64,000 nucleotides of DNA from NCBI GenBank assembly GCA_950106755.1, contig OX467082.1, positions 22,072,001-22,136,000 of the forward strand. Direction: 5' to 3'. Below are positions 1-64,000 of the stretch, in pieces (the stretch's first letter is position 1; every line of letters begins with the position of its first letter). The translations under genes were made by a program, and so were the position numbers. Below the pieces are notes generated by a model, which ran no database searches, was not told where the DNA came from, and was given only the letters and a program-made list of their open reading frames with translations. Origin of the DNA: Climacium dendroides (lineage: Eukaryota; Streptophyta; Bryopsida; Hypnales; Climaciaceae).

Positions 1-1000
1 CCGTCACAGAATCCAGGAACGTAGTAGCCAAGACATTGAGAATGCACAACAGTGGATTCCGAGACTTTGAACTTTGTGAACTTCAGGAATACTGGGGTTG
101 AGAGCATGGCCGCCCTTACGAGCTAGGGGTCCGACACTCTTTCAATGTGGTTGAAAAGTGTTACTGGCCCCTCACAATATTCTCTTGACACACAATCCAA
201 GGAATGGTACTTGAAAATCACTGGTCATCTTAAGTTTAGTTGCTTTATCCCTTATTCTACTTGATGAGTGGTCACTTGACTGTTCATGGATTGTATTTGG
301 TGAGTAAGGGTGAGTGATAAGGAAATTGAGGGCTTGTCAAAATTAAAAATAAAATTTGAGCGTGTCAAGTTTGGTTAAAAAGGGTGTAGATGCTCTAAGA
401 GGGATAAGGGATGTGCATCCATAATGATCACTATCCAAAATGAGATTCCTATATGCAGACTACATGGTAAGCCTAAAACCCAGGTGATGATTATACAAGA
501 TTTATACAATCAAAACATGAGGGACCAATCCCCTGTGGGCCTTAATGGCATATTTGAACCTTAGAGTCTATTGTCCTTGGTTTGTGTCTATGTTTGTGTT
601 CGCCCTTATTATGTATGTTCTTGGATTGTTTATTGGTTGGGGTTAGTACTCAAATTTTTTTCCTTTAGAATGAATTTGTGTCAAAATCAAAACATGGGGG
701 GGGGGGGGGGGGGAAGAAGAGCCTAATTGTGATTTGGCACCTATAGTGACAATAATTTGAAAATTCATAACTTAATAATATGGTATCCAAATAATGCATG
801 CTAAAGTGCATTGGAATCTTTTTTCACTTGTCAATAAGATTTTGATAAAAATAATATTTGTTAAACAATAGGGATAGTCACAATGTTGTAGAGGCCTTAA
901 GCAAATTCCAAGAGGGTTTAACTTATTCCAAAATGGAATACAAGCTTATTAACGAACATGCTAAAGAGAATTAGATGTGTACTCTAGAATGTTTGCCATA
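1..1000. other. AT-rich intergenic DNA, no gene recognised
   Basis: No open frame of useful length and no known protein motif is visible. A G homopolymer of about 17 bases lies near 697-713. Near 376-392 the sequence TGTAGATGCTC followed by TAA looks like one end of the GAGCATC-type TIR elements described elsewhere in this window, but I find no partner end, so it may be a truncated copy. Confidence 0.5.
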
Positions 1001-1002
1001 TA

Positions 1003-1558
1003 CCTCCTCTGTCCCAAAATGATCTTCCTATTGGCCATAATTTTTGGTCCCAAAATGATCTTCTTGTTGCACTTTCTAACATTGTAAATTGGTTAGATTT
1101 GATTTTTTATTATTCTTTGGGACCAATAAAACAACTCCAAGTATTAATTCCCCCTCTATCAATCAAAAAACAAATGAAATGATTAAAAGGATCAATCTAC
1201 ATTGTTCATTTTTATTTTTTTAAATCTCTTTGAATATTGTACAATTGAAGGGCCCCAATTGAAGCTTTAGGAGACAAAACAAAGGGCCCCACATAGTCTT
1301 GAGCATATACTAAATGCCTACAAAATGACAACCTCACACTCAACAATTAATTGACAACTATTTGAAAATGCCCCCCCAAATCTACTTTTCAATATTCCAA
1401 AACTACACTTTGTAAACGGCTCCAAAACTCAAAGTTTCTAGTATATTAGGAGTGCACCAAAATCTACTTATAGTGCAAGATTGGTTTTTTTAATATTATT
1501 TTTAGATTTAATTTAGAATATTTTGTCCAACAAGTAAATCATTTTGGAACAGAGATAG
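1003..1558. mobile_element. Stowaway-like (Tc1/mariner) MITE
   Basis: The left end reads TACCTCCTCTGTCCCAAAAT and the reverse complement of the right end reads TACTATCTCTGTTCCAAAAT. Both sit on a TA dinucleotide (1001-1002 and 1559-1560). This matches the known plant Stowaway consensus, which starts CTCCCTCCGTCCC and duplicates TA. The roughly 556-bp body has no open frame, so the element is non-autonomous. A second, reverse-oriented partial copy lies at about 30395-30863. Confidence 0.75.
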
Positions 1559-1560
1559 TA

Positions 1561-2314
1561 CTACTTATTTCCAAGATTGGAGATAGAACTTACAACAATT
1601 CTTCTAATAGTGAATATGCTCAAGTACTATTAGTGACAACTATTGTTACATTAACCACTTACTTCATATCACACCATCATATAAGGAACTATATCATAAG
1701 GAACTTCATCATATAAATATCATGAAGAAGCCAATGATATTTAACACTAAAAAGACAAGCCCTGTTACTAAAGTATTTTTTCAATAAAGATCTAATTTAT
1801 GGACAAATAGGTACATTATTCATTTCTACAATTATAACCTTAAAAATCATCCATCACCTATTTTTTGGCTTCAAGCATTCTAACTAATTAACCTTCAAAG
1901 GTTAACCCTTAGAAGACATTTCATACATGTTGGGTCTTCTATCTAGATAATAAGAGGAATTGTGTCAAGCTACCATGAATGTCTCTTTTCAAAAGTTGTT
2001 GCATTTTTCTCCTCCTTCGATCCTACATGCACCATCAAATGCAATTTACTTTTTATAAAGTTTTGATTGGCAAAGGAGATAGCACCTTTTGATCGTAGGT
2101 CAAGTAGTTGTTTTGTTAAAGGTACTCGAGCAAGGGCCTTTGAGTTGAAAGCAAAACAAGAGTTTATGAATTTGAAATCATTGGACTAGATCACTTGCCC
2201 CATTTGAAACTACCATGGCAAATTTCTTGGGCTACCTTGAAGGAACAAAAATGTCCTCTTAAGGGTTAAATATCAACCAAGGGTTCACCTCTTTAATTCA
2301 GGTCACGAACTTAG
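1561..2314. other. AT-rich intergenic DNA
   Basis: Nothing beyond simple AT-rich sequence is recognisable here. There is no gene, RNA or clear repeat boundary. Confidence 0.4.
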
Positions 2315-2456
2315 GTTCTGTTTCTCCTCCAAACACCCTACACAAAGGTCAAATTCAATAGAAATTAAGTCATTTTTGAAAAAAAGTTCTGTTTCTCCTC
2401 CAAACACCCTACACAAAGGTCAAATTCAATAGAAATTAAGTCATTTTTGAAAAAAT
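2315..2456. repeat. Exact tandem duplication, 2 x 71 bp
   Basis: The 71-bp unit starting GTTCTGTTTCTCCTCCAAAC at 2315 is repeated directly at 2386 with almost no change. The near-identity implies a recent duplication or recent homogenisation. It leads into further tandem repeats on its right. Confidence 0.9.
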
Positions 2457-2497
2457 GTACCACATGTCATCTTGTAAATGGTTTACGGTGACATGGC

Positions 2498-2663
2498 CCC
2501 TTGAGAATTTGACATAGAAATTCAATTTTGGCACTCAAGTGATGTTGAATCAAACCTTCGTGAATCCTCGAGAATTTGACATGGAAATTCAATTTTGGCA
2601 TTCAACTTTCATTGACCCTTGAGAATTTGACACGGAAAATTCAATTTTGGCATTCAATTGCTA
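2498..2663. repeat. Irregular tandem repeat, about 3 units of 50-70 bp
   Basis: A block containing TTGAGAATTTGACATAGAAA and then TTCAATTTTGGCA recurs three times, starting near 2501, 2567 and 2617, with differing spacers. It grades directly into the minisatellite that follows. Confidence 0.75.
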
Positions 2664-3360
2664 CCAAATCAAACCTTCATGTACGATAGATCAATCCATC
2701 AATCCTTCATGTACAATAGATCAATCAAACTTTCATGTATGATAGATCAATCAAACTTTCATGTATGATAGATCAATCCATCATCAAACCTTCATGTACC
2801 TTCAAACTTTCATGTATGATACATCAAACCTTCATGTACCTTCAAACTTTCATGTATGATAGATCAATCCATCATCAAACCTTCATGTACCTTCAAACTT
2901 TCATGTATGATACATCAAACCTTCATGTACCTTCAAACTTTCATGTATGATAGATCAATCCATCATCAAACCTTCGTGTACCTTCATGTACAATAGATCA
3001 ATCCATCATCAAACCTTTATGTACCAATCCATCATCAAACCTTCATGTACAATAGATCAATCCATCATCAAACCTTCATGTACCAATCCATCATCAAACC
3101 TTCATGTACAATAGATCAATCCATCATCAAATCTTCATGTACAATAGATCAATCCATCATCAAACCTTTATGTACCAATCCATCATCAAAACTTCATGTA
3201 CGATAGATCAATCCTTTATGTACCAATCCATCATCAAACCTTCATGTACGAAGGATCAATCCATCAAACCTTCATGTACAATAGATCAATCAAACTTTCA
3301 TGTACTATACATCAATCCATCATCAAACCTTCATGAATCCATCATCAAACCTTCATGTAG
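2664..3360. repeat. Minisatellite of CATCAAACCTTCATGTAC units
   Basis: About 0.7 kb is built from two alternating modules, ATCAAACCTTCATGTAC and AATAGATCAATCC, in varying order and spacing, so the array is a higher-order mixture rather than a simple monomer. Open frames of 71 and 87 codons on the plus strand are repetitive readings of these modules and not genes. The array ends abruptly near 3360 at the next duplicated segment. Confidence 0.9.
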
Positions 3361-3367
3361 AGATTGA

Positions 3368-3580
3368 AGGTTTGTTTTTGTGTTGATTTTTTTTGACACA
3401 CATGTATTGAACAACACATTTACAAAGGATTCCATTAGGTAAAGAGACTAATTTCACACTAAATATTTCGTTTTTAGGTTTGTTTTTGTGTTGAATTTTT
3501 TTTTACACACATGTTGAACAACACACTACAAGGAGAGGGTCCCCATGAGGTAGAGAGGCTAATTTCACGTTAGATAAACC
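3368..3580. repeat. Direct duplication, 2 x about 108 bp
   Basis: The segment starting AGGTTTGTTTTTGTGTTGA at 3368 recurs at 3476. Both copies continue with a T-run, an ACACACATGT stretch and GAACAACACA, and end in a segment like CTAATTTCAC. Divergence is moderate, so this is older than the 71-bp duplication to the left. Confidence 0.8.
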
Positions 3581-3599
3581 ACATGTCGCCGCCAAATAT

Positions 3600-4680
3600 T
3601 GAACCGACTAAACAACGCCATTCGGTTTGGTTGCCTCACCACCATCATCATACAATAGTTTAGGGTCATCTTGGACCTTTTTTGTGTTGATTTGGAACCA
3701 ACGAGGAACCACCCGGGCCCTGCCATCCGTTCGGGCCCCGCCATTGGGTGGCAACCTCGCATGACTTTCTCCGCTTCTCCGTGGCAGCCCGCCTCTGACA
3801 GGAATCTGAGAATAGCGTCGTCCAGGCCGCCTCGCCTCCCTCGCCTCTCCTCGCCTAGTCGCCTGCTACCGCTGCTGCTGCTCCTGTTGCTGCTGCTGTT
3901 GCTATTTTCCGACTCTCACATATGCCAAGCTTTGGACATATTTACAGAATGTCAAGATTCTCCCTTCATGTTCCTCAACGGCGTCGTGCAGTGCACCAAA
4001 CCTAGCTTTCTCTTTTGACACTGTAGCACCCTCCCTCCCTGCACGGCCGGCCAGTGCCCACCACGGCAGGCACCAGCCCAAGACATGACGACGGACCGAC
4101 GGACGGACGGATGGATCCCCGCCAAGACTTGGCGCCGGCCGTCCTCACTCCTCAATCCTCATCGGATCGATCAATCGACCCCTTGCATTGGCGCCTGCCT
4201 TGATCGAGTGATCAGTGGTCCGTTCGGAGATCGATCTATATAGCTGGTGCCCCTTTTTTTCTATTTCGAACCTGATTAGCTTGAGTGGGAGGAAACTCTC
4301 GGTACGTGCGTGGGTGGGGAGCCTTTTTTAAACCCCCACGGCAAACCCACTAAGTGAATGACTCAAACTCGGTTTGCTAAGTTAATCTCGAGCTAACTTA
4401 GTACTGTTCTGTAGCATGGGGATGACCTGCCGAGGATGGCCACATTGGGGAGCAAGTGGCGTGATTCTCTCACGGCTCGGAATCCATCGGGTGCGTTCAG
4501 TTGGAGATGCGAGTAAAAATAGCGAGGCGGAGGCACCATGTCCGTCATCGATCGAGATCGAGAGTGAGAGGGGAGGGCAGTCGATCGTCGATCGGCATCT
4601 GGGAAGAATGTGAAAAACACTGACAGCCAAACGGTATGGCTTCCTGAATTCCTTATCTGTCGCTCAGGTACGTTCCCAAC
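3600..4680 (+). promoter_or_regulatory. GC-rich, promoter-like island without a recognisable coding region
   Basis: Base composition rises sharply compared with both flanks. The island holds a CTG/TTG-repeat stretch (about 3865-3905), a GACG/GGAC-repeat patch (about 4087-4112), a TATA-like TATATAG near 4227, and a good splice-donor context CTCAG/GTACGT near 4670. The open frame at 3671-4018 gives a leucine run resembling a signal peptide, but the run comes from the trinucleotide repeat and there is no homology I recognise. This could be the promoter and first exon of a lost or displaced gene. That is inference. Confidence 0.3.
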
Positions 4681-4885
4681 TCTGTCTCTGGTTTTTTAAT
4701 TAATTTTTTGAATCACTGCACTACAGTAGAGAGACAAGCGCACAAATGCACCTATGTTTTTATAAACTTTTTTATATTAATCATTTTGGGGGCCACTGGT
4801 TCTGGAATCTGAACTGCCAGGACAGGACTGCAACTGCAACTGCGTTGCAGGTTTTTGGTTTTGTTTTGTTTTTCATTTTTCACAA

Positions 4886-5124
4886 AGTGCCAAAGTGGTG
4901 ATCTAAAATGTTACAGTGGTGCTCTACATTTCAGCATTCATCCAAATATTGGATAGAAAATGCCACATTCGCACATATCACATTCTTCTCATTCTGTTTT
5001 CATTCACAATCTAGTGATTTCATCGAAGACTTTTTTTAAAAAATTTGAAGTTTTCTGGCAGAAAACTTCACAATTTCTTGCTATTTTTTAGCCAAATTAT
5101 TTCTTTCTCGTGCAATCAAGCACG
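4886..5124. repeat. Dispersed 240-bp TIR repeat (AGTGCCA family), copy 1
   Basis: This copy begins AGTGCCAAAGTGGTGAT and aligns along its length with copies at 16847-17085 and 29717-29947. All share a GTGATGCTCCA-like block, TTTCA(G/A)CATTCATCC, and a TGCTATTTTTTA(G/A)CCA block near the right end. Here the right terminus is altered: AGCACG replaces the GGCACTA of the other copies. The element has no coding capacity and behaves like a MITE family. Confidence 0.7.
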
Positions 5125-8100
5125 AGAAAGCCAAAAACAAAAAACAAAAGCCAAAAACAAAAGCCCTAATGCACATGCAGCAGTGTTGTTTTTGAACACA
5201 TGCAGCAGTGTTAGCCTGCCACATGCCTTTACAGCCCTAGCAGAACTCTGGAGGGATAGAGTTTGACAAGCCCAAAGTGTGGCAGGCTAGCAAAATTTTG
5301 CGTAGAAAATTTAAAAATTTTAATTTTTAACAAGTAATATGAGGTCCAGTACTCCAATAAATACATAAAATGAGGTTTTTAAGGTTTGGTTTTTTCCTTG
5401 AATAATTAATTTTCAAAAAAAAAAATCCAAAAAAATTTAGAGTAAATGATTTTTGGCAATTTTGACCACTGAGTTCTACATTATGTTGTTTGCAACACTT
5501 GTATTATATAGATTTTAACTGTGAAAGGACAATATCTATCACCAAGGTATTTTGCCAATAATAATCTGATTTATAGACTAATTGGTGCATTTTTAAATTT
5601 CTACTCAGGATTAAAATCTTTTCTTATAAATATTCTGTAAATTGTAGAATAAAATTATTCACCCAAAGAATTTAGTTATGGTCTTTAGAAAAAAATATGA
5701 ATTAAAAAGAATAGGAATCCTTTAATTCACTTCATGTAAATTTTAGAAAATTATTAGAATTAAATATGCATTGTTTGATTTCATATTTTATGTATATAAG
5801 ATAGGGGGACATTTTGATGACCATTTTTGTTTTTTGTTTTTTTCAATAGTGGTATGGATTTTATTAATATGAATAGGATTTTTGATGATAGGGTGGGTAC
5901 ACAACTCCTAAATAGAAGTGTCTTTATTATTGTGCAAACCTAATTAGAATATAGATTAAGATATCAAGTGGATGAACAACTCGTAGGATTTTGTTTTTTT
6001 TGTTAAAATCATGGTGGAGTACTAGATTCTTCCTAAGAGATTATTGTTTTCAATTTTTTCTCACCAATTCAAGGGTTCAAGGCATGCTAACTATAATTAT
6101 TCTATTCCCACCTTGGTTTATGTCATTGCATCATTTTCTATTATTCTCGGGGTTCTACAATGTTGTACTTCTTATAGATTTTTATTCAATTTTATTCAAT
6201 ACTCTTATTTTTTTTGTTGTCTGCCACTCTCATTCTAAAAATTGGTTCCATTGTTCCATTGTTCCATTGTTCACCTTGATCAAGAAAGACACACTTTAGG
6301 TTTTAAACATCATTCTCTTTACTAGTATTTTGAAGCCTCCAATACTATATGTACTTCAATGTTTAAAAAATTATAACTAGTAGTATAGGGTGCATAATCA
6401 TTTTTCAAGTGTTTGTCTTATTGTTTTGCACTTTTTATAATACATAAACATATATTTGGATTTTAAAAATAAATAAATAAATAAAATTATAACTACAAAA
6501 GTTCCTTGTAATATTCTAATTGTATCTTTTGTAATTCCTTAAAGTATCATGAACAATATTACAAATTAAAATTTTACAAAATTTAAGTATGCCTTAATTC
6601 AAAGGGCCTAAAATAATACTCCCTCCTCCCTAAACTACTTCAATTACATACATATATGCTAAAAAAATAGGGAGTGACCTTCATAGAATTTTTCAATGAC
6701 TTTTGGTTTTTAAATAATGCAAGACATTTTTAAAAATATAAAACAAGTTTAAAAATATAATTTGTGTTTGCAAGCATGTTTCCACAATTTTTTGGGTGCT
6801 TTGATCTCAAAAATTCAATTCCTATCATTTATGAAGGGTTAATGAAGTATTGTCACAAAGCATTTGGGAGGGCATTTTGGAGCACTTAAGGCTGTGGCAT
6901 TTTGATTGCTTCTCAAGGGCAATGTTGGAAAGAAAAAGAGTTTGGGCCACAAAAATTGTATTTTAAAAATTTTAATATGTTTTTTTCCTTACTTTAAATT
7001 TCTTTAATACAACAATCTACAATTTGAATTTAGGAATAAGTCTTTTTTGTTGTAATTTTGATGAATTTATAAAAAAAAATCCATGCTTTGCTCTTCACAA
7101 ACAGAATATGGTAATGTAAGGTGTATAAGTCATCCACAAAGTGAATTCAAGTTGTGATTTGGGTGTAGTAATTTTCAACCCATGCATCTACTTCATAATA
7201 AATTATGCAAATTGAATTCTACATTTTTAATTCTAATTTTTCTTGACTTTGAAGTTGAGATACATCTACAAGGACATTATAGAAGAAAAAGCGCTTTATC
7301 TTTGTTTAGATAAGTCTCTCAAATGTCAAAGATTTTCATATTGATTTTTTATTGTGCAAGGTGAAATTCAGATCTTATGATTATAATTTTTTTTAATGAA
7401 TTTTCAAATTCCAAAATTGGATCTAAAAGAAGTCATTTTTGCAATTTGGAGGTTCAAAATACAAAAGTTAAGTTATAAGTTAAGTTTTGAATATTCCAAT
7501 TTCAGTAATTAGTACTTTACTAATAATATAAAACATATTAATATCATGATAAATATTACTATAAGTTCAATTGTTAATAATATTAAATAATATAATTTGA
7601 ATCTATAAAGTGTTTTTTAAGAATTTTTTTAAGCTACCTAACGTGCTTGCATTTTGAAGAAAATTACATATCGTATAATAAATTTTTAGTCAAAATTTAT
7701 GAAATTTTTTGGGCCTTAAAGATAATCCTTGAGCACATGTTGTGTGAAATTTTTAAAAATCAAAAATTAAAATGCCAATTGTAGTAAGTTGCCCAAAATT
7801 GCTATGTTGCCAAAAATGATGTTTGGTCTTTTAGGGGTTAAATTCTTTTATTCATACAATATATTGATGTTTTAGAATTTTTAAGTTTTTCAAATTTCTA
7901 TTGGATATTATTGGATAATATTTTTTTAAGCTTATCCTAATTAGTTTTATCACAGTTATATGTAAATTTTTCATATCATTTGAAAGTGTGATATTGATAG
8001 CGTGATATATCAACTAAACACATCTACCTTCTAAAATAGTGCACAATAGAATGGATGTGATATAATTGAATTTGAATATAAAGACTTTGAAGTGTATATA

Positions 8101-9570
8101 GTTGGTCCCTTTCATATCAATAAAAACTATATAATATCTTCAATGACATTATATATGATACATAACATTCTTGAATTTTTTGAAATAACTTCATACTGAA
8201 AGAAATCACTTATGGGCCTAATTGGAGCTATTATAATGGAGAGAAAGAGTTATAGCAACCAACAAATCATGTATTAGGGATTGAGCAGATCTAATTTTGA
8301 AATTTATTTTTTCACTTGTTACAATGTTTTTCTTCAAATTCCCTATCAAAGGAGATCCTATTTGTGTTGCAATTTAAAAGTCATTCCAATTGTGCCACTA
8401 TGTATCAATCATGTATATTTCAAAAATTTCCAATGTTGTCTATAAACATACAATGACTTCAAAGTGATACCACTACATTGATTTGTCATAATAGTAAGAG
8501 AAAATACCAGTTTCACCTATAAAATTGGTATCACCACAAAATTTTACTTTTGTACAATTTTGTATAATACAATAATATTTTAGCATACATTAATTCAAAA
8601 TCCCATGATTTTGGTCAATGAATATCACAAGCACTATTAAGACAAATTAGAGTAGCCATGATGAAATAGTGTCTCTTACTTCAATAGTATAATTTTTATA
8701 ACCTAACTTTTCATTGTTTTCATTGCACCAAATATTCTACATAATTGTCACTTCAATCAATAATTCCTTCAAAATTATAAGAAATGATCATTCTAGAGTT
8801 CAACTTGAAAATGTTGTTCATTTGCAATCTCTAACAAAAGTTTGAAATATTTAGAGAATTAGACAACCAAATCTAGATGAAATCACCTTGTGCAACATTT
8901 CAGACATTTCACTTAAGGTGGAAACACCCAATAACATTTGTATATCCATTCCTGACCAATAGGCTTTTCCTGAAAGTTTCTCCAAAAGTGTAATTAAATT
9001 GTTCTCATTTCAAATGCAGTTAGTTGATTGTCAATTCTCTAGATTTTAGTATAATGACCAAGCTACGTGACGATTTCAGTGACCTGCAAAATTCTACTTT
9101 GAAATTCATAACAACCGCATGTCTTATCCAAAAATTCATGATTTTCAATCGCTAATACTACCAACAAAAAAATTAAAAAATGTTTCATTTTGTGTTTTTT
9201 CCCTCTTAAAAAAAGTACCTCCAATTATCAACGCTGAAATCAGCTGAATTGCTTTATATTTTGATGGTTTCCAGTGCCTTTTATTTACTTATTTTTTAAA
9301 AACACACAACCCTTTTGGGTACCTTTTCTCCTTCCCCTAACTCCGTCACTCAGATTATGGAGAACAGGATTTTTTTCTTTTTCTTTTTGTTAACTTTATA
9401 TATTTATATACACATGGCACTTTCCTTTGAATTACTCCCTCTGACCCTCACGTACAAGCCAGGTAGAGTAGTCCTTGAGGGCTTCATTTTTAAATTTTAT
9501 TTACCCTTTCCTTTTCTTAATTTTGGAGCCCCTTTATTTACTTCCCTTTTTCCTTTCCCCGCATTTCCTA
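5125..9570. other. AT-rich intergenic DNA with repeat fragments
   Basis: No gene is recognised. A Stowaway-like terminus (TACTCCCTCCTCCCTAAAC) lies near 6619 without a visible partner. At about 7600-7842 there is a piece of the TTAACCCCTAAAGG repeat family, ending TCTTTTAGGGGTTAA. It is homologous to 42930-43218 and, in reverse, to the 15.8-16.2 kb element. Open frames such as 5991-6299 are low-complexity and have no recognisable domain. Confidence 0.5.
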
Positions 9571-10303
9571 AGGGTAGGAGGTTCTATAATGGCTCAGCCT
9601 CTAAAATAGCTCACCTCCTTAAATGTACACTCTTTCTACATGCTGTCATTTTTCATTCATAGCCTTCACACAGCAAGCAACGTACAAACATGCGGTGTAC
9701 ATTTCAAGAGGTCGGCGATTTCAGAGCCCCCTCTGCCATTTCAACTTCAGAAATTTCATAACTAATTCCACAAAGCTCCGAAAAAACATGAAAACGACTT
9801 GGGTTAAGGTAGAACTACCCATTACCACCATTTGCCCAATTCCCCCACCACCACCACAGGTTCCTCCCATTTCCGTCACTGGCCCATCTTATCACCACAA
9901 TCTTACGCATCCATGATCATGATGGCAATCAGCACTGGGGAGCGGACACATCAGCCCACGCTTCAACAATGGTCTGGTCATGCTTTACCAAGGGTCTACT
10001 CACAGTTTTACATTTCATCTTTGGAAAATCACAAAAAATCCAATTCTTGTCAGAATGTCTTCATTTTTTTTGCAATTGACTTCTCTCAAACAATTCAATC
10101 TCTGAAAAATATGAGAACTCATCAATAGCTTCTCCAAAGTACCTAGATAGCAAATCTGTATGGTAATGGGTAGTTCTACCTTAGATGCCAATTCCAGTTC
10201 TCTTTCAAAGGAAAATCTACTGAAAGTTATGATTTCTTTCTAGAAGCTTCACCTCCTCCAAATTCCAGTTGGTGAGTGGGGCGATTTATGGGCCTCCTAC
10301 CTT
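9571..10303 (-). mobile_element. MITE family A, copy interrupted by another MITE
   Basis: The ends read AGGGTAGGAGGTTCTATAAT (left, after a TA at 9569-9570) and GGCCTCCTACCT (right), an inverted repeat. The body matches the uninterrupted copy at 22926-23249 in reverse orientation, including the blocks AAATGTACAC, CATGCTG and GACTTGGGTTA. Homology breaks at 9806 and resumes at 10182, exactly at the ends of a second TIR element. It is non-coding. Confidence 0.75.
9807..10181. mobile_element. Nested 375-bp MITE with TA target duplication
   Basis: The terminal inverted repeats are perfect for 21 bases: left begins AGGTAGAACTACCCATTACC and right is its exact reverse complement. TA lies directly outside each end (9805-9806 and 10182-10183). 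The uninterrupted form of the host sequence, GGGTTAGATG, is present at 35348-35357 and in reverse near 23044, so the window itself shows the empty site. No transposase is encoded. TA duplication suggests a Tc1/mariner-type mobiliser, but the terminus is not the usual Stowaway one. Confidence 0.88.
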
Positions 10304-10872
10304 TTTAACTTTAAAAGTTCTCAGTTGCAGTTTAACTTAAATGACCCCCCCCCCCCCCTCCATTATATTGATCATCTGGCTCTTTCCTTTTCTTTTTTTT
10401 TTTTCTTTTTTTTCCCCACCCACCTGACCTTAAGTTAGTGATGACGCACGTTGGACCAGCAGGCCACGTCGGCAAAGTCCCCCCTTAATTGCACCAGAGA
10501 GCATTAATTCCCCTGCTTGCCACGCAGTTCCCTTCACACGTGTAATGCTAATTTTAATTTTGGTTTTAACTTTAATTTTTAGTTTTCTTCAGAAGGTTCT
10601 TCAGGGGGAAAGGGGGAAAAGGGGGAAAGGCGGGGGGGGGGCAATTTTTTTAATTCATGCCATGTCAGCATGCCAGGGTGTCAGGTGAAAGAAAGGGAAT
10701 CATCCGAGCTGGCTTCGTACAAAGGCCAGAGGGGGGGGGTGTAAAAAAAAAACATAAGCTAACAAGAGAAGTTAATGCATGTAACCCCAGAGTTAGAAAA
10801 AAAAAATCATCATGAAATAAAGGACTGTTTGGGAGTGTATTTTGGGAACTGATGAAAGAAAGAATAAAAATG
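10304..10872. other. Low-complexity stretch, homopolymer runs
   Basis: C, T, G and A runs dominate (C-run near 10345, T-runs near 10390, G-runs near 10633 and 10731). A G-box core CACGTG occurs near 10538 but no gene follows. Nothing else is recognised. Confidence 0.4.
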
Positions 10873-10874
10873 AT

Positions 10875-11182
10875 GTACACCAAATGGTGCAATTAGGTTG
10901 CCCCACACTAATTGCTCGACATTTCACGCTATATAAATATTTACTTTTTATTGTGGTGATTTTCATCAATATTTAATAGAATAAACATTTCTGAAGTTGC
11001 TGAAAACTAATTAGCAGTACAACACGAGCGCTAAACCAGCGAAACCCTAATATAAAGATCTATTGAGAGAGACGCAGTTGCCTCCACGTAGATGTAGTGA
11101 GTCACTCATGAGTCATGGGGTAACTCAGTAGGGTAAGGCAACCTAATTGTTAAGGCAACCTAATTGCACCATTTGATGTACA
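10875..11182. repeat. Inverted-repeat element, about 30-bp arms
   Basis: GTACACCAAATGGTGCAATT at the left and its near reverse complement at about 11156-11182 (AACCTAATTGCACCATTTGA) bound roughly 250 bp. The right arm is partly duplicated in tandem: AAGGCAACCTAATTG occurs twice. The interior carries AAACCCTAATA near 11041. It is probably a MITE remnant. Confidence 0.55.
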
Positions 11183-11754
11183 CTTTTTTGGAGGGGGGAG
11201 GGTAGATTCCATCTGTATGATCAGTATTCACCAATGCTATCACCAATATTTTTATGTGAATTTTGAAAAGGGTTAAAGTATGAGGAAAATATTGTCGGTT
11301 TTTTTGAGTGAGATTTGTTGGAATGGATTTGGAATGGGGTTCTCTTGATACGTACAGTGGGGTTTTTTGAAATTTGTTCGTTTCTAAAAATTGATGACCT
11401 CATTTTTGCAAATCCGGTTTCAAAGTAGAGTCGATGCAATTTTGGTGAACTAGATTCATGGGCGAGTGAGAACATGTGAGGATCATGAGTTTCGTTCTCA
11501 ACTTATAGGGCACTTGCTCGGGCATCCTTGGCAAACAACCTCCTTGACCAATGATCAAGAGCGCTATGATGAACTTCAATGCCTATGAGGAGAAGGAAAA
11601 ATGCGACAATTTTTGGATAGAAACTCCCGCAATTCCCATTATTTATCTAGATAGAAGGCCCAAGGGGGCACGAAATGTCATGTATGGGTTAGTTAGCATG
11701 GACCATTTTCCTTGGAGATTGGGATAATCCCTCCGTAGATCTTTGGGAGTGAAT

Positions 11755-12660
11755 TTAATCTCTAAAGGACCAAGGCCATTTTTCTGCAAAAAAACACTAA
11801 AAATTGCCATTTTTGTTACATTCATTTAAGAAATAAATTAAAAATTTAGAATTTAGAATCTAACTATGGGATCTTGTACTTTACTTATCTAAGATCACGT
11901 GATTAAAATTCCATGGAATTTGTCCATACAATTTTGAAGATATTAACATTCAAAGTTGGAAAAAAATAAAAAAATTTGAACATTGGTTTGCAATTTTAGC
12001 TGACTTCAGGTGCCATTTGTAGAATTTTTTAAAAATTGTGTTGAAGAATTGAATTGAAAGTCCATGAAAAAACTTTAAAATATAAGTGCTTGATTTTATT
12101 CTTTAAAAAATTATTGAGTAGAAGTAGGTCCAAGATTGAAAGAAAAACTAAATCAAGATTTAATAAAGATAAACTAATAGCTCTAAGATGGGATTGAAAT
12201 ACAATAATCCCAATGGTGAGATTGTTCTAACAAACAAACTTAACCTTGTCAAACAATTTTTTTTGACAAAACTGTGAATATTGCATTTGGAAATGAGTCC
12301 TATAAGTTATTTTTTTCAAGAAGATGTTTCAATTGCTTGAAAAACAAGAGTGTCCATAACTTTCACATCACTAATCCAAATGGAATAAATCAAAGCTTCA
12401 CACGTAGAAAAAATAAGATCTATTAGAATTTTTTTAATAAATTATTTCAAATTTTTATAGATTTCTTTTGTTGCCCAATGACATGAAAATTATATTTAGG
12501 ATGGCATAACTTTTGCTCCTAGGCACCAATTGAAAAAAAAATTATATTTCTACAAAATTAATAAGTTTTTCTACCTTATGAAAAAAGTTTTACCAAAAAT
12601 TGAAGTCATAGGAACTCCCTTAGAGTCCCTCAAGGAGACTCTTGGTCCTTTAGGGGTTAA
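11755..12660. mobile_element. TTAACCCCTAAAGGAC-family TIR element, about 906 bp
   Basis: The left terminus TTAATCTCTAAAGGACCAAG (11755-11774) is the near inverse of the right terminus CTTGGTCCTTTAGGGGTTAA (12641-12660). The interior is AT-rich and non-coding. Elements with matching ends lie at 15760-16626, 42017-42284 and 52033-52961. I cannot assign a superfamily from these ends. Confidence 0.7.
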
Positions 12661-15600
12661 TTTAATCTATAGAGTCATTGGTTGATTGGCTAGAAAGTTG
12701 TAATGCTATTATCAATTGGTTAATTGAGAAGTTGCACAAAATCATTGGGTGGTTAGGAAATTGCAATGTTGGGAACTCTTGCTTTTGAGGGGAGAAATAG
12801 TCCCCCTAGCATTGGTTAATAATGTTATGTAAGAGGTGGAGAGGGAGGTGAAAGGCACTAGTCATTTTTAACCATTGAAGGAAATAATACAAAACATCGT
12901 TATAAAAAGGATTGGATTATCATTCACATCATTGAACTTGGAATGCTTCTATGTTCGAAGTTGAAAGGGAATTTTAGATTCTTTTAGATTGTATGTTTTA
13001 GATTTTGTATGAATAAACTCAAAATTCTCAAAGTAATGAACTTATGTATGCTCCCTGTCACAATTAGGTGTAGTAACCTTAGCCCCTTAATGGTTTGATT
13101 CCAAAATCTAGATGATAATTAGAGAGGTTCTAAGGGCTTTGTAAGACCACAAAACTTCTCATTTATCCAAACCAATGCTTGACTTTTATTATATAAAATT
13201 TATTATTATTATGAATTTGATGAATTTGACTTAAATAATATATAAAGATATAACTATAAATATGCAAAAATTGAAGAAATGATTTGAGTGTTAAATGGTT
13301 AGATTGTTGTATTTGATTGTTAGAGTTAATAAAATAATGTTTTTAAGACAAATGTTGAATTTTGGAAATATTATGTGTATTTTTATGTATAAAGAAATAT
13401 TTTTATTTTTAAGCTTATACCAAATCACATTTGCCAATTTTGATTAACCCCTAATTATCCAAGGCCTTTTTTGAGCTTTTTGGAATTTGCTCTAAATTAA
13501 ACACAAAGCCAACATTTTGATAAGTTCTATCAATTTTTTAAATTGCAGATATTCAAATTCAAACTAGACATGTTGGAGATCACATGGCAAAAGAAATCAC
13601 AACAATTTCACATATGGATTGAAAGACTATAGTATTTGGTCATGAAGGTGTTAAAACTATGAAAGTTATTTGGTTTCTTTCAATTCTCTTTTTGCATGTC
13701 AAATCTAAAAAGTTAGTGACAAAAATGAGATTAAAGGGTATAACATACATAATCCCAATGAATTCACAGCTTCTCAAAATCTACTCTACAAATTTTTAAA
13801 TGAATTTTTTATGGTGATTTTTTCTTCAAAATCTAATGTCTTTGAGGCTCATTTCTAAGAGCTCTCAACAAGATTGATGTTTTAAAAAAAAAATCAATAT
13901 TCTTTACTAAATTAATTTATAAAATAAATAAATAAATTCATTAACAAGCTTTTCTACGAGTGTCAATTACGTTTGATTATAGTTCTTTAAATTGTACTTG
14001 AAAACACTCAAACATACAACCACAACTAAAAAAGGGATTACTTGCAATACCAAGTTTGAGTAGGAGAATTTGGTTCCACAAGCCTATATAGGCATCAAAC
14101 TCATGTCTATAAAAACCTATAGAACCAAGCTCTTTTGATGTAGCTTGGTGCCACAAGACCTTTACTTTCTAATGCTTCTATTATTGGAAGTAATGATTTA
14201 GTGTAGTTGAAGTTTTTATCAAAGACAAATATGAATTTTATATTTATCTTGTTTTTATGATTTTCTAAAATTTGTTTGAAAATTAATAGATTAAATTCTA
14301 AATAGAAATAATAATTTTATACTGTATAGAAGTCCTCAAATTAATGGAAATTTTTTAAATCAACATAGAATTAGCTATATTTAGTAGTATTTTAACTAAT
14401 AGCTTATTGCTCTATTAGATAAATAGTAGGCCTCCAAAAATTGAGCATCTAATTTCAAGGAATCGGTATTCAATAGTATTTTGGACCCTTAAAATTGTAA
14501 GTGTGAAAGTTTTGAATATTAATAATCTTTACTATACTATAATCAAAACTCTATAATTGTCCTTATTACGACTTGTGTTAAATTTTTGCTACTTTAAATC
14601 AAATTTGTGCTTGAAAAATGTTTAAGCTTGGAATGTATGGCAAGACACAATAGTCTTTTTTTTCCATTACTTGTCACCATCTAGTCTTTCCACCTCCAAT
14701 TAAATGTCTACAAACATTTCCTATAAACTGATTTAAGATTTTATTTACAAATTTTAGGTAGTTCTCTAGATGATGCTTTGATTTAAAAGGAGATTTATGT
14801 GCATTATGGCCATGGTTGCAATACTCAAAACTAACAAATGCAATGTACTAATTGCCATAGTGGTAAAAGACTAGGTCTCTTTTGAAGTACTACAACCCTA
14901 TGAATGCAACAAATGCTCCAATTATAAAATTTAGCTTTTCCTTATCTAAGATACTTTAACGGTTGTCTTTTGTTAGGTTTAAATTAAAACCAATTTGGAT
15001 ATTTATTTCTTCTTTGTTTTCATAATTCATTCATTGTATTCTAAATCATTTCAAAACTCTTTTTTCTATTTCACATAAGACTACAAGTCCATCCAATCCT
15101 TCAACATTTATTAAAATATGCATTATTTTGTTATCATTAGGACAAAAATTGAAGGAATGTCTTTATCGATTGCAATCATCACTGATTACAATCATGTTTA
15201 TTATTCTTCTAAAATGAGTTACCTTATTTGTATTTTTGTACAATATACTATATTATAATAGGACTTTATATATTTGTTAGTTTTAAAAGTTATAGAGGGG
15301 TTTAATACAAGTTTTCTAATTATAGTTGTCCACCCTATCCAAATGACTTAGGACAACATTGTAGGAATTATATTACTTTGCTAAAATTGAATTTACATGA
15401 AATCCAAGTATTTTGAAGTAGCTAGTGCATCACAAGACATTGATAGCTAAAGCATTTTGAGACATTGGTAACTAGAAGACTATATGATCTAAGCTATAGT
15501 GACCACTAATAAGTACACAATACACTTGGGTAGTAGTTCCTTCCATATTCTATAAAGTGTAGAAAAACACATAGATAATTGTACTACATATATTATATAA

Positions 15601-15759
15601 CTTAGTGGATTAAGGAGATATGGGTGAATTGAATAGTATCTCAACATCTCTTTAATATACTTGGATATTGAGCAACACTTTCAAATATTTGTAGTCTTTT
15701 TTATAATTTAATAGACATGACTTTGATCTAAACACTTAGTCAATAATTTTTTAAAGTTC
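12661..15759. other. AT-rich intergenic DNA
   Basis: Over 3 kb without an open frame of note, RNA gene or clear repeat boundary. Short AAT/AAAT tracts and T-runs are common. Confidence 0.45.
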
Positions 15760-16626
15760 TTAACCCCTAAAGCACTAAATTGCATTTTTTTTGGCAACAT
15801 AGAGATTTTGGGCAACTCATTACAAATGGAATTTTTTTTCTTTTTTGCTGAATTTTTCATACAACATTTCTTTGAGGAGTAGCTTCAAGGCCTGACAATT
15901 TTCATAACTTTTGACTAAATGGTTAAAAACTTGTTGCACAATATGTCATTTTCATTGCTTGGAATGCAGCTTGGGCAACTCATAAAACTTCTTTAAAAAA
16001 TATTTAAATAAATAAATAAATTTTAAATTGGTTCTCTAGAATTATATATAAGTGGAAAGCTTTGGATCATTCCATTTTGGTTAATGTGATGAAAGTTATG
16101 AAGAGTTATAGTTTGTGGGTAGGTATGGAGTCTTTGAAAACCATACTATGAAAATTTGAAACCTAACTATGAAAATTCTTTCTAAGCTTGACTAAAGACT
16201 GAATATTTGTAATTTTCATAAGGCTTTTTTTCTTTGAGTTCAAAGTGTTAAGTTCTAATTGTATTGATTTTCAAAGGTTTTATTTTCCTTATTACTAGAT
16301 GTTGTTTTGAAAAGGTTAATTTTTTAAAAATAATCTTTGAAATATGAACATCTAGTCTTTAAAGAGTTTAAACATGGCTAAATGTAGTAAAGTTTATACC
16401 CCAATCGTTTCTTTGTTATAAAAAAAGCTAATAATACAATTTTGAATTTGAGATTGTAATATTTTAACAACTTCAGCTAATTATGAAAATAGCATTTAGG
16501 AAGACTTGTCTACACCTCGTGTCAAAATTTCACAGAGGTTCATTTAAAGTTGACTTCCCAACAATGTAAGTTATGTTTGAATTCCTACTTGTTCATTTCA
16601 AGGACATATTGTCCTTTAGGGTTTAA
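15760..16626. mobile_element. TTAACCCCTAAAGGAC-family TIR element, about 867 bp
   Basis: It starts TTAACCCCTAAAGCAC and ends GTCCTTTAGGGTTTAA, an imperfect inverted repeat. The interior carries the GGCAACATAG and GGGCAACTCAT blocks that recur, in the other orientation, at 7600-7842 and 42930-43218. Those two are therefore partial relatives of this element. Non-coding. Confidence 0.65.
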
Positions 16627-16675
16627 CAAAATGATAACAAAATGTGTAGAAATCCTTGTTTTGAATGCTTTCTAA

Positions 16676-17229
16676 GAGCATCCCCACCAATTCTTTCCTA
16701 TCCCTATCCCTATCCCTATCTAGATGAAGGGGGAGTAAATATGGGGATAAAGAGTTCATTTCCCCACCAAAATGCTCAACACACAAAAAAGTGATTTGAG
16801 TTCTGTATAAATGAGACCATATCAAGGCTCTTAAAAAAAAAATTGAAGTGCCAAAGTGGAGATATAAAATGTTATGGTGGTGCTCCAAGTTTCAGCATTC
16901 ATCCAGAATATATGGCTGAAAATATCATATGTGTGCATGTAAGATGTCTCTAATTCTATTTTCAGCCACAATCCGGCAATTTCATCCAAGTTTTTTTTAA
17001 TTCAAATTTTTCTGGTGAAAACTTTACAATTTTTTGCTATTTTTTAACCATTTTTTTCTTCTTATTTCTGATGCAATGTGGCACTAGAAATCCCCTTAAA
17101 AAAATCTTGTACCGTATACCAAATTGGACCCTACCTCCTCTAAATTTTTAGGGATGCATGACCTAAAGGATTATTTCTTTCCTATCCAGATGAAATATAA
17201 CCGGGTAGGGATAACGGCTGGGGATGCTT
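16676..17229. mobile_element. GAGCATCC-ended (Tourist-like) TIR element, decayed
   Basis: The left end is GAGCATCCCCACCAATTCTT preceded by TAA (16673-16675). The right end, TGGGGATGCTT, is the inverse with a final-base change, followed by GAA where TAA would be expected. The interior holds a TATCCC microsatellite (about 16697-16719) and an AGTGCCA-family copy. Termini and target site resemble the better-preserved 36315-36816 element. Confidence 0.55.
16847..17085. repeat. AGTGCCA-family repeat, copy 2 (nested)
   Basis: It begins AGTGCCAAAGTGGAGATATA and ends GATGCAATGTGGCACT, giving an imperfect inverted terminus. It aligns with 4886-5124 and 29717-29947. It lies inside the GAGCATCC-ended element, so it either inserted later or was carried within it. 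Confidence 0.75.
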
Positions 17230-17987
17230 GAAACGGGACAGGCACACGGTTCAGATCACATAGTTCCATTTCCAACAGTAGATCTGCTCTGAAGCTCGCT
17301 TTAGAGTGGATTGAACATCGAATCAGTTCACAGATCAAGCTTGGACCTCGAAGCAAAACAAAGGCGAAGGCTATGGCGGTCGCGGAAGACTAACTGCTTT
17401 GCGCGCAGGCCTTTGAAAGTCCCGTCGATATCACTGATGTACTGTATCACCCAAAACCATGGTTTCTTTCCAATTTTTGTTAATACATTGCATGATCGTT
17501 GGTGTCATTCATACGCGCATTCACAGCGTCGCATCAATGTTCCAAACCAGAGTTTTGGTCACCATTTATCATTTTTCTGATGATTTGGTCACGTCTCCCC
17601 GCCCGGCCTGCTGATAAATGTTTCAGAAGGCCTCACTTCCAGCGTGACTGAACTTGAGATCGATTCGATCCAGCTCCGATCTAAACATGCGCAAGCTCAT
17701 CATTCAGGTAACAAACCACGCCTTCCCCGAATACGTGAGAGTTACTCGCACTTTTCTTTTCTTAACAGGCAGGCACGTTGGAGTCGCATGGAAGTAAATT
17801 GAAGAGACTGAAGAGCTTGTTGAGCCGCTGCTGCCGCAGCCTGCTACAGGCGTCGTGGACTGGCATTGGACAGTAATAAGTTAGAAGGTTTTCAGTTCTT
17901 TACTACGAAGTTACTCCAACCCAGACTTCACTTCACTTGTGGTAGCCAGTGAGGCAGTGACTCGTGAGCATGAGGAGGCATCATAAT

Positions 17988-18030
<43 letters not shown>

Positions 18031-18431
18031 GTTACACCAACATTAATAATTCATTGCTTCAATCACGCCTCAGGGGCGCTACTCTACCGCCGCGAAAACC
18101 ACGTGAGTCGTCAGTCAGTCTGGTCTGTCTGTTGAGGGAGGAGCCGCTTCCGGTAATTGCAAGTTAAGTTAAGGACTAGTCCCGACTCGTCTGTCACTGG
18201 GGCTTTATTAAGAGGCGGGATATGATCCAGTTCCCAGTTTCGACCTTTGTGGCGAAAGTTCTGACAGGGGAGCCCTGACACATCAAGCGAGCACTCGTGA
18301 GAACCCCAAGAGAGCCTTTCTAATTCTAATTAAATCGGAGACCTGGGCAGGCAGTTTTTAGGTCTTCCGGGTTTCCGGGTATGCCTTCGCGAACTAGGAT
18401 ATGGATCGATTGCAGAGGTAAAAACGCGTTA
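17230..18431. other. GC-richer stretch with an (AAT)n microsatellite; no gene recognised
   Basis: Composition becomes more balanced than the flanks. The (AAT)n tract at about 17990-18030 creates an asparagine run in the plus-strand frame 17964-18167. I do not take this as a gene, because outside the repeat there is no recognisable sequence. Confidence 0.45.
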
Positions 18432-18811
18432 GAGCATCCTCAGTCGAGGCCTCTACACTCTACTCTTCAAAGTACAGGTTCACCCCAACTTCAAATTGAA
18501 GTTCAAGGGACCCGATTCACACACGCTCTATATGCGTTGAATCAGTTCGTTCGGCGTCTTGATTTACTGTTTTCTTACATTGCCCAATCACAAATGATCT
18601 TATACCGAATATGTGACAGAAATTGCATCACGGGTTACAATCAAGCAAAAGAATCCGTCTAAACTTCATCTGAAAGGGCGGTTTGAGGGGCTCTGCGGAC
18701 TCACCAAATGCCCTATGAACTTGAAGGTCCCTAAAGAAGGCTATTTTAAATAACTCTCCCATTTTGCCGGAGCCAGACTCTTCAATTTAGAGTGCTGGAT
18801 TGAGGATGCTC
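18432..18811. mobile_element. GAGCATCC-ended TIR element, 380 bp
   Basis: The left terminus is GAGCATCCTCAGTC. The reverse complement of the right terminus is GAGCATCCTCAATCCAGCAC. Inverted similarity continues inward with gaps for about 35 bases. TTA precedes the left end, but TCG follows the right end instead of the expected TTA, so the target duplication is not preserved. The 93-codon open frame inside (18381-18662) overruns the left end and shows no known domain. Confidence 0.6.
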
Positions 18812-19384
18812 TCGGTGAAATTCGCCAAGTTGGAACCTGGAATGGTTTGGTGCCCGTGTGGTTCCTGGGCACTTCACGAGGCCGAGCAGTAAAATTTTAA
18901 AATTCAATGATTCAGGGCATGGGGGGGAGTTTCTGCTGGTTATATTAGCCGCGAAGAATCACTGCAGGTCGGGCGTTTGATATAAAAAGCAAGTACTCGA
19001 CGATGCGGGCCCCGGGCGTTCTCGCGACTCCCCCTGAGCGGCTGAGCCGCAGCCAGTGGCTACTGGAACGTACAGGAGTGCAATGCTTGGCAAGCTATTT
19101 CGGTCGCAGGGGAGGCAAACTCGGAAGTCAGCCACTCAGCCGGCTAATGGCAGCAAGCTTAATTAGTAGATGCCCTCCCTGACGGGCAATGTCGAAACGT
19201 GCACACTTTCATGTCCAGGCTGGAGCTCCCGTCTCCTGTTGCTGTTGCTGCATGGCCTGCCTGCAACCTGCAACCCAACAACCTGCTGCCCACCTGGACG
19301 TTCAACAGTGCCGTGGCGCATAACTCAATTGAAGGCGGGGAGGGAGTGGGCATAAACTACACTACACTACGCTACACTAAACTA

Positions 19385-19590
19385 CAATACGACTCTGGAC
19401 CTGTACAGTCCAGGTACATATGCCAGACGAAGTTCTAGCTACAGTAGTCCTCCTCGTTCTCCTGCCTGGTGTGGTCAGTGGGTGGGCATCCCTTAACTCC
19501 ACTTACACTAAGTTACATTAGATCTGTACAGTCCAGGTACATATGCAGAGTTCTAGCTAGTCCCCGCTCTCCTGCCTGGTGTTGTGATGA
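19385..19590. repeat. Direct duplication, spacing about 122 bp
   Basis: CTGTACAGTCCAGGTACATA occurs at 19401 and again at 19523. Similarity extends to both sides, including an ACACTAA(A/G)(C/T)TACA block before it and CTCTCCTGCCTGGTGT after it. Copies have diverged by small indels. Confidence 0.75.
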
Positions 19591-20090
19591 TGGGATCGCC
19601 CCACTCCGTGTTTGCACTATCTCCAGGATGATCTTAACCTAGGCCTCATTTCGGCCCTTAGCTAGCTAGGTACACCTACTCGTTGCACGACGGGCGATTG
19701 CTGCAGCAGCAAGTGCTTTTATTGCCCTGCCCGGTTTTGAATCCCCGTTAAGTTACTGTATTACCTTCGTTGGGAACGCCTCGTCCCCGTGGATCCCGTC
19801 ACGGCGTGCGGGCGGGCGAGCGGGTACGTGGGCGGGGTGACCAGTTATTGGCGTTGCCGTGCGTGCTCTCCCCGCCGTTCCCAACTTCAGTCCCCTTCGC
19901 AGCCTGCCTGCCTGGCTCGCCGCCTTCGCCATGCAATAAGTAGCTGCCAATGTGGCGGGCTCCTTGCACTCACTCCTTGCACAACCATTTCAGTGCCTAG
20001 CTCTGGGAGTGTACCTCTCAGTTGTACTCCCGCAAGTCGTCTTCGCTCCCTGGAGTAGAACTAGGAGTCCTGAGTGAGGAAGTGTAGTTT

Positions 20091-20369
20091 TCCTCATTCA
20101 AAGAATGATGCATTCTGAAGATCGAGTTGATTCGATTCGATTCTCAGCAGTCAATGTTGAGATTCACGTCCGTAGTTACAAAGCCCTCGTTCTCTCGCAC
20201 TGGTGTGGCTGGTCCGCCCTTGGTGTGTGAGTGGTAAGGCTCTTCTCATTCGAAGAATGATGCATTCTGAAGATCGATCGATTTGATCCTCGGGAGTCAA
20301 ATGTTGAGATTCATGTCCGTGGTTACGAAGTTCTCTGTCTCTGGGGCTGGTATGGCTGGTCCGAAGCCT
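20091..20369. repeat. Tandem duplication, unit about 152 bp
   Basis: The block containing GAATGATGCATTCTGAAGAT (near 20103 and 20255) and GTTGAGATTCA(C/T)GTCCGT(A/G)G is present twice head to tail. The copies show substitutions and short indels. The unit contains the local palindrome GAATGATGCATTC. Confidence 0.8.
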
Positions 20370-22925
20370 AAGTGATCACTTGTTTGATCACTGGATTTGC
20401 TACCAATATACGTGATCGTGTTTTGTATTAGTTTGGTTAGTTCCTCTGTAGAATTCTTCGTTTGGGAATTACATGCTTTTTCCTGTAGAGTATCCTAGGT
20501 TAGATTCCAATGCTATCGTCGGTATATATGTCACGAGAAGATGAGATGGGTAGAGTGCATTGAGAGTTCATGAATGGGGCCGTGGAATTATACCCGAATC
20601 CAATCTGAACGAATTCAGTCTTCGAGATTGAATGCGTGTCTCTGAATTTCGAGTCTGGTTCTTTCAAGGGAAGAAAGGAATCGGCGATGAAGCTCTCGGA
20701 GGTGGTGACATTGTCCAGGTTTTACGATTTGTTCAAAGGTTCGGAAATTTGAAGATTTCAGTGTTCCTTATCGGCTCTGTGGTTCACTTACATCTTGGAG
20801 TACTGCATCTTCACATCCGTGCGCCTTCGCTACCCTGTGATCTCACCCACCATGATGCTTCCATTCCCGCACTGTACAATTCAATATACACCAGGAATGT
20901 AAGACAGAAATTTCTGAAAGGGGATGGACACGCATTCAGTGATTCCATTCCATTTGAATGTCGTGGTGAAATTTCATGGTGGATTGAAGAGTCCCAGTGT
21001 TAGCAAATGTTGCCAATGGGGAGATGCAGCACTACAAGAAGTGCGTGGGCCATGGGCTATCTCTACCCGATCTCCACTCCGCCACTTTTCCGGCGAATAT
21101 TCCCTCCACTGCCAATTTCAGGGGCACCCGTTACAGTGAAGTCTCGTCGTGCCACGCCCGGCTCATCACTTTCGCACGCCTGCAGAGATGCCGGACCGGG
21201 AGCCCGCGGCGCCTGTGGACGGGGGGGTGGGGGTGGGTTGGTGTTCCGTCGCTTGCCCGTCATCCATGGCGGCGCCCTGCGCAATCAATTTCTACACTCC
21301 AATTCCTGCACGCTCTCTATAAAAATAACGGCTCCTCGTCTTTCTTTGTCCACCAGAAAATTAAGCTTCGTGTGCTATTTCAGGGTAGTGACAGATTGAC
21401 TTTGGAAACGAACTTAACTCATGCTTTCGATTGGGTGTTGGGGTGCAGACAACTGTAGCAGCCAGCCAGGTAGCTCCAATTCTGCAACTCCAGCCAAGCC
21501 AGGTGGCAAGGAACTGAACGTGTCAGGTGCACTTTGGGGCTCAAGCTTCATCACATCATCATGTTTCCGACATCCTCGACACGCTAAGTAAGCTATCCAT
21601 AGATTAGACAACCTCTCGTCTCGGAAAGAATCTCACTTGTTATCCGCCTTGGTTTGCGCTCCCGTGGTACAGTATGAGAATTTCAAATGCAATTCAATAC
21701 CCAAGTTCAGAAGAAAAAAAAGAAGTGTCATTGGCCCACGACTTCGTGCGCTTGTTGGTACTTGCCCACGGAAACTCGGGAGTCCTCGAAAGTCATTTAT
21801 AATGCCTGGTTCATGTACCTGAGTCGAACGCTAGCACAGACTGTAGTACTCCCCCAAGTTGCAACTTTTTCTTTTCTGATTTCCTAGGACTGTTCCTGTG
21901 CCGCTGTTGAAGTACAGCTAGCGACCCTCTCTTTCTTTCGCGTTGAATCCCATCGGAGAATGCATGTAGTTTGTACGATCCGTGCACTTTCAGGTTGCTA
22001 TTTACCGAAACCCGGATCCCATTCTTTCACTGTTTCGTCTGGAATAATGGAGCTTTCCACTCCCCACTTGCGATGAAATCCAGCTAATGATTGCTTGCTT
22101 CCCGACTTTGCACACCCACTAGCATTTGAAGGCCGGGACAATTTGCAAGCGAGGTCTACGAACTCCCTCCCTCCCTCCCTCCCTCCCTCCCTGTGTGGGA
22201 ACACTCAATTACGTGGAGCGCTGAGCGCGAGCATCTCGCCATGACGCATCCAGTGGACGGGTCATGATGCATTGCGACAGATGGGATTTTTTCTTTAATT
22301 TTCCTTTTTTTTTGCACTTGTAAACGAGACTTGAGCCGCATTGCATCAAGGAAACAATATACTAAAGCAAGGCATTCCCGGGGAAAGCTTAAACCGTGAG
22401 AGTGCCAGAAAGGCCAAAGAAAGATGGGATTTTTTAATATTTTTTATAAGTGATACTAATCATCCCGCATGGGCGGCACAGCAGATCTAGTGATGTAAAA
22501 TTTAGTATTACTTTATAATGATTCTCACGATGTGCAAGAGGCTAAAATTGGGCGCTGACTTGAAAGGAAGAGACAGCGGCAGATGCAGCCAAGCGCTTAA
22601 TTAGTGAGATAGATGAGCTTGCTACAGGAAAGTTTGCTGCTTCCCGGCACTGATTTGTAGCGAATTATGTTCATGTTAAGCTGCTGGAGGGGTGGACTAA
22701 TTCCATCCGTCGTCAAAGGAACTGAAGCTTATTATTAAGTTTAAGCTTAACTTACTTTGGTCCTGTTGTGCAGTTGCTGTGTGTGTGTGTGTGGGGGGGG
22801 GGCTGTGGTGTGAACGCCATCCGGAATATTCTACTGTAGCAAAAGCGGCAGTTCAAAGTCAGCAGTGCGGCAGTAGCAGGGAATTAGGCGAAAGTTTAAC
22901 CTAAGTGCACGAACTAAAGCTTCAC

Positions 22926-23249
22926 AAGGTAGGAGGTTCACAAAGCGCCCACCTAAGGAGCTGAAACTGAATTTTGGGGAGGTGATGCTTGATGAAATAT
23001 TTTTCAAGTAAATTTTCCTTGAAAGACAAGTGGAATTAGCATCTAACCCAAGTCGTTTCATATTTTTTGAAGCTTTGCGGAATTAGTTATGAAATTTTGA
23101 AGTTGAAATGGCATAGGGCTCTAAAATCGCCCACTGCCTATAGTGTATACATTGCTGAAGGCTATGAAAAAAGCAGCATGTATAAAAAAGCGCACATTTG
23201 AGGAGGTAGGCGGTTTTAGGGCATGTGTGCTTTTAGAACCTCCTACCTT
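22926..23249 (+). mobile_element. MITE family A, uninterrupted reference copy
   Basis: The termini AAGGTAGGAGGTTCACAAAG (left) and, reverse-complemented, AAGGTAGGAGGTTCTAAAAG (right) form a 14-base perfect inverted repeat. The 324-bp body has no gene. It is the intact reference for copies interrupted by other elements at 9571-10303 and 34145-35447, and relatives occur at 23626-23830 and 32692-32987. A TA directly follows the right end; the left flank has lost it. Confidence 0.78.
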
Positions 23250-23625
23250 ACTTACATCGTTCCAAAATGATTGTCCACAATTTTTTGGGTATTTTTTTGA
23301 ACCAATTTCATTGATTGTGTTGTGAATAAACATAATTGAGAAAGGTTCCAAATTTTATATCACTAAAATCAATGAAGAACATTGCATGTGTTCATGACAA
23401 CCTGAATAAAATTATCTACAAGGAAGTGGTTTTTTTTTTAACCTTTTCAAAACAACCTTAAAAAAACATGCCATTCAAAATAAACAATCATTTCAAGATG
23501 GAAGTACCAAGGGAGTTGTAATTGATTGTAACTCCTAAAACATGGGACATTCATTGATGTAGAGCATTCTTTTTTCTCTCCATTGATAATTAGCAATCCT
23601 CTGTAATGATGGCACAATCATCAAT
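23250..23625. other. Intergenic DNA
   Basis: AT-rich, with no open frame of interest and no clear repeat. Confidence 0.4.
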
Positions 23626-23830
23626 AAGTTAGGAGGTTCATGAAGCATCCACTCAAGAGCTGAATATTCATTTGGAGAGGATTAGGCTTCCCGAAATGTT
23701 TTTTAGGAAATTTTCCTTGATAGACAAATAGAATTGGCATCTAATTCAAGTTGTTTCTTATTTTTTGGAGCTTTTTAAAACTAGTTATGAATTTCTGAAG
23801 TTGAATTGTAGTGGTTACTAAAAGTGTCAA
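23626..23830 (+). repeat. MITE family A, partial copy
   Basis: It starts AAGTTAGGAGGTTCATGAAG and follows family A through TTTTCCTTGATAGACAAATA and GAATTGGCATCTAAT to AGTTATGAATTTCTGAAGTT, then diverges. The far terminus is not found. Confidence 0.65.
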
Positions 23831-24000
23831 AATTGAATTTCCACATCAAATTCCAGGTCCAAGTTACCTCACACCATTCACATGATGACATGTGGCACTT
23901 TTTTAACAAAATCTGACCTTCACGTAGGGGCCCACCTTTCAGAGATGTGAATGTACGTTGACTCAAAAAATCATTCATCCATTCAATAGTTTATCGTCGG

Positions 24001-24045
24001 TCTCTTTATATTCATCCGCAGCCGAGGCTTAAACCCTAAACCCTA
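24001..24045 (+). promoter_or_regulatory. TATA-like sequence and telo-box upstream of the FCF1 relic
   Basis: CTTTATATTC (24004-24013) is followed by AAACCCTAAACCCTA (24031-24045), two overlapping telo-box motifs. In plants such boxes are typical of promoters of translation and ribosome-biogenesis genes, which fits the FCF1 relic about 180 bases downstream. The motif is seen directly; its function here is inference. Confidence 0.6.
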
Positions 24046-24225
24046 CACGGTCCATTTTTTTTTATCGTCTCTGTCACTTTGCTATTTTGCACTTTGCAGC
24101 GGGTTCCTCAATTTCTTGGTTCGCCTTGAGTACGCCAGTGCTCACAATTTAAATTCTCAGAGTACAAGTCTGCCTTAGTATTCAGAAAGTGTGGAAATTG
24201 AGTTAGTGAGGATAGGGAACCAGAC

Positions 24226-26154
24226 ATGATGAAGGCTAATAAGTCTCGGGAGTTCGCTCAAGATGCGAATGCTCGCGCCAAAAGCAATTAAACAATGAGT
24301 CAGTTTCCAGATTTAAGTACTGGGAGATCCAAAGACCTCTCACTGAATTCGATTAATAATAAGGGTTTGGGGGGTTTGGGGTTTGGAAGTATGAATTATC
24401 AATAGAGTTTTGATTTTGCGACTTTGATTGTCTGCATATTTGTTTGCGCAGGTACAAGGATGACGATTTGAATCCACAGAGAAAGAATCTCAGCATTGAA
24501 AGGCCTTCGAGAAATGTGTAAGTTCGCAATTTCAAACTCTTTTCAATTCCAATTTCTGTTTAGTAGTACGTACGAATGGATCGGTTCCATACGCGACCTT
24601 CGCAATTGGTCAATTCGTACAGATGTCCTTCTGTTCCTGAATCTTTTAATTGGGTTTGGACGTTAATCACATTTAAGGAAGGGCGATTATGGAGTGACTT
24701 AGAACGAGGCTTCAATTGTTTACCGGGTTTGGGGATGCAGACCCAACATTTCAGCGGCGCTTTTCTTCAAACTCAACTCTGCACTTGGGCCTCCGTACCA
24801 GGTTCTGGTGGATAACAATTTTTATCAACTTCTTTGTTCAAAACAAGGTATGAATCTAGAGTATTTTACCTGCTTTTGGTAACACAGCAGTTTTTTTCCA
24901 TGGGCACTCTTTCCTGGGTGTGGAAAGTTGTTTAATCGTGAGACAGTGACGCGAAGCTGGAATCTGATGAATTAATGATACTTTTTATTTCTTTTCTTAA
25001 TTTAAACGAATTTAGTATCAGAATTCAGATTTTGAATTTGAATGTATTGTTACTGGTTTGCAGTTGGACTTCGAGAAGGATGATGGACTGTTTGTATGCT
25101 AAATGTGAGTAACATGCTATCGCAATAGGTTCACTATTGTTTGTTAGATCCTTGTCAATAGACGTGTAGCAATTTCGTATTGTTAGGTTTGGACAATTTT
25201 TGACCACTTGACACTTTATATTCAAATTCCACGTCATCTTCCAAGGGGTTCTACTGATCACATGCCGACTCGTGCCACTTGTTGGGACAAGGGGATTATT
25301 TTTTGTGGAAACCAACTTAAGTGGGGTATTTCATCAAGTTTTCTGGTTGATTGAATCCGCGGATCTGAGCGGTTTTGGAGGGCACAGGTACTCCTTGTAT
25401 CACAGATTGTGTAATGGCTGAGCTAGAGAAATTGGGTCAGAAGTACCAAGTTACAGTGAGGTATTTTCACTTCCGTTTGGTGTAGTAAGTGTGTCTCCTG
25501 GTTCATTCTTCTTATTTTGCTCACTTAGCGGCTGATTCTTTGAAAATGCGAACCTTCAGTAACTTCTTTTGGTCAGAATAAGTTCATCAGAAGATGCAGC
25601 AGTGTTCAATAACAATTACTAGGTTAAACTTATAAATTGCCAACAATTGCTTCTTCTGTCTGGTTACTGATGTTGTAATTGTAATTTTTGTATTTCTGCT
25701 CAGTGACTTGTGAGGGTATAGGCTTTGTCCTTGTTGTTTCGAAGTACAGAATAGTTTATGGTGTGGAGTATATATTTTCTGTCAAATATTTTTGTGGAAA
25801 TGATTGGCAGGGTTGCTTAGGATCCACGATTCGAGACCTTACCTCGCGCTCACAAGGGTACAGACGCTTATGACTGCATTGTGGAGCGTGTTACTCTAGT
25901 GAGACATATTCTCACCCTACTGGTTTGCTTTGTCTTTCTGTGAAAACAACGGAACGCTGCAATTGCAGCATTCTTTTCTCTGGGATATACTTCTTGACTA
26001 TTCGCTATGATGAAGTTCAATCTCCTGCAAGTTTTCATTGCACAGCTCTTGTTCAACTACTTCTGGCGTTAACGACCTTGTCATGGTCATTGTGCAGAAT
26101 AAATGCTACATTGTTGCCACATGCGATCGGGATTTGAAGCGTTGCATTCTTAAG
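24226..26154 (+). pseudogene. FCF1: FCF1 pseudogene (PIN-domain pre-rRNA processing factor), unprocessed
   Basis: FCF1 is a nucleolar PIN-domain protein of the small-subunit processome, needed for early 18S rRNA processing. Seven exon remnants read in order: 24226-24296 (FA, then MRMLAPKAIK), 24452-24517 (LNPQRKNL), 24741-24847 (FFKLNSALGPPYQVLVD), 25064-25104 (LDFEK, then MMDCLYAKC), 25388-25460 (TDCVMAELEKLGQKY), 25811-25898 (DPRFETLPRAHKG) and 26098-26154 (KCYIVATCDRDLKR). Introns are retained, so this is not a retrocopy. Lesions seen: a frameshift in exon 1 and a missing GT donor after it; an extra T in exon 3; a 2-base loss in exon 4; an in-frame TAG where lysine is expected in exon 6; and no recognisable final exon carrying the IPGVPIMY-type C-terminus. 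The first PIN aspartate survives (VDNN, usually VDTN). The intact parent gene must lie elsewhere. Confidence 0.88.
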
Positions 26155-26250
26155 GTCAGACTATTACATATGCTTAGAGAACACTGTTTTGCTTGTCTCA
26201 TTTAGTACATTTATCATCTTCTCAGCATCCCTATTTTTGTCAGAAGCCAA

Positions 26251-26456
26251 AGATCATGATTTGGGGTAAATTGTTGCAATTTGGGTGTAGATCAAAAACT
26301 AACTGAATAACTGAATTTCTAACTCAAGGACTGCACTCCTAGAGCTAGACAGATCATGATTTGGGGTAAATTGTTGCAATTTGGGTGTAGTTCAAAAACT
26401 AATTGAATAACTGAATTTCTAACTCAAGGACTGCACGCACTCCTAGTGCTAGACAG
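26251..26456. repeat. Tandem duplication, 2 x about 100 bp
   Basis: AGATCATGATTTGGGGTAAA starts at 26251 and again at 26351. The copies are nearly identical apart from a 4-base insertion (GCAC) near the end of the second and a few substitutions. It lies directly after the last FCF1 exon remnant, where the final intron or exon would be expected. Confidence 0.92.
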
Positions 26457-26459
26457 TCA

Positions 26460-28930
26460 GTGACAGAAAATGAGGGGAGCTACGCCAGCAATTTATTTTG
26501 TGTAATTAGGTTCTCAGAATTTGGCGAAGGACGCAGCGAATGATTCTTGAAATATGTGTTACTTTCACCAACTCCACACTAATGGAAGTGGTAGTTTATC
26601 TACTAACCACGTGCTGTTGTCCATTGCCTTCTGAGAGCATCTTTACTCAATTCAAAGAATACCATCACATTGAAGGAGATTACGATCCATCCCAATGGCC
26701 GGGAAAACCTGCAGCCAATTCAAAGTTTGGCGGTAGAATTGGGAAAGAAAACGGTTGCATTTTTTAAAAAAAGGATGTGAAATCGGAAAGAATTTGGTAG
26801 GGCGGGAAATCAACTGGTGCCCCAAAACAAAACTCAAGTATATTTTAACCACCACCAAGTAAATTTTAGTTGCCATGAGATAATAATTAGTGGCTAATAT
26901 CTAGGTGGGCAAGATACTTGGATGAGGTGGACAAGGTACCAATTTTGGAGGGTAGGTATTGATATAGGTGGGTACAAGGCTTGGTTGTTAGAGCTAAGGA
27001 TTGACAAGAACAATGCTTTGCAATAGTCATCAACTCAATGCATTGCCCTAAATTATTTGACTCATACCAAATTGTTGACCATGAAGAACAAAACATTAAG
27101 AAATGGTTTGGGTCAACAACAAGGGAAGAAGAAATTTTGAAAAAAGCAAAGCAAAGTTCTGACAATTGAAAATTGAAGACAACAAGAAGGTTGCTTTTGA
27201 GCTTCAAACACAAGCCCTTTACATCTATTGATCAAATTGAGTACATGTACTCCAACTATGAATATGTAGAAAAATCTCACCCAATCCAAGGACCTTTATT
27301 TTCACTTAGACCTAAACATCTAAAGGAGCAAAGTTTGGACAATCAAAACTATGGAAAGCTAACCAAGGAAACATTGGAGCTTCCATATACAAATCTTTGA
27401 CATCCATTGGCCAAATTGAACTATGAATCCCAACTATGACTAAAGACGTTGTGAAATCTTAGCCAATAAAGGAAGGACCCTACACCTAAACCAAGGATGC
27501 AATATTCATTACTACTTTCAATATGAAAATCTCTTTTTATCGAGTGTCAATTTGAGTTTGCAGGAAATTGTTGGGCTCCTAAGAAATTGATATTCCAGAA
27601 AATTAACCGATAGATAGATTTTGCAGTTGAGAGGATGCAACCGCTGACCATTGAAGAAAACTCTACTTTACTTATTATTATTTCCAATTGAAAGTAGTAA
27701 TGAATATTGTTTAAGTTAATATCAGTTTCCAAGTTAACCTGTAATGTCTAATTAGTTTGTATATATTTTTTCTGGATTGTGGCTGGCATCTCCACGAAAA
27801 TGAAGACTTGGGAGCTTCTCGGTTTTCGTCCAGGAGAGTTGTTTTCAGTTGCCGACACTGCAATTCAGAAGCAAATCTCAAATTCCAAGTGTGTTTCAAT
27901 TCAAAGAGCCTTTCAATAACTAGCCACATGAGAGACGGTAACCGCAACAACCAGTTGAGCCAAAACTTGAGCTCAGTCGGTATCTCAAGACTCTACTTAT
28001 TATTATTTCCAATTGCAGATGAGACTTACAAAGGTGTTTTAAATTAATTTGCACTTGGATGGTATTTACTGGAACACTGGAATACTGACTCATACGAAGT
28101 CGCGTCCGTGGTACTTTCTTTGATTCACCGACAGTCACTATGTTTCAACCAGAGTTGTGCGGTTATCGCTTGTTTTAAAATTCCATTGTATATAATTCTA
28201 TTGAAGAAAGTTCAGTTTTCGAAGAGCCTATGCAGGTCATAGTCTTTGAAATCTTCATAAAATATTTAAGGGTGGACTTGTGGTACCAAGGTAGATAGCA
28301 ATATTGGTGTAAAAAAATGTATCTCTTGTAGCGGAGTATTCATATATCTACCCTACCCAACACGTCTAAATGGGTGGATATCTCGACATCCAGCCAACAC
28401 TGATTCCCACCCTCACTAACAAGATTACGGTATATTGTAGGTATGCTGACATGAGTAAATTCAAATGGAATTTCCTGTGATTTAAGGTCTGCTATTTTGT
28501 GTATTTAAGATCAATGAGCTGACGATTTGTCTACCGAATGTTTTACCACGAATTTGAAGTCTGCTCTCAGTCTGTCTGCGAACTGATCGATATCCCTCGA
28601 AAGTTTGTTTCCACAATTCACTGAGAATAGTGGGTTTGAGAGTTATTACGGGAGTGAAATATATAGTGCGGATGCTTTCTCTCTCAATTCAGCTCAGTTA
28701 CGTTCTAGTCAATTCATACAACCAGAAAAAAGTTTTTCCGCTGTCGGCGACAGGAAACTTAGTCTCTGCTGTAAGTTGGTCACAAGAGTATGAAGATTGT
28801 TGATGTCAGTGATCTCAACTTTGAAAACCGGTACCCACCTGCTTGGAAAAATTGCTGGAGAAACTAAGGTAAGTCAAGAAGCATGAGTTGTTAAAGAAAG
28901 CAAGTGCAGCACTGGCAAGGGACGGAAGTG
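26460..28930. other. Intergenic DNA, no gene recognised
   Basis: Several open frames of 60-108 codons occur on both strands with no motif I recognise. A 23-base block, starting CTTATTATTATTTCCAATTG, occurs twice about 0.3 kb apart (near 27671 and 27996). A strong donor context CTAAG/GTAAGT near 28869 is preceded by a short open stretch but has no recognisable protein. The lost 3' part of the FCF1 relic could lie here, but I could not find it. Confidence 0.4.
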
Positions 28931-28933
28931 TTG

Positions 28934-29457
28934 GGTAAACCAGCCTATGACAGGCAGAATGGCTGGTTTGCCTTGTTGACATTTTTGATCAATTTTAAAT
29001 TTTTTTCCCTCATAAAAACAAACATGAGAAACAAATAGAGCAATTGAAAATTTATTATTTTGATAATGTATAAATTTGTTATGAATTTTTGAAGTGTGTT
29101 GGCTAATTGGTTTAAAATAGTCTTTAGACTACTCCAAAACCACCCAAAACTGTACCTGTAATGGTCATCTTACCACCAAAAGCAATTATAATATCTCCTA
29201 ACATGGCCATGACACAAAGGATTAAAAAAGTTAGTTCTTGTAATGAATTTACACTAGAAAGGTAGAAGTTCCCAAAGTAGTTACTAATAACTCCATTACC
29301 ATCACCCCAGGGTTTGCTTTTGACTACTAACCAATCTCATGAAGAACCAATCTCATTTATTAGCAAAAGTCTACCATAGGTTGATGTAAGATTGTCATGA
29401 GTGATTATCTAGGTGTATACATTGGGCGGTTTGCCTATCATCGGCTAATTTATTTAG
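28934..29457. mobile_element. MITE family D, long form, copy 1
   Basis: It starts GGTAAACCAGCCTATGACAG and ends TCATCGGCTAATTTATTTAG, an imperfect inverted repeat. The whole body aligns with 37367-37878, with shared blocks such as TTATGAATTTTTGAAG(T/C)GTG, CTAACATG(G/A)CCA and ACTAACCAATCT. Non-coding. Confidence 0.75.
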
Positions 29458-29480
29458 GTTTTCTTTTTTTCTATAACAGT

Positions 29481-29670
29481 GAGATCTCTAGAAATGTGCA
29501 TTCCCTAGTCACGTTCCCTAGTCATTCTCTGCAAGGAGGGATACATGGGCTTTGTTTCATGGCATTTGGGAACTACAATGTGAAAGTTATTGAATTTTGA
29601 AGCTTTTATGAATTAAAAAATTACTTTTATTTTGATTTTGATTATGGCAACAATATAAAGTACACTATTT
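29481..29670. repeat. Dispersed repeat E, AT-decayed copy
   Basis: It aligns with 44048-44260 from GAGATCTCT through GGGCTTTGTTTC(A/G)TGG and TATTGAATTTTGAAG to TGGCAAC. The 44-kb copy is rich in CpG, and here the same positions mostly read TG or CA, for example AACAATATAAAGTACAC against AACGGCACAGGGCACAC. This is the expected decay of methylated cytosine. Confidence 0.7.
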
Positions 29671-29716
29671 ATTGTTAAGATATAGGAACTAGTGTGTTTT
29701 TTTCCATTTTTCATGA

Positions 29717-29947
29717 AGTGCCAAAGTAGCAATGTAAATTATTATAGTGATGCTCCAAATTTCAACATTCATCCCCATATTGGATAGAAAATATCAAATT
29801 TGTATATATCACATATTTCTAATTCTATCTTCATCTACAATCTAGTGATTTCATCCAAGTGTTTTTTTAATTTGAAGTTTTATAGCAAAAAACTTTATGA
29901 CTTTTTGCCATTTTTTAGCCAAAATTTCTTTTGTGCAATTTGGCACT
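29717..29947. repeat. AGTGCCA-family repeat, copy 3
   Basis: It begins AGTGCCAAAGTAGCAATG and ends GTGCAATTTGGCACT, giving an inverted terminus of about 14 bases with few mismatches. At 231 bp it has the clearest ends of the three copies in the window. No coding capacity. Confidence 0.78.
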
Positions 29948-30394
29948 AGAAAGCAAAAAAAGCCCTAGTACGAAATCCATAAAGCAACTGAGCTATAAAA
30001 GCTTTCTTTAACATAGAGGGACATTTTTCTTTCTTCAATGCACTAATTGCATCTGTCAATGTATAAATGGTAAACATATGTATCAAGGGGTGGACACATT
30101 TTGTGACCTATGTGGTTCCAACTTCAAAATTCATAACTAATTCTATGAAGATCCAAAAAATATGAAACAACCTAGGTTATATGTCAATTCCATTTGTCTT
30201 TCAATGAAGTTTCACTAAAAATATATATCAATGAAGTCGCTTCTCCAAATTGAGAATTACCTCTCAATCCTTAAATGATAGTCTAAGCCCTTCATGCTTG
30301 GTTTAAAGTGAATCTTTGACAGAAAATGGCTTCAGGATTTTTTTTAGAATGTTCCAATCTATGAGATTTGCTTCTATAGTAAATAAAGGTTGTC

Positions 30395-30863
30395 ACGTAG
30401 AGTTTGGTGCACTCCTTGCATTCTAGAAACTTTGAGTCTTAGAGCCCTTTTCAAAGTTTAGTTTAGGAATATTAAAAAGTAGATTTTGGGGGGCATTTTC
30501 GAGGAGCACCAATGGTCAATTAATTGTTGAATGTGAGATCATCATTTTGTAGGCATTTAGTGTATGCCCAAAACTATGTGTCGCTTTTTGTTCCTCTTCC
30601 TAGAGCTTCATCCCCTTCAATTGGGAAATATTCAAAGAGATACAAAAAATAAGAATGAACAATGTTGATTGACCCCTTTGATCATTTCATTTGTCCTTTG
30701 ATTGATGATGAATGGATAGAGGGAGAACTACTACTTGGAGTTTATTTATTGGTTCCAAATAGCAACTGAAAATCAAATCTAGCCAATTCACAATATCACA
30801 AAGTACAATCATTTAGGGACAAAAATTAAGGCCTAGAAGAAGATCATTTTAGGACGGAGATAA
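30395..30863 (-). mobile_element. Stowaway-like MITE, reverse partial copy
   Basis: The right end AGATCATTTTAGGACGGAGA followed by TAATA is the inverse of a Stowaway terminus. Reading backwards, the body matches 1003-1558, with shared blocks for the fifth-of-kilobase stretch containing CTTCAATTG, GAGCATATAC-like and TTTAGTATATGC-like sequence. The other terminus is not preserved. Confidence 0.6.
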
Positions 30864-32691
30864 TATTTTTTTAAATTTTCTTTTGGATAATATGTGTCCT
30901 ATTATCAACTTTTTAGCAAACTAATTTGTGTCCAATTCAAATAAGCAATTGAAGAATTATGAGGTGAAATGTGTTTTTGATCTTACAATTTGTTCAAGTT
31001 GATGAGTTGTTTTGAAATTTAGTTGAAAATCCATGAAAAAAATTCAAGAAAAAAACACTCAAATACAAAAAGGTTTTCTTGTTCTCCTGCTTGTTCTTTA
31101 ACTATTTGTATTGAAAAACTAAGACTAAATTGGATATAACTTTGTAATTACCAATCAAAATTTTATGAAATATCTCTTGCATATAAGACAATACTTGTGT
31201 GCATCTTCATGTAAAATCCTAAACATTGAATCAAAAAATTGAGATTACAATTACTTGCCCAAAATTGATAAAGTCCAAAAATACCTCTATATGATGTAGG
31301 GATTAAGGATTAAAGGGTAGACTATACACATATGAACCTCCTACCTTTAGTTAGTACAAAATTACTTCAATTGTATATAATCTACTTTCCAAAATGATAA
31401 TGTTCTTGTACTTGTTCCTAGTTGGTTGTGCATTTTGATGTAGGGGTTTGAGGTAGAACAAAGGGAAGAATTCAAAATGAAAGAGACCCAAATTCATTCT
31501 TTCATTGTCTCCTAATTATTTGTGACAATTGCTAACTTAAGTGTACCTACAATTATTAACAATGCTAGTGTGTGAGCATGAAAATGTGAGCATGTGAGAC
31601 TTGAGCATATGTATAAGTAGATATCTTACAACTATTGAAAGTGCTTTTAATATAAACACCTATTATATAGGTATCTATAACATAATTACACTATAACTAT
31701 GGAAGGGTTTTATAATATAAACACCTATAATATAGGTGTATAGTCTTCTAGATTCATGGCCAGGCTCATGCTCCTAAATTTACATAATAGCAACCCTCTA
31801 CCCACAATCATCATTGTCTAAAAAAGAATGCCTACATTTGAATCAAAAAGCAATACTAAAAACAAGACATTGATTACCTAAAATGTAAATAGTTAGAATA
31901 TGAAAGACAATGAGACCCTAAGATCAATTATTTATACATTTGTAGAAAACAATTTGAAAATTCATAATTTAATCATGTAGTGTCCAAAAATTGCACATTA
32001 GAGTGTTTTAGCATTTTCTTTCATTCACATGCCAAAAGATCCAATAAAAATAATTTGTATTTAATAAAAAAGTTTGTAATGAAATTAAGAAACCATAAAA
32101 CTTGATATTCATTCTTTAGAAAATCATTAATAAAGAGGTTAAACATAACCCAAAATATAACTAAATTAATAATAATACTAAATAAATATTAAAATTTAAT
32201 ATTTCAATTCCAATGGTGGCAATATTTTAGTAAGCAATCTAAGCTACTTTGTACAAATTCTATTGGTGACAATTATCAAAACTATTTGCAACTCCGATTT
32301 CGTCTTATATGGGCTTTATGAAGTGTTACCATTATATCATTAAATTAAGATTATGAATGTCTTCAACTTTACACATAGTGCAATGTGGCTATAAAATATT
32401 ATAACCTTCAGTGAATGGTTTTGATTCTTTTCAAAGACAATGTATCTTGAACTTTAAGGTTTCTTCAAGTCTTGACTTTCAGAATTCATAAAATTACCAA
32501 ACTTTGCTCCAATAGAAAAAAATGAACTTTTTTACAATTTTCATGTGCCTTTGTACACTTTAAAGTATCCTATGAATAATTAAAACTTTGACTCTATTAA
32601 TGCATATCAACTTAAAATGAACACTCCTATATAGTTCTATCTTAGATCAATTAATTCACAAAGTAGAAACTCCGATACAAAAGTTTGACTC
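30864..32691. other. AT-rich intergenic DNA
   Basis: No gene is seen. Two copies of a short block containing ATATAAACACCTAT(A/T)ATATA lie near 31660 and 31715, each with the local palindrome ACCTATAATATAGGT or a close variant. Confidence 0.45.
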
Positions 32692-32987
32692 CAATAGGAG
32701 ATTCATAAAGTACCCATTTAAGATCTAATAATTAATTTGGAGAGGTTAAACTTTTTGAGTAAATTTTACTTGAGAGATAAATGGAATTGGCATCAAACCC
32801 AATTCATTTCACATGGTTTGGAACCGTTTGTGGAAATAGTTATGAATTTTTAAAGTTGAAATGCACTGGTCACAAAAAGCGTTCACCTCTTAAAATGTAC
32901 ACTATTTATATATTGCTGGTACAATGAAAAATCAAAATGTACCTCTACATTAATGAATGCTCGAGAGCTTTATAGATCTCCTACCTT
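32692..32987 (+). mobile_element. MITE family A, diverged copy
   Basis: It starts AATAGGAGATTCATAAAGTA and ends CTTTATAGATCTCCTACCTT, an inverted repeat related to the family A termini. The interior keeps GAATTGGCATCAAACCC and AGTTATGAATTTTTAAAGTT in the family order. A TA overlaps the right end. Confidence 0.68.
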
Positions 32988-34144
32988 AGAAGATGGGCAC
33001 CTAAAATGCACCACTAATCCAAAACCACAATCATCAATCTATGTACATTTCAAAAATTAATATGTACCGAGAATAAAGGTGCCATTGACTAGACAGTTCC
33101 AATCAATGTACATTGAAATTGCTAATGACCACACACACTACCACTAATTGATACCACCACATATTGTGTGGTGAAGGTTTCTAGGGTTTTTTCACAAAAT
33201 TTAAAGCTTGTAGCCATTAAATTGTAACAAATTTGGAAGAAGAAACCTTTTTGCACATTTGTTTTTGGAAGTAAATCATAACATAGCATTGAATAATTGT
33301 GCCAAGTTTCAAAGCTTGTAAGTTCCTATTGTATTGTGTGTGAAGGATTTGAATTTTGTATGTGCAGTGGTTGGCAATTCAAGATTACTCTAAGTATGTG
33401 GAAGAAACAATTTTAGAACCTCTACCAAAAAAAACTTTGATCCTCTATAACTTTTGTATATGATATCCAAATATCAGGTTCCTTTGTTATGTTGGAACCT
33501 CTTTTTACTTCCCAATAAGAAAATATGAAAATTCAACTAGTCTATTAATAGCAACAAAGGCAAAATAGCAAAAAGTGGTGTTTTTGTGGGTGCCCACTTC
33601 ATCAAGGTAGTATGCTCTAAAAGTGACCATTTAAGGACTAGTCTGCCTTTCTTCATAGGTTTTTGTAGACAAAGTATTTTTAGATCATTTTTCAGAAAAA
33701 GAAAAATAGATGTGGAACCAAACACAAGTGCCTTTGTACTTTCCCAAGCATTTTTGAATTACTCATAAATTTTCAAAAGACTTGGAGGCATAGGCACCTA
33801 TTTGTGACCATAGGTCTCCCAAAATTTGTCCACTTCCAACTTGTAAAGAGATTTGCGGGAAATTAAAGACAATAACTAGCTCTTACAATAGAAAAAAATA
33901 ATTTTTCCTTGATTCATTCAATGGCTAAAGTGTCCATCTAAGGATCACCTCATCTCCATTCTCTAGTTAATAATAGATGCAATTTGAAGGAGAAGGTCAA
34001 TTATACAACATACTACCCCTTTCATGGCAAAGAAAGTTCGCAACACTGATGGCAATTCCGTGGGCAGCATTCTTCATCCAATACAAAAGACCATGTCCAA
34101 ACTTTCATCCAAAATTGAAATGAATTCCATCTGATTTTCCCTCT
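32988..34144. other. AT-rich intergenic DNA
   Basis: No gene, RNA or repeat boundary is recognised. The opposed 60-62 codon frames near 33.5-33.8 kb have no motif. Confidence 0.4.
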
Positions 34145-35447
34145 AAGACCAAGGTTGTACAATGGCTTAGATTTTAAAATGGCTCACCTCCTCAAGTGTA
34201 CACTATTTGTACAGTGGGGTACAGCTCAATTACGAATTCTTGCATTCACAGTGAAAAAAAAGTTCACTGCTGCCCACTTTGACGCCCTCCCGAGGGCTGA
34301 AAAATTAATATTTTCTCACGAATTTTTTTTTACAAGATCCTCTTTATGCTAATAACATATGTGCCAAATTTCAAGTCCAAAAAATTTATACAAAAAAAGA
34401 TATTCAAACATGTACCAACATGTGTTGTTCAAAAAAAAATTTCACTAATACCAACTTTGACACCCTCCCAAAAATTGAAAAAAAAAGTTTTGGCCTTGAA
34501 ATTTTTGGTGTAAGATAAACTTAGTGAAACTAACTTATGTACAAAACTTCAAGTTCAAAAAAATTTCCCACAAAGAGTAGTTCAACTTCTACCAACATGT
34601 GTAGTTATGAATTTTTTTTCCATAACAACACATGCTGGTAGATTTTGAATATATCTTTTTTTAAGTAAATCTTTTGGCCTTGAAATTTCACACACATATT
34701 ACCAACATAGAGGTGATCTCATGCCAAAAATTTCATGGTACATAAACAATTTTTTTGCCCTTGGGAGGGTGTCAAAGTTGGGCCATAGTGAAATTGTTTC
34801 TCATGGCTACACCTATCAATTGGTAGAAGTTGAACTACTCTTTGTGGGAAATTTTTTTGAACTTGAAATTTTGCACATTAGTTAGTTTCACTAAGTTTAT
34901 CTTACACCAAAAATTTCAAGGCCAAAACTTTTTTTTTCAATTTTTGGGAGGGTGTCAAAGTTGGTATTAGTGAAATTTTTTTTTGAACAACACATGTTGG
35001 TACATGTTTGAATATCTTTTTTTGTATAAATTTTTTGGACTTGAAATTTGGCACATATGTTATTAGCATAAAGAGGATCTTGTAAAAAAAAATTCGTGAG
35101 AAAATATTAATTTTTCAGCCCTCGGGAGGGCGTCAAAGTGGGCAGCAGTGAACTTTTTTTTCACTGTGAATGCAAGAATTCGTAATTGAGCTGTACCCCA
35201 CTGTACATGCTGCTTTTTTTCATAGCCTTCAACAATGTTATAGATAGTGCCCATTTTAGGAGGTGAACCAGTTTTAGAGCCTTCTGCCATTCAACTTCAA
35301 AATTTTATTACTAATTCCTCGAAGCTCCAAAAAACATGAAATGACTTGGGTTAGATGTCAATTCCACTTGTCTTTCAAAGAAAATTTACTGGAAAAATAT
35401 TTGAAGATGTTTCACCTCCCCAAAATTCAGTTTCAGCGCTTAGGTAC
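34145..35447 (-). mobile_element. MITE family A, copy split by a 992-bp palindromic element
   Basis: The flanks of the palindrome join into one family A sequence. The left part is 34145-34211 (ATGGCTCACCTCCTCAAGTG) and the right part is 35204-35447 (CATGCTGC, then GACTTGGGTTAGATGTC, then CCTCCCCAAAATTCAGTTTC). Compared with 22926-23249 the sequence is continuous except for the insertion. The outermost terminus on the right is degraded. Confidence 0.75.
34212..35203. mobile_element. 992-bp foldback element with near-identical 382-bp arms, TA duplication
   Basis: The element begins CAGTGGGGTACAGCTCAATT and ends with its exact reverse complement, with TA outside both ends (34210-34211, 35204-35205). 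The arms (about 34212-34593 and 34822-35203) match almost base for base, so a plus-strand 65-codon and a minus-strand 75-codon frame share a 47-residue tail. That is a symmetry effect and not a gene. A motif GGGAGGG(T/C)GTCAAAGT recurs five times, twice in one orientation and three times in the other. Related empty sites exist at 9637-9638 and 23181-23182. No transposase. CAGTG ends plus TA suggest Tc1/mariner or pogo mobilisation, by inference. Confidence 0.88.
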
Positions 35448-35822
35448 CTAAATCAAGTCAGGGATTTCTTCAGTTCCGTGCCGTGCAGGAAAGTTTTCTA
35501 CGGAGCCAGTAAGTTAGTAAGTTACTTGGTGACACAAGGATAAGTTAAGCTTAGAGAAGGGCCCAGGGAGCAAAAGACACAGGGAAGCGGCTAAGTAACG
35601 TCGGGAGTCGGGACACTCGGCTGCCTGGTCAAACGAGTCTGCCACTTGCCAGGGGGTTCAGCTTTCAGCATCAACGGAAAAAGGACGCCCGCCGCTGCCG
35701 TGCGGCTGAGGTAAGGTGAGGTGAAGCCACCCATAACCGGTAACTTAAGCCATGGCAGAAAGTCATGACCTGCAGCAGTATTTGGCAAAGCAAAATAGTT
35801 ACTGGAAGTGCAAAGATAGAAA

Positions 35823-36160
35823 TGGCGCTGTAGCAGAAAGTTTGGGTGAATTTACAGCTTGAATTGAAATTACTGTGAATTACGAAAGCGTGAAGTTGGG
35901 CTCGACCCATGTCCAATGTCTAGAGTCTTACAAAATTGATCATTGGGAGAGTACTTGTAGGTAGCTTTGGCACACAAAAGGAGGCACAAATTGGCGTTGT
36001 AGCAGAAAGTTTGGTGAATTTACAACTTGAACTGAGATTACTGTGAATTACAAAAGCGTGAAGTTGGGGTCGACCTATGTCCAATGTCTAGAGTCTTACA
36101 AAATTGATCATTGAAAGAGTACTTGTAGGTGGCTTTGGCACACAAAAGGAGGCACAAGTT
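35823..36160. repeat. Tandem duplication, 2 x 169 bp
   Basis: TGGCG(C/T)TGTAGCAGAAAG begins each copy (35823 and 35992). They share GTGAATTTACA, AGCGTGAAGTTGGG, TGTCTAGAGTCTTACAAAAT and GGCACACAAAAGGAGGCACA. Around a dozen differences separate them. No gene reads through. Confidence 0.9.
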
Positions 36161-36314
36161 TTGTGGTAGTGTCGGAACTACATTGGTTATAAAACCCAGT
36201 TTCTTGGAACTCGAAATTAATGCAAATGAGTCCCACCCTCTCCTAGAAATTAAATGATTGCCTATGGGGCACTGGTTGGTAATGGGTGCCTTCACCTTAA
36301 GGTATATGACCTAA

Positions 36315-36816
36315 GAGCATCCGTAGTACAACCTGGTATATTAGCCAGTAACTGTATAATTAACTTTTGAACAATAAATAATTAGAACTTGATAATTGTC
36401 TCACTGGAAGTGCATCCAAAAGATCATGGAGAAGGTACCGAAAAAAATTCAAAATTACACATTGGATAAGTACTTCAAAAGCAAGGTAAAAATTTGAAAT
36501 CATAAAAGTCTTAGCAAATCACAGTTACCAAAGCATGATTTGGCCATTGCCCCTCTAAATGTAGCCAAATGTGGAGGTTCAATGGCAAAATGTTGCTTTG
36601 GTAACCGTGATTTGCTAAGACCTCTATAATGTCAGATTTTTACCTTGCTTTTGAAGTACTTGTCCAATGTCTAATTTTGAATTTTTTTTTGAACCTTCTC
36701 CATGTTCTTTTGGATGTGCTTTCAATGAGACAATTTTCAAGTTCTAATTATTTACCATTCAAAAGTTAGTTATATTGTTACTAGCCAATATATTAGGAAT
36801 GCACTACAGATGCTCT
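36315..36816. mobile_element. 502-bp Tourist-like (PIF/Harbinger) foldback MITE
   Basis: The left end is GAGCATCCGTAGTACAACCT. The reverse complement of the right end is GAGCATCTGTAGTGCATTCC. Similarity continues along most of each arm, so the element is nearly a full hairpin. TAA lies directly outside both ends (36312-36314, 36817-36819), the three-base target duplication known for PIF/Harbinger. It encodes nothing. A dead Harbinger transposase lies at 55675-57115 in the same window. Confidence 0.88.
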
Positions 36817-37366
36817 AAGGTAGAAGCACCTAAATGTGACACTTAATTTAAGATTTGTAAATCTTGACGGTAGGGACAAAATAAAATGATGTGCGTTTGT
36901 TAGAAGCGGTTGTTAAAATCAACAAAAATGGTTTTGTATTTTTCCAAGCTTGTATGAATATAATATGAATTTGTGAAAACAAGTGCATAGATGCATCTAA
37001 TTTGGACACACTAGCACAAAAACAATAGATCCTAAACTTGTATCACCATTGTTTTATTGGCCAACATGAAACATGATCCCATTACAACCATACATTTATG
37101 GAAATTCACCCATCAACATTGGATGTACATGCATTTTAGTTTGGGGCTTATTTTAGGTGTCGATAAACAACTCTTGTTACATTTGGATGCTCGTACCTTA
37201 TTTCCAACAATGTTAACCCTAGAAAGATGTTGGAGACATTGAGGGTCCATTTCCACCTGGAGTTTGCAAACTCCACGTGCTAAAGGATAAAAATTTTGCA
37301 TAAGAAGGAAATTATCATTTTTTACATGAATTTAGGTTTGGAACTATTGCAATTGTTTTTTAACAA

Positions 37367-37878
37367 AGGTAAATCTACCTATGAGAGGCAGAATGAGTAT
37401 TTTGCCGTGTCACAATTGGCAAAAAATTCAGATTCTTTTCCATACAAAGACATCTATGAAAAATGAAGAAAGCAATAGAATTTTTTGACAAAGTATGAAT
37501 TTATTATGAATTTTTGAAGCGTGCTATTTGATTGTCCCAAAAGAATCTGTAGACTATTCCAAAACCAACAAAAAGTATATGGATGATAGTCATCCTACCA
37601 CCTAAAGCAATCACAATATTTCCTAACATGACCACAACATGAAGGAATAAAAAAATCACTTGCTTTAATGAATTACATTGAAAAGATAGAAGTTTCTAAA
37701 GCAATCACTAATAACTTCATTACCATCACCCAAGGTATTGATTTTGGCCACTAACCAATCTAATGAAGTCCTAATCTCATTTATTAGAAAAATTTGTCAT
37801 AAGTTGATGTAAGATTCTAATGGATCATTGTCTAGATCTTTGCCATGGAAAGATTGCTTATTATAGGCTGATTTACCT
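37367..37878. mobile_element. MITE family D, long form, copy 2
   Basis: It starts AGGTAAATCTACCTATGAGA and ends TTATAGGCTGATTTACCT, with TA just outside the right end. It aligns end to end with 28934-29457. The left flank lacks the expected TA (AA instead), which I take as a later change. Confidence 0.75.
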
Positions 37879-38186
37879 TAGATGTAGTTCTCACATGGCT
37901 CATATTTTCTTCAATTGTATCTAGAGGTCATCCTCAACAAAAAATAATCAAAATTTGAAGTATGAATGATTTTGAAAATTAAATAATTAACAAGTCATCT
38001 TGCAAAACTCAAGGAAAATTAATTGTAAAGAAAGTCCAAATATTGGAAAAGATATCAATATAACTTGATGCCAACACATGTTCACGAAATAATGGTTGGA
38101 AAAGTTGTTTATATAAAAAAAATCCATTGTTCATCATGATGCTCAAAGGGTATGGGACAATTTATAGATGAGAGCTTGATTGCTTA

Positions 38187-38566
38187 TTGTCAAAATGCAA
38201 GAATCGTGTTTAATGTAGAACTTTAGACCTCCTTTTGGCACAATAGAATAATTTTTTCAAGAAGCTTTGGAATAAAAAAATTTGGTACATTAAGTTAAAT
38301 TTCATCTTCAAAAATCTGTTTGAGATTTAGACCTCCAATCAAAACTTTGAAACAAAATTTAGAGAGGATGTTTGAATTTTTGTCCTCTAAATTTTGTCCC
38401 AAACTTTTGATTGGAGGCTCTACATTTCAAATGAATATTTGAAGATGAACTTTAGTTTGATTTACCAATTTTCTTTCATTCAAAATTCATTGAAAAAAAT
38501 TATTTTACTATGACAAAATGAGGTTTGAAGTTCTATATTAAACACAATTTTTACTTTTGACTTAAC
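38187..38566. repeat. Foldback element, arms of about 175 bp
   Basis: The centre is a strong hairpin: CCTCCAATCAAAACTTTGAA near 38332 pairs with AAACTTTTGATTGGAGG near 38402-38418. Weaker inverted similarity continues outward through TTCATCTTCAAA, the GTGTTTAAT(G/A)TAGAACTT block and GTCAAAA near the ends. Arm identity appears lower than in the 992-bp element, so this copy is older. Confidence 0.7.
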
Positions 38567-38918
38567 TAGATATGGATAGTTGAACTTTTACTAATTCTAA
38601 TTTACATATTTCACATGGGTTGTTTTACCTTCTACCACTCCACTTGTATAAAAAATTGTTTGTACATCTATATACATTCACAACAAAAATAACCTTCAAA
38701 TCTATATGAGGTGATTGTTGAATTATTTCAATATTTTTGATTTTACAAAGCTAGGCTCCACTAATTTTTGCCTTCAATAGCCAATATTCTTACATAATAG
38801 CCCATGAGGCTCAAGTATATAAGTACGCCTATAATCTTTGAAATCTTTATTTCTTGAAATTAATAATCACCTTTTGACAACCACCTACCTCATGTTTTTC
38901 CAGAAAGTAGTGACTATA

Positions 38919-39075
38919 AGGTAACTCTACCTATAACAGCCCAAATGGGAGCCATTTCATCACAAGCAAAATTGTACTAACAATGTACATTCCAGTTTTT
39001 GAAATGTGCATCACTAGAAATATTTTGCCTGTGATGGGTTGGTTGGCATTTGGACTGTCATAGGCTAGTTTACCT
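38919..39075. mobile_element. MITE family D, short form, 157 bp, TA duplication
   Basis: The left arm AGGTAACTCTACCTATAACA and the right arm, reverse-complemented AGGTAAACTAGCCTATGACA, stay alike for about 35 bases. TA lies outside both ends (38917-38918, 39076-39077). It shares termini with the 0.5-kb family D elements but has a much shorter interior, as is usual for MITE deletion derivatives. Confidence 0.82.
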
Positions 39076-39077
39076 TA

Positions 39078-42016
39078 GTACCATTTCTATCTCCATGCGA
39101 CATCACATGCCACCTAGGTTTGGTGGATAATAAAAAATGCAGGTGAGAATGTGTTGTTAATCCTACATCTAAGAGCATCCTCAATCTATCCTTTGTGGAA
39201 GCACTACAACGACAAGTTCTATGTGAGTTACAAAAAAAACAAAAACCTACCCCAATGTTAATTACACCTTCCATGTTATTTTTACGGACTTGACATTTAT
39301 TAACTCCTGCACAACAGAAATTGATCCTTTTTTGTGCTTTCCAACCTCCTCTACACTTCTTGGTCAACACTAATAATGGCAACAATTTGATTTAAAGGGA
39401 GAAAAACTTTGCCAACAAAGCAATGGTCAAACAATTGTTCATTCCGCCAATGCTCCATTGTGCTTTGCTTCCTGCCATGTCAAGCAATTTTTGCCACTGC
39501 AATGTTGCAAAGTGTGTAAGGTTCCAAATATCGTTGTTGCATTGAGGCACTTGATGGGAAAAGGTACATTGAAAAAAGAAGATAGGAATGCAAACTATAC
39601 ATATTGTTCTTGTGTCATTATTTGGGCATAGCATTGAGAAGGTTCTAATATTGCATTCTAAGATGCCTACTAAGATCAAGTAGGAACATACTATGAGTGT
39701 CTGATGGATGACAAAGAATCCTCCCATACTTAAGACAAAAGTATAATTGTTCATCTTTGGATGAAAAGAAAAGGTGTTGCATAGAAGTTTGACCTTCAAA
39801 TGAGTGTTGTTGAGTTTCTCTAAACAAATGATTCATTTAAAACTAGAAAAGTTAATTTTCATGGTGACTAGACCCATCCTTTTAGAGTTAAGCATTTTAA
39901 TATATGTCCAATTTAGTAATGGTGAGGGGATAATTTTCTCTAGTTAGGAAGTAGAAATAATGAAGATTTTATTATTTTTTTTACAAATTTTTCATCAAGT
40001 TTGGAATTAGTAGTATTGAAGAAGTTTAGATTATAGTCCAAAATGTTCTCAATCTATATACAAACCTATTTTTGAGAAGTACAAAACTAAAAAAAGGCCT
40101 TGACAACTTCATTTGGTATCAACGTGTTATTCATTGCAAAATAATGAAGGCCTTGGTTAACATCATATTTCCCTCATTCATGAAAATAGGTCATCTTATC
40201 TTGTACAATTGGGGCCCTGATTGGAAACAAGTCATATACTTTAACATTACTCCTTTGAAAGAGAAGATCCATGCTATTTGTAATTATTTGTTGGTAAGGT
40301 GAAAACACCCAAAACCATCTAAATAGGCAATTCAACAAAGTTGGAGATACCTTCATTAGGAAAAAATTGAACCCACAAAGAGGCCTTGAGTTTTCTTACT
40401 AATTTTTATATTAATTGAATGAACATGAAGGTGACCACATCCTCATTAAAACCACCACTTGGTGTGTGCTCCATTCTTCATGATGAAACCATTATGAGAT
40501 TTATAAGATCATGGAGATGAATTGAGTAATGATGACAAATTTTTGAATTCACTGTGCAATTTATAGCCCAATTAGTGAGTTGATAAGTCTCTTTCCACCT
40601 AAATTTATGAGATTGTGAAAATGGATTCGATAATGATGATGAATTTTTGAATTCATCATGCAATTCTTGGCCCAATTAGTAAGTTCAGAAGGCTCTTTTC
40701 ACCCAAGTTTTTGCATTACAAAGTGGTCTCTTTGGGGGTTTAATTTTTCCTAATGTTTTTAGAAAAAAACATTTATATAGAATTGGCAATTGAAAATGAA
40801 GAATTTTTGAGAAATTAAACTAAATTTTTTGGACAAGACATGTAATTACTATGAATTTTCAAAGTGGAACTCTCTAGGACATTGAAATTGTCAAATAACT
40901 TGGTTATGATATCGAAATCTAGAGAATTAGCATTCAACTAATTGTAGTTAAATATGGAAGTAGTTTAATTGCACTTTGGAAGATAGTCATTTACTTTAAA
41001 AGTCTATTGGTCAAGAATGGAAATATGGATGGTTTGGGGTGTTTTTACCTTAAGTATTGACTTATTTATTTATTACTAGTATTAATATTGAAATGGTTAT
41101 TTAGTTAGATGGATAATAAGTCAACATGAGAATTAGGATGCCAAATCTAACAACAATATTTTACACCACAAATGCTACAATGCCACACCTACAACTGATG
41201 TTGAATAGTATGTCCTTGTAACAAATTGTTTAAGCCATTTTAAATAACCATTTTGGTGCAGTATAACTTTTGCAAAAACACCTAGCCCGTTGTATAAAAA
41301 ATTGTAGTATTTTTTTGTAGTTTCTTGCAATTGGATCTTAAACTCAATAGTTCTTCTCAAATTTGAATGGAAATTTGTAAGGATTAAAACATGAAAATCC
41401 ATCTGGATGGAAATGTGAAAGATGAAATTATGACCTCTTTGGATTTAATGTATAGAATAAGATTAATCTAGAAGAGAGACAACGACATCCGATGGGTGGG
41501 GTATGCATGTTTTCAATAAACACTATATAGGAGCTATTAATAGAAAATGGATGAAGCACATTTAAGTATGTAACAAAATTAAATTTTGTCTATTCTTCAT
41601 CAACGTGACCAATGTAGTCACTAGGTACTTCATGATTATTGCACAAGGTTCTTAATGAGTTCATGTAAGGATGGGGAAAAAAACCTTGCATAAATGAAGA
41701 TTGGATGTTTAGATTCTTTTCATGCTACAATTTATTTTGCTCATAAAGCTCAAATTTGACACTTTAAGGGACTCTAAGGCATTAAAGTGTCAAATTGGAA
41801 AAAACAATATACCATTGCTTAGACTTGTTGTTGAATTATTTGAATTTCTTAAAACTCTATTTATCAATATCATAGAAGAAAGATACCACAATATTATTCA
41901 ACTAGACTACTTTTTTATAAGAATCAAAGAAAGATGTAGAATACTCAGTACTCTCCACAATACTCAAAAAACAACTTTCTAAGATTAGAAAAAATGGTCT
42001 TTGTAGTTATGAAACT
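39078..42016. other. AT-rich intergenic DNA, no gene recognised
   Basis: The minus-strand frames 39392-39799 (135 codons) and 39065-39385 (106 codons) are the longest here. They are in different frames, rich in Cys/Phe/Ile, and show no motif I recognise. A single GAGCATCCTCAATC terminus preceded by TAA lies at about 39173 without a visible partner. Short direct repeats such as CCCAATTAGT(G/A)AGTT occur near 40568 and 40672. Confidence 0.4.
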
Positions 42017-42284
42017 TTAAACCCTTAAGGATCAAAGCTAGTCTAACTTTCTAAAATTGTGAAGATGCTTAAGAAAATGCAACCATACTATTGCACCTTA
42101 TGTACTATAGGATATTTGCTATTGAAGCAATGTCTTTGAAGCCTCTATCATACAAATGATAGAGTTTTGATACAAGAATCTACAACAAATTGATGAATGA
42201 ATAAAGCAAGATTCTAAGTACATGAGACTTGTTTGTGTTCATTTCTTATTAAGAATTTGAACATTTGGTCTTTTAGAGGTTTAA
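42017..42284. mobile_element. TTAAACCC-family TIR element, short form (268 bp)
   Basis: The left end TTAAACCCTTAAGGATCAAA pairs with the right end TTTGGTCTTTTAGAGGTTTA(A) as an imperfect inverted repeat. The ends resemble those of the 0.9-kb elements at 11755-12660 and 52033-52961. Non-coding. Confidence 0.5.
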
Positions 42285-42337
42285 TTAAACTTAAATTAAA
42301 CTTTTAGGATAGAAAAAAGTGAGGAACTTATAGCATA

Positions 42338-42514
42338 AATGGGAAATTTCATTAAAATGGCAATATTCCATGTGTCATTTTTACACTGTGCCATTCCTAG
42401 AGTTCAGATCAAGTGGTCTGAAATCTATTAGTGTACTAGATTTCAGACCACCTGGTTTGAACTGTAAGATGTCAACGTCATAGAATATTCACCATTTTAA
42501 TGGTATTCTCCATA
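42338..42514. mobile_element. 177-bp foldback MITE with TA duplication
   Basis: The outer arms ATTAAAATGGCAATATTCCA (left) and the inverse of TAGAATATTCACCATTTTAA (right) pair. An inner, stronger pair, GTGGTCTGAAATCTA and TAGATTTCAGACCAC, surrounds a nine-base loop near 42436. TA lies outside both proposed ends (42336-42337 and 42515-42516). Confidence 0.75.
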
Positions 42515-42929
42515 TAGTGTTTTGATTGATGGCAGATTAACAAAATAGCTATAATTCTTGTTGTTGCTAAATAATATGATTACTTTGTTTCATATAAGAA
42601 AATTTGTTACTAATTAATTGACCTCCCAACTATGATCATTTTTTTTCTAATTTTTAGATTCAACACTTATAATTACGGAGTAGTGATTTTATTGATTTTG
42701 ATGATAGAGACAAATTTAATTTACAATGATGTTCTTCATTTAAAAATGCATTTGTGGTAAGAAAAATTGATTTTTTAGATGCCATTGAATCTCTAAATGT
42801 CATACCTACCCACAAACTAAAACTCCTCATAACTTTCATCTCATTAATTGAAATGGAATGATTCAAAGCTTTCTACAAATATATTAGTTTAGAAAACCAA
42901 TTTCAAATTTTTATTTAAAAAAAAGTGAT

Positions 42930-43218
42930 GTTTAAAGAAGTTTTTTGGGCTATCTAAGTTGCCTACCCAAATTGCTTGCCCAAGTTGCCTGCCCAAGTTG
43001 CCTATCCAAGTTGCCTGCCAAATGTTGAAGATTACATATCATGCAATAACTTTTTAACCACGTAGTCAAAAGTTATGAAAATTGTTGTACCTTGAAGCTA
43101 CTCCTTAGGCACATGTTTTGTGAAATTTAAAAAGAAAAGAAATAAAATTTCACTCATAGTGAGCTACCCGAAGTTGCTATAATGTCAAAAATGGTGTTTG
43201 AACCTTTAGGGATTAAAG
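42930..43218 (+). repeat. Fragment of the TTAACCCC-family repeat, with a local GTTGCC tandem
   Basis: The block from AAGATTACATATCATGCAAT to AACCTTTAGGGATTAA aligns with 7600-7842 and, in reverse, with part of 15760-16626. Near 42953-43020 the motif CAAGTTGCCT(G/A)(C/T)C is repeated in tandem about five times, an expansion not seen in the relatives. Confidence 0.6.
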
Positions 43219-43236
43219 CTTCATTCGATGTTAATA

Positions 43237-43477
43237 CATCACAAAATTTAACCTTACAGTTTGTCAACAATTATCATGTGGTTATCGTTGTTTCATGAGT
43301 TTGCATGTTAATTATAATTTATCACATCATTACAGTGCATTACTTTGCATCGTTACTATGCAGTTGCAAGTAATGCATTGTAATGATGCAATAAATTATA
43401 ATTAACGTGCGAACCCATGAAATAACAATAACCACATGATAATTGTTGACAAATTGGAGGGTCTAAACTTTGTGATG
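43237..43477. mobile_element. 241-bp foldback MITE with TA duplication
   Basis: The ends are CATCACAAAATTTAACCTTA and, reverse-complemented, CATCACAAAGTTTAGACCCT, with TA outside both (43235-43236, 43478-43479). The arms pair almost to the centre, sharing TTGTCAACAATTATCATGTG and TTAATTATAATTTAT. No coding sequence. Confidence 0.85.
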
Positions 43478-43479
43478 TA

Positions 43480-44047
43480 GGTCTAATATTTAGGAGTTAA
43501 TCATGAAACTTTGTGAATGACAGAAATGTGTCCGATTAAATGACTTTCAATAAACTATACAAACAAAGAATGCATCCATCCATACATACAAGAATTTGAT
43601 AATTTTTTTTATTGATCACATCAATATTTCATTTCATCCTCCCAAAATAAACTTGTAGAATCTTAATGTCCATTGATGAATCATGAATGTCTTTAAGAGC
43701 TTACTATAGTAGCTACTAAAAATGAATAAAGTACATCCCAGTATGTTATAAAAACGCTCTTCATGAGGTTACTTGCTTTCTTGATGCTTTATAAATATTG
43801 TACAAGCATTGAATCCATTCATGTAAAGATGGGAGGAAAAGAAAAATTTGCAAAAATGTATACCAGAGGTTTACATTCTTTGCAACCCAAGTCATCATTG
43901 ATTTGTTAAATAAACTCCAAATCTACATTTCCTTCCGTACCAAAAGATTACTATCAAGGGTGACAAATGTTACTTGAAGATGTACATTCAATTTAGGTTA
44001 TTAAATTTGTTTCTTTGTTTTGTTTTGTTTGTTTTGTTTGTTACGTT
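43480..44047. other. AT-rich intergenic DNA
   Basis: Nothing is recognised apart from a GTTTT-type microsatellite at about 44008-44040. Confidence 0.4.
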
Positions 44048-44260
44048 GAGATCTCTCAAACCATGCGTCCCGCGGTTGCGTGCTTGGTACCATCAAAAAA
44101 CTCTCGACAAGGAAGGGTGCACGGGCTTTGTTTCGTGGTGTTTGAACCTACAGTGAGAAAAATATTGAATTTTGAAGTTTTTACGAATTATGAACTAAAA
44201 AATTAGAAAATTACTTTTACTTTTGCTTTGACTGTGGCAACGGCACAGGGCACACTAGTT
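44048..44260. repeat. Dispersed repeat E, CpG-rich copy
   Basis: It is homologous to 29481-29670 but keeps many CpG sites (CGTCCCGCGGTTGCGTG, TTTCGTGG, ACGGCACAGGGCACAC). It abuts the GC-richer MAP65 upstream region, which may have protected it from methylation-driven decay. The family identity is unknown. Confidence 0.65.
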
Positions 44261-46376
44261 CAATTTAGGTTACTTTACGTCGAGTTGCTGTCGTCGCTTT
44301 GAATTACAAAACCCTGAATCAGCGGAAGTGGAAGCCAGAGTTCACCAGCAAGCTCGTGATGCACCTATTGTCCAACGATGTACGCGACCAATTCACCGAC
44401 GTCGCCATAGCCATAGCCATTGCCGTACCGTGCACTCCGGTACAACAGCTTGCGACCGCCATTCAATGCTGCCGCAAACGTAACGGCCTCATTGCGCAAT
44501 TCAAATTGCACACCGTACCCTCCGCCGCGCCATTCACAATTTCACAATTCTCAAACCAAAACCAATGCAGCTCCGTCACTATGATATTGCCTTTCGCACT
44601 CGTCCTACTACGTCGCATTCTACGCAACAGCAAACATCCAATTGCAAACAACCGTAAAGAATAAGACGAAGAAGCAGTCGAGGCTGTTGGATATTATTAT
44701 CGCAGCTGCGCCCGATCAACTGACGCCAGTAACATGGTACGCTGTCGACGTGGAAAACGGGTCGGAGCCAATGAGATGGATGGAACCTGCCTCGGTGGCA
44801 GCGAAGGGGGTGGGAGACATTTGGGCGGGCTGTGATTGATGGATGACGACTTGGTTGCAGCACAAGCATTTTCTTGTTGTTGGCAGGGAGCGTCAGTTGC
44901 AGAGCGAGTTGCAGAGCTGCAGAGAATTTGTCCATCATTGTACGCTGTCAGTCACTTCGGGTGCCATTTCCGGAGTGACTCATTCAGACAGGTAGCTCGT
45001 GGTTCTCTGGTGCATGACTGTATTGGTCGAGCGTTGTATGCATGATCGCAAGCTCAAAGTTCAGTCGTTGCCGAGGAAAGAGCGGTTAGCCGTCGTGTGT
45101 ATGTCGTTCTGTGTTCAATTCATCCAGTTGATCGATTATTAATCCAAGGAGCAGGTTGGTGAACGAGCTCAGCTATTGGACTTTTTAATTTTGTGGTTTC
45201 TTGTATTTTGTTTTGGAGGCGATCTGGACTCTGGAGTGGTTCATAAGTTTGGCATTAATTGACGTGTAATGGTGCGTTGACGGTCGTTTTCGAGTTTGCA
45301 CGACCAATGGAGTGCTTGAGTTTGCGTTTCTTTCAGTTGAGCTGTAGCTTCTTGTTTTTTGGCTTATTCTGTCGTAGTCCGTGTGCATGCGTTTGTCGCT
45401 GGAGTAAAGGGAGCTGATTATGTTTTTGTATTTTGTAACAAGGTTTTTAGTTGTGCTTAGATATATCCTAAATAGAGGTTTGCTGTGAGAGTGGGGGAGA
45501 GCTTAACTAGTGTGCTTAGGCTGTTCAGATGAATCATATTTTAATCGCGCGTTTGCAAGTGTTGGATCATCTTGCTGGTTTGGAGAGTATGTATGAACCT
45601 CATACTTCTATGGTTTTGTTTAAGCTTAAAAGTGTACGTCTGTATTCCTTCGAGACGGTGCACATGCTTATTTTGAATTTTGTCTTAACCGAGCTTTTGT
45701 TTTTTGTACTTTTGGCTTTGGAGGCGATCTTGAGTGGTTTGTAAATTACCCATTGACGTGTAGCAATGTGCTAAAGTTCTTTTTTAAGTATGCACAACCA
45801 TCCGAGTGCTGTAGTTTAATTATGTTCTTTCGGTTTCGCTGCAGTTTTTTTCTTTTTGTCCGACTCGGTCGTTGCGAGCGGTAGTCTGTATCGTAGCTGG
45901 AATAAGGTTGCTGATCGGGAGCTCGGTTTGTACTTGTATTTTTGTATCACAGTTTTCACTTGTGGTTGCACATCCGAGAGTTTTTTGAGAGATTGCGTGA
46001 TTTTGCTAGAAATAGGTCAACCGACCAGATTACATGAAGAATCACATTCTTCTCGTTTCTTGGATTGTCTTGCTGGTTTGTGTTTATCATTTCGTGGTTT
46101 TTTCAGAGCTTGAAGTGTCTTCGCTCTTCCGAAACGGTGCACGTACATGCTCATTGACTATTATGCAGCTCCGACGTGTTGTCGCTAGATGTATCCTAGA
46201 GACTGATGTAAGAGTGCGTGAGAGGAAGTACAATTCGTATTAGCTCGTTTGCTGGATCATCTTACCTGTTTGGGGAGAATGTAGTAATACTTCTTGTGTT
46301 CTGTTGGAGTTTGAATTGTCTGCGTTGTTTCGTAATGGCGCTTATTGTGTATCATGCAGTTTTTTTTGAAGCCAAA
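44261..46376 (+). promoter_or_regulatory. MAP65 upstream region and probable 5' leader
   Basis: Composition is GC-richer from 44.26 to 45.1 kb. A plausible first-exon donor GAGCAG/GTTGGT lies near 45153, and an acceptor ATCATGCAG near 46359 precedes the start codon by 17 bases, so a leader intron of about 1.2 kb is likely. AACGG, the core of the plant mitosis-specific activator element, occurs at 44482, 44756 and 46133, but without the full consensus. Open frames at 44299-44664 (plus) and 44579-44938 (minus) overlap each other and have no known motif. The transcription start is not determined. Confidence 0.45.
45205..46370 (+). repeat. Diverged tandem repeat in the MAP65 leader, unit about 505 bp
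   Basis: GGAGGCGATCT occurs at 45215 and 45720, each followed by GAGTGGTT and ATTGACGTGTA. The block TCATCTTGCTGGTTTGGAGA near 45566 has relatives near 46060 (TGTCTTGCTGGTTTG) and 46256 (TCATCTTACCTGTTTGGGGA). The block CGAGACGGTGCACATGCTTA near 45650 is matched by CGAAACGGTGCACGTACATG near 46129. There are therefore two full copies and one partial copy, all upstream of the start codon and largely inside the proposed leader intron. Confidence 0.75.
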
Positions 46377-49300
46377 ATGGTTCAGCAACCTGTGGCGGAG
46401 ACCATTGCGGAAACAACATGCGGCTCACTTCTTCGCGAGCTCCAGGTCCGTTTCTTTGCTTGGGTTTGAATATGACGCGACTTTTCAAAAGAATAACTTG
46501 AATCTCTTTTTTTCCTTTTGAATTTCAGCACGTACTGCACAACGTTCTTGTGTCATGCTCTAGTTCGGGGTGCTTATTGCAGCGCATTTGGGACGAAGTA
46601 GGAGAAAACGACACTGAGAGGGACAAGATGCTGTTGCAACTGGAGCAAGAGTGTTTGGAGGTTTACAGGCGTAAAGTGGATTCGGCCAACCATGCTCGAG
46701 CTAGCTTACATCATGCTCTTGCTAGCGCGGAAGCAGAATTTTCTGCACTGTTTTCTGCTCTTGGGGAACCTATACTAAGTCAACGTGTAAGTGGCAGTAT
46801 TGTCTCATTTGCTCATATTGGCAGTCTCATTACTGAGCTTAAAGCTCAAATGAGCTTAAAGTTCCTTTCAAGCTTTAACTCACTTTAAGCATTTTGAACA
46901 CACGGAGGAGTATCCTTGTAGGGAGATCAGTGTAGAGATCTTTGTGTGCAAGAGCAAAATCTGTTGTTATCAAATTTTTATGTTTTTAAATTTTGAATGC
47001 AATTTCAAAAAGGGAGGTTGGAGAGCACTATACGTAGCAGTGGACAACCCCATTTCTATCCAAGCCCAGTCATGCTTATATCACTCACTTTAAAGTCTAG
47101 TCTCTGTAGAACAAGCTACACACCGCCTAAAATTGCCGGAGTCGTCAATTTTTTAAGGTTGCACTCCTCTTAGTATCGCCTATGTAATCTATCTCGTCTT
47201 AAGTTTCAATTGTATCCCAAGCAGATAAGATAAATGAATATATTAGTCGCATGAAAAAGCATGATTATTGGTGGGTTGGCATTCATAAATTTAAGTAGTA
47301 GCACGATTTCTTGTTCCATGCATCTTTAATGATTAATTCCACAATATCTGCACCACAGCAAGAGAAGAGGACTGGCACTTTGAAAGACCAGGTTGCCGCT
47401 ATCGGACCTCAATTGCAAGAACTACGTCGAAGGAAAGAAGATCGGGCGAGACAGTTTTTGGAGGTCAAGACGGAGATTGCTAAGATATGTGAGGAGATTG
47501 CTGGAAATTATGGAGAAGTATATATTCCTGAAGAGAAGGATTTGACACTTAGGCGTTTGGATGAGTATCACGGTCAGCTGGCAGCACTCCAGAAAGAAAA
47601 GGTAGGCACTTGGACACCCTTGAATCAGTCGTCATTACCGATATAAGTGGCTCCAAACCCTGCACCTAACGAATAATGGAAGCTCTTGGACAGCAACAGA
47701 ATCAAATAAAAAACTAAAATCTGGTAGTGTGGAAGGCATGAACTTGATCATATGGTCTATGGCGGACCAGATTGCAAATTGATGGAGGCTCACTAGTGAA
47801 TTCAGTGACTTTTTTCAACCAATTCAGAATCGATGCCTGTAGCATATACAATATTCCATGCCATTCGAGATCGATTCCCAATGTTCATATTCAGCTCCTT
47901 GTATGAACTAGGTGGTGGTTTTACGATACTTCATGTATTAGTGATTGAGATTGTCAATAAGTCAACCTCATTGGGGAGTATCCAAAGGAGTACCAGATAC
48001 GATTCAATTTTGTTCCTCAAATATGAGAAACTTGAGTTCTTTCCAGGTATGGAGAGCTAGATTTGTAAAGTTATGCCAGTTTCATATGAATGAAGCGGGA
48101 TCGGCTATAGCTTGCATGTGCGTATGAACTAATGCTCTACTGTGGTGTTGGCAGAGTGAGCGTCTGCACAAAGTGCTACAGTATGTGAACCTGATGCATA
48201 AACTCTGCTCTGCCATGGGCATGGACTACTTCCAAATTGTTACGGAAGTTCATCCCAGCTTGGATGACTCGCAAGAACTTGCCAAAAGCATCAGCAACGA
48301 AACCCTTGAGCGCCTCGCGAAGAAAATTCATTCCTTACAAGCTGAAAAGAAGAAACGGGTGCTAAAGGTGCTTACCGACCTGGATGTTACACATGTTTTG
48401 TGAGATCAACCAGATAGAGCAGGAACCATCTCAATTATATATGTAATTTAGTGATGATTAGAGTTGATTGGAGATGCCTAACAGGTACAAGTTTGAAGAT
48501 TCTTGCTTTATCAAGTTTGCCATTTCGTTTTGGATGCTAATTTTGATGTGCTTCATGCTCTATCTTTTGCAGATTAAAGATCTTGGAACGTCAATGTTAG
48601 ATTTGTGGACCTTGATGGGCACTCCTGTTGAAGAGCAGCAGGTTTTCCAACATGTTACTAGCCACATTTCAGCCAGTGAGGACGAAATTGTCGGCCCAAG
48701 TTCTCTCTCTTTAGAAACTATCGAAGAGGTTTGTCGATAGCCTCAGAACGTGATTGGGTGTATTTGTCTTCTTTTGCTACCACCACAATTGTACGATCGA
48801 GCGGTGACTCGTTATATTTGTTTCTATCCATCTCGAAATGATTTGAGCACTCAATAATAGAACTTTGCCAGTTCTTCATCGGACAGGTTCGTAATAGCTT
48901 TGAGTGGCAAGGATGCTACTGAACCTTGCCTTAGGTCCTTATATGAATTACTCTGGGTTTTACGTGTACATCAGGCTCAAATTCCTTATATGAATTACTC
49001 TGGGTTTTTACGTGTACATCAGGCTCAGATTGAGGTAGGACGATTGGATTTGCTGAAGACCAGCAAGATGAAAGAGCTTGTTCTTAAGAAAAGATTGGAT
49101 CTAGAGGAAGTATGCAAAAGTGCTCACTTGGAGCCGGATGCTAACACAGCTGCGGATAAGCTTACTGCCGTGATAGATGCAGGTATTGGACATCACTGGA
49201 GATTGTGAGACAATTTCGGTTTCGGCATTAGTATTTTGTAGGTATCTTTTAATCTTGAGTTTTACCTGATGGAGTCAAGTTTTGAAACGCAGGGATCGTG

Positions 49301-50618
49301 GACCCATCTGAGCTCCTCTCAACACTTGAAGAGGAGATCGTTAAAGCGAAGGGAGAGGTAGCTAGCAGGAAGGATATTATGATTCTATTGGAGAAGTGGA
49401 TGTTAGCTTGTGAGGAGGAGGGATGGCTGGAGGACTACAATAAGGTACTTGTTGGAGGTTGTAAATACATGTATAGTACAGTGCAACAATATAGTAGTAG
49501 GATAATGCCTGAACAAGTTGAAAGGTTTCCTTTCTAATGCGACTCTGAGGGCTCGGTTTGTACGTGCTTCAGGATGAGAATAGATTCGCCACCAAAGGTG
49601 CCCACTTGAACCTCAAACGAGCTGAGAAGGCACGTGCAGCCATCGCTAAACTTCCAGGTATAGTCGATCACCACCCTTTCTTCTGATTGTTTGAAGACAT
49701 TTACCAATGCTTTTTAGTGTTTCTAGGTGCACGAGGTCTTACATGTTCTTTCGGAGCTTGATTCAAAATAACTGAACTGTATTGACTGCAACAGCAATGG
49801 TCGATTCCTTGGTACAACGGACAAAATCTTGGGAGGAAGAACGAGGTCATCCTTTTTTGTTCGATGGGGTATGTTCTCAAATCTTTCCCATCTACAATGA
49901 GTTGCTACTGATGATTCTGAGCACTTGTCTCTATTTGGTTTCTAGACTTGAATTCATGGCCAGATCTCACTGTTGATGACAATGGTGGCAGGTGCGTCTG
50001 CTATCAATGTTGAATGAATACAAGAATCTCAGAGGAGAGAAGGAAGAGGAAAAGCGCCGTCTAAGGGTACTGCTTGATCTCTCTGCACTTTGTTTTTTCG
50101 TCGACTGCCCGAGAATGCGAATCTCGTGAATGAGCATCATCATAATTATTGAGCACATCGTGTTTCTTTTCATCTTATTGAAATGAGATGATTCTGACAG
50201 GTACTGTCGACGTTAATGTCACTAAAGTGGTTATCATTGATCTTTCCAGGACCACAAGAAAGTTCAGGAGCAGCTTCAGACTGAAAAGGAGACTCTTTTT
50301 GGGTCGAGGCCCAGTCCTGCTAAGGGTGCTTTGAGCACCAGGAAAGTAGAGAGAGGTCCTCGGATGAGCAATATTGGAGCTAATGGACATACTCCAGCAA
50401 GCAGGCGGCTGTCACTGGGGAATGCCATTATGCAGCCAGCAACTCCAGAATTCTCTCGTAATGGATACGTTAACTCACGCATCGCAGCCTCGAATGGTAA
50501 AGATTTGAAACGTGAACGAGTCAGACATGCCGCCCCTCTCAGTTTCGCCGCAATTGACAAAGAAAACACAAGCACTGGTGGTGGATCGGCTCCTGCTTCG
50601 CCTCGGATCCAGTTCTAG
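46377..50618 (+). CDS. MAP65: MAP65, microtubule-associated protein (PRC1/Ase1 family), 11 exons, 599 aa
   Basis: MAP65 proteins dimerise and cross-link antiparallel microtubules in the cortex, spindle midzone and phragmoplast. Coding exons: 46377-46445, 46583-46786, 47359-47601, 48155-48367, 48573-48728, 49023-49182, 49293-49444, 49573-49657, 49795-49868, 49992-50066, 50250-50618. All joins keep frame, with GT/AG at every intron, giving 599 residues, a normal family length. Residues 1-295 are a predicted helical dimerisation rod (IWDEVGEND near 25, [13 protein letters not shown] near 254). The conserved microtubule-binding core follows: [17 protein letters not shown] near 382-398, [13 protein letters not shown] near 408, and FDG...LLSMLNEY near 450-462. 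The basic, disordered tail from about 495 has proline-directed sites (S499, T525, T542, S594), RRLSLG at 529-534 and a KEN sequence at 581-583. The start is the first ATG that leads into the conserved [14 protein letters not shown] junction. It appears intact and functional. Confidence 0.95.
48936..49030 (+). repeat. 47-bp direct duplication creating two splice acceptors in MAP65 intron 5
   Basis: TCCTTATATGAATTACTCTG starts at 48936 and again at 48983. Each copy ends ACATCAG/GCTCA(A/G)AT, so the intron 3' end, the AG and the first bases of exon 6 are duplicated. Using the upstream AG (exon from 48975) instead of the downstream one (from 49023) would add 48 bases, 16 codons, in frame and without a stop. 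Family conservation favours the downstream site. Confidence 0.9.
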
Positions 50619-51762
50619 GCATAATGTGTGCCTCACTTATTTTCCTGGTACGTAGTCTTTATGTATCTGGAACTCTATGAGGCAGATTGCTGGGACAAAC
50701 ATCGACTTCGTCCAATCTTTTTCACGAGTACCGCATCCTTCCTCCGAATAGGCCTGAGTCGTCAGTTGTGCCTGCACATGGGCGCTAATACTGCTTCTAC
50801 AAATTGCTACAGCCATGCTCATCCTGATTCGTTCCATGGCAAGCGCTGCTCGTGCCTTCGCCTGCCATTTCAAATGTCTTATCCTAATTTGCTTTTCTTT
50901 ATCTTGCAGTGCAGCAACTGTGTGGCCGATGATGATGGGCTATCTCAGCTCTTGTAACCCAGTCCAGCTTTTATGCACATCAACTTTTTTCCAAGTCAGA
51001 CCTAGGAAAAAACTGGGTGTCGGCAACATCGTTTTTTGTTGGAGCTCAGGGCCAGCAAGTGTCGCCTTCGGTGACTTCTCTCTAGCTTACAGGAAGGTGC
51101 TCACAACTTGTGAGCGAACATGACGAGTTAAAGGAAGCACCTGTCCTCGATCACTCTTTTTGCGTTCCCGCTTGTATGAATAGCACAATCTCCGAGCAAC
51201 TAGCTAGGTTTCTCTGTTACTAACGTCGTCCAGTTCTCTCGCCTGATTCTAGAGCAAACGACCATTGTACCTCGTCACTCTCCATTTGAGGTCTGGTTGC
51301 TTTGAATCATATCACGAGTGTTTCTGAAGTTGGGAACTGAAAAGGAAGGATACATGATTTGGAGGAAAGGCTAACATTCACAGGCTGTGGATAGTTCAAA
51401 TCAGGTATGCCCAACGCACATTCGCTTAACAATGAGGAATCTAATATTGTATTTTACCTCGTCAAGTGGACCGAGTTATTTTGCACCTAGCCTATCATGC
51501 TCAATTGGTTGTGTTTTTTCTTACATTCTCAGTTCATATTTTGCAATTGTGACTCTGATTTGGAATATGCACTTGGTTTGCGTATGCACAATTGTCCAGT
51601 AGTCGCCAGGATGCACTTGAACTTGCAATGCAAACCAATCGCCATGTCTCGTTGTCTAGACGTCTAGACTTCGGTATATAGTTTTCTATTGAAGAAAAAA
51701 TGATACTCCGTACTATTCATTTCATCTCTACAGGCACCTTGACTTTGAGGATTCTGAATAAA
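50619..51762 (+). other. MAP65 3' region with possible 3'-UTR intron and poly(A) signal
   Basis: A donor-like CTG/GTACGT near 50647 and a good acceptor (TTTCTTTATCTTGCAG) near 50910 could bound an intron after the stop codon. AATAAA at 51757-51762 is a candidate polyadenylation signal, though about 1.1 kb from the stop. Open frames here (50628-50957, 50815-51123, 51387-51602) lack recognisable domains and I do not call them genes. Confidence 0.4.
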
Positions 51763-52032
51763 TTTGTACTAACGTAATCCTGCATCTGGTGTATCTTTTC
51801 CGAAACATTATTAACCTTCCCTGGGGGAACCCTTTTGCTCCCCAAAAATCAGGAGCCCTCAACAGTAGCCTTGCCAATGACATACTGAGCTCTGACAACT
51901 TGGTGCTACATCACCTCTGCCCAGCCAATGACTTATGCAGCATTATAACTAAACTCTCCCCCCAGGTATATAGGAGGGAATTATACCTCCACTTGGGGGG
52001 ACGAAACCAAGCTGGTTAGTAATGTTATGTCT

Positions 52033-52961
52033 TTAACCCCTAAATTCCAGGTGTTTTGCCTGGCATTTAACCCTGAAATTCATTGACATCCATACTGCAG
52101 ACGATGGAGAGATTTGAACTGCGAGTACTATCAAGAAAAAGCCCCCCATTGTTGCAGTATTGTTTCAATGGGTTAACAATATAGTACTGAAAGTATATTG
52201 TTGCAATACTGCAAACAATATTCTTTCAATAAATCTGCAATGCACCTATTGAAAATATATTGTTGCAATACTTTTTGCAGTACTGCAACAATATGCTTTC
52301 AGTAGTATACTGTTAACCCATTGAAACAATACTGCAGCAGTACTAAAGCAATGGGCTTTTTCTTGATAGTACACTACTGTCAGTATTCAGGCAGCAAGTA
52401 TTTTTCATTCATCCATTTTTTTAGGGCGTGATGAACGTACTTCAAATTTTGGTAAATGAAGAAGAAATACAAAGGTATTAACCTTTAATGCACATTTCAT
52501 GTCCAGGCTTGGTCACAATTCTGTAGATTTCTATGCTAAAACATAGATTCCAAAAATTCGATATTTTTCACATCTTAATAATGTATGTCTACAATTTAAT
52601 CTCATTTTTTCATAACTAAAAACATCAAATTGAATTTTATACGACTTTAATAAGAATATTTTTTGTATAAAAATCATAGTAATTACAAAAATGCTACTCC
52701 TTGAGATTACACCAAGAGAATTTCTATATAAAAAGTTTAAAAGTGGTGTATTTTGAGCTTTCAAGATGTTGTCTTGAAAGTGTTACAAAAATTATAATTT
52801 TAACAATTTAAGAAAAAAATGAAAATGGAGTAAAAAGTTTAATATTGGAGTCATATTTTTTTAAATTAAGCTTTAAAACATTTAGAATCAAGAACTATGT
52901 AAAAATTCAAGCTTTGACTTTTTAAATGCATGAGGGGTTTGCATTGTCCTTTAAGGGTTAA
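52033..52961. mobile_element. TTAACCCC-family TIR element, 929 bp, with nested MITE
   Basis: It starts TTAACCCCTAAATTCC and ends GTCCTTTAAGGGTTAA, an imperfect inverted repeat like those of 11755-12660. The left part is interrupted by a 242-bp hairpin element at 52128-52369. The minus-strand 77-codon frame inside has no motif. Confidence 0.55.
52128..52369. mobile_element. 242-bp hairpin MITE with TA duplication
   Basis: The ends CTATCAAGAAAAAGCCC and GGGCTTTTTCTTGATAG are perfect inverses over 17 bases, with TA outside each (52126-52127, 52370-52371). The arms continue to pair through GCAGTATTGTTTCAATGGGT and, nearer the centre, ATATTGTTGCAATACT. The interior is full of GTTGCA(A/G)TACTGCA repeats. 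Non-coding. Confidence 0.87.
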
Positions 52962-54359
52962 GGTGAATTGGATTTTTTTACATGCCCAATTGAGATGGAC
53001 GAATGAAGTTTGTAAGTAGTTGAAACTTTTGAAGTGGTCTTCAAGAGCTCTTTTTTTTCCTTCATCGTTGCCTTTGTAAGTGATGGCAACATCCAGTTAG
53101 GAAATGGTGAGTTTTTTTGTTGTCTAAAATTGATTGTAGTGCATGCAACATGTGTTGAAAGAAATTGGTGGCTACCTCACTTCAAAATACATGATACATA
53201 TAATTTGTGTTTTCACATAGAATGAATTGAAGATTCGCAACATCGTTTTCGCATATAATTAGAATGGTTTGAATATCACAAAATTTGTTTAAAGTATGTT
53301 TGTACTTGGTGTTAGGGGTGATGTTTGCAATGTGAATCTGGTCTAGAACAATTTAGAAGTAGGTTTAAATTTGTTCCTAAGATTTGCAATAATAATACTC
53401 TTTTAGCACTAAGTGCAAACATACCTTAAGGTTTGAATATCATAGATTTAGTTTAAATATTACTCTATTTGACTTCTTGATGGAGGACACTTTTGGAACT
53501 TATAATGAAATATATTCTTTATGTACACCAAACATATATAATTAGGGTTGCTTTTGACTAGGGTAGAAAAGTGTACTGATTGGTTTAGAAGTTTTGGTCA
53601 AGACATAGTTATTTGAGGCAACTAATGGGATTTTGGACAAGATGTTGACATAATAGTTAATGTGAATGTCATTAGTAATTTTATGATTGATTGTAATCAT
53701 ATTTTGGAATGTGTAAGGTTACATTTTGATACACATAAGTATGAGCATTATATGACTATAACTAATTATATTTTGGCCAATATATATTGTGAAATGTAAC
53801 TCAAACAAGTGATATTTTGGATAATTGAAAGTTATATTTTTAAAATTTGTATGTAGTTTATAATTGGGGTGATTGAGGTTCAAAATAGCTTTAATTACAA
53901 ACTACAAGTACATTTTTCATGCATTTTAAATGGACATGACACATTGCAATTATACATCAAGATGATTCAACTATTGAAAAAAACCCTTCATGTAGTTAAA
54001 AACACATACACATGATTTTAGAGATATATATGAGACAATTATATTGGAGAGATAGAATGCAAGAAGGAATGTAACTCTCTTCATTGATATTTATTAGCCA
54101 ACAATATAAAACATATATATCACAATAAATCATTTACAAAATTCAATAGGGCTTATATTCCTTATAATAATGTGATGATGGCTCTATTGGGTTGCAAGTA
54201 GCCTTCAACAACTTTGTTTCAATTTTTGGTGCCTGCATATATAATTAAAGAAATGAGAAGTCAATTTTTAGTGAATGAACAATAAAGCTCAACCTTCTAA
54301 GGTTTACAACAACACAAAATATGTAGCACAAGTTTAGACTAGGAAGAATAAAAATGGTG
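52962..54359. other. AT-rich intergenic DNA
   Basis: No gene or element boundary is recognised. Adenine and thymine runs dominate. Confidence 0.4.
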
Positions 54360-54700
54360 ATGAAGGAAAAAAAAAAAAAAAAGTAGCAAGTGCTAAAAGA
54401 TAAAAACAAGCAAGAGTTAAGATGCAACAAGAAATAACAACTAAGAGGCAATAAGAAACAAGTATTAAGAGGCAACAAAAAGAAACAAGAAGTAAGAACT
54501 AAAAAGCAATAAAAAGAAACAAAAAGAAACAACTAAGAAGAAAAAAGAGTTAAAATGCAAAAAGAAAAAATAAGATTTATAAACTAAAATGCAAGAAAAA
54601 TCAACAACTAAGAAGCAAAAAACAACAAGTAACAACAACTAAGAAGTAACAACAAGTAAAAGCTAAGAGACAACAGAGGCAAGGAAGAAGAGCCAAAAGA
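54360..54700. repeat. Purine-rich low-complexity tract (AACAA/AAGAA)
   Basis: Irregular repeats of AAGAAACAA, CTAAGAAGC and AACAACAAGTAA fill about 340 bases with almost no pyrimidine except in CTAAG. The minus-strand 95-codon frame (54245-54532), rich in Phe, Leu and Ser, is simply this tract read backwards. Confidence 0.8.
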
Positions 54701-54704
54701 AGTA

Positions 54705-54850
54705 GCGGCTAGGGTTTTAAAATCCTAAAGTAGTGGCAGCTAGGGTTTCAAAACCCTAAAAAATTGACGGCTAGGGTTTCAAAACTCTAAAAAAGTGATG
54801 ATTAGGTTTGAAAATCTAAAAAAAGAATTGCCTAGGATTTCAAAATTTTA
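54705..54850. repeat. Five-unit tandem array of telomere-like palindromes
   Basis: Units of about 31 bp start near 54705, 54735, 54767, 54798 and 54827. The best ones read GGCTAGGGTTTCAAAACCCTA, that is, a TAGGGTTT and its inverse AAACCCTA back to back. Units decay progressively from left to right: the fourth has TTAGGTTTG and the fifth CTAGGATTTC. Confidence 0.75.
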
Positions 54851-54929
54851 AACAATAACTTATCCATATTTTTTTTTGGATTGTCCATATTTTTCTTGGG
54901 CTACCCAAAAATAAAAAAATGTCACTCCT

Positions 54930-55151
54930 ATGAAAATGTGACTAGAAATATGAGTCAACATTTTCCAAACATGTTCCCAATGGACGTATAGTATATGCTT
55001 GTGAAGTCCAAGGCCCAAAAATGACTATCAGTCATATTTTGTAGTCATATTTCTCCCCAAGGTGTTGGCATTTAAGAATATGACTTTGAGCAGTCACTAG
55101 TCATTCCTAGTCATATTTTTGCAGTTATAAAACACTGTTTTTGTTGTAGTG
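54930..55151. mobile_element. Probable right end of a CACTA-type element
   Basis: TTTTTGTTGTAGTG at 55138-55151 is the inverse of CACTACAACAAAAA, a typical CACTA terminus. About 200 bases inside it the motif TAGTCATATTT, in both orientations, occurs several times, as in CACTA subterminal repeats. No matching CACTACAAC left end was found upstream, so the element is truncated or its other end has mutated. Confidence 0.5.
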
Positions 55152-55674
55152 AATGCCTCAAGAAGTCTTGACTAGTTTGTAGTATACACACCAATTAGAG
55201 AAGTCTTTTGGCCAACTTCACAAATTGAAGTCCATTGGTGAACTCCACCGCCAAGAGAATTTTGGTTAGCCAATAGGAACGATAACCCCTAATGGTTTCA
55301 TGGATATACTTTGTTCATTTTGAGGCTATAGCCAACTTTGAAAATCTATAAATTTTGCATTTTGGTGCCCAAATTCAATAAAACTTGTTGAAAAAGATGC
55401 ATCTACTTGTCTAGTTTGTGTGGTAAAATTTTTAGATCAATTCAATATATATTGAATTTTTGAAAATTATTTAAGTATATGGGGTTCAATTTTAATTCAT
55501 GAAAGTGCATTTGGATGGTTACAACTTTGGGGCTTATTTTTCCTTCATCCAATGTCTATTTGCAACAAATAAATTTAGAGTTGAATTCCCCTATAATTCT
55601 ACTTATTGTGCCAAAATTTTCATTTAATTTCTTTTTTATGTTGGTCTAGTATTATGAATAGTAGAAGAGAGAAA
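55152..55674. other. AT-rich DNA, no gene recognised
   Basis: No feature is seen. This stretch may include the left terminal part of the adjoining Harbinger relic, but no TIR is evident. Confidence 0.35.
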
Positions 55675-57115
55675 ATTTTACTTGTTCTTGTGATCTTTAT
55701 GGTTATGAAGCATGTAATTGTTTCAATTATGGTAATTTAGAAAGTTATCATTCATTAGTACAATGCTACAATTATGATGATGACCTTTGTATTTGGTAGC
55801 AAGGAAATGATGGTATAGAAATTTGATTGGCCAAGTGGATTTGTTTTACAATTTTTTTAAAGTAATATAGTATAAAAATGTTTAAAAATCGTATATGGGT
55901 GAGTAGACCTAGATTTTCATACTTGTGCAATTTATTTGCATCCATTTTAAGCAAGCAAGATACATAATGGAGACATTATACTCCAATAAAAAACAGAATT
56001 TTTTTGATCTTACATTGATTGAGATCTTGTGATGCTTTACAAATTCTTGCAAGTTTGTATGGAATGTTAACACCACGTAATTCAAAATTTGTTCAAAGAC
56101 TTGTGAGGGAATTAAAAGGCTTTTGAGACCCTTGGTTTCTAAAAATCAACATTACATTGGATGAAACAAATTTGTGCAAAATTTGAAAGTTTGCATGGAA
56201 TTGCATATATTCTTGAAACAATAGATAGTAGCCACATTCCAATTACTACTTCAAGTATAAATCCTACTTCATATTATTGTAGGAAAGAATTTTATTTGGT
56301 ATTATTATAAAGTGTGGTGAATTGTCATTGCAAATTTTGGGATTATGACTTTAGTTGGGCTAAAAATATACATGATTGAACACTATTTCAAAAATTAAAG
56401 ATTGAAAAAAATCCATGTTAAGAACTTTTTAATCATATAAACTTATTAAAGATGTTGCATATTCAATGCATTCAAAGTTTTATTCACCTTTTAAAAGAGA
56501 AAAGACAGATTTATTAAGAGAAATGACTCATTGAACTTTTATTGAGTCCAATACTAGAATAGTTGTTGAACATGCTTTTGGTATTTTGAAGGGGAGATGA
56601 AAAACATTATTAAAGAGAATTGATATGCCCTTCGAAATATTCTGATTATTGTTACAACTTATTTATGTCTCCACAACTTATGCATTATACATGGAGAGGA
56701 ATTTGATTTGAATTGTGCAAAGATTGCTAAAAAAGATATGAAAAAAGCTAAAACACAATCGTTTGGTGAATTAAAAAATGCAAAAATGTTCCATGCACTT
56801 GAAGCAAGCATACTTGAAATGAGAAACATATAGAAACAAGTGGTACAAATAGAGTTCAATAATCATATGAAAAATAATACGATAAACTTAAAGGATACGG
56901 ATATTAGAGATAGAACAAAAATAGACCATGAAAAGAGGATTAAAGTCATGTTACAAGAAGCTATTCAAACTCATATGATGTTAGCAGAAAGTTATTATAT
57001 AGACCATCTTACAAAAACAATAAAAGTAGCATTTTCTATGGACTCTAGTTATAAAAGAACACTTATCAATGTCATGATATATTTGGTGATCTATTTGGTG
57101 ATTTACTTTTTGTAG
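55675..57115 (+). pseudogene. PIF/Harbinger transposase pseudogene
   Basis: PIF/Harbinger transposases are DDE endonucleases that cut and paste DNA at TTA/TAA targets. Reading through several stops and frameshifts, recognisable blocks appear in the family order: SRPRFSYLCNLF near 55895-55935 (N-terminal region), IDSSHIPI at 56221-56244 (usually DGSHIPI; first catalytic Asp codon 56224-56226), NIHD at 56365-56376 (second Asp 56374-56376), RIVVEHAFGILKGR at about 56556-56597 (catalytic Glu 56568-56570), then IIVTTYLCLHNLCIIHGEEF near 56645-56704, and an open tail to 57113 (91 codons from 56840). The TGA after KGR replaces the usual Trp. All three catalytic positions remain recognisable although the gene is dead. 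Confidence 0.87.
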
Positions 57116-57401
57116 CAATTTGTTGGTTTTGACAAAATGCTCTAACATTACTGCTCCATTATCTACCATTTTTCCAAAAACAAATAAACCTTGACCTTGA
57201 AATTTGACTTTTTTAAAAGATTTAGATTAGGAGCCATGTTTTGTAATAAATCTTAAGATGCATCAAGAATTATGTTTTTACTATCATATTGTATACCACC
57301 ATTTACATTGTTCATAGTAGTCACACTTACATGTTTTATAACAGATCCTCCTTGATGCTATCATCACTAAAAAATAATTGCGTTATAATATTATTTAAAT
57401 T

Positions 57402-57561
57402 GTGTTGAAAATGACCAAACCATGTCATATGGATTTTGTTGAGTTCCTAGTTTTCAACGTTCAAATTCTATGTTGAAGATTGCATTTCAACATAGAATTT
57501 CAATGTTGGAAATTAGAAACTCAACCAAATCCATATGATATGGTTTGGTCATCAACGACGC
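57402..57561. mobile_element. 160-bp hairpin MITE
   Basis: The left arm GTTGAAAATGACCAAACCAT and the right arm GGTTTGGTCATCAACG are inverse. Pairing continues through CATATGGATTT(T/G)GTTGAGTT to a central AATTCTATGTTGAA / TTCAACATAGAATT. No clear target duplication is seen. A GC-richer patch with GCGAGC-type sequence follows (57561-57625). Confidence 0.75.
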
Positions 57562-57934
57562 TAGCATGCGAGCCTAGAGTGGCAAGATTGTGAGCTGCGA
57601 GCGTAGGCCTTACGAGTGTGGAGCCCAAAAAATTGAAAAAAAAAACAAAAAAACAAAAAAACAAAAAAAATAAAAAAATTCCAAAAAAGACTTGTATTTT
57701 CTATTTATAGTAAATTTTGGGACCTATGACCAATGCACCTATAACCGTGAATTTTATTAAAAAATAATTGTTTCAGTAATGACCATTTCAAATGTGAAAA
57801 TTCCCTGAAACATTAGTATATATTTAGTCATGTAGTTCCAAATCTATAATGCAAGTATGTATGCAATCACCAATCATTTATAGGAAAAAATATAATTAGT
57901 TTAGCAAAGAATACTCTAAAAAATATTTGGTGGA

Positions 57935-58100
57935 CATTACCTAGCCTCCACTATAGCTGCTCTAGATGAACTCTTAAGACTTAGCTCAATATAGAGATTG
58001 CGCCCAACGGCATAATTCGGGGCCTCACGGGATTCGAACCCGGGCTATCACATTATAGTCTCATAGACCTCTCGCTAATATACTCCAACTTAATGGAGTG
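57935..58100 (-). repeat. tRNA-derived SINE-like copy or tRNA pseudogene
   Basis: On the minus strand GGGTTCGAATCCCG (58028-58041) is a perfect RNA polymerase III B-box with its T-stem pairing. TTAGCGAGAGG, about 30 bases upstream (58068-58078), resembles an A-box/D-loop. No acceptor stem closes a functional tRNA. The sequence continues beyond the B-box for over 90 bases (GCCGTTGGGCGCAATCTC), as in SINEs. The 3' end is not defined. Confidence 0.55.
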
Positions 58101-58994
58101 ATTACTAAAGTAAAAAAAATAAATATGATACACATAAGACATCTTCCTAGAAAATTGGTAAGCAACCAAAAAAAAGAAATAACATGGAAAAGTAAAGGAA
58201 ATGAAAAGGAAAAAAAGGGGAGTAGAACTTAGTAAGCAGGGTACTAAATGATACAAAATAGAAAACTAAAATGAAATACAAGTACGAGTGGAGAAAAAAA
58301 AATAGTATGGATGTAGGCTAGGAAAAACAAAAAAAACATACAAGTGCATGATGAAACAAATGAAAGTCAATTTCAAGAAGAATGGAAACACCAATGGGAA
58401 ACCAATGGGAAAAAAAGGGGAAAAAAAAATTAAAAACACAATTCAAAAAAAAGAAATGCAAACAAAAGAAGAACGAAATGAAAATGTCATTCATATTCAT
58501 ATTTCCATAACTACATTATCACTTTCAATTGTAGTTTTGAAGCCTCCATTTTTCTTTTACTTTCCATAACTTCAATGGTATTTTAAATATATTAATATAA
58601 TACCATTGAAATACATATGAACTTCTACACATGCCTATTGTGGCACAGTGATTATTCCTGCTCGAAGTAAAAGAAGTTTCAACTCATTGAAACTATAACT
58701 TTGTGCATGAATGAATTTATCCTCATGCACGTCCATCTTGCAAAAATATCGATACAAGTAGTATAGGTGCTTGCAATTCACATACTATTGACGTCCTCCA
58801 ATAGCTGAAGTAGACATGTTCACAAAGTCTGGGCATGTGCAGGACAGGAACATACCCACTGTTATTCGATACACATTTTTGTTCTGATCTATCCCAGTCT
58901 CCAGAGATATGATTGCACCTAGTCCCGACAAAGGAAGTAAGGTCACTCCCAAAATTTGACCTCTAATATTGCTTGCACTCTCCTACTTATTGCA
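58101..58994. other. A-rich intergenic DNA
   Basis: Long A-rich tracts are present. A small perfect hairpin, TTCAATGGTATT (58571-58582) with AATACCATTGAA (58599-58610), is the only structure of note. Confidence 0.4.
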
Positions 58995-60022
58995 TTATTT
59001 TGCAGTTGGTGCATTTGCTATTCGCCGTATGGTTCGATTGTTCTTCACTGTAGGATACACATCTGCATTTGTTGGCGGGACCTCATCATACACAACACTT
59101 TCAAATATCTTTGACATACTAAATAGGTGACGTGGCGACAATGTAAGTTGTTCTTGCAACCGAAATCCAGCATGTTGCAACATCAAAGTCTCATCTTGAT
59201 TAAGGTGTGTCCCTATCTAAATAGGCCAAATCTCTGGCACATCCGGCCAATCTATTACCCACTTATGCTTTGACCCTTTACACATTGTTCAACATCATCA
59301 GCACAGAACTAGAAGTTTGCAAATACTTCTCATTTAGTCCCATAGTCTTTTTTTCTACCACGATAAGTTGGATCTGGTGTTCCCTTCCGTCCTCTTGCAA
59401 TTCAAGCAGTGCACTTGATATTCGACCCTCGTTGTTGAGCTTGACACTTAGTATTAGATTTGTGGCTGATCCTTGCAATGTGCCACTTCGATGTGTTACA
59501 GTCGCTTTCAAATGCAATTGTCACATGGTCATATCTATTAGACTCTGGCTCTTTCCCTTTGCCCTCTGAAGAGCTTGTAGGAGGAATAGTGAACCTCGTT
59601 CGGACACGAGGTTGAGAGAAATTTATTTTATCTGGTCGATGTGAGTCTTCTGAATCACCAATTGGAACGTCCAATTTCCTCTTTGTGCTTCCAAAGATCT
59701 CTTCTCCTTCCAAATGTGGTACGCGAGTTCCAATTCCTTCAGAACCGGGTAGGGAATTCAACGCTTCTGCCATTTTCTTAGGATCTCTACTTCGTCGTGC
59801 AGTTCTCAACTTCAACTCCCCCTTCGATGGACCAGATCCAGATGCATGTCCTTTCAAATATGCACGGTAGTTTGTCATTTGCATCCATGCACGGATGCTA
59901 TCATCACACGTGGCATCAAATAAATTGTTTCCTCAATTGCTAGACATTTGGAGCCACTTGTTATGAACTGTCTCTAATAGATTGCACGAAGGCATGTTCG
60001 CCATTTCTTCCAAACTCAAATT
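58995..60022 (-). pseudogene. MULE-like transposase pseudogene, C-terminal part
   Basis: After an acceptor TTGTAG at 60023-60028 the minus strand reads NLSLEEMANMPSCNLLETVH, a TGA (59933-59935) where Arg fits, then NNLFDATCDDSIRAWMQMTN and YRAYLKGHASGSG to about 59530. A frameshift near 59520 moves into a frame with LQGSATNLILSVKLNN, and another shift gives WVIDWPDVPEIWPI, a TAG, then LMLQHAGFRLQEQLTLSPRH and IRRIANAPTAK before a stop at 58995. The order fits the downstream part of the transposase whose first exon lies at 61447-63627, from which it is separated by a CACTA insertion. The link to that gene is inference from order, strand and composition. Confidence 0.65.
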
Positions 60023-60280
60023 CTACAAATATATCCAATAACCAACATTACTTTTCATAATTACTTTCATTCATAAAAGCTATAAAAAATAGTGAATACC
60101 ATCAACTAAGTTCATATATAGTTCAGTTGGGATGAAAGACATTTATAATAACTAAATTTATAAAACTATGTATTCATGCTTAACTAAATACGTCGACAAT
60201 TATAGAACTTCACAACAAACCTCAATTTCTTAATGAAAGGCATCCCTATAATTACCTCTTGAAACAAAACTAGATATACT

Positions 60281-61217
60281 CACTAGAAGAAAAAGCAGGG
60301 TTTTGCGATTGCGGTTTGCGACTGATTTGTAGTCGTATCGGACGTTTGCGACTTGGTGATATTCTAGAGTCCGCAGTCGCAGTGGACAAGTCGCATGAGT
60401 TGCACTGCAGTCGCGAGGTTGTTTGTCATTTGATAGGCAATGGAGAACTTCGTCGATGAACTGCTGTGACGTGGTTGATGATGTGGAAGTTATTTCACTT
60501 ATTTGTGTGCAACTGGTTTGCGATTGACATACAACTGGTGTGCAACTCGTTTGCGACTAGAGTGCAACTCGTTTGCGATTGACATACAACTGGTTTGCAA
60601 TTGGTGTGCAACTAGTTTGCGATTGATGTGCAACTCGTTTGCGATTAGTGTGCAATTAGTTTGCGATTGACATACAACTAGTTTGCAACTAGTTTGCGGC
60701 TTGGTTATAATTTATAGAGTTGTAGATTATAGAAATCTACAAAGTGTAAAAATCTACAAAATATATAAATATTAGAATTTCACTATCAAAATTCATTACA
60801 CAAGAATGCTATAACTTATCATTCTTATCTGTTCAAGTTGTTTTAGTTGCATTGTAGTCGGGCTCTAGTTGCATTATAGTTGATTCCTAGTTGCATTTGA
60901 GTCATTTCTAAGTTACAATCTTCTAGTTTTTAGTTGCAACCTGTAATTAGAGCGATTGCATTTTTCCACGGTGGACTCTACTTCGCGGATAGCTGTTCAC
61001 ATGGACAACTGCGATGAATACTAGATGTAGAATACCTCATGTCAGTTCTTTTGTTACAATATCGTAACCCTATTCTTCATTTTCCGACTACTTTGCGACT
61101 ACAACTACATACACGTGAAATTTGGTGCAAATACAGAGGGCTACAGTCGCATCTCAGTTGTATAGGACACATAGTCGCATCTCAGTGGGTTGCAACGGAC
61201 ACGTTTTTCTTCTAGTG
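60281..61217. mobile_element. Non-autonomous CACTA (En/Spm) transposon, 937 bp
   Basis: The ends CACTAGAAGAAAAA (60281-60294) and TTTTTCTTCTAGTG (61204-61217) are perfect 14-base inverses. ACT lies outside both (60278-60280, 61218-61220), the three-base target duplication expected of CACTA elements. Subterminal regions carry repeated motifs: GTTTGCGATTG and GTGCAACT(C/A)GTTTGCGA many times between about 60495 and 60705, and AGTCGCATCTCAGT twice near 61145-61190. Known CACTA transposases bind such arrays. No transposase is encoded, so it depended on a helper. It sits between two exons of the MULE-like pseudogene. Perfect ends and an intact duplication suggest a fairly recent insertion. Confidence 0.93.
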
Positions 61218-61446
61218 ACTGTGAAGGACAATGGAAACACCCTCGGATTTGACGGTTGTTTTCATGGTCCACCATGCCACTCCTACTTTGGGTTGCAGGT
61301 ATGATTTTCAAAAATAATAATAATATAGACATAGCTATTAATGAATTTCTAAAAGTGCTTAAGATTTGCATTTTCCTAGTCACATTTCAGTAGAACTTCT
61401 TGGTATGCTAAAAAATTCACATACAATAAAGGAAATCTTTTCTTAC

Positions 61447-63627
61447 CATTTGCATGAAGCCTCCCCATTGTCGGTATCTGAAATGCCAAAATGCCAGTCA
61501 ATGCTCCAAGTGATGAAGTGCATCTTCAGTGGCAACTCCCGATGATAACCACCATGATCGAATTGCTAGGTAACGTGTCTCTGCCTCCTTCATAGATTTA
61601 GCATCTTTATATTGTTTGCAAAGTGCATTGTGTTGTTGTTGGAAGACTTCCTTAATGTACTTTTGAGTGTGTTTTTGGAGAGAAGTACTTCAATGAAGTA
61701 AGCATGTCCTCTCCCTATTCTCCATTTTTTCATTCCCAGATCTACTTCCGTAGAAAATTCGAACTGCATTCCAATTGGCCATAGCACTATCTGCCATGAA
61801 CCCTTTGAAGTTTGGGTGATCTAGTCTATGTTTTGACATTACCGCATTCAATGACCTCCAGAATTGCACTTAAATCTCCGTATCTTCGGACTGCATATTG
61901 CATGTTGCAATGGTCATGACCTTCTTGTACTCAAAATCGTACACATGGCAAGCCATTGTGGTCCATTCCTTCACACGCTTCACGTGGTCAAACATCATCC
62001 ATGCATTTTGCAGATCCCCCCCTGGTTGCATGCGCTTCACCAAATCTACTCCACTACTAGGTCCTTTAGTGAGCATCTTGAAAATGTATACTTTCTCCTT
62101 TCCTTGTCCAAGGAAAACGCTATCATGAATAAACTTAAACTTTGAGTCTCTCTTCATGGTCATAATGTTGTCTATGACTTCTCCTCTATTATTTGAGCGA
62201 AATGAAGAAATCACATTACGAATGTTTGGACTGCTCAAGTATTGGAAACGATCCATCACTTCCTCCAATTCCTCACCTTCCAACATCTTCTTCTTTCCAT
62301 TTCCGCTGTGGAATAGATAATTTGTAAGGAAGTCTTTGCTTGCTGATAGAGCAATGGCGGAATTTGAGTCCGTCGGTGTTTTAGACACCTGCTCTGCAAT
62401 CAACTCACAAATCTTCTCTGCAAAATCTCTGTACATGCCCTTGGCAACAGGGTGAGCATGATGTCTGAAATGAATAGCGGCCCTAGTCATTTTCACATTC
62501 TCACTATAGCAGTAGTACATCCTAGCATTACAAGTGCTAAGACACACAAGTGTTTTTCTACAGAGTTTGCAAACTAGAGTACAGTCTTTGGGAGGAGTCT
62601 CCCCTACTGTGAAAGCAAAAGTTGTTGCACCAGTCCACTTAGTTTCGTTGCGTTTTGAAGCCCTCTTTAGATAGTCACACTCTAGATTCACACAAACAAG
62701 ATGTCCAGCACAGTATGACTTATGGAACTTCAACTTGTCGGAATTGTGGATGTTAGTTGTCACCAACTTGCACCATGGGTGTCCATCATATCTCTTATCC
62801 ATTCCTTCTAAGTTCTTGGTTGCTGATGAAGAAGCAGATGAACGACATGGAGGCAACTCAAATATGACATTTCCATTGAAAACGGGTGGAAGAAACTACA
62901 CACGATGGTGCTTCATGCTATTCAAATATGTCATTGACAACTTGTTCCTTGAGCAATGCATTCTGCCTAATCTTCTCAGATACTCCATTATGCTTTCTCG
63001 ATTGACTACGTCTGGATACAACGGAGGACGAGACAAGTCAGTCTGATCTAGACTGCATGACAAGGTCTTTGACACTGACTTCACCATAGCACTTTCGTCC
63101 ACTGTATCTTTCATAGTACATACCTTTTTTTGAAACGCTAAGTCGGGAGATTCTGCTTCTAATTCACTAGACAACTCTATGATGGTTTCTAACTTCTCAA
63201 TTTTCACTGATCGAAGAATTGTATTTTCAAGAAGCATTGGAGATACTTCACAAGGAAGACTAGGTGAATCCATATGAACGACGTATGGCATATCTACGCT
63301 GGAGTTATCAGAGTGACAACTTCGAATCTCAGTTGATGGAACTACCATAGACAACGGTAGTCCATAAGCTCTATAGTTTCCAATAGAGAGGTATCAACAA
63401 TGACCTTCTTTTACAGACTTCACAACTGGAATTGATTGTTGCACTTCTCCTGAATTTGACATTCTTTCTTCTTCAACATAGATGGAGGATTCCACGAATC
63501 TGAAGCGGACATATAATAGATGGCTCAATACTCTAGCATATCCACCTTCCTCTATTGGAAACTCTAAGGGAATGTCATGACCATCTACACGAATGCAAGC
63601 CATGATACAATCTTTGCTTAAACACAA
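61447..63627 (-). pseudogene. MULE-like transposase pseudogene, first exon (zinc-cluster plus DDE region)
   Basis: One reading frame runs 727 codons from 63627 (likely start ATG at 63601-63603, MACIRVDGHDIPLEFP) to a splice donor ATG/GTAAGA at 61447, broken only by five stops: TGA 63394-63396, TAG 62896-62898, TAA 61870-61872, TGA 61690-61692 and TGA 61498-61500. No frameshift is seen. A Cys/His-rich domain comes first (YCAGHLVCVNLECDYL; CKLCRKTLVCLSTC; RAAIHFRHHAHPV), resembling the WRKY-GCM1 zinc fingers of Mutator transposases. Then come LVKRMQPGGDLQNAWMMFDH and WTTMACHVYD, which I read as the first DDE strand, FKGFMADSAMANWNAVRIFY with the second Asp, and NRERTCLLH. Function inferred: cut-and-paste transposase, now inactive. 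The assignment to MULE is by motif order only. Confidence 0.72.
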
Positions 63628-64000
63628 TTGTCAGAATCAAAGAGAGTACTCCTTAGTGTTCTAACTATGAACACTCACTATCTTATAGTGCATTTGCATG
63701 CATACTGATTTTACCATAGACTTACTGAAAATATAGTAGGATAGTACGAAATAGTTAAACTTCAAATGTACAGGACACTAAAAATTCCCTTGAAACTTCT
63801 CATACATCCTAATAGCAGTGCCCCGCAGTAAAACATTTATTGATGTTGGCGGTTATGCCTGCCACACTCACACTATGTATAGAAATACTTGCGCACCAAT
63901 TACATAAAATAGAATAATTAGCAACTAAGCCTACTAGACTTAGGCTTTCTGCAATAGAAATATTTGTGCACCACTTATATGAAATAGAAAAACATTGCAC
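63628..64000. repeat. Upstream flank of the MULE-like gene with a diverged direct repeat
   Basis: ATAGAAATACTTGCGCACCA (from 63879) recurs as ATAGAAATATTTGTGCACCA (from 63954), each followed by A(C/T)TA(C/T)AT(A/G)AAATAGAA. The spacing is about 75 bases. This could be subterminal sequence of the transposon whose end lies beyond the window. No terminal repeat can be checked. Confidence 0.5.

What the first reader, a model, noticed from the sequence alone, without database searches (positions are those of the whole stretch)
34212..35203. Near-perfect 992-bp palindromic transposon with related empty sites in the same window
Seen directly: 382-bp arms almost identical, CAGTGGGGTACAGC ends, TA outside both. 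The interrupted family A sequence is found without insertion at 9637-9638 and 23181-23182, where TA is followed by CATGCTG. Such arm identity implies recent movement or active gene conversion, and a transcript would fold into a long double-stranded RNA, a natural siRNA source. Five copies of GGGAGGG(T/C)GTCAAAGT in mirrored orientation add an internal structure not typical of ordinary MITEs.
Basis: partly seen in the sequence, partly recalled or inferred. Interest (0 to 1): 0.75.

Follow-up and report, generated by a model that had tools for sequence, protein, structure and literature searches.

The report
Palindromic Tc1-like plant jumping gene
A 992-base near-palindrome in a plant genome is a young, gene-less jumping element that looks cut down from a Tc1-type transposon with long repetitive arms, and its two arms appear to have copied changes from one another as it spread.

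Summary
In detail: 34212-35203 is a 992-bp near-palindrome (384-bp arms, 3 mismatches) flanked by TA, with two related empty sites in the window. It is a non-autonomous Tc1-like (DD34E) element. About 68 close copies exist. All 59 full-length copies aligned have TA on both sides, and 47 of 59 lie in TGTACA. The five mirrored GGGAGGGYGTCAAAGT motifs are inherited: a larger Tc1-like element in the same genome has 943-bp arms of five ~180-bp units with the motif at matching places. The 992-bp element aligns to the outer parts of both its arms (about 70%), so it looks like an internal-deletion derivative.

An older subfamily carries the 28-bp tip of a different Tc1-like lineage; the young burst has three tip bases changed in both arms, to those of the long-arm lineage. 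Subfamily changes and some private variants are mirrored in the arms, so arms probably exchange sequence. The insertion target is palindromic. High arm identity itself mainly reflects a recent burst: arms differ about as much as copies do. Small RNAs and the responsible transposase were not testable. A new variant of a known kind.

The parts
34210..34211 (.). left TA target-site copy; the pre-insertion site reads TGTACA
34212..34595 (+). left arm (384 bp), two ~178-bp units
34212..34239 (+). left 28-bp tip, CAGTGGGGTACAGCTCAATTACGAATTC; positions 5, 6 and 10 differ from the older subfamily and from the L107-type element
34276..34291 (-). unit motif GGGAGGGCGTCAAAGT, unit 1 left
34454..34469 (-). 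unit motif GGGAGGGTGTCAAAGT, unit 2 left
34596..34819 (+). 224-bp centre holding the third right-hand unit
34763..34778 (+). unit motif, unit 3 right
34820..35203 (-). right arm (384 bp), two ~178-bp units
34946..34961 (+). unit motif, unit 2 right
35124..35139 (+). unit motif, unit 1 right
35176..35203 (-). right 28-bp tip
35204..35205 (.). right TA target-site copy
9637..9638 (+). TA of a related empty site in a family A copy
23181..23182 (-). TA of a second related empty site in a family A copy

Best explanation
It is a non-autonomous Tc1-like (IS630-Tc1-mariner, DD34E) element that arose by internal deletion of a long-arm Tc1-like transposon of this genome. It keeps two arm units on the left and three on the right, and moves by cut-and-paste when a Tc1-like transposase supplied in trans binds its tips and perhaps its repeated unit motifs, inserting at TA within TGTACA. 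Its long arms exchange sequence with each other, which spreads a change in one arm to the other and keeps both ends alike. Shown: anatomy, TA duplication, target preference, copy number, recent burst, homology to transposase-bearing elements, mirrored changes. Inferred: mobilisation in trans, which transposase does it, what the unit motif binds, and the molecular route of arm exchange.
For: Copies: a 31-base stretch of the centre is found 89 times at up to 3 mismatches, about 68 of these in close copies. 61 of the 68 were fetched, all proved to be copies, and 59 were aligned at full length, 988-994 bp. TA on both sides in 59 of 59; 4 of 59 contradict a GTAC duplication. Target TGTACA in 47 of 59 against 37 of 4713 TA sites in the window. 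Five copies (L045, L056, L057, L058, L074) sit at the same TA of one ~220-bp host repeat whose copies are 79-92% alike, with the centre in both orientations, as expected of separate insertions. Relatives: the L106 element (C39:19818047-19821477) is 3431 bp with 943-bp arms 98.8% alike, motifs at 64, 240, 428, 607 and 797 of each arm, and a DDE_3 match inside. This element has motifs at 65 and 243 on the left, 65, 243 and 426 on the right, and aligns to L106-element bases 33-395 (71%) and 2835-3431 (70%). The 3' arm of an element with an intact 336-aa transposase frame has motifs at 64, 241, 431, 609, 799. The L107 element (C34:10818187-10820122) has DDE_3 and the same 28-bp tip as the older subfamily. 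L099, of the L106 type, has DDE_3 and 34 residues between the second D and E; so does L097, an intact Tc1-like transposase of another family of this genome, which also has HTH_Tnp_Tc3_2 and matches Sleeping Beauty transposase in the PDB, E 2e-27. No stop-to-stop frame of 110 codons lies in the element. Arm exchange: set out in the full report.
Against: No transposase-bearing element with exactly the young tip was seen: by eye no two listed facing ends are more than 1.2 kb apart within one element, but only 100 of 161 ends are listed, and one search is negative only for exact matches. Identity to the long-arm elements is only about 70%, so the parent itself is not in hand. For the 336-aa family only one arm was read; 711 bp on the other side of its gene showed no unit and no match to that arm. 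No expression, small-RNA or excision data.
Confidence: 0.92

Rival explanations
1. The arms are alike only because all copies descend from one recent, already symmetric source; there is no exchange between arms.
For: Young-group arm-arm difference (1.01%) is close to copy-copy difference (0.93%); most variants are one-sided (107 one-sided, 10 two-sided copy-sites in the young group).
Against: Five pairs of subfamily differences are mirrored in the two arms. Mirrored variants in the young group exceed random pairing of arms: 10 against mean 0.8, maximum 7 in 1000 shuffles, A/T runs left out. Within-copy distance 0.691% is below all 5000 permutations (minimum 0.737%). L070 has no arm mismatch although it differs from the consensus at 26 sites. 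Two of 53 young copies have the derived left-arm haplotype in both arms and one has it on the other side.
Confidence: 0.12
2. Mirrored variants are an assembly artefact: polishing with reads that map to both arms copied variants across.
For: Arms of 384 bp at 99% identity exceed usual short-read length, and I could not see reads.
Against: Most variants are not mirrored. Of the five mirrored subfamily pairs, three are in both arms of all 5 older copies and two in 4 of 5.
Confidence: 0.1
3. It is a pogo-like (DDE_1) derivative; pogo-like ends in plants also start with CAGT and duplicate TA (recalled, not from a call).
For: DDE_1 matches are many in this genome (150 scored of 486 candidates).
Against: A scan of the 20 fetched DDE_1 loci (L011-L030, 1.5 kb on each side, exact TACAGT required) found neither tip, while DDE_3 loci L100 and L107 had the older tip and L106 a related one; the arm units lie beside DDE_3 transposases.
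Confidence: 0.02
4. The 28-bp tip was not acquired from another lineage; an old long-arm element had it, and the L107 family later lost its long arms.
Against: The five long-arm elements whose tip was read (L106, the 336-aa one, L091, L092, L093) all have another sequence after position 11. Eleven L107-type elements have the short end: no unit by BLAST in L107 and L100, and closely similar 40 terminal bases in the other nine.
Confidence: 0.35

Closest known systems
PpTc1 and PpTc2, Tc1-like elements of the moss Physcomitrella patens (PMC4054914, parts 1-2 of 5 read)
   Same: CAGT...ACTG ends, TA duplication, DD34E transposase of 338 aa, recent amplification; a Physcomitrium patens Tc1-like protein is 53% identical to the L097 transposase of this genome
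   Different: 33-bp terminal repeats, 1,584 and 1,709 bp, transposase-bearing; no long repeated-unit arms and no non-autonomous palindrome in the parts read
Galileo of Drosophila (PMC3688188 abstract; PMC3573991 and PMC4168063 passages)
   Same: long, internally repetitive arms; copies reduced to two arms; exchange of sequence among copies proposed to make new subfamilies; [quoted passage not shown]
   Different: P superfamily, 7-bp duplication, THAP-domain transposase
Tetris foldback element of Drosophila virilis (PMC4079207, abstract and section list)
   Same: apparently non-autonomous, foldback-like, ~220-bp tandem repeats in the arms, final part of its arms shared with another element
   Different: an insect element whose superfamily I did not read; gave rise to satellite arrays, which I did not look for here
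Impala and Sleeping Beauty (fungal and fish Tc1-like elements; their ends and the IR/DR layout are recalled, not from a call)
   Same: CAGT ends and TA; Sleeping Beauty carries repeated transposase sites in long inverted repeats
   Different: here the repeated 16-mer is not an evident copy of the tip, and there are up to five per arm

Membership tests
Tc1-like (DD34E) branch of IS630-Tc1-mariner | 2-bp TA duplication | tested here: met
   59 of 59 full copies; empty sites with one TA
Tc1-like (DD34E) branch of IS630-Tc1-mariner | CAGT...ACTG ends | tested here: met
   young 14-mer exact at both ends in 45 of 59, at one end in 9, older tip in 5
Tc1-like (DD34E) branch of IS630-Tc1-mariner | DD34E transposase in elements with the same tip or homologous arms | tested here: met
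   L107 (older tip) and L106 (arms) carry DDE_3; 34 residues between second D and E in L099, of the L106 type, and L097. Not shown for an element with the exact young tip
Tc1-like (DD34E) branch of IS630-Tc1-mariner | moved by such a transposase | not testable with these tools
   needs an excision or binding assay
MITE | no coding capacity, uniform length, many copies from few sources | tested here: met
   no frame of 110 codons; 988-994 bp in 59 copies; about 68 close copies
MITE | short (usually under about 600-800 bp, recalled) | tested here: not met
   992 bp; better called a long-arm non-autonomous element
Foldback-type element (structural class) | arms make up most of the element and contain internal repeats | tested here: met
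   two 384-bp arms of 992; five units
IR/DR arrangement of Sleeping Beauty type | inner repeats are copies of the terminal transposase site | tested here: inconclusive
   the 16-mer and the tip look unlike by eye; no systematic scan or assay was done
pogo-like | DDE_1 transposase partner | tested here: not met
   tips absent from the 20 DDE_1 loci fetched, of 150 scored

The most novel reading that the evidence does not exclude
The element is a mosaic of two Tc1-like lineages whose catalytic regions are 53% identical. It has arms from a long-arm lineage and, in its older form, the 28-bp tip of a short-tip lineage. It then changed three tip bases to those of the long-arm lineage (CAGTGGGGTAC); arm-to-arm exchange put the change into both ends, and the re-tipped form made the later burst. 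Long palindromic arms would thus be a device that lets a non-autonomous element change its ends in step and switch transposase.
Probability: 0.3. Interest if true: 0.65.

Novelty: new variant of a known kind. Interest (0 to 1): 0.45.

Why it matters
Tc1-like elements were reported from plants only in 2014 (PMC4054914). This genome holds several lineages, some with intact transposase frames, and its long-arm elements share a multi-unit arm with a conserved motif about every 180 bp. The young non-autonomous family, with an older sister subfamily and an intermediate copy, gives a natural record of how both ends of a transposon can change together; this bears on how cut-and-paste elements keep their two ends matched while changing transposase specificity. 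A transcript would also be an almost perfect 0.4-kb hairpin, so the family is a clean test of hairpin-derived silencing.

Tried and rejected
Pogo (DDE_1) partner: the lead came from recalled CAGT-ended pogo-like elements; 20 fetched DDE_1 loci (of 150 scored) did not carry the tips. Four-base duplication GTAC: the palindromic context makes it look possible in one copy; 4 of 59 copies contradict it, none contradicts TA. A transposase-bearing element with exactly the young tip: not seen; TACAGTGGGGTACAGC followed by A, C or G does not occur as an exact match. Rfam: no match in the window at gathering scores. Mirrored private variants: 27 of 142 left-arm variants in the young group looked mirrored at first, but many lay in A/T runs where alignment is unsafe; with runs left out 10 remain, and 8 if recurrent site 56 is dropped. 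Literature: the listings showed no title or abstract start on a long-arm Tc1-like element with repeated units in a plant, nor on arm conversion in such an element; the library is partial and I read few papers, so this is not proof that none is in print.

Not examined: 7 of the 68 close copies (four on C41, C3:10198233, C34:16695359, C39:21221831) were never fetched and are in no count based on the alignment; three of the seven are seen by their arms, one by its ends, three by the 31-mer alone. L056 and L081 (other lengths) were fetched but left out of the alignment of 59; L095 and L096 were fetched and described only; L131 and L132, two further ends, were read for 191 bases each. One search lists 100 of 161 ends and one search lists 100 of 285. 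Searches of the genome score only the best candidates (40 of 445, 150 of 447, 40 of 256, 150 of 922).

Full report
Observation. The window lies at C1:22072001-22136000 of a 412.6-Mb genome. A frame in it matches MAP65/ASE1, a family I know as typical of plants; of the named proteins among the best 120 relatives of one transposase, the closest is from Physcomitrium patens, 53% identical. This hints at a moss, but the species was not established. The palindrome is as described: 992 bp, 384-bp arms with 3 mismatches, TA on both sides. Five 16-mers against 0.03 expected. The flanks joined over one TA align through to two copies of the host repeat in the window.

Copies and target. A 31-base stretch of the centre occurs 89 times at up to 3 mismatches: 65 exact, 4 with one, 5 with two, 15 with three. 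About 68 (the 65 and three of the four with one) are close copies; the fourth, in L094, and those with more mismatches in L091-L093 lie in diverged relatives that match in pieces at 65-87%. There are 161 ends at up to two mismatches. I fetched 61 of the 68 (the window copy); all 61 are copies, and I aligned the 59 of full length. All 59 have TA on each side. The target reads TGTACA in 47 of 59, AGTACA in 5, TGTACT in 3, TATACA in 2, TGTATA in 1, ACTACA in 1; in the window 37 of 4713 TA sites are TGTACA. Five copies are at the same TA of one host repeat whose copies are 79-92% alike, with the element in both orientations. At C40:4246625 an end of the long-arm type follows directly, across a TA, on the end of an L107-type element: the TGTACAGT made by each insertion is itself a target-like site.

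Two subfamilies. 53 copies form a young group (mean pairwise difference 0.93%, mean 0.50% from their consensus). Five (L032, L057, L070, L072, L076) have CAGTCAGGTCCAGC instead of CAGTGGGGTACAGC, with at most one decayed base per tip, and differ by 2.7% among themselves. L077 has the young tip and the older bases at the interior sites. Twelve sites separate the groups; ten of them are five mirrored pairs (5/988, 6/987, 10/983, 104/889, 105/888), one lies in an arm without its partner (881), one in the centre (608). The three tip pairs are in all 5 older copies, the other two pairs in 4 of 5. Polarity: at aligned sites 105 and 112 two outgroup arms carry the older group's base; at 104 neither group's; at 385 (the mirror of 608) one outgroup has a gap and the other carries the young base. 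With its greater divergence the older form is probably ancestral, but this is not proved. By the 1% per million years that PMC4054914 uses, 0.50% would be about half a million years, a borrowed and rough rate.

Where it comes from. The DDE_3 search gave 150 matches among 150 scored of 447 candidates. L107 is a Tc1-like element with 39-bp ends whose first 28 bases equal the older group's tip; its transposase is interrupted. The 22 ends of L107, L100 and nine further copies resemble CAGTCAGGTCC, some decayed; none has CAGTGGGG. L106 is an element of 3431 bp, arms 943 bp at 98.8% identity, five motifs per arm, DDE_3 inside, right tip CAGTGGGGTACC and left tip with one change; ends of this type occur 285 times at up to 3 mismatches. 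By eye, 17 pairs of facing ends in the 100 listed enclose a transposase match; 14 of the 17 have a stop in the matched stretch and the other three match only in part. A related family has an uninterrupted 336-aa frame in 18 of 150 listed hits. In the one copy read (C2), the 3' arm has motifs at 64, 241, 431, 609 and 799 and the tip CAGTAGGGTCC, but 711 bp on the 5' side of the gene showed no unit and no match to that arm, so a second arm was not seen. In 13 units from three sources the block CCAACTTTGACA.CCTCCC is among the best conserved stretches; spacing is 176-190 bp. The 992-bp element aligns to bases 33-395 (71%) and 2835-3431 (70%) of the L106 element, with motifs at matching places. 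Hence, most likely, an internal deletion of a long-arm element. Length variants carry 3, 4, 5 and 6 motifs (L095, L056, L096, L081), all with TA outside, so unit number changes.

Arms. In the young group arm-arm difference is 1.01%, close to copy-copy difference, so arm identity alone says little. Against independent arms: (a) the five mirrored subfamily pairs; (b) with A/T runs and sites 325 and 330 removed (292 of 384 positions), within-copy left-right distance is 0.691% against 0.811% between copies, below all 5000 permutations; for scale, left-left between copies is 0.909% and right-right 0.702%; (c) 10 mirrored variants against a shuffled mean of 0.8, maximum 7 in 1000, or 8 against 0.5, maximum 4, without site 56, while 107 variant copy-sites are one-sided; (d) at 325/330 a derived left-arm haplotype is present in 31 of 53 young copies, in both arms in 2 and on the other side in 1; 15 have the undivided older state and 4 are mixed; (e) L070 has identical arms although it has 26 differences from the consensus. 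Against complete homogenisation: L072 has 16 arm mismatches and L076 10. The effect in young copies is modest, and assembly error is not excluded.

Mechanism. Most likely a Tc1-like transposase acts in trans, pairs the tips, cuts at CAGT, and inserts at TA in TGTACA; repeated motifs in the arms may be further binding sites, as found for Galileo, where the first site lies about 70 bp from the end (PMC3688188, abstract). Arm exchange may occur by conversion between the arms or by template switching in repair. The three tip changes give the first 11 bases of the long-arm L106 tip, while bases 12-28 remain those of L107; this fits a change of transposase preference but does not prove it, and no element with exactly the young tip and a transposase was seen.

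Comparison. Tc1-like elements in plants were reported by Liu and Yang (PMC4054914, parts 1-2 of 5 read); those of P. patens resemble fungal elements (PMC7466625, passages). Long repetitive arms are known from Galileo and Tetris (PMC3573991 and PMC4168063 passages; PMC4079207 abstract). The combination here, a plant Tc1-like group with multi-unit arms and a non-autonomous palindrome with mirrored tip change, is a variant that I did not see in the listings.

Noticed in passing
window 36332-36797, 43251-43462, 52150-52339, 57411-57552: Four other inverted repeats with short centres (arms 67-229 nt, 85-90%), probably other hairpin-type elements.
   Followed up: no
window 9579-9806, about 22929-23246, and the host of the insertion around 34176-35440: Family A repeat; the copy near 22929-23246 has GTAGGAGGTTC-like sequence at both ends in inverted order, so it may itself be a non-autonomous element.
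   Followed up: partly
window 61873-62895, minus strand: Open frame of 341 codons without Pfam match but with 379 homologues at E up to 0.001, the best 71-76% identical and mostly on large contigs; a gene family of unknown kind.
   Followed up: partly
whole genome, PF03184 search: 150 pogo-like DDE_1 matches scored of 486 candidates, several in long open frames.
   Followed up: no
G000 C3:13951529-13952136, C2:6845577-6846169, C35:19761316-19761911: Paired ends like CAGTCAGGTCCAGCTGAATTAC about 0.6 kb apart: another non-autonomous family with an L107-like tip.
   Followed up: no
G000, one search list: 31 ends CAGTCAGGTCCAGTTCATTTAC without an evident partner in the list: perhaps a further family whose other end differs.
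   Followed up: no
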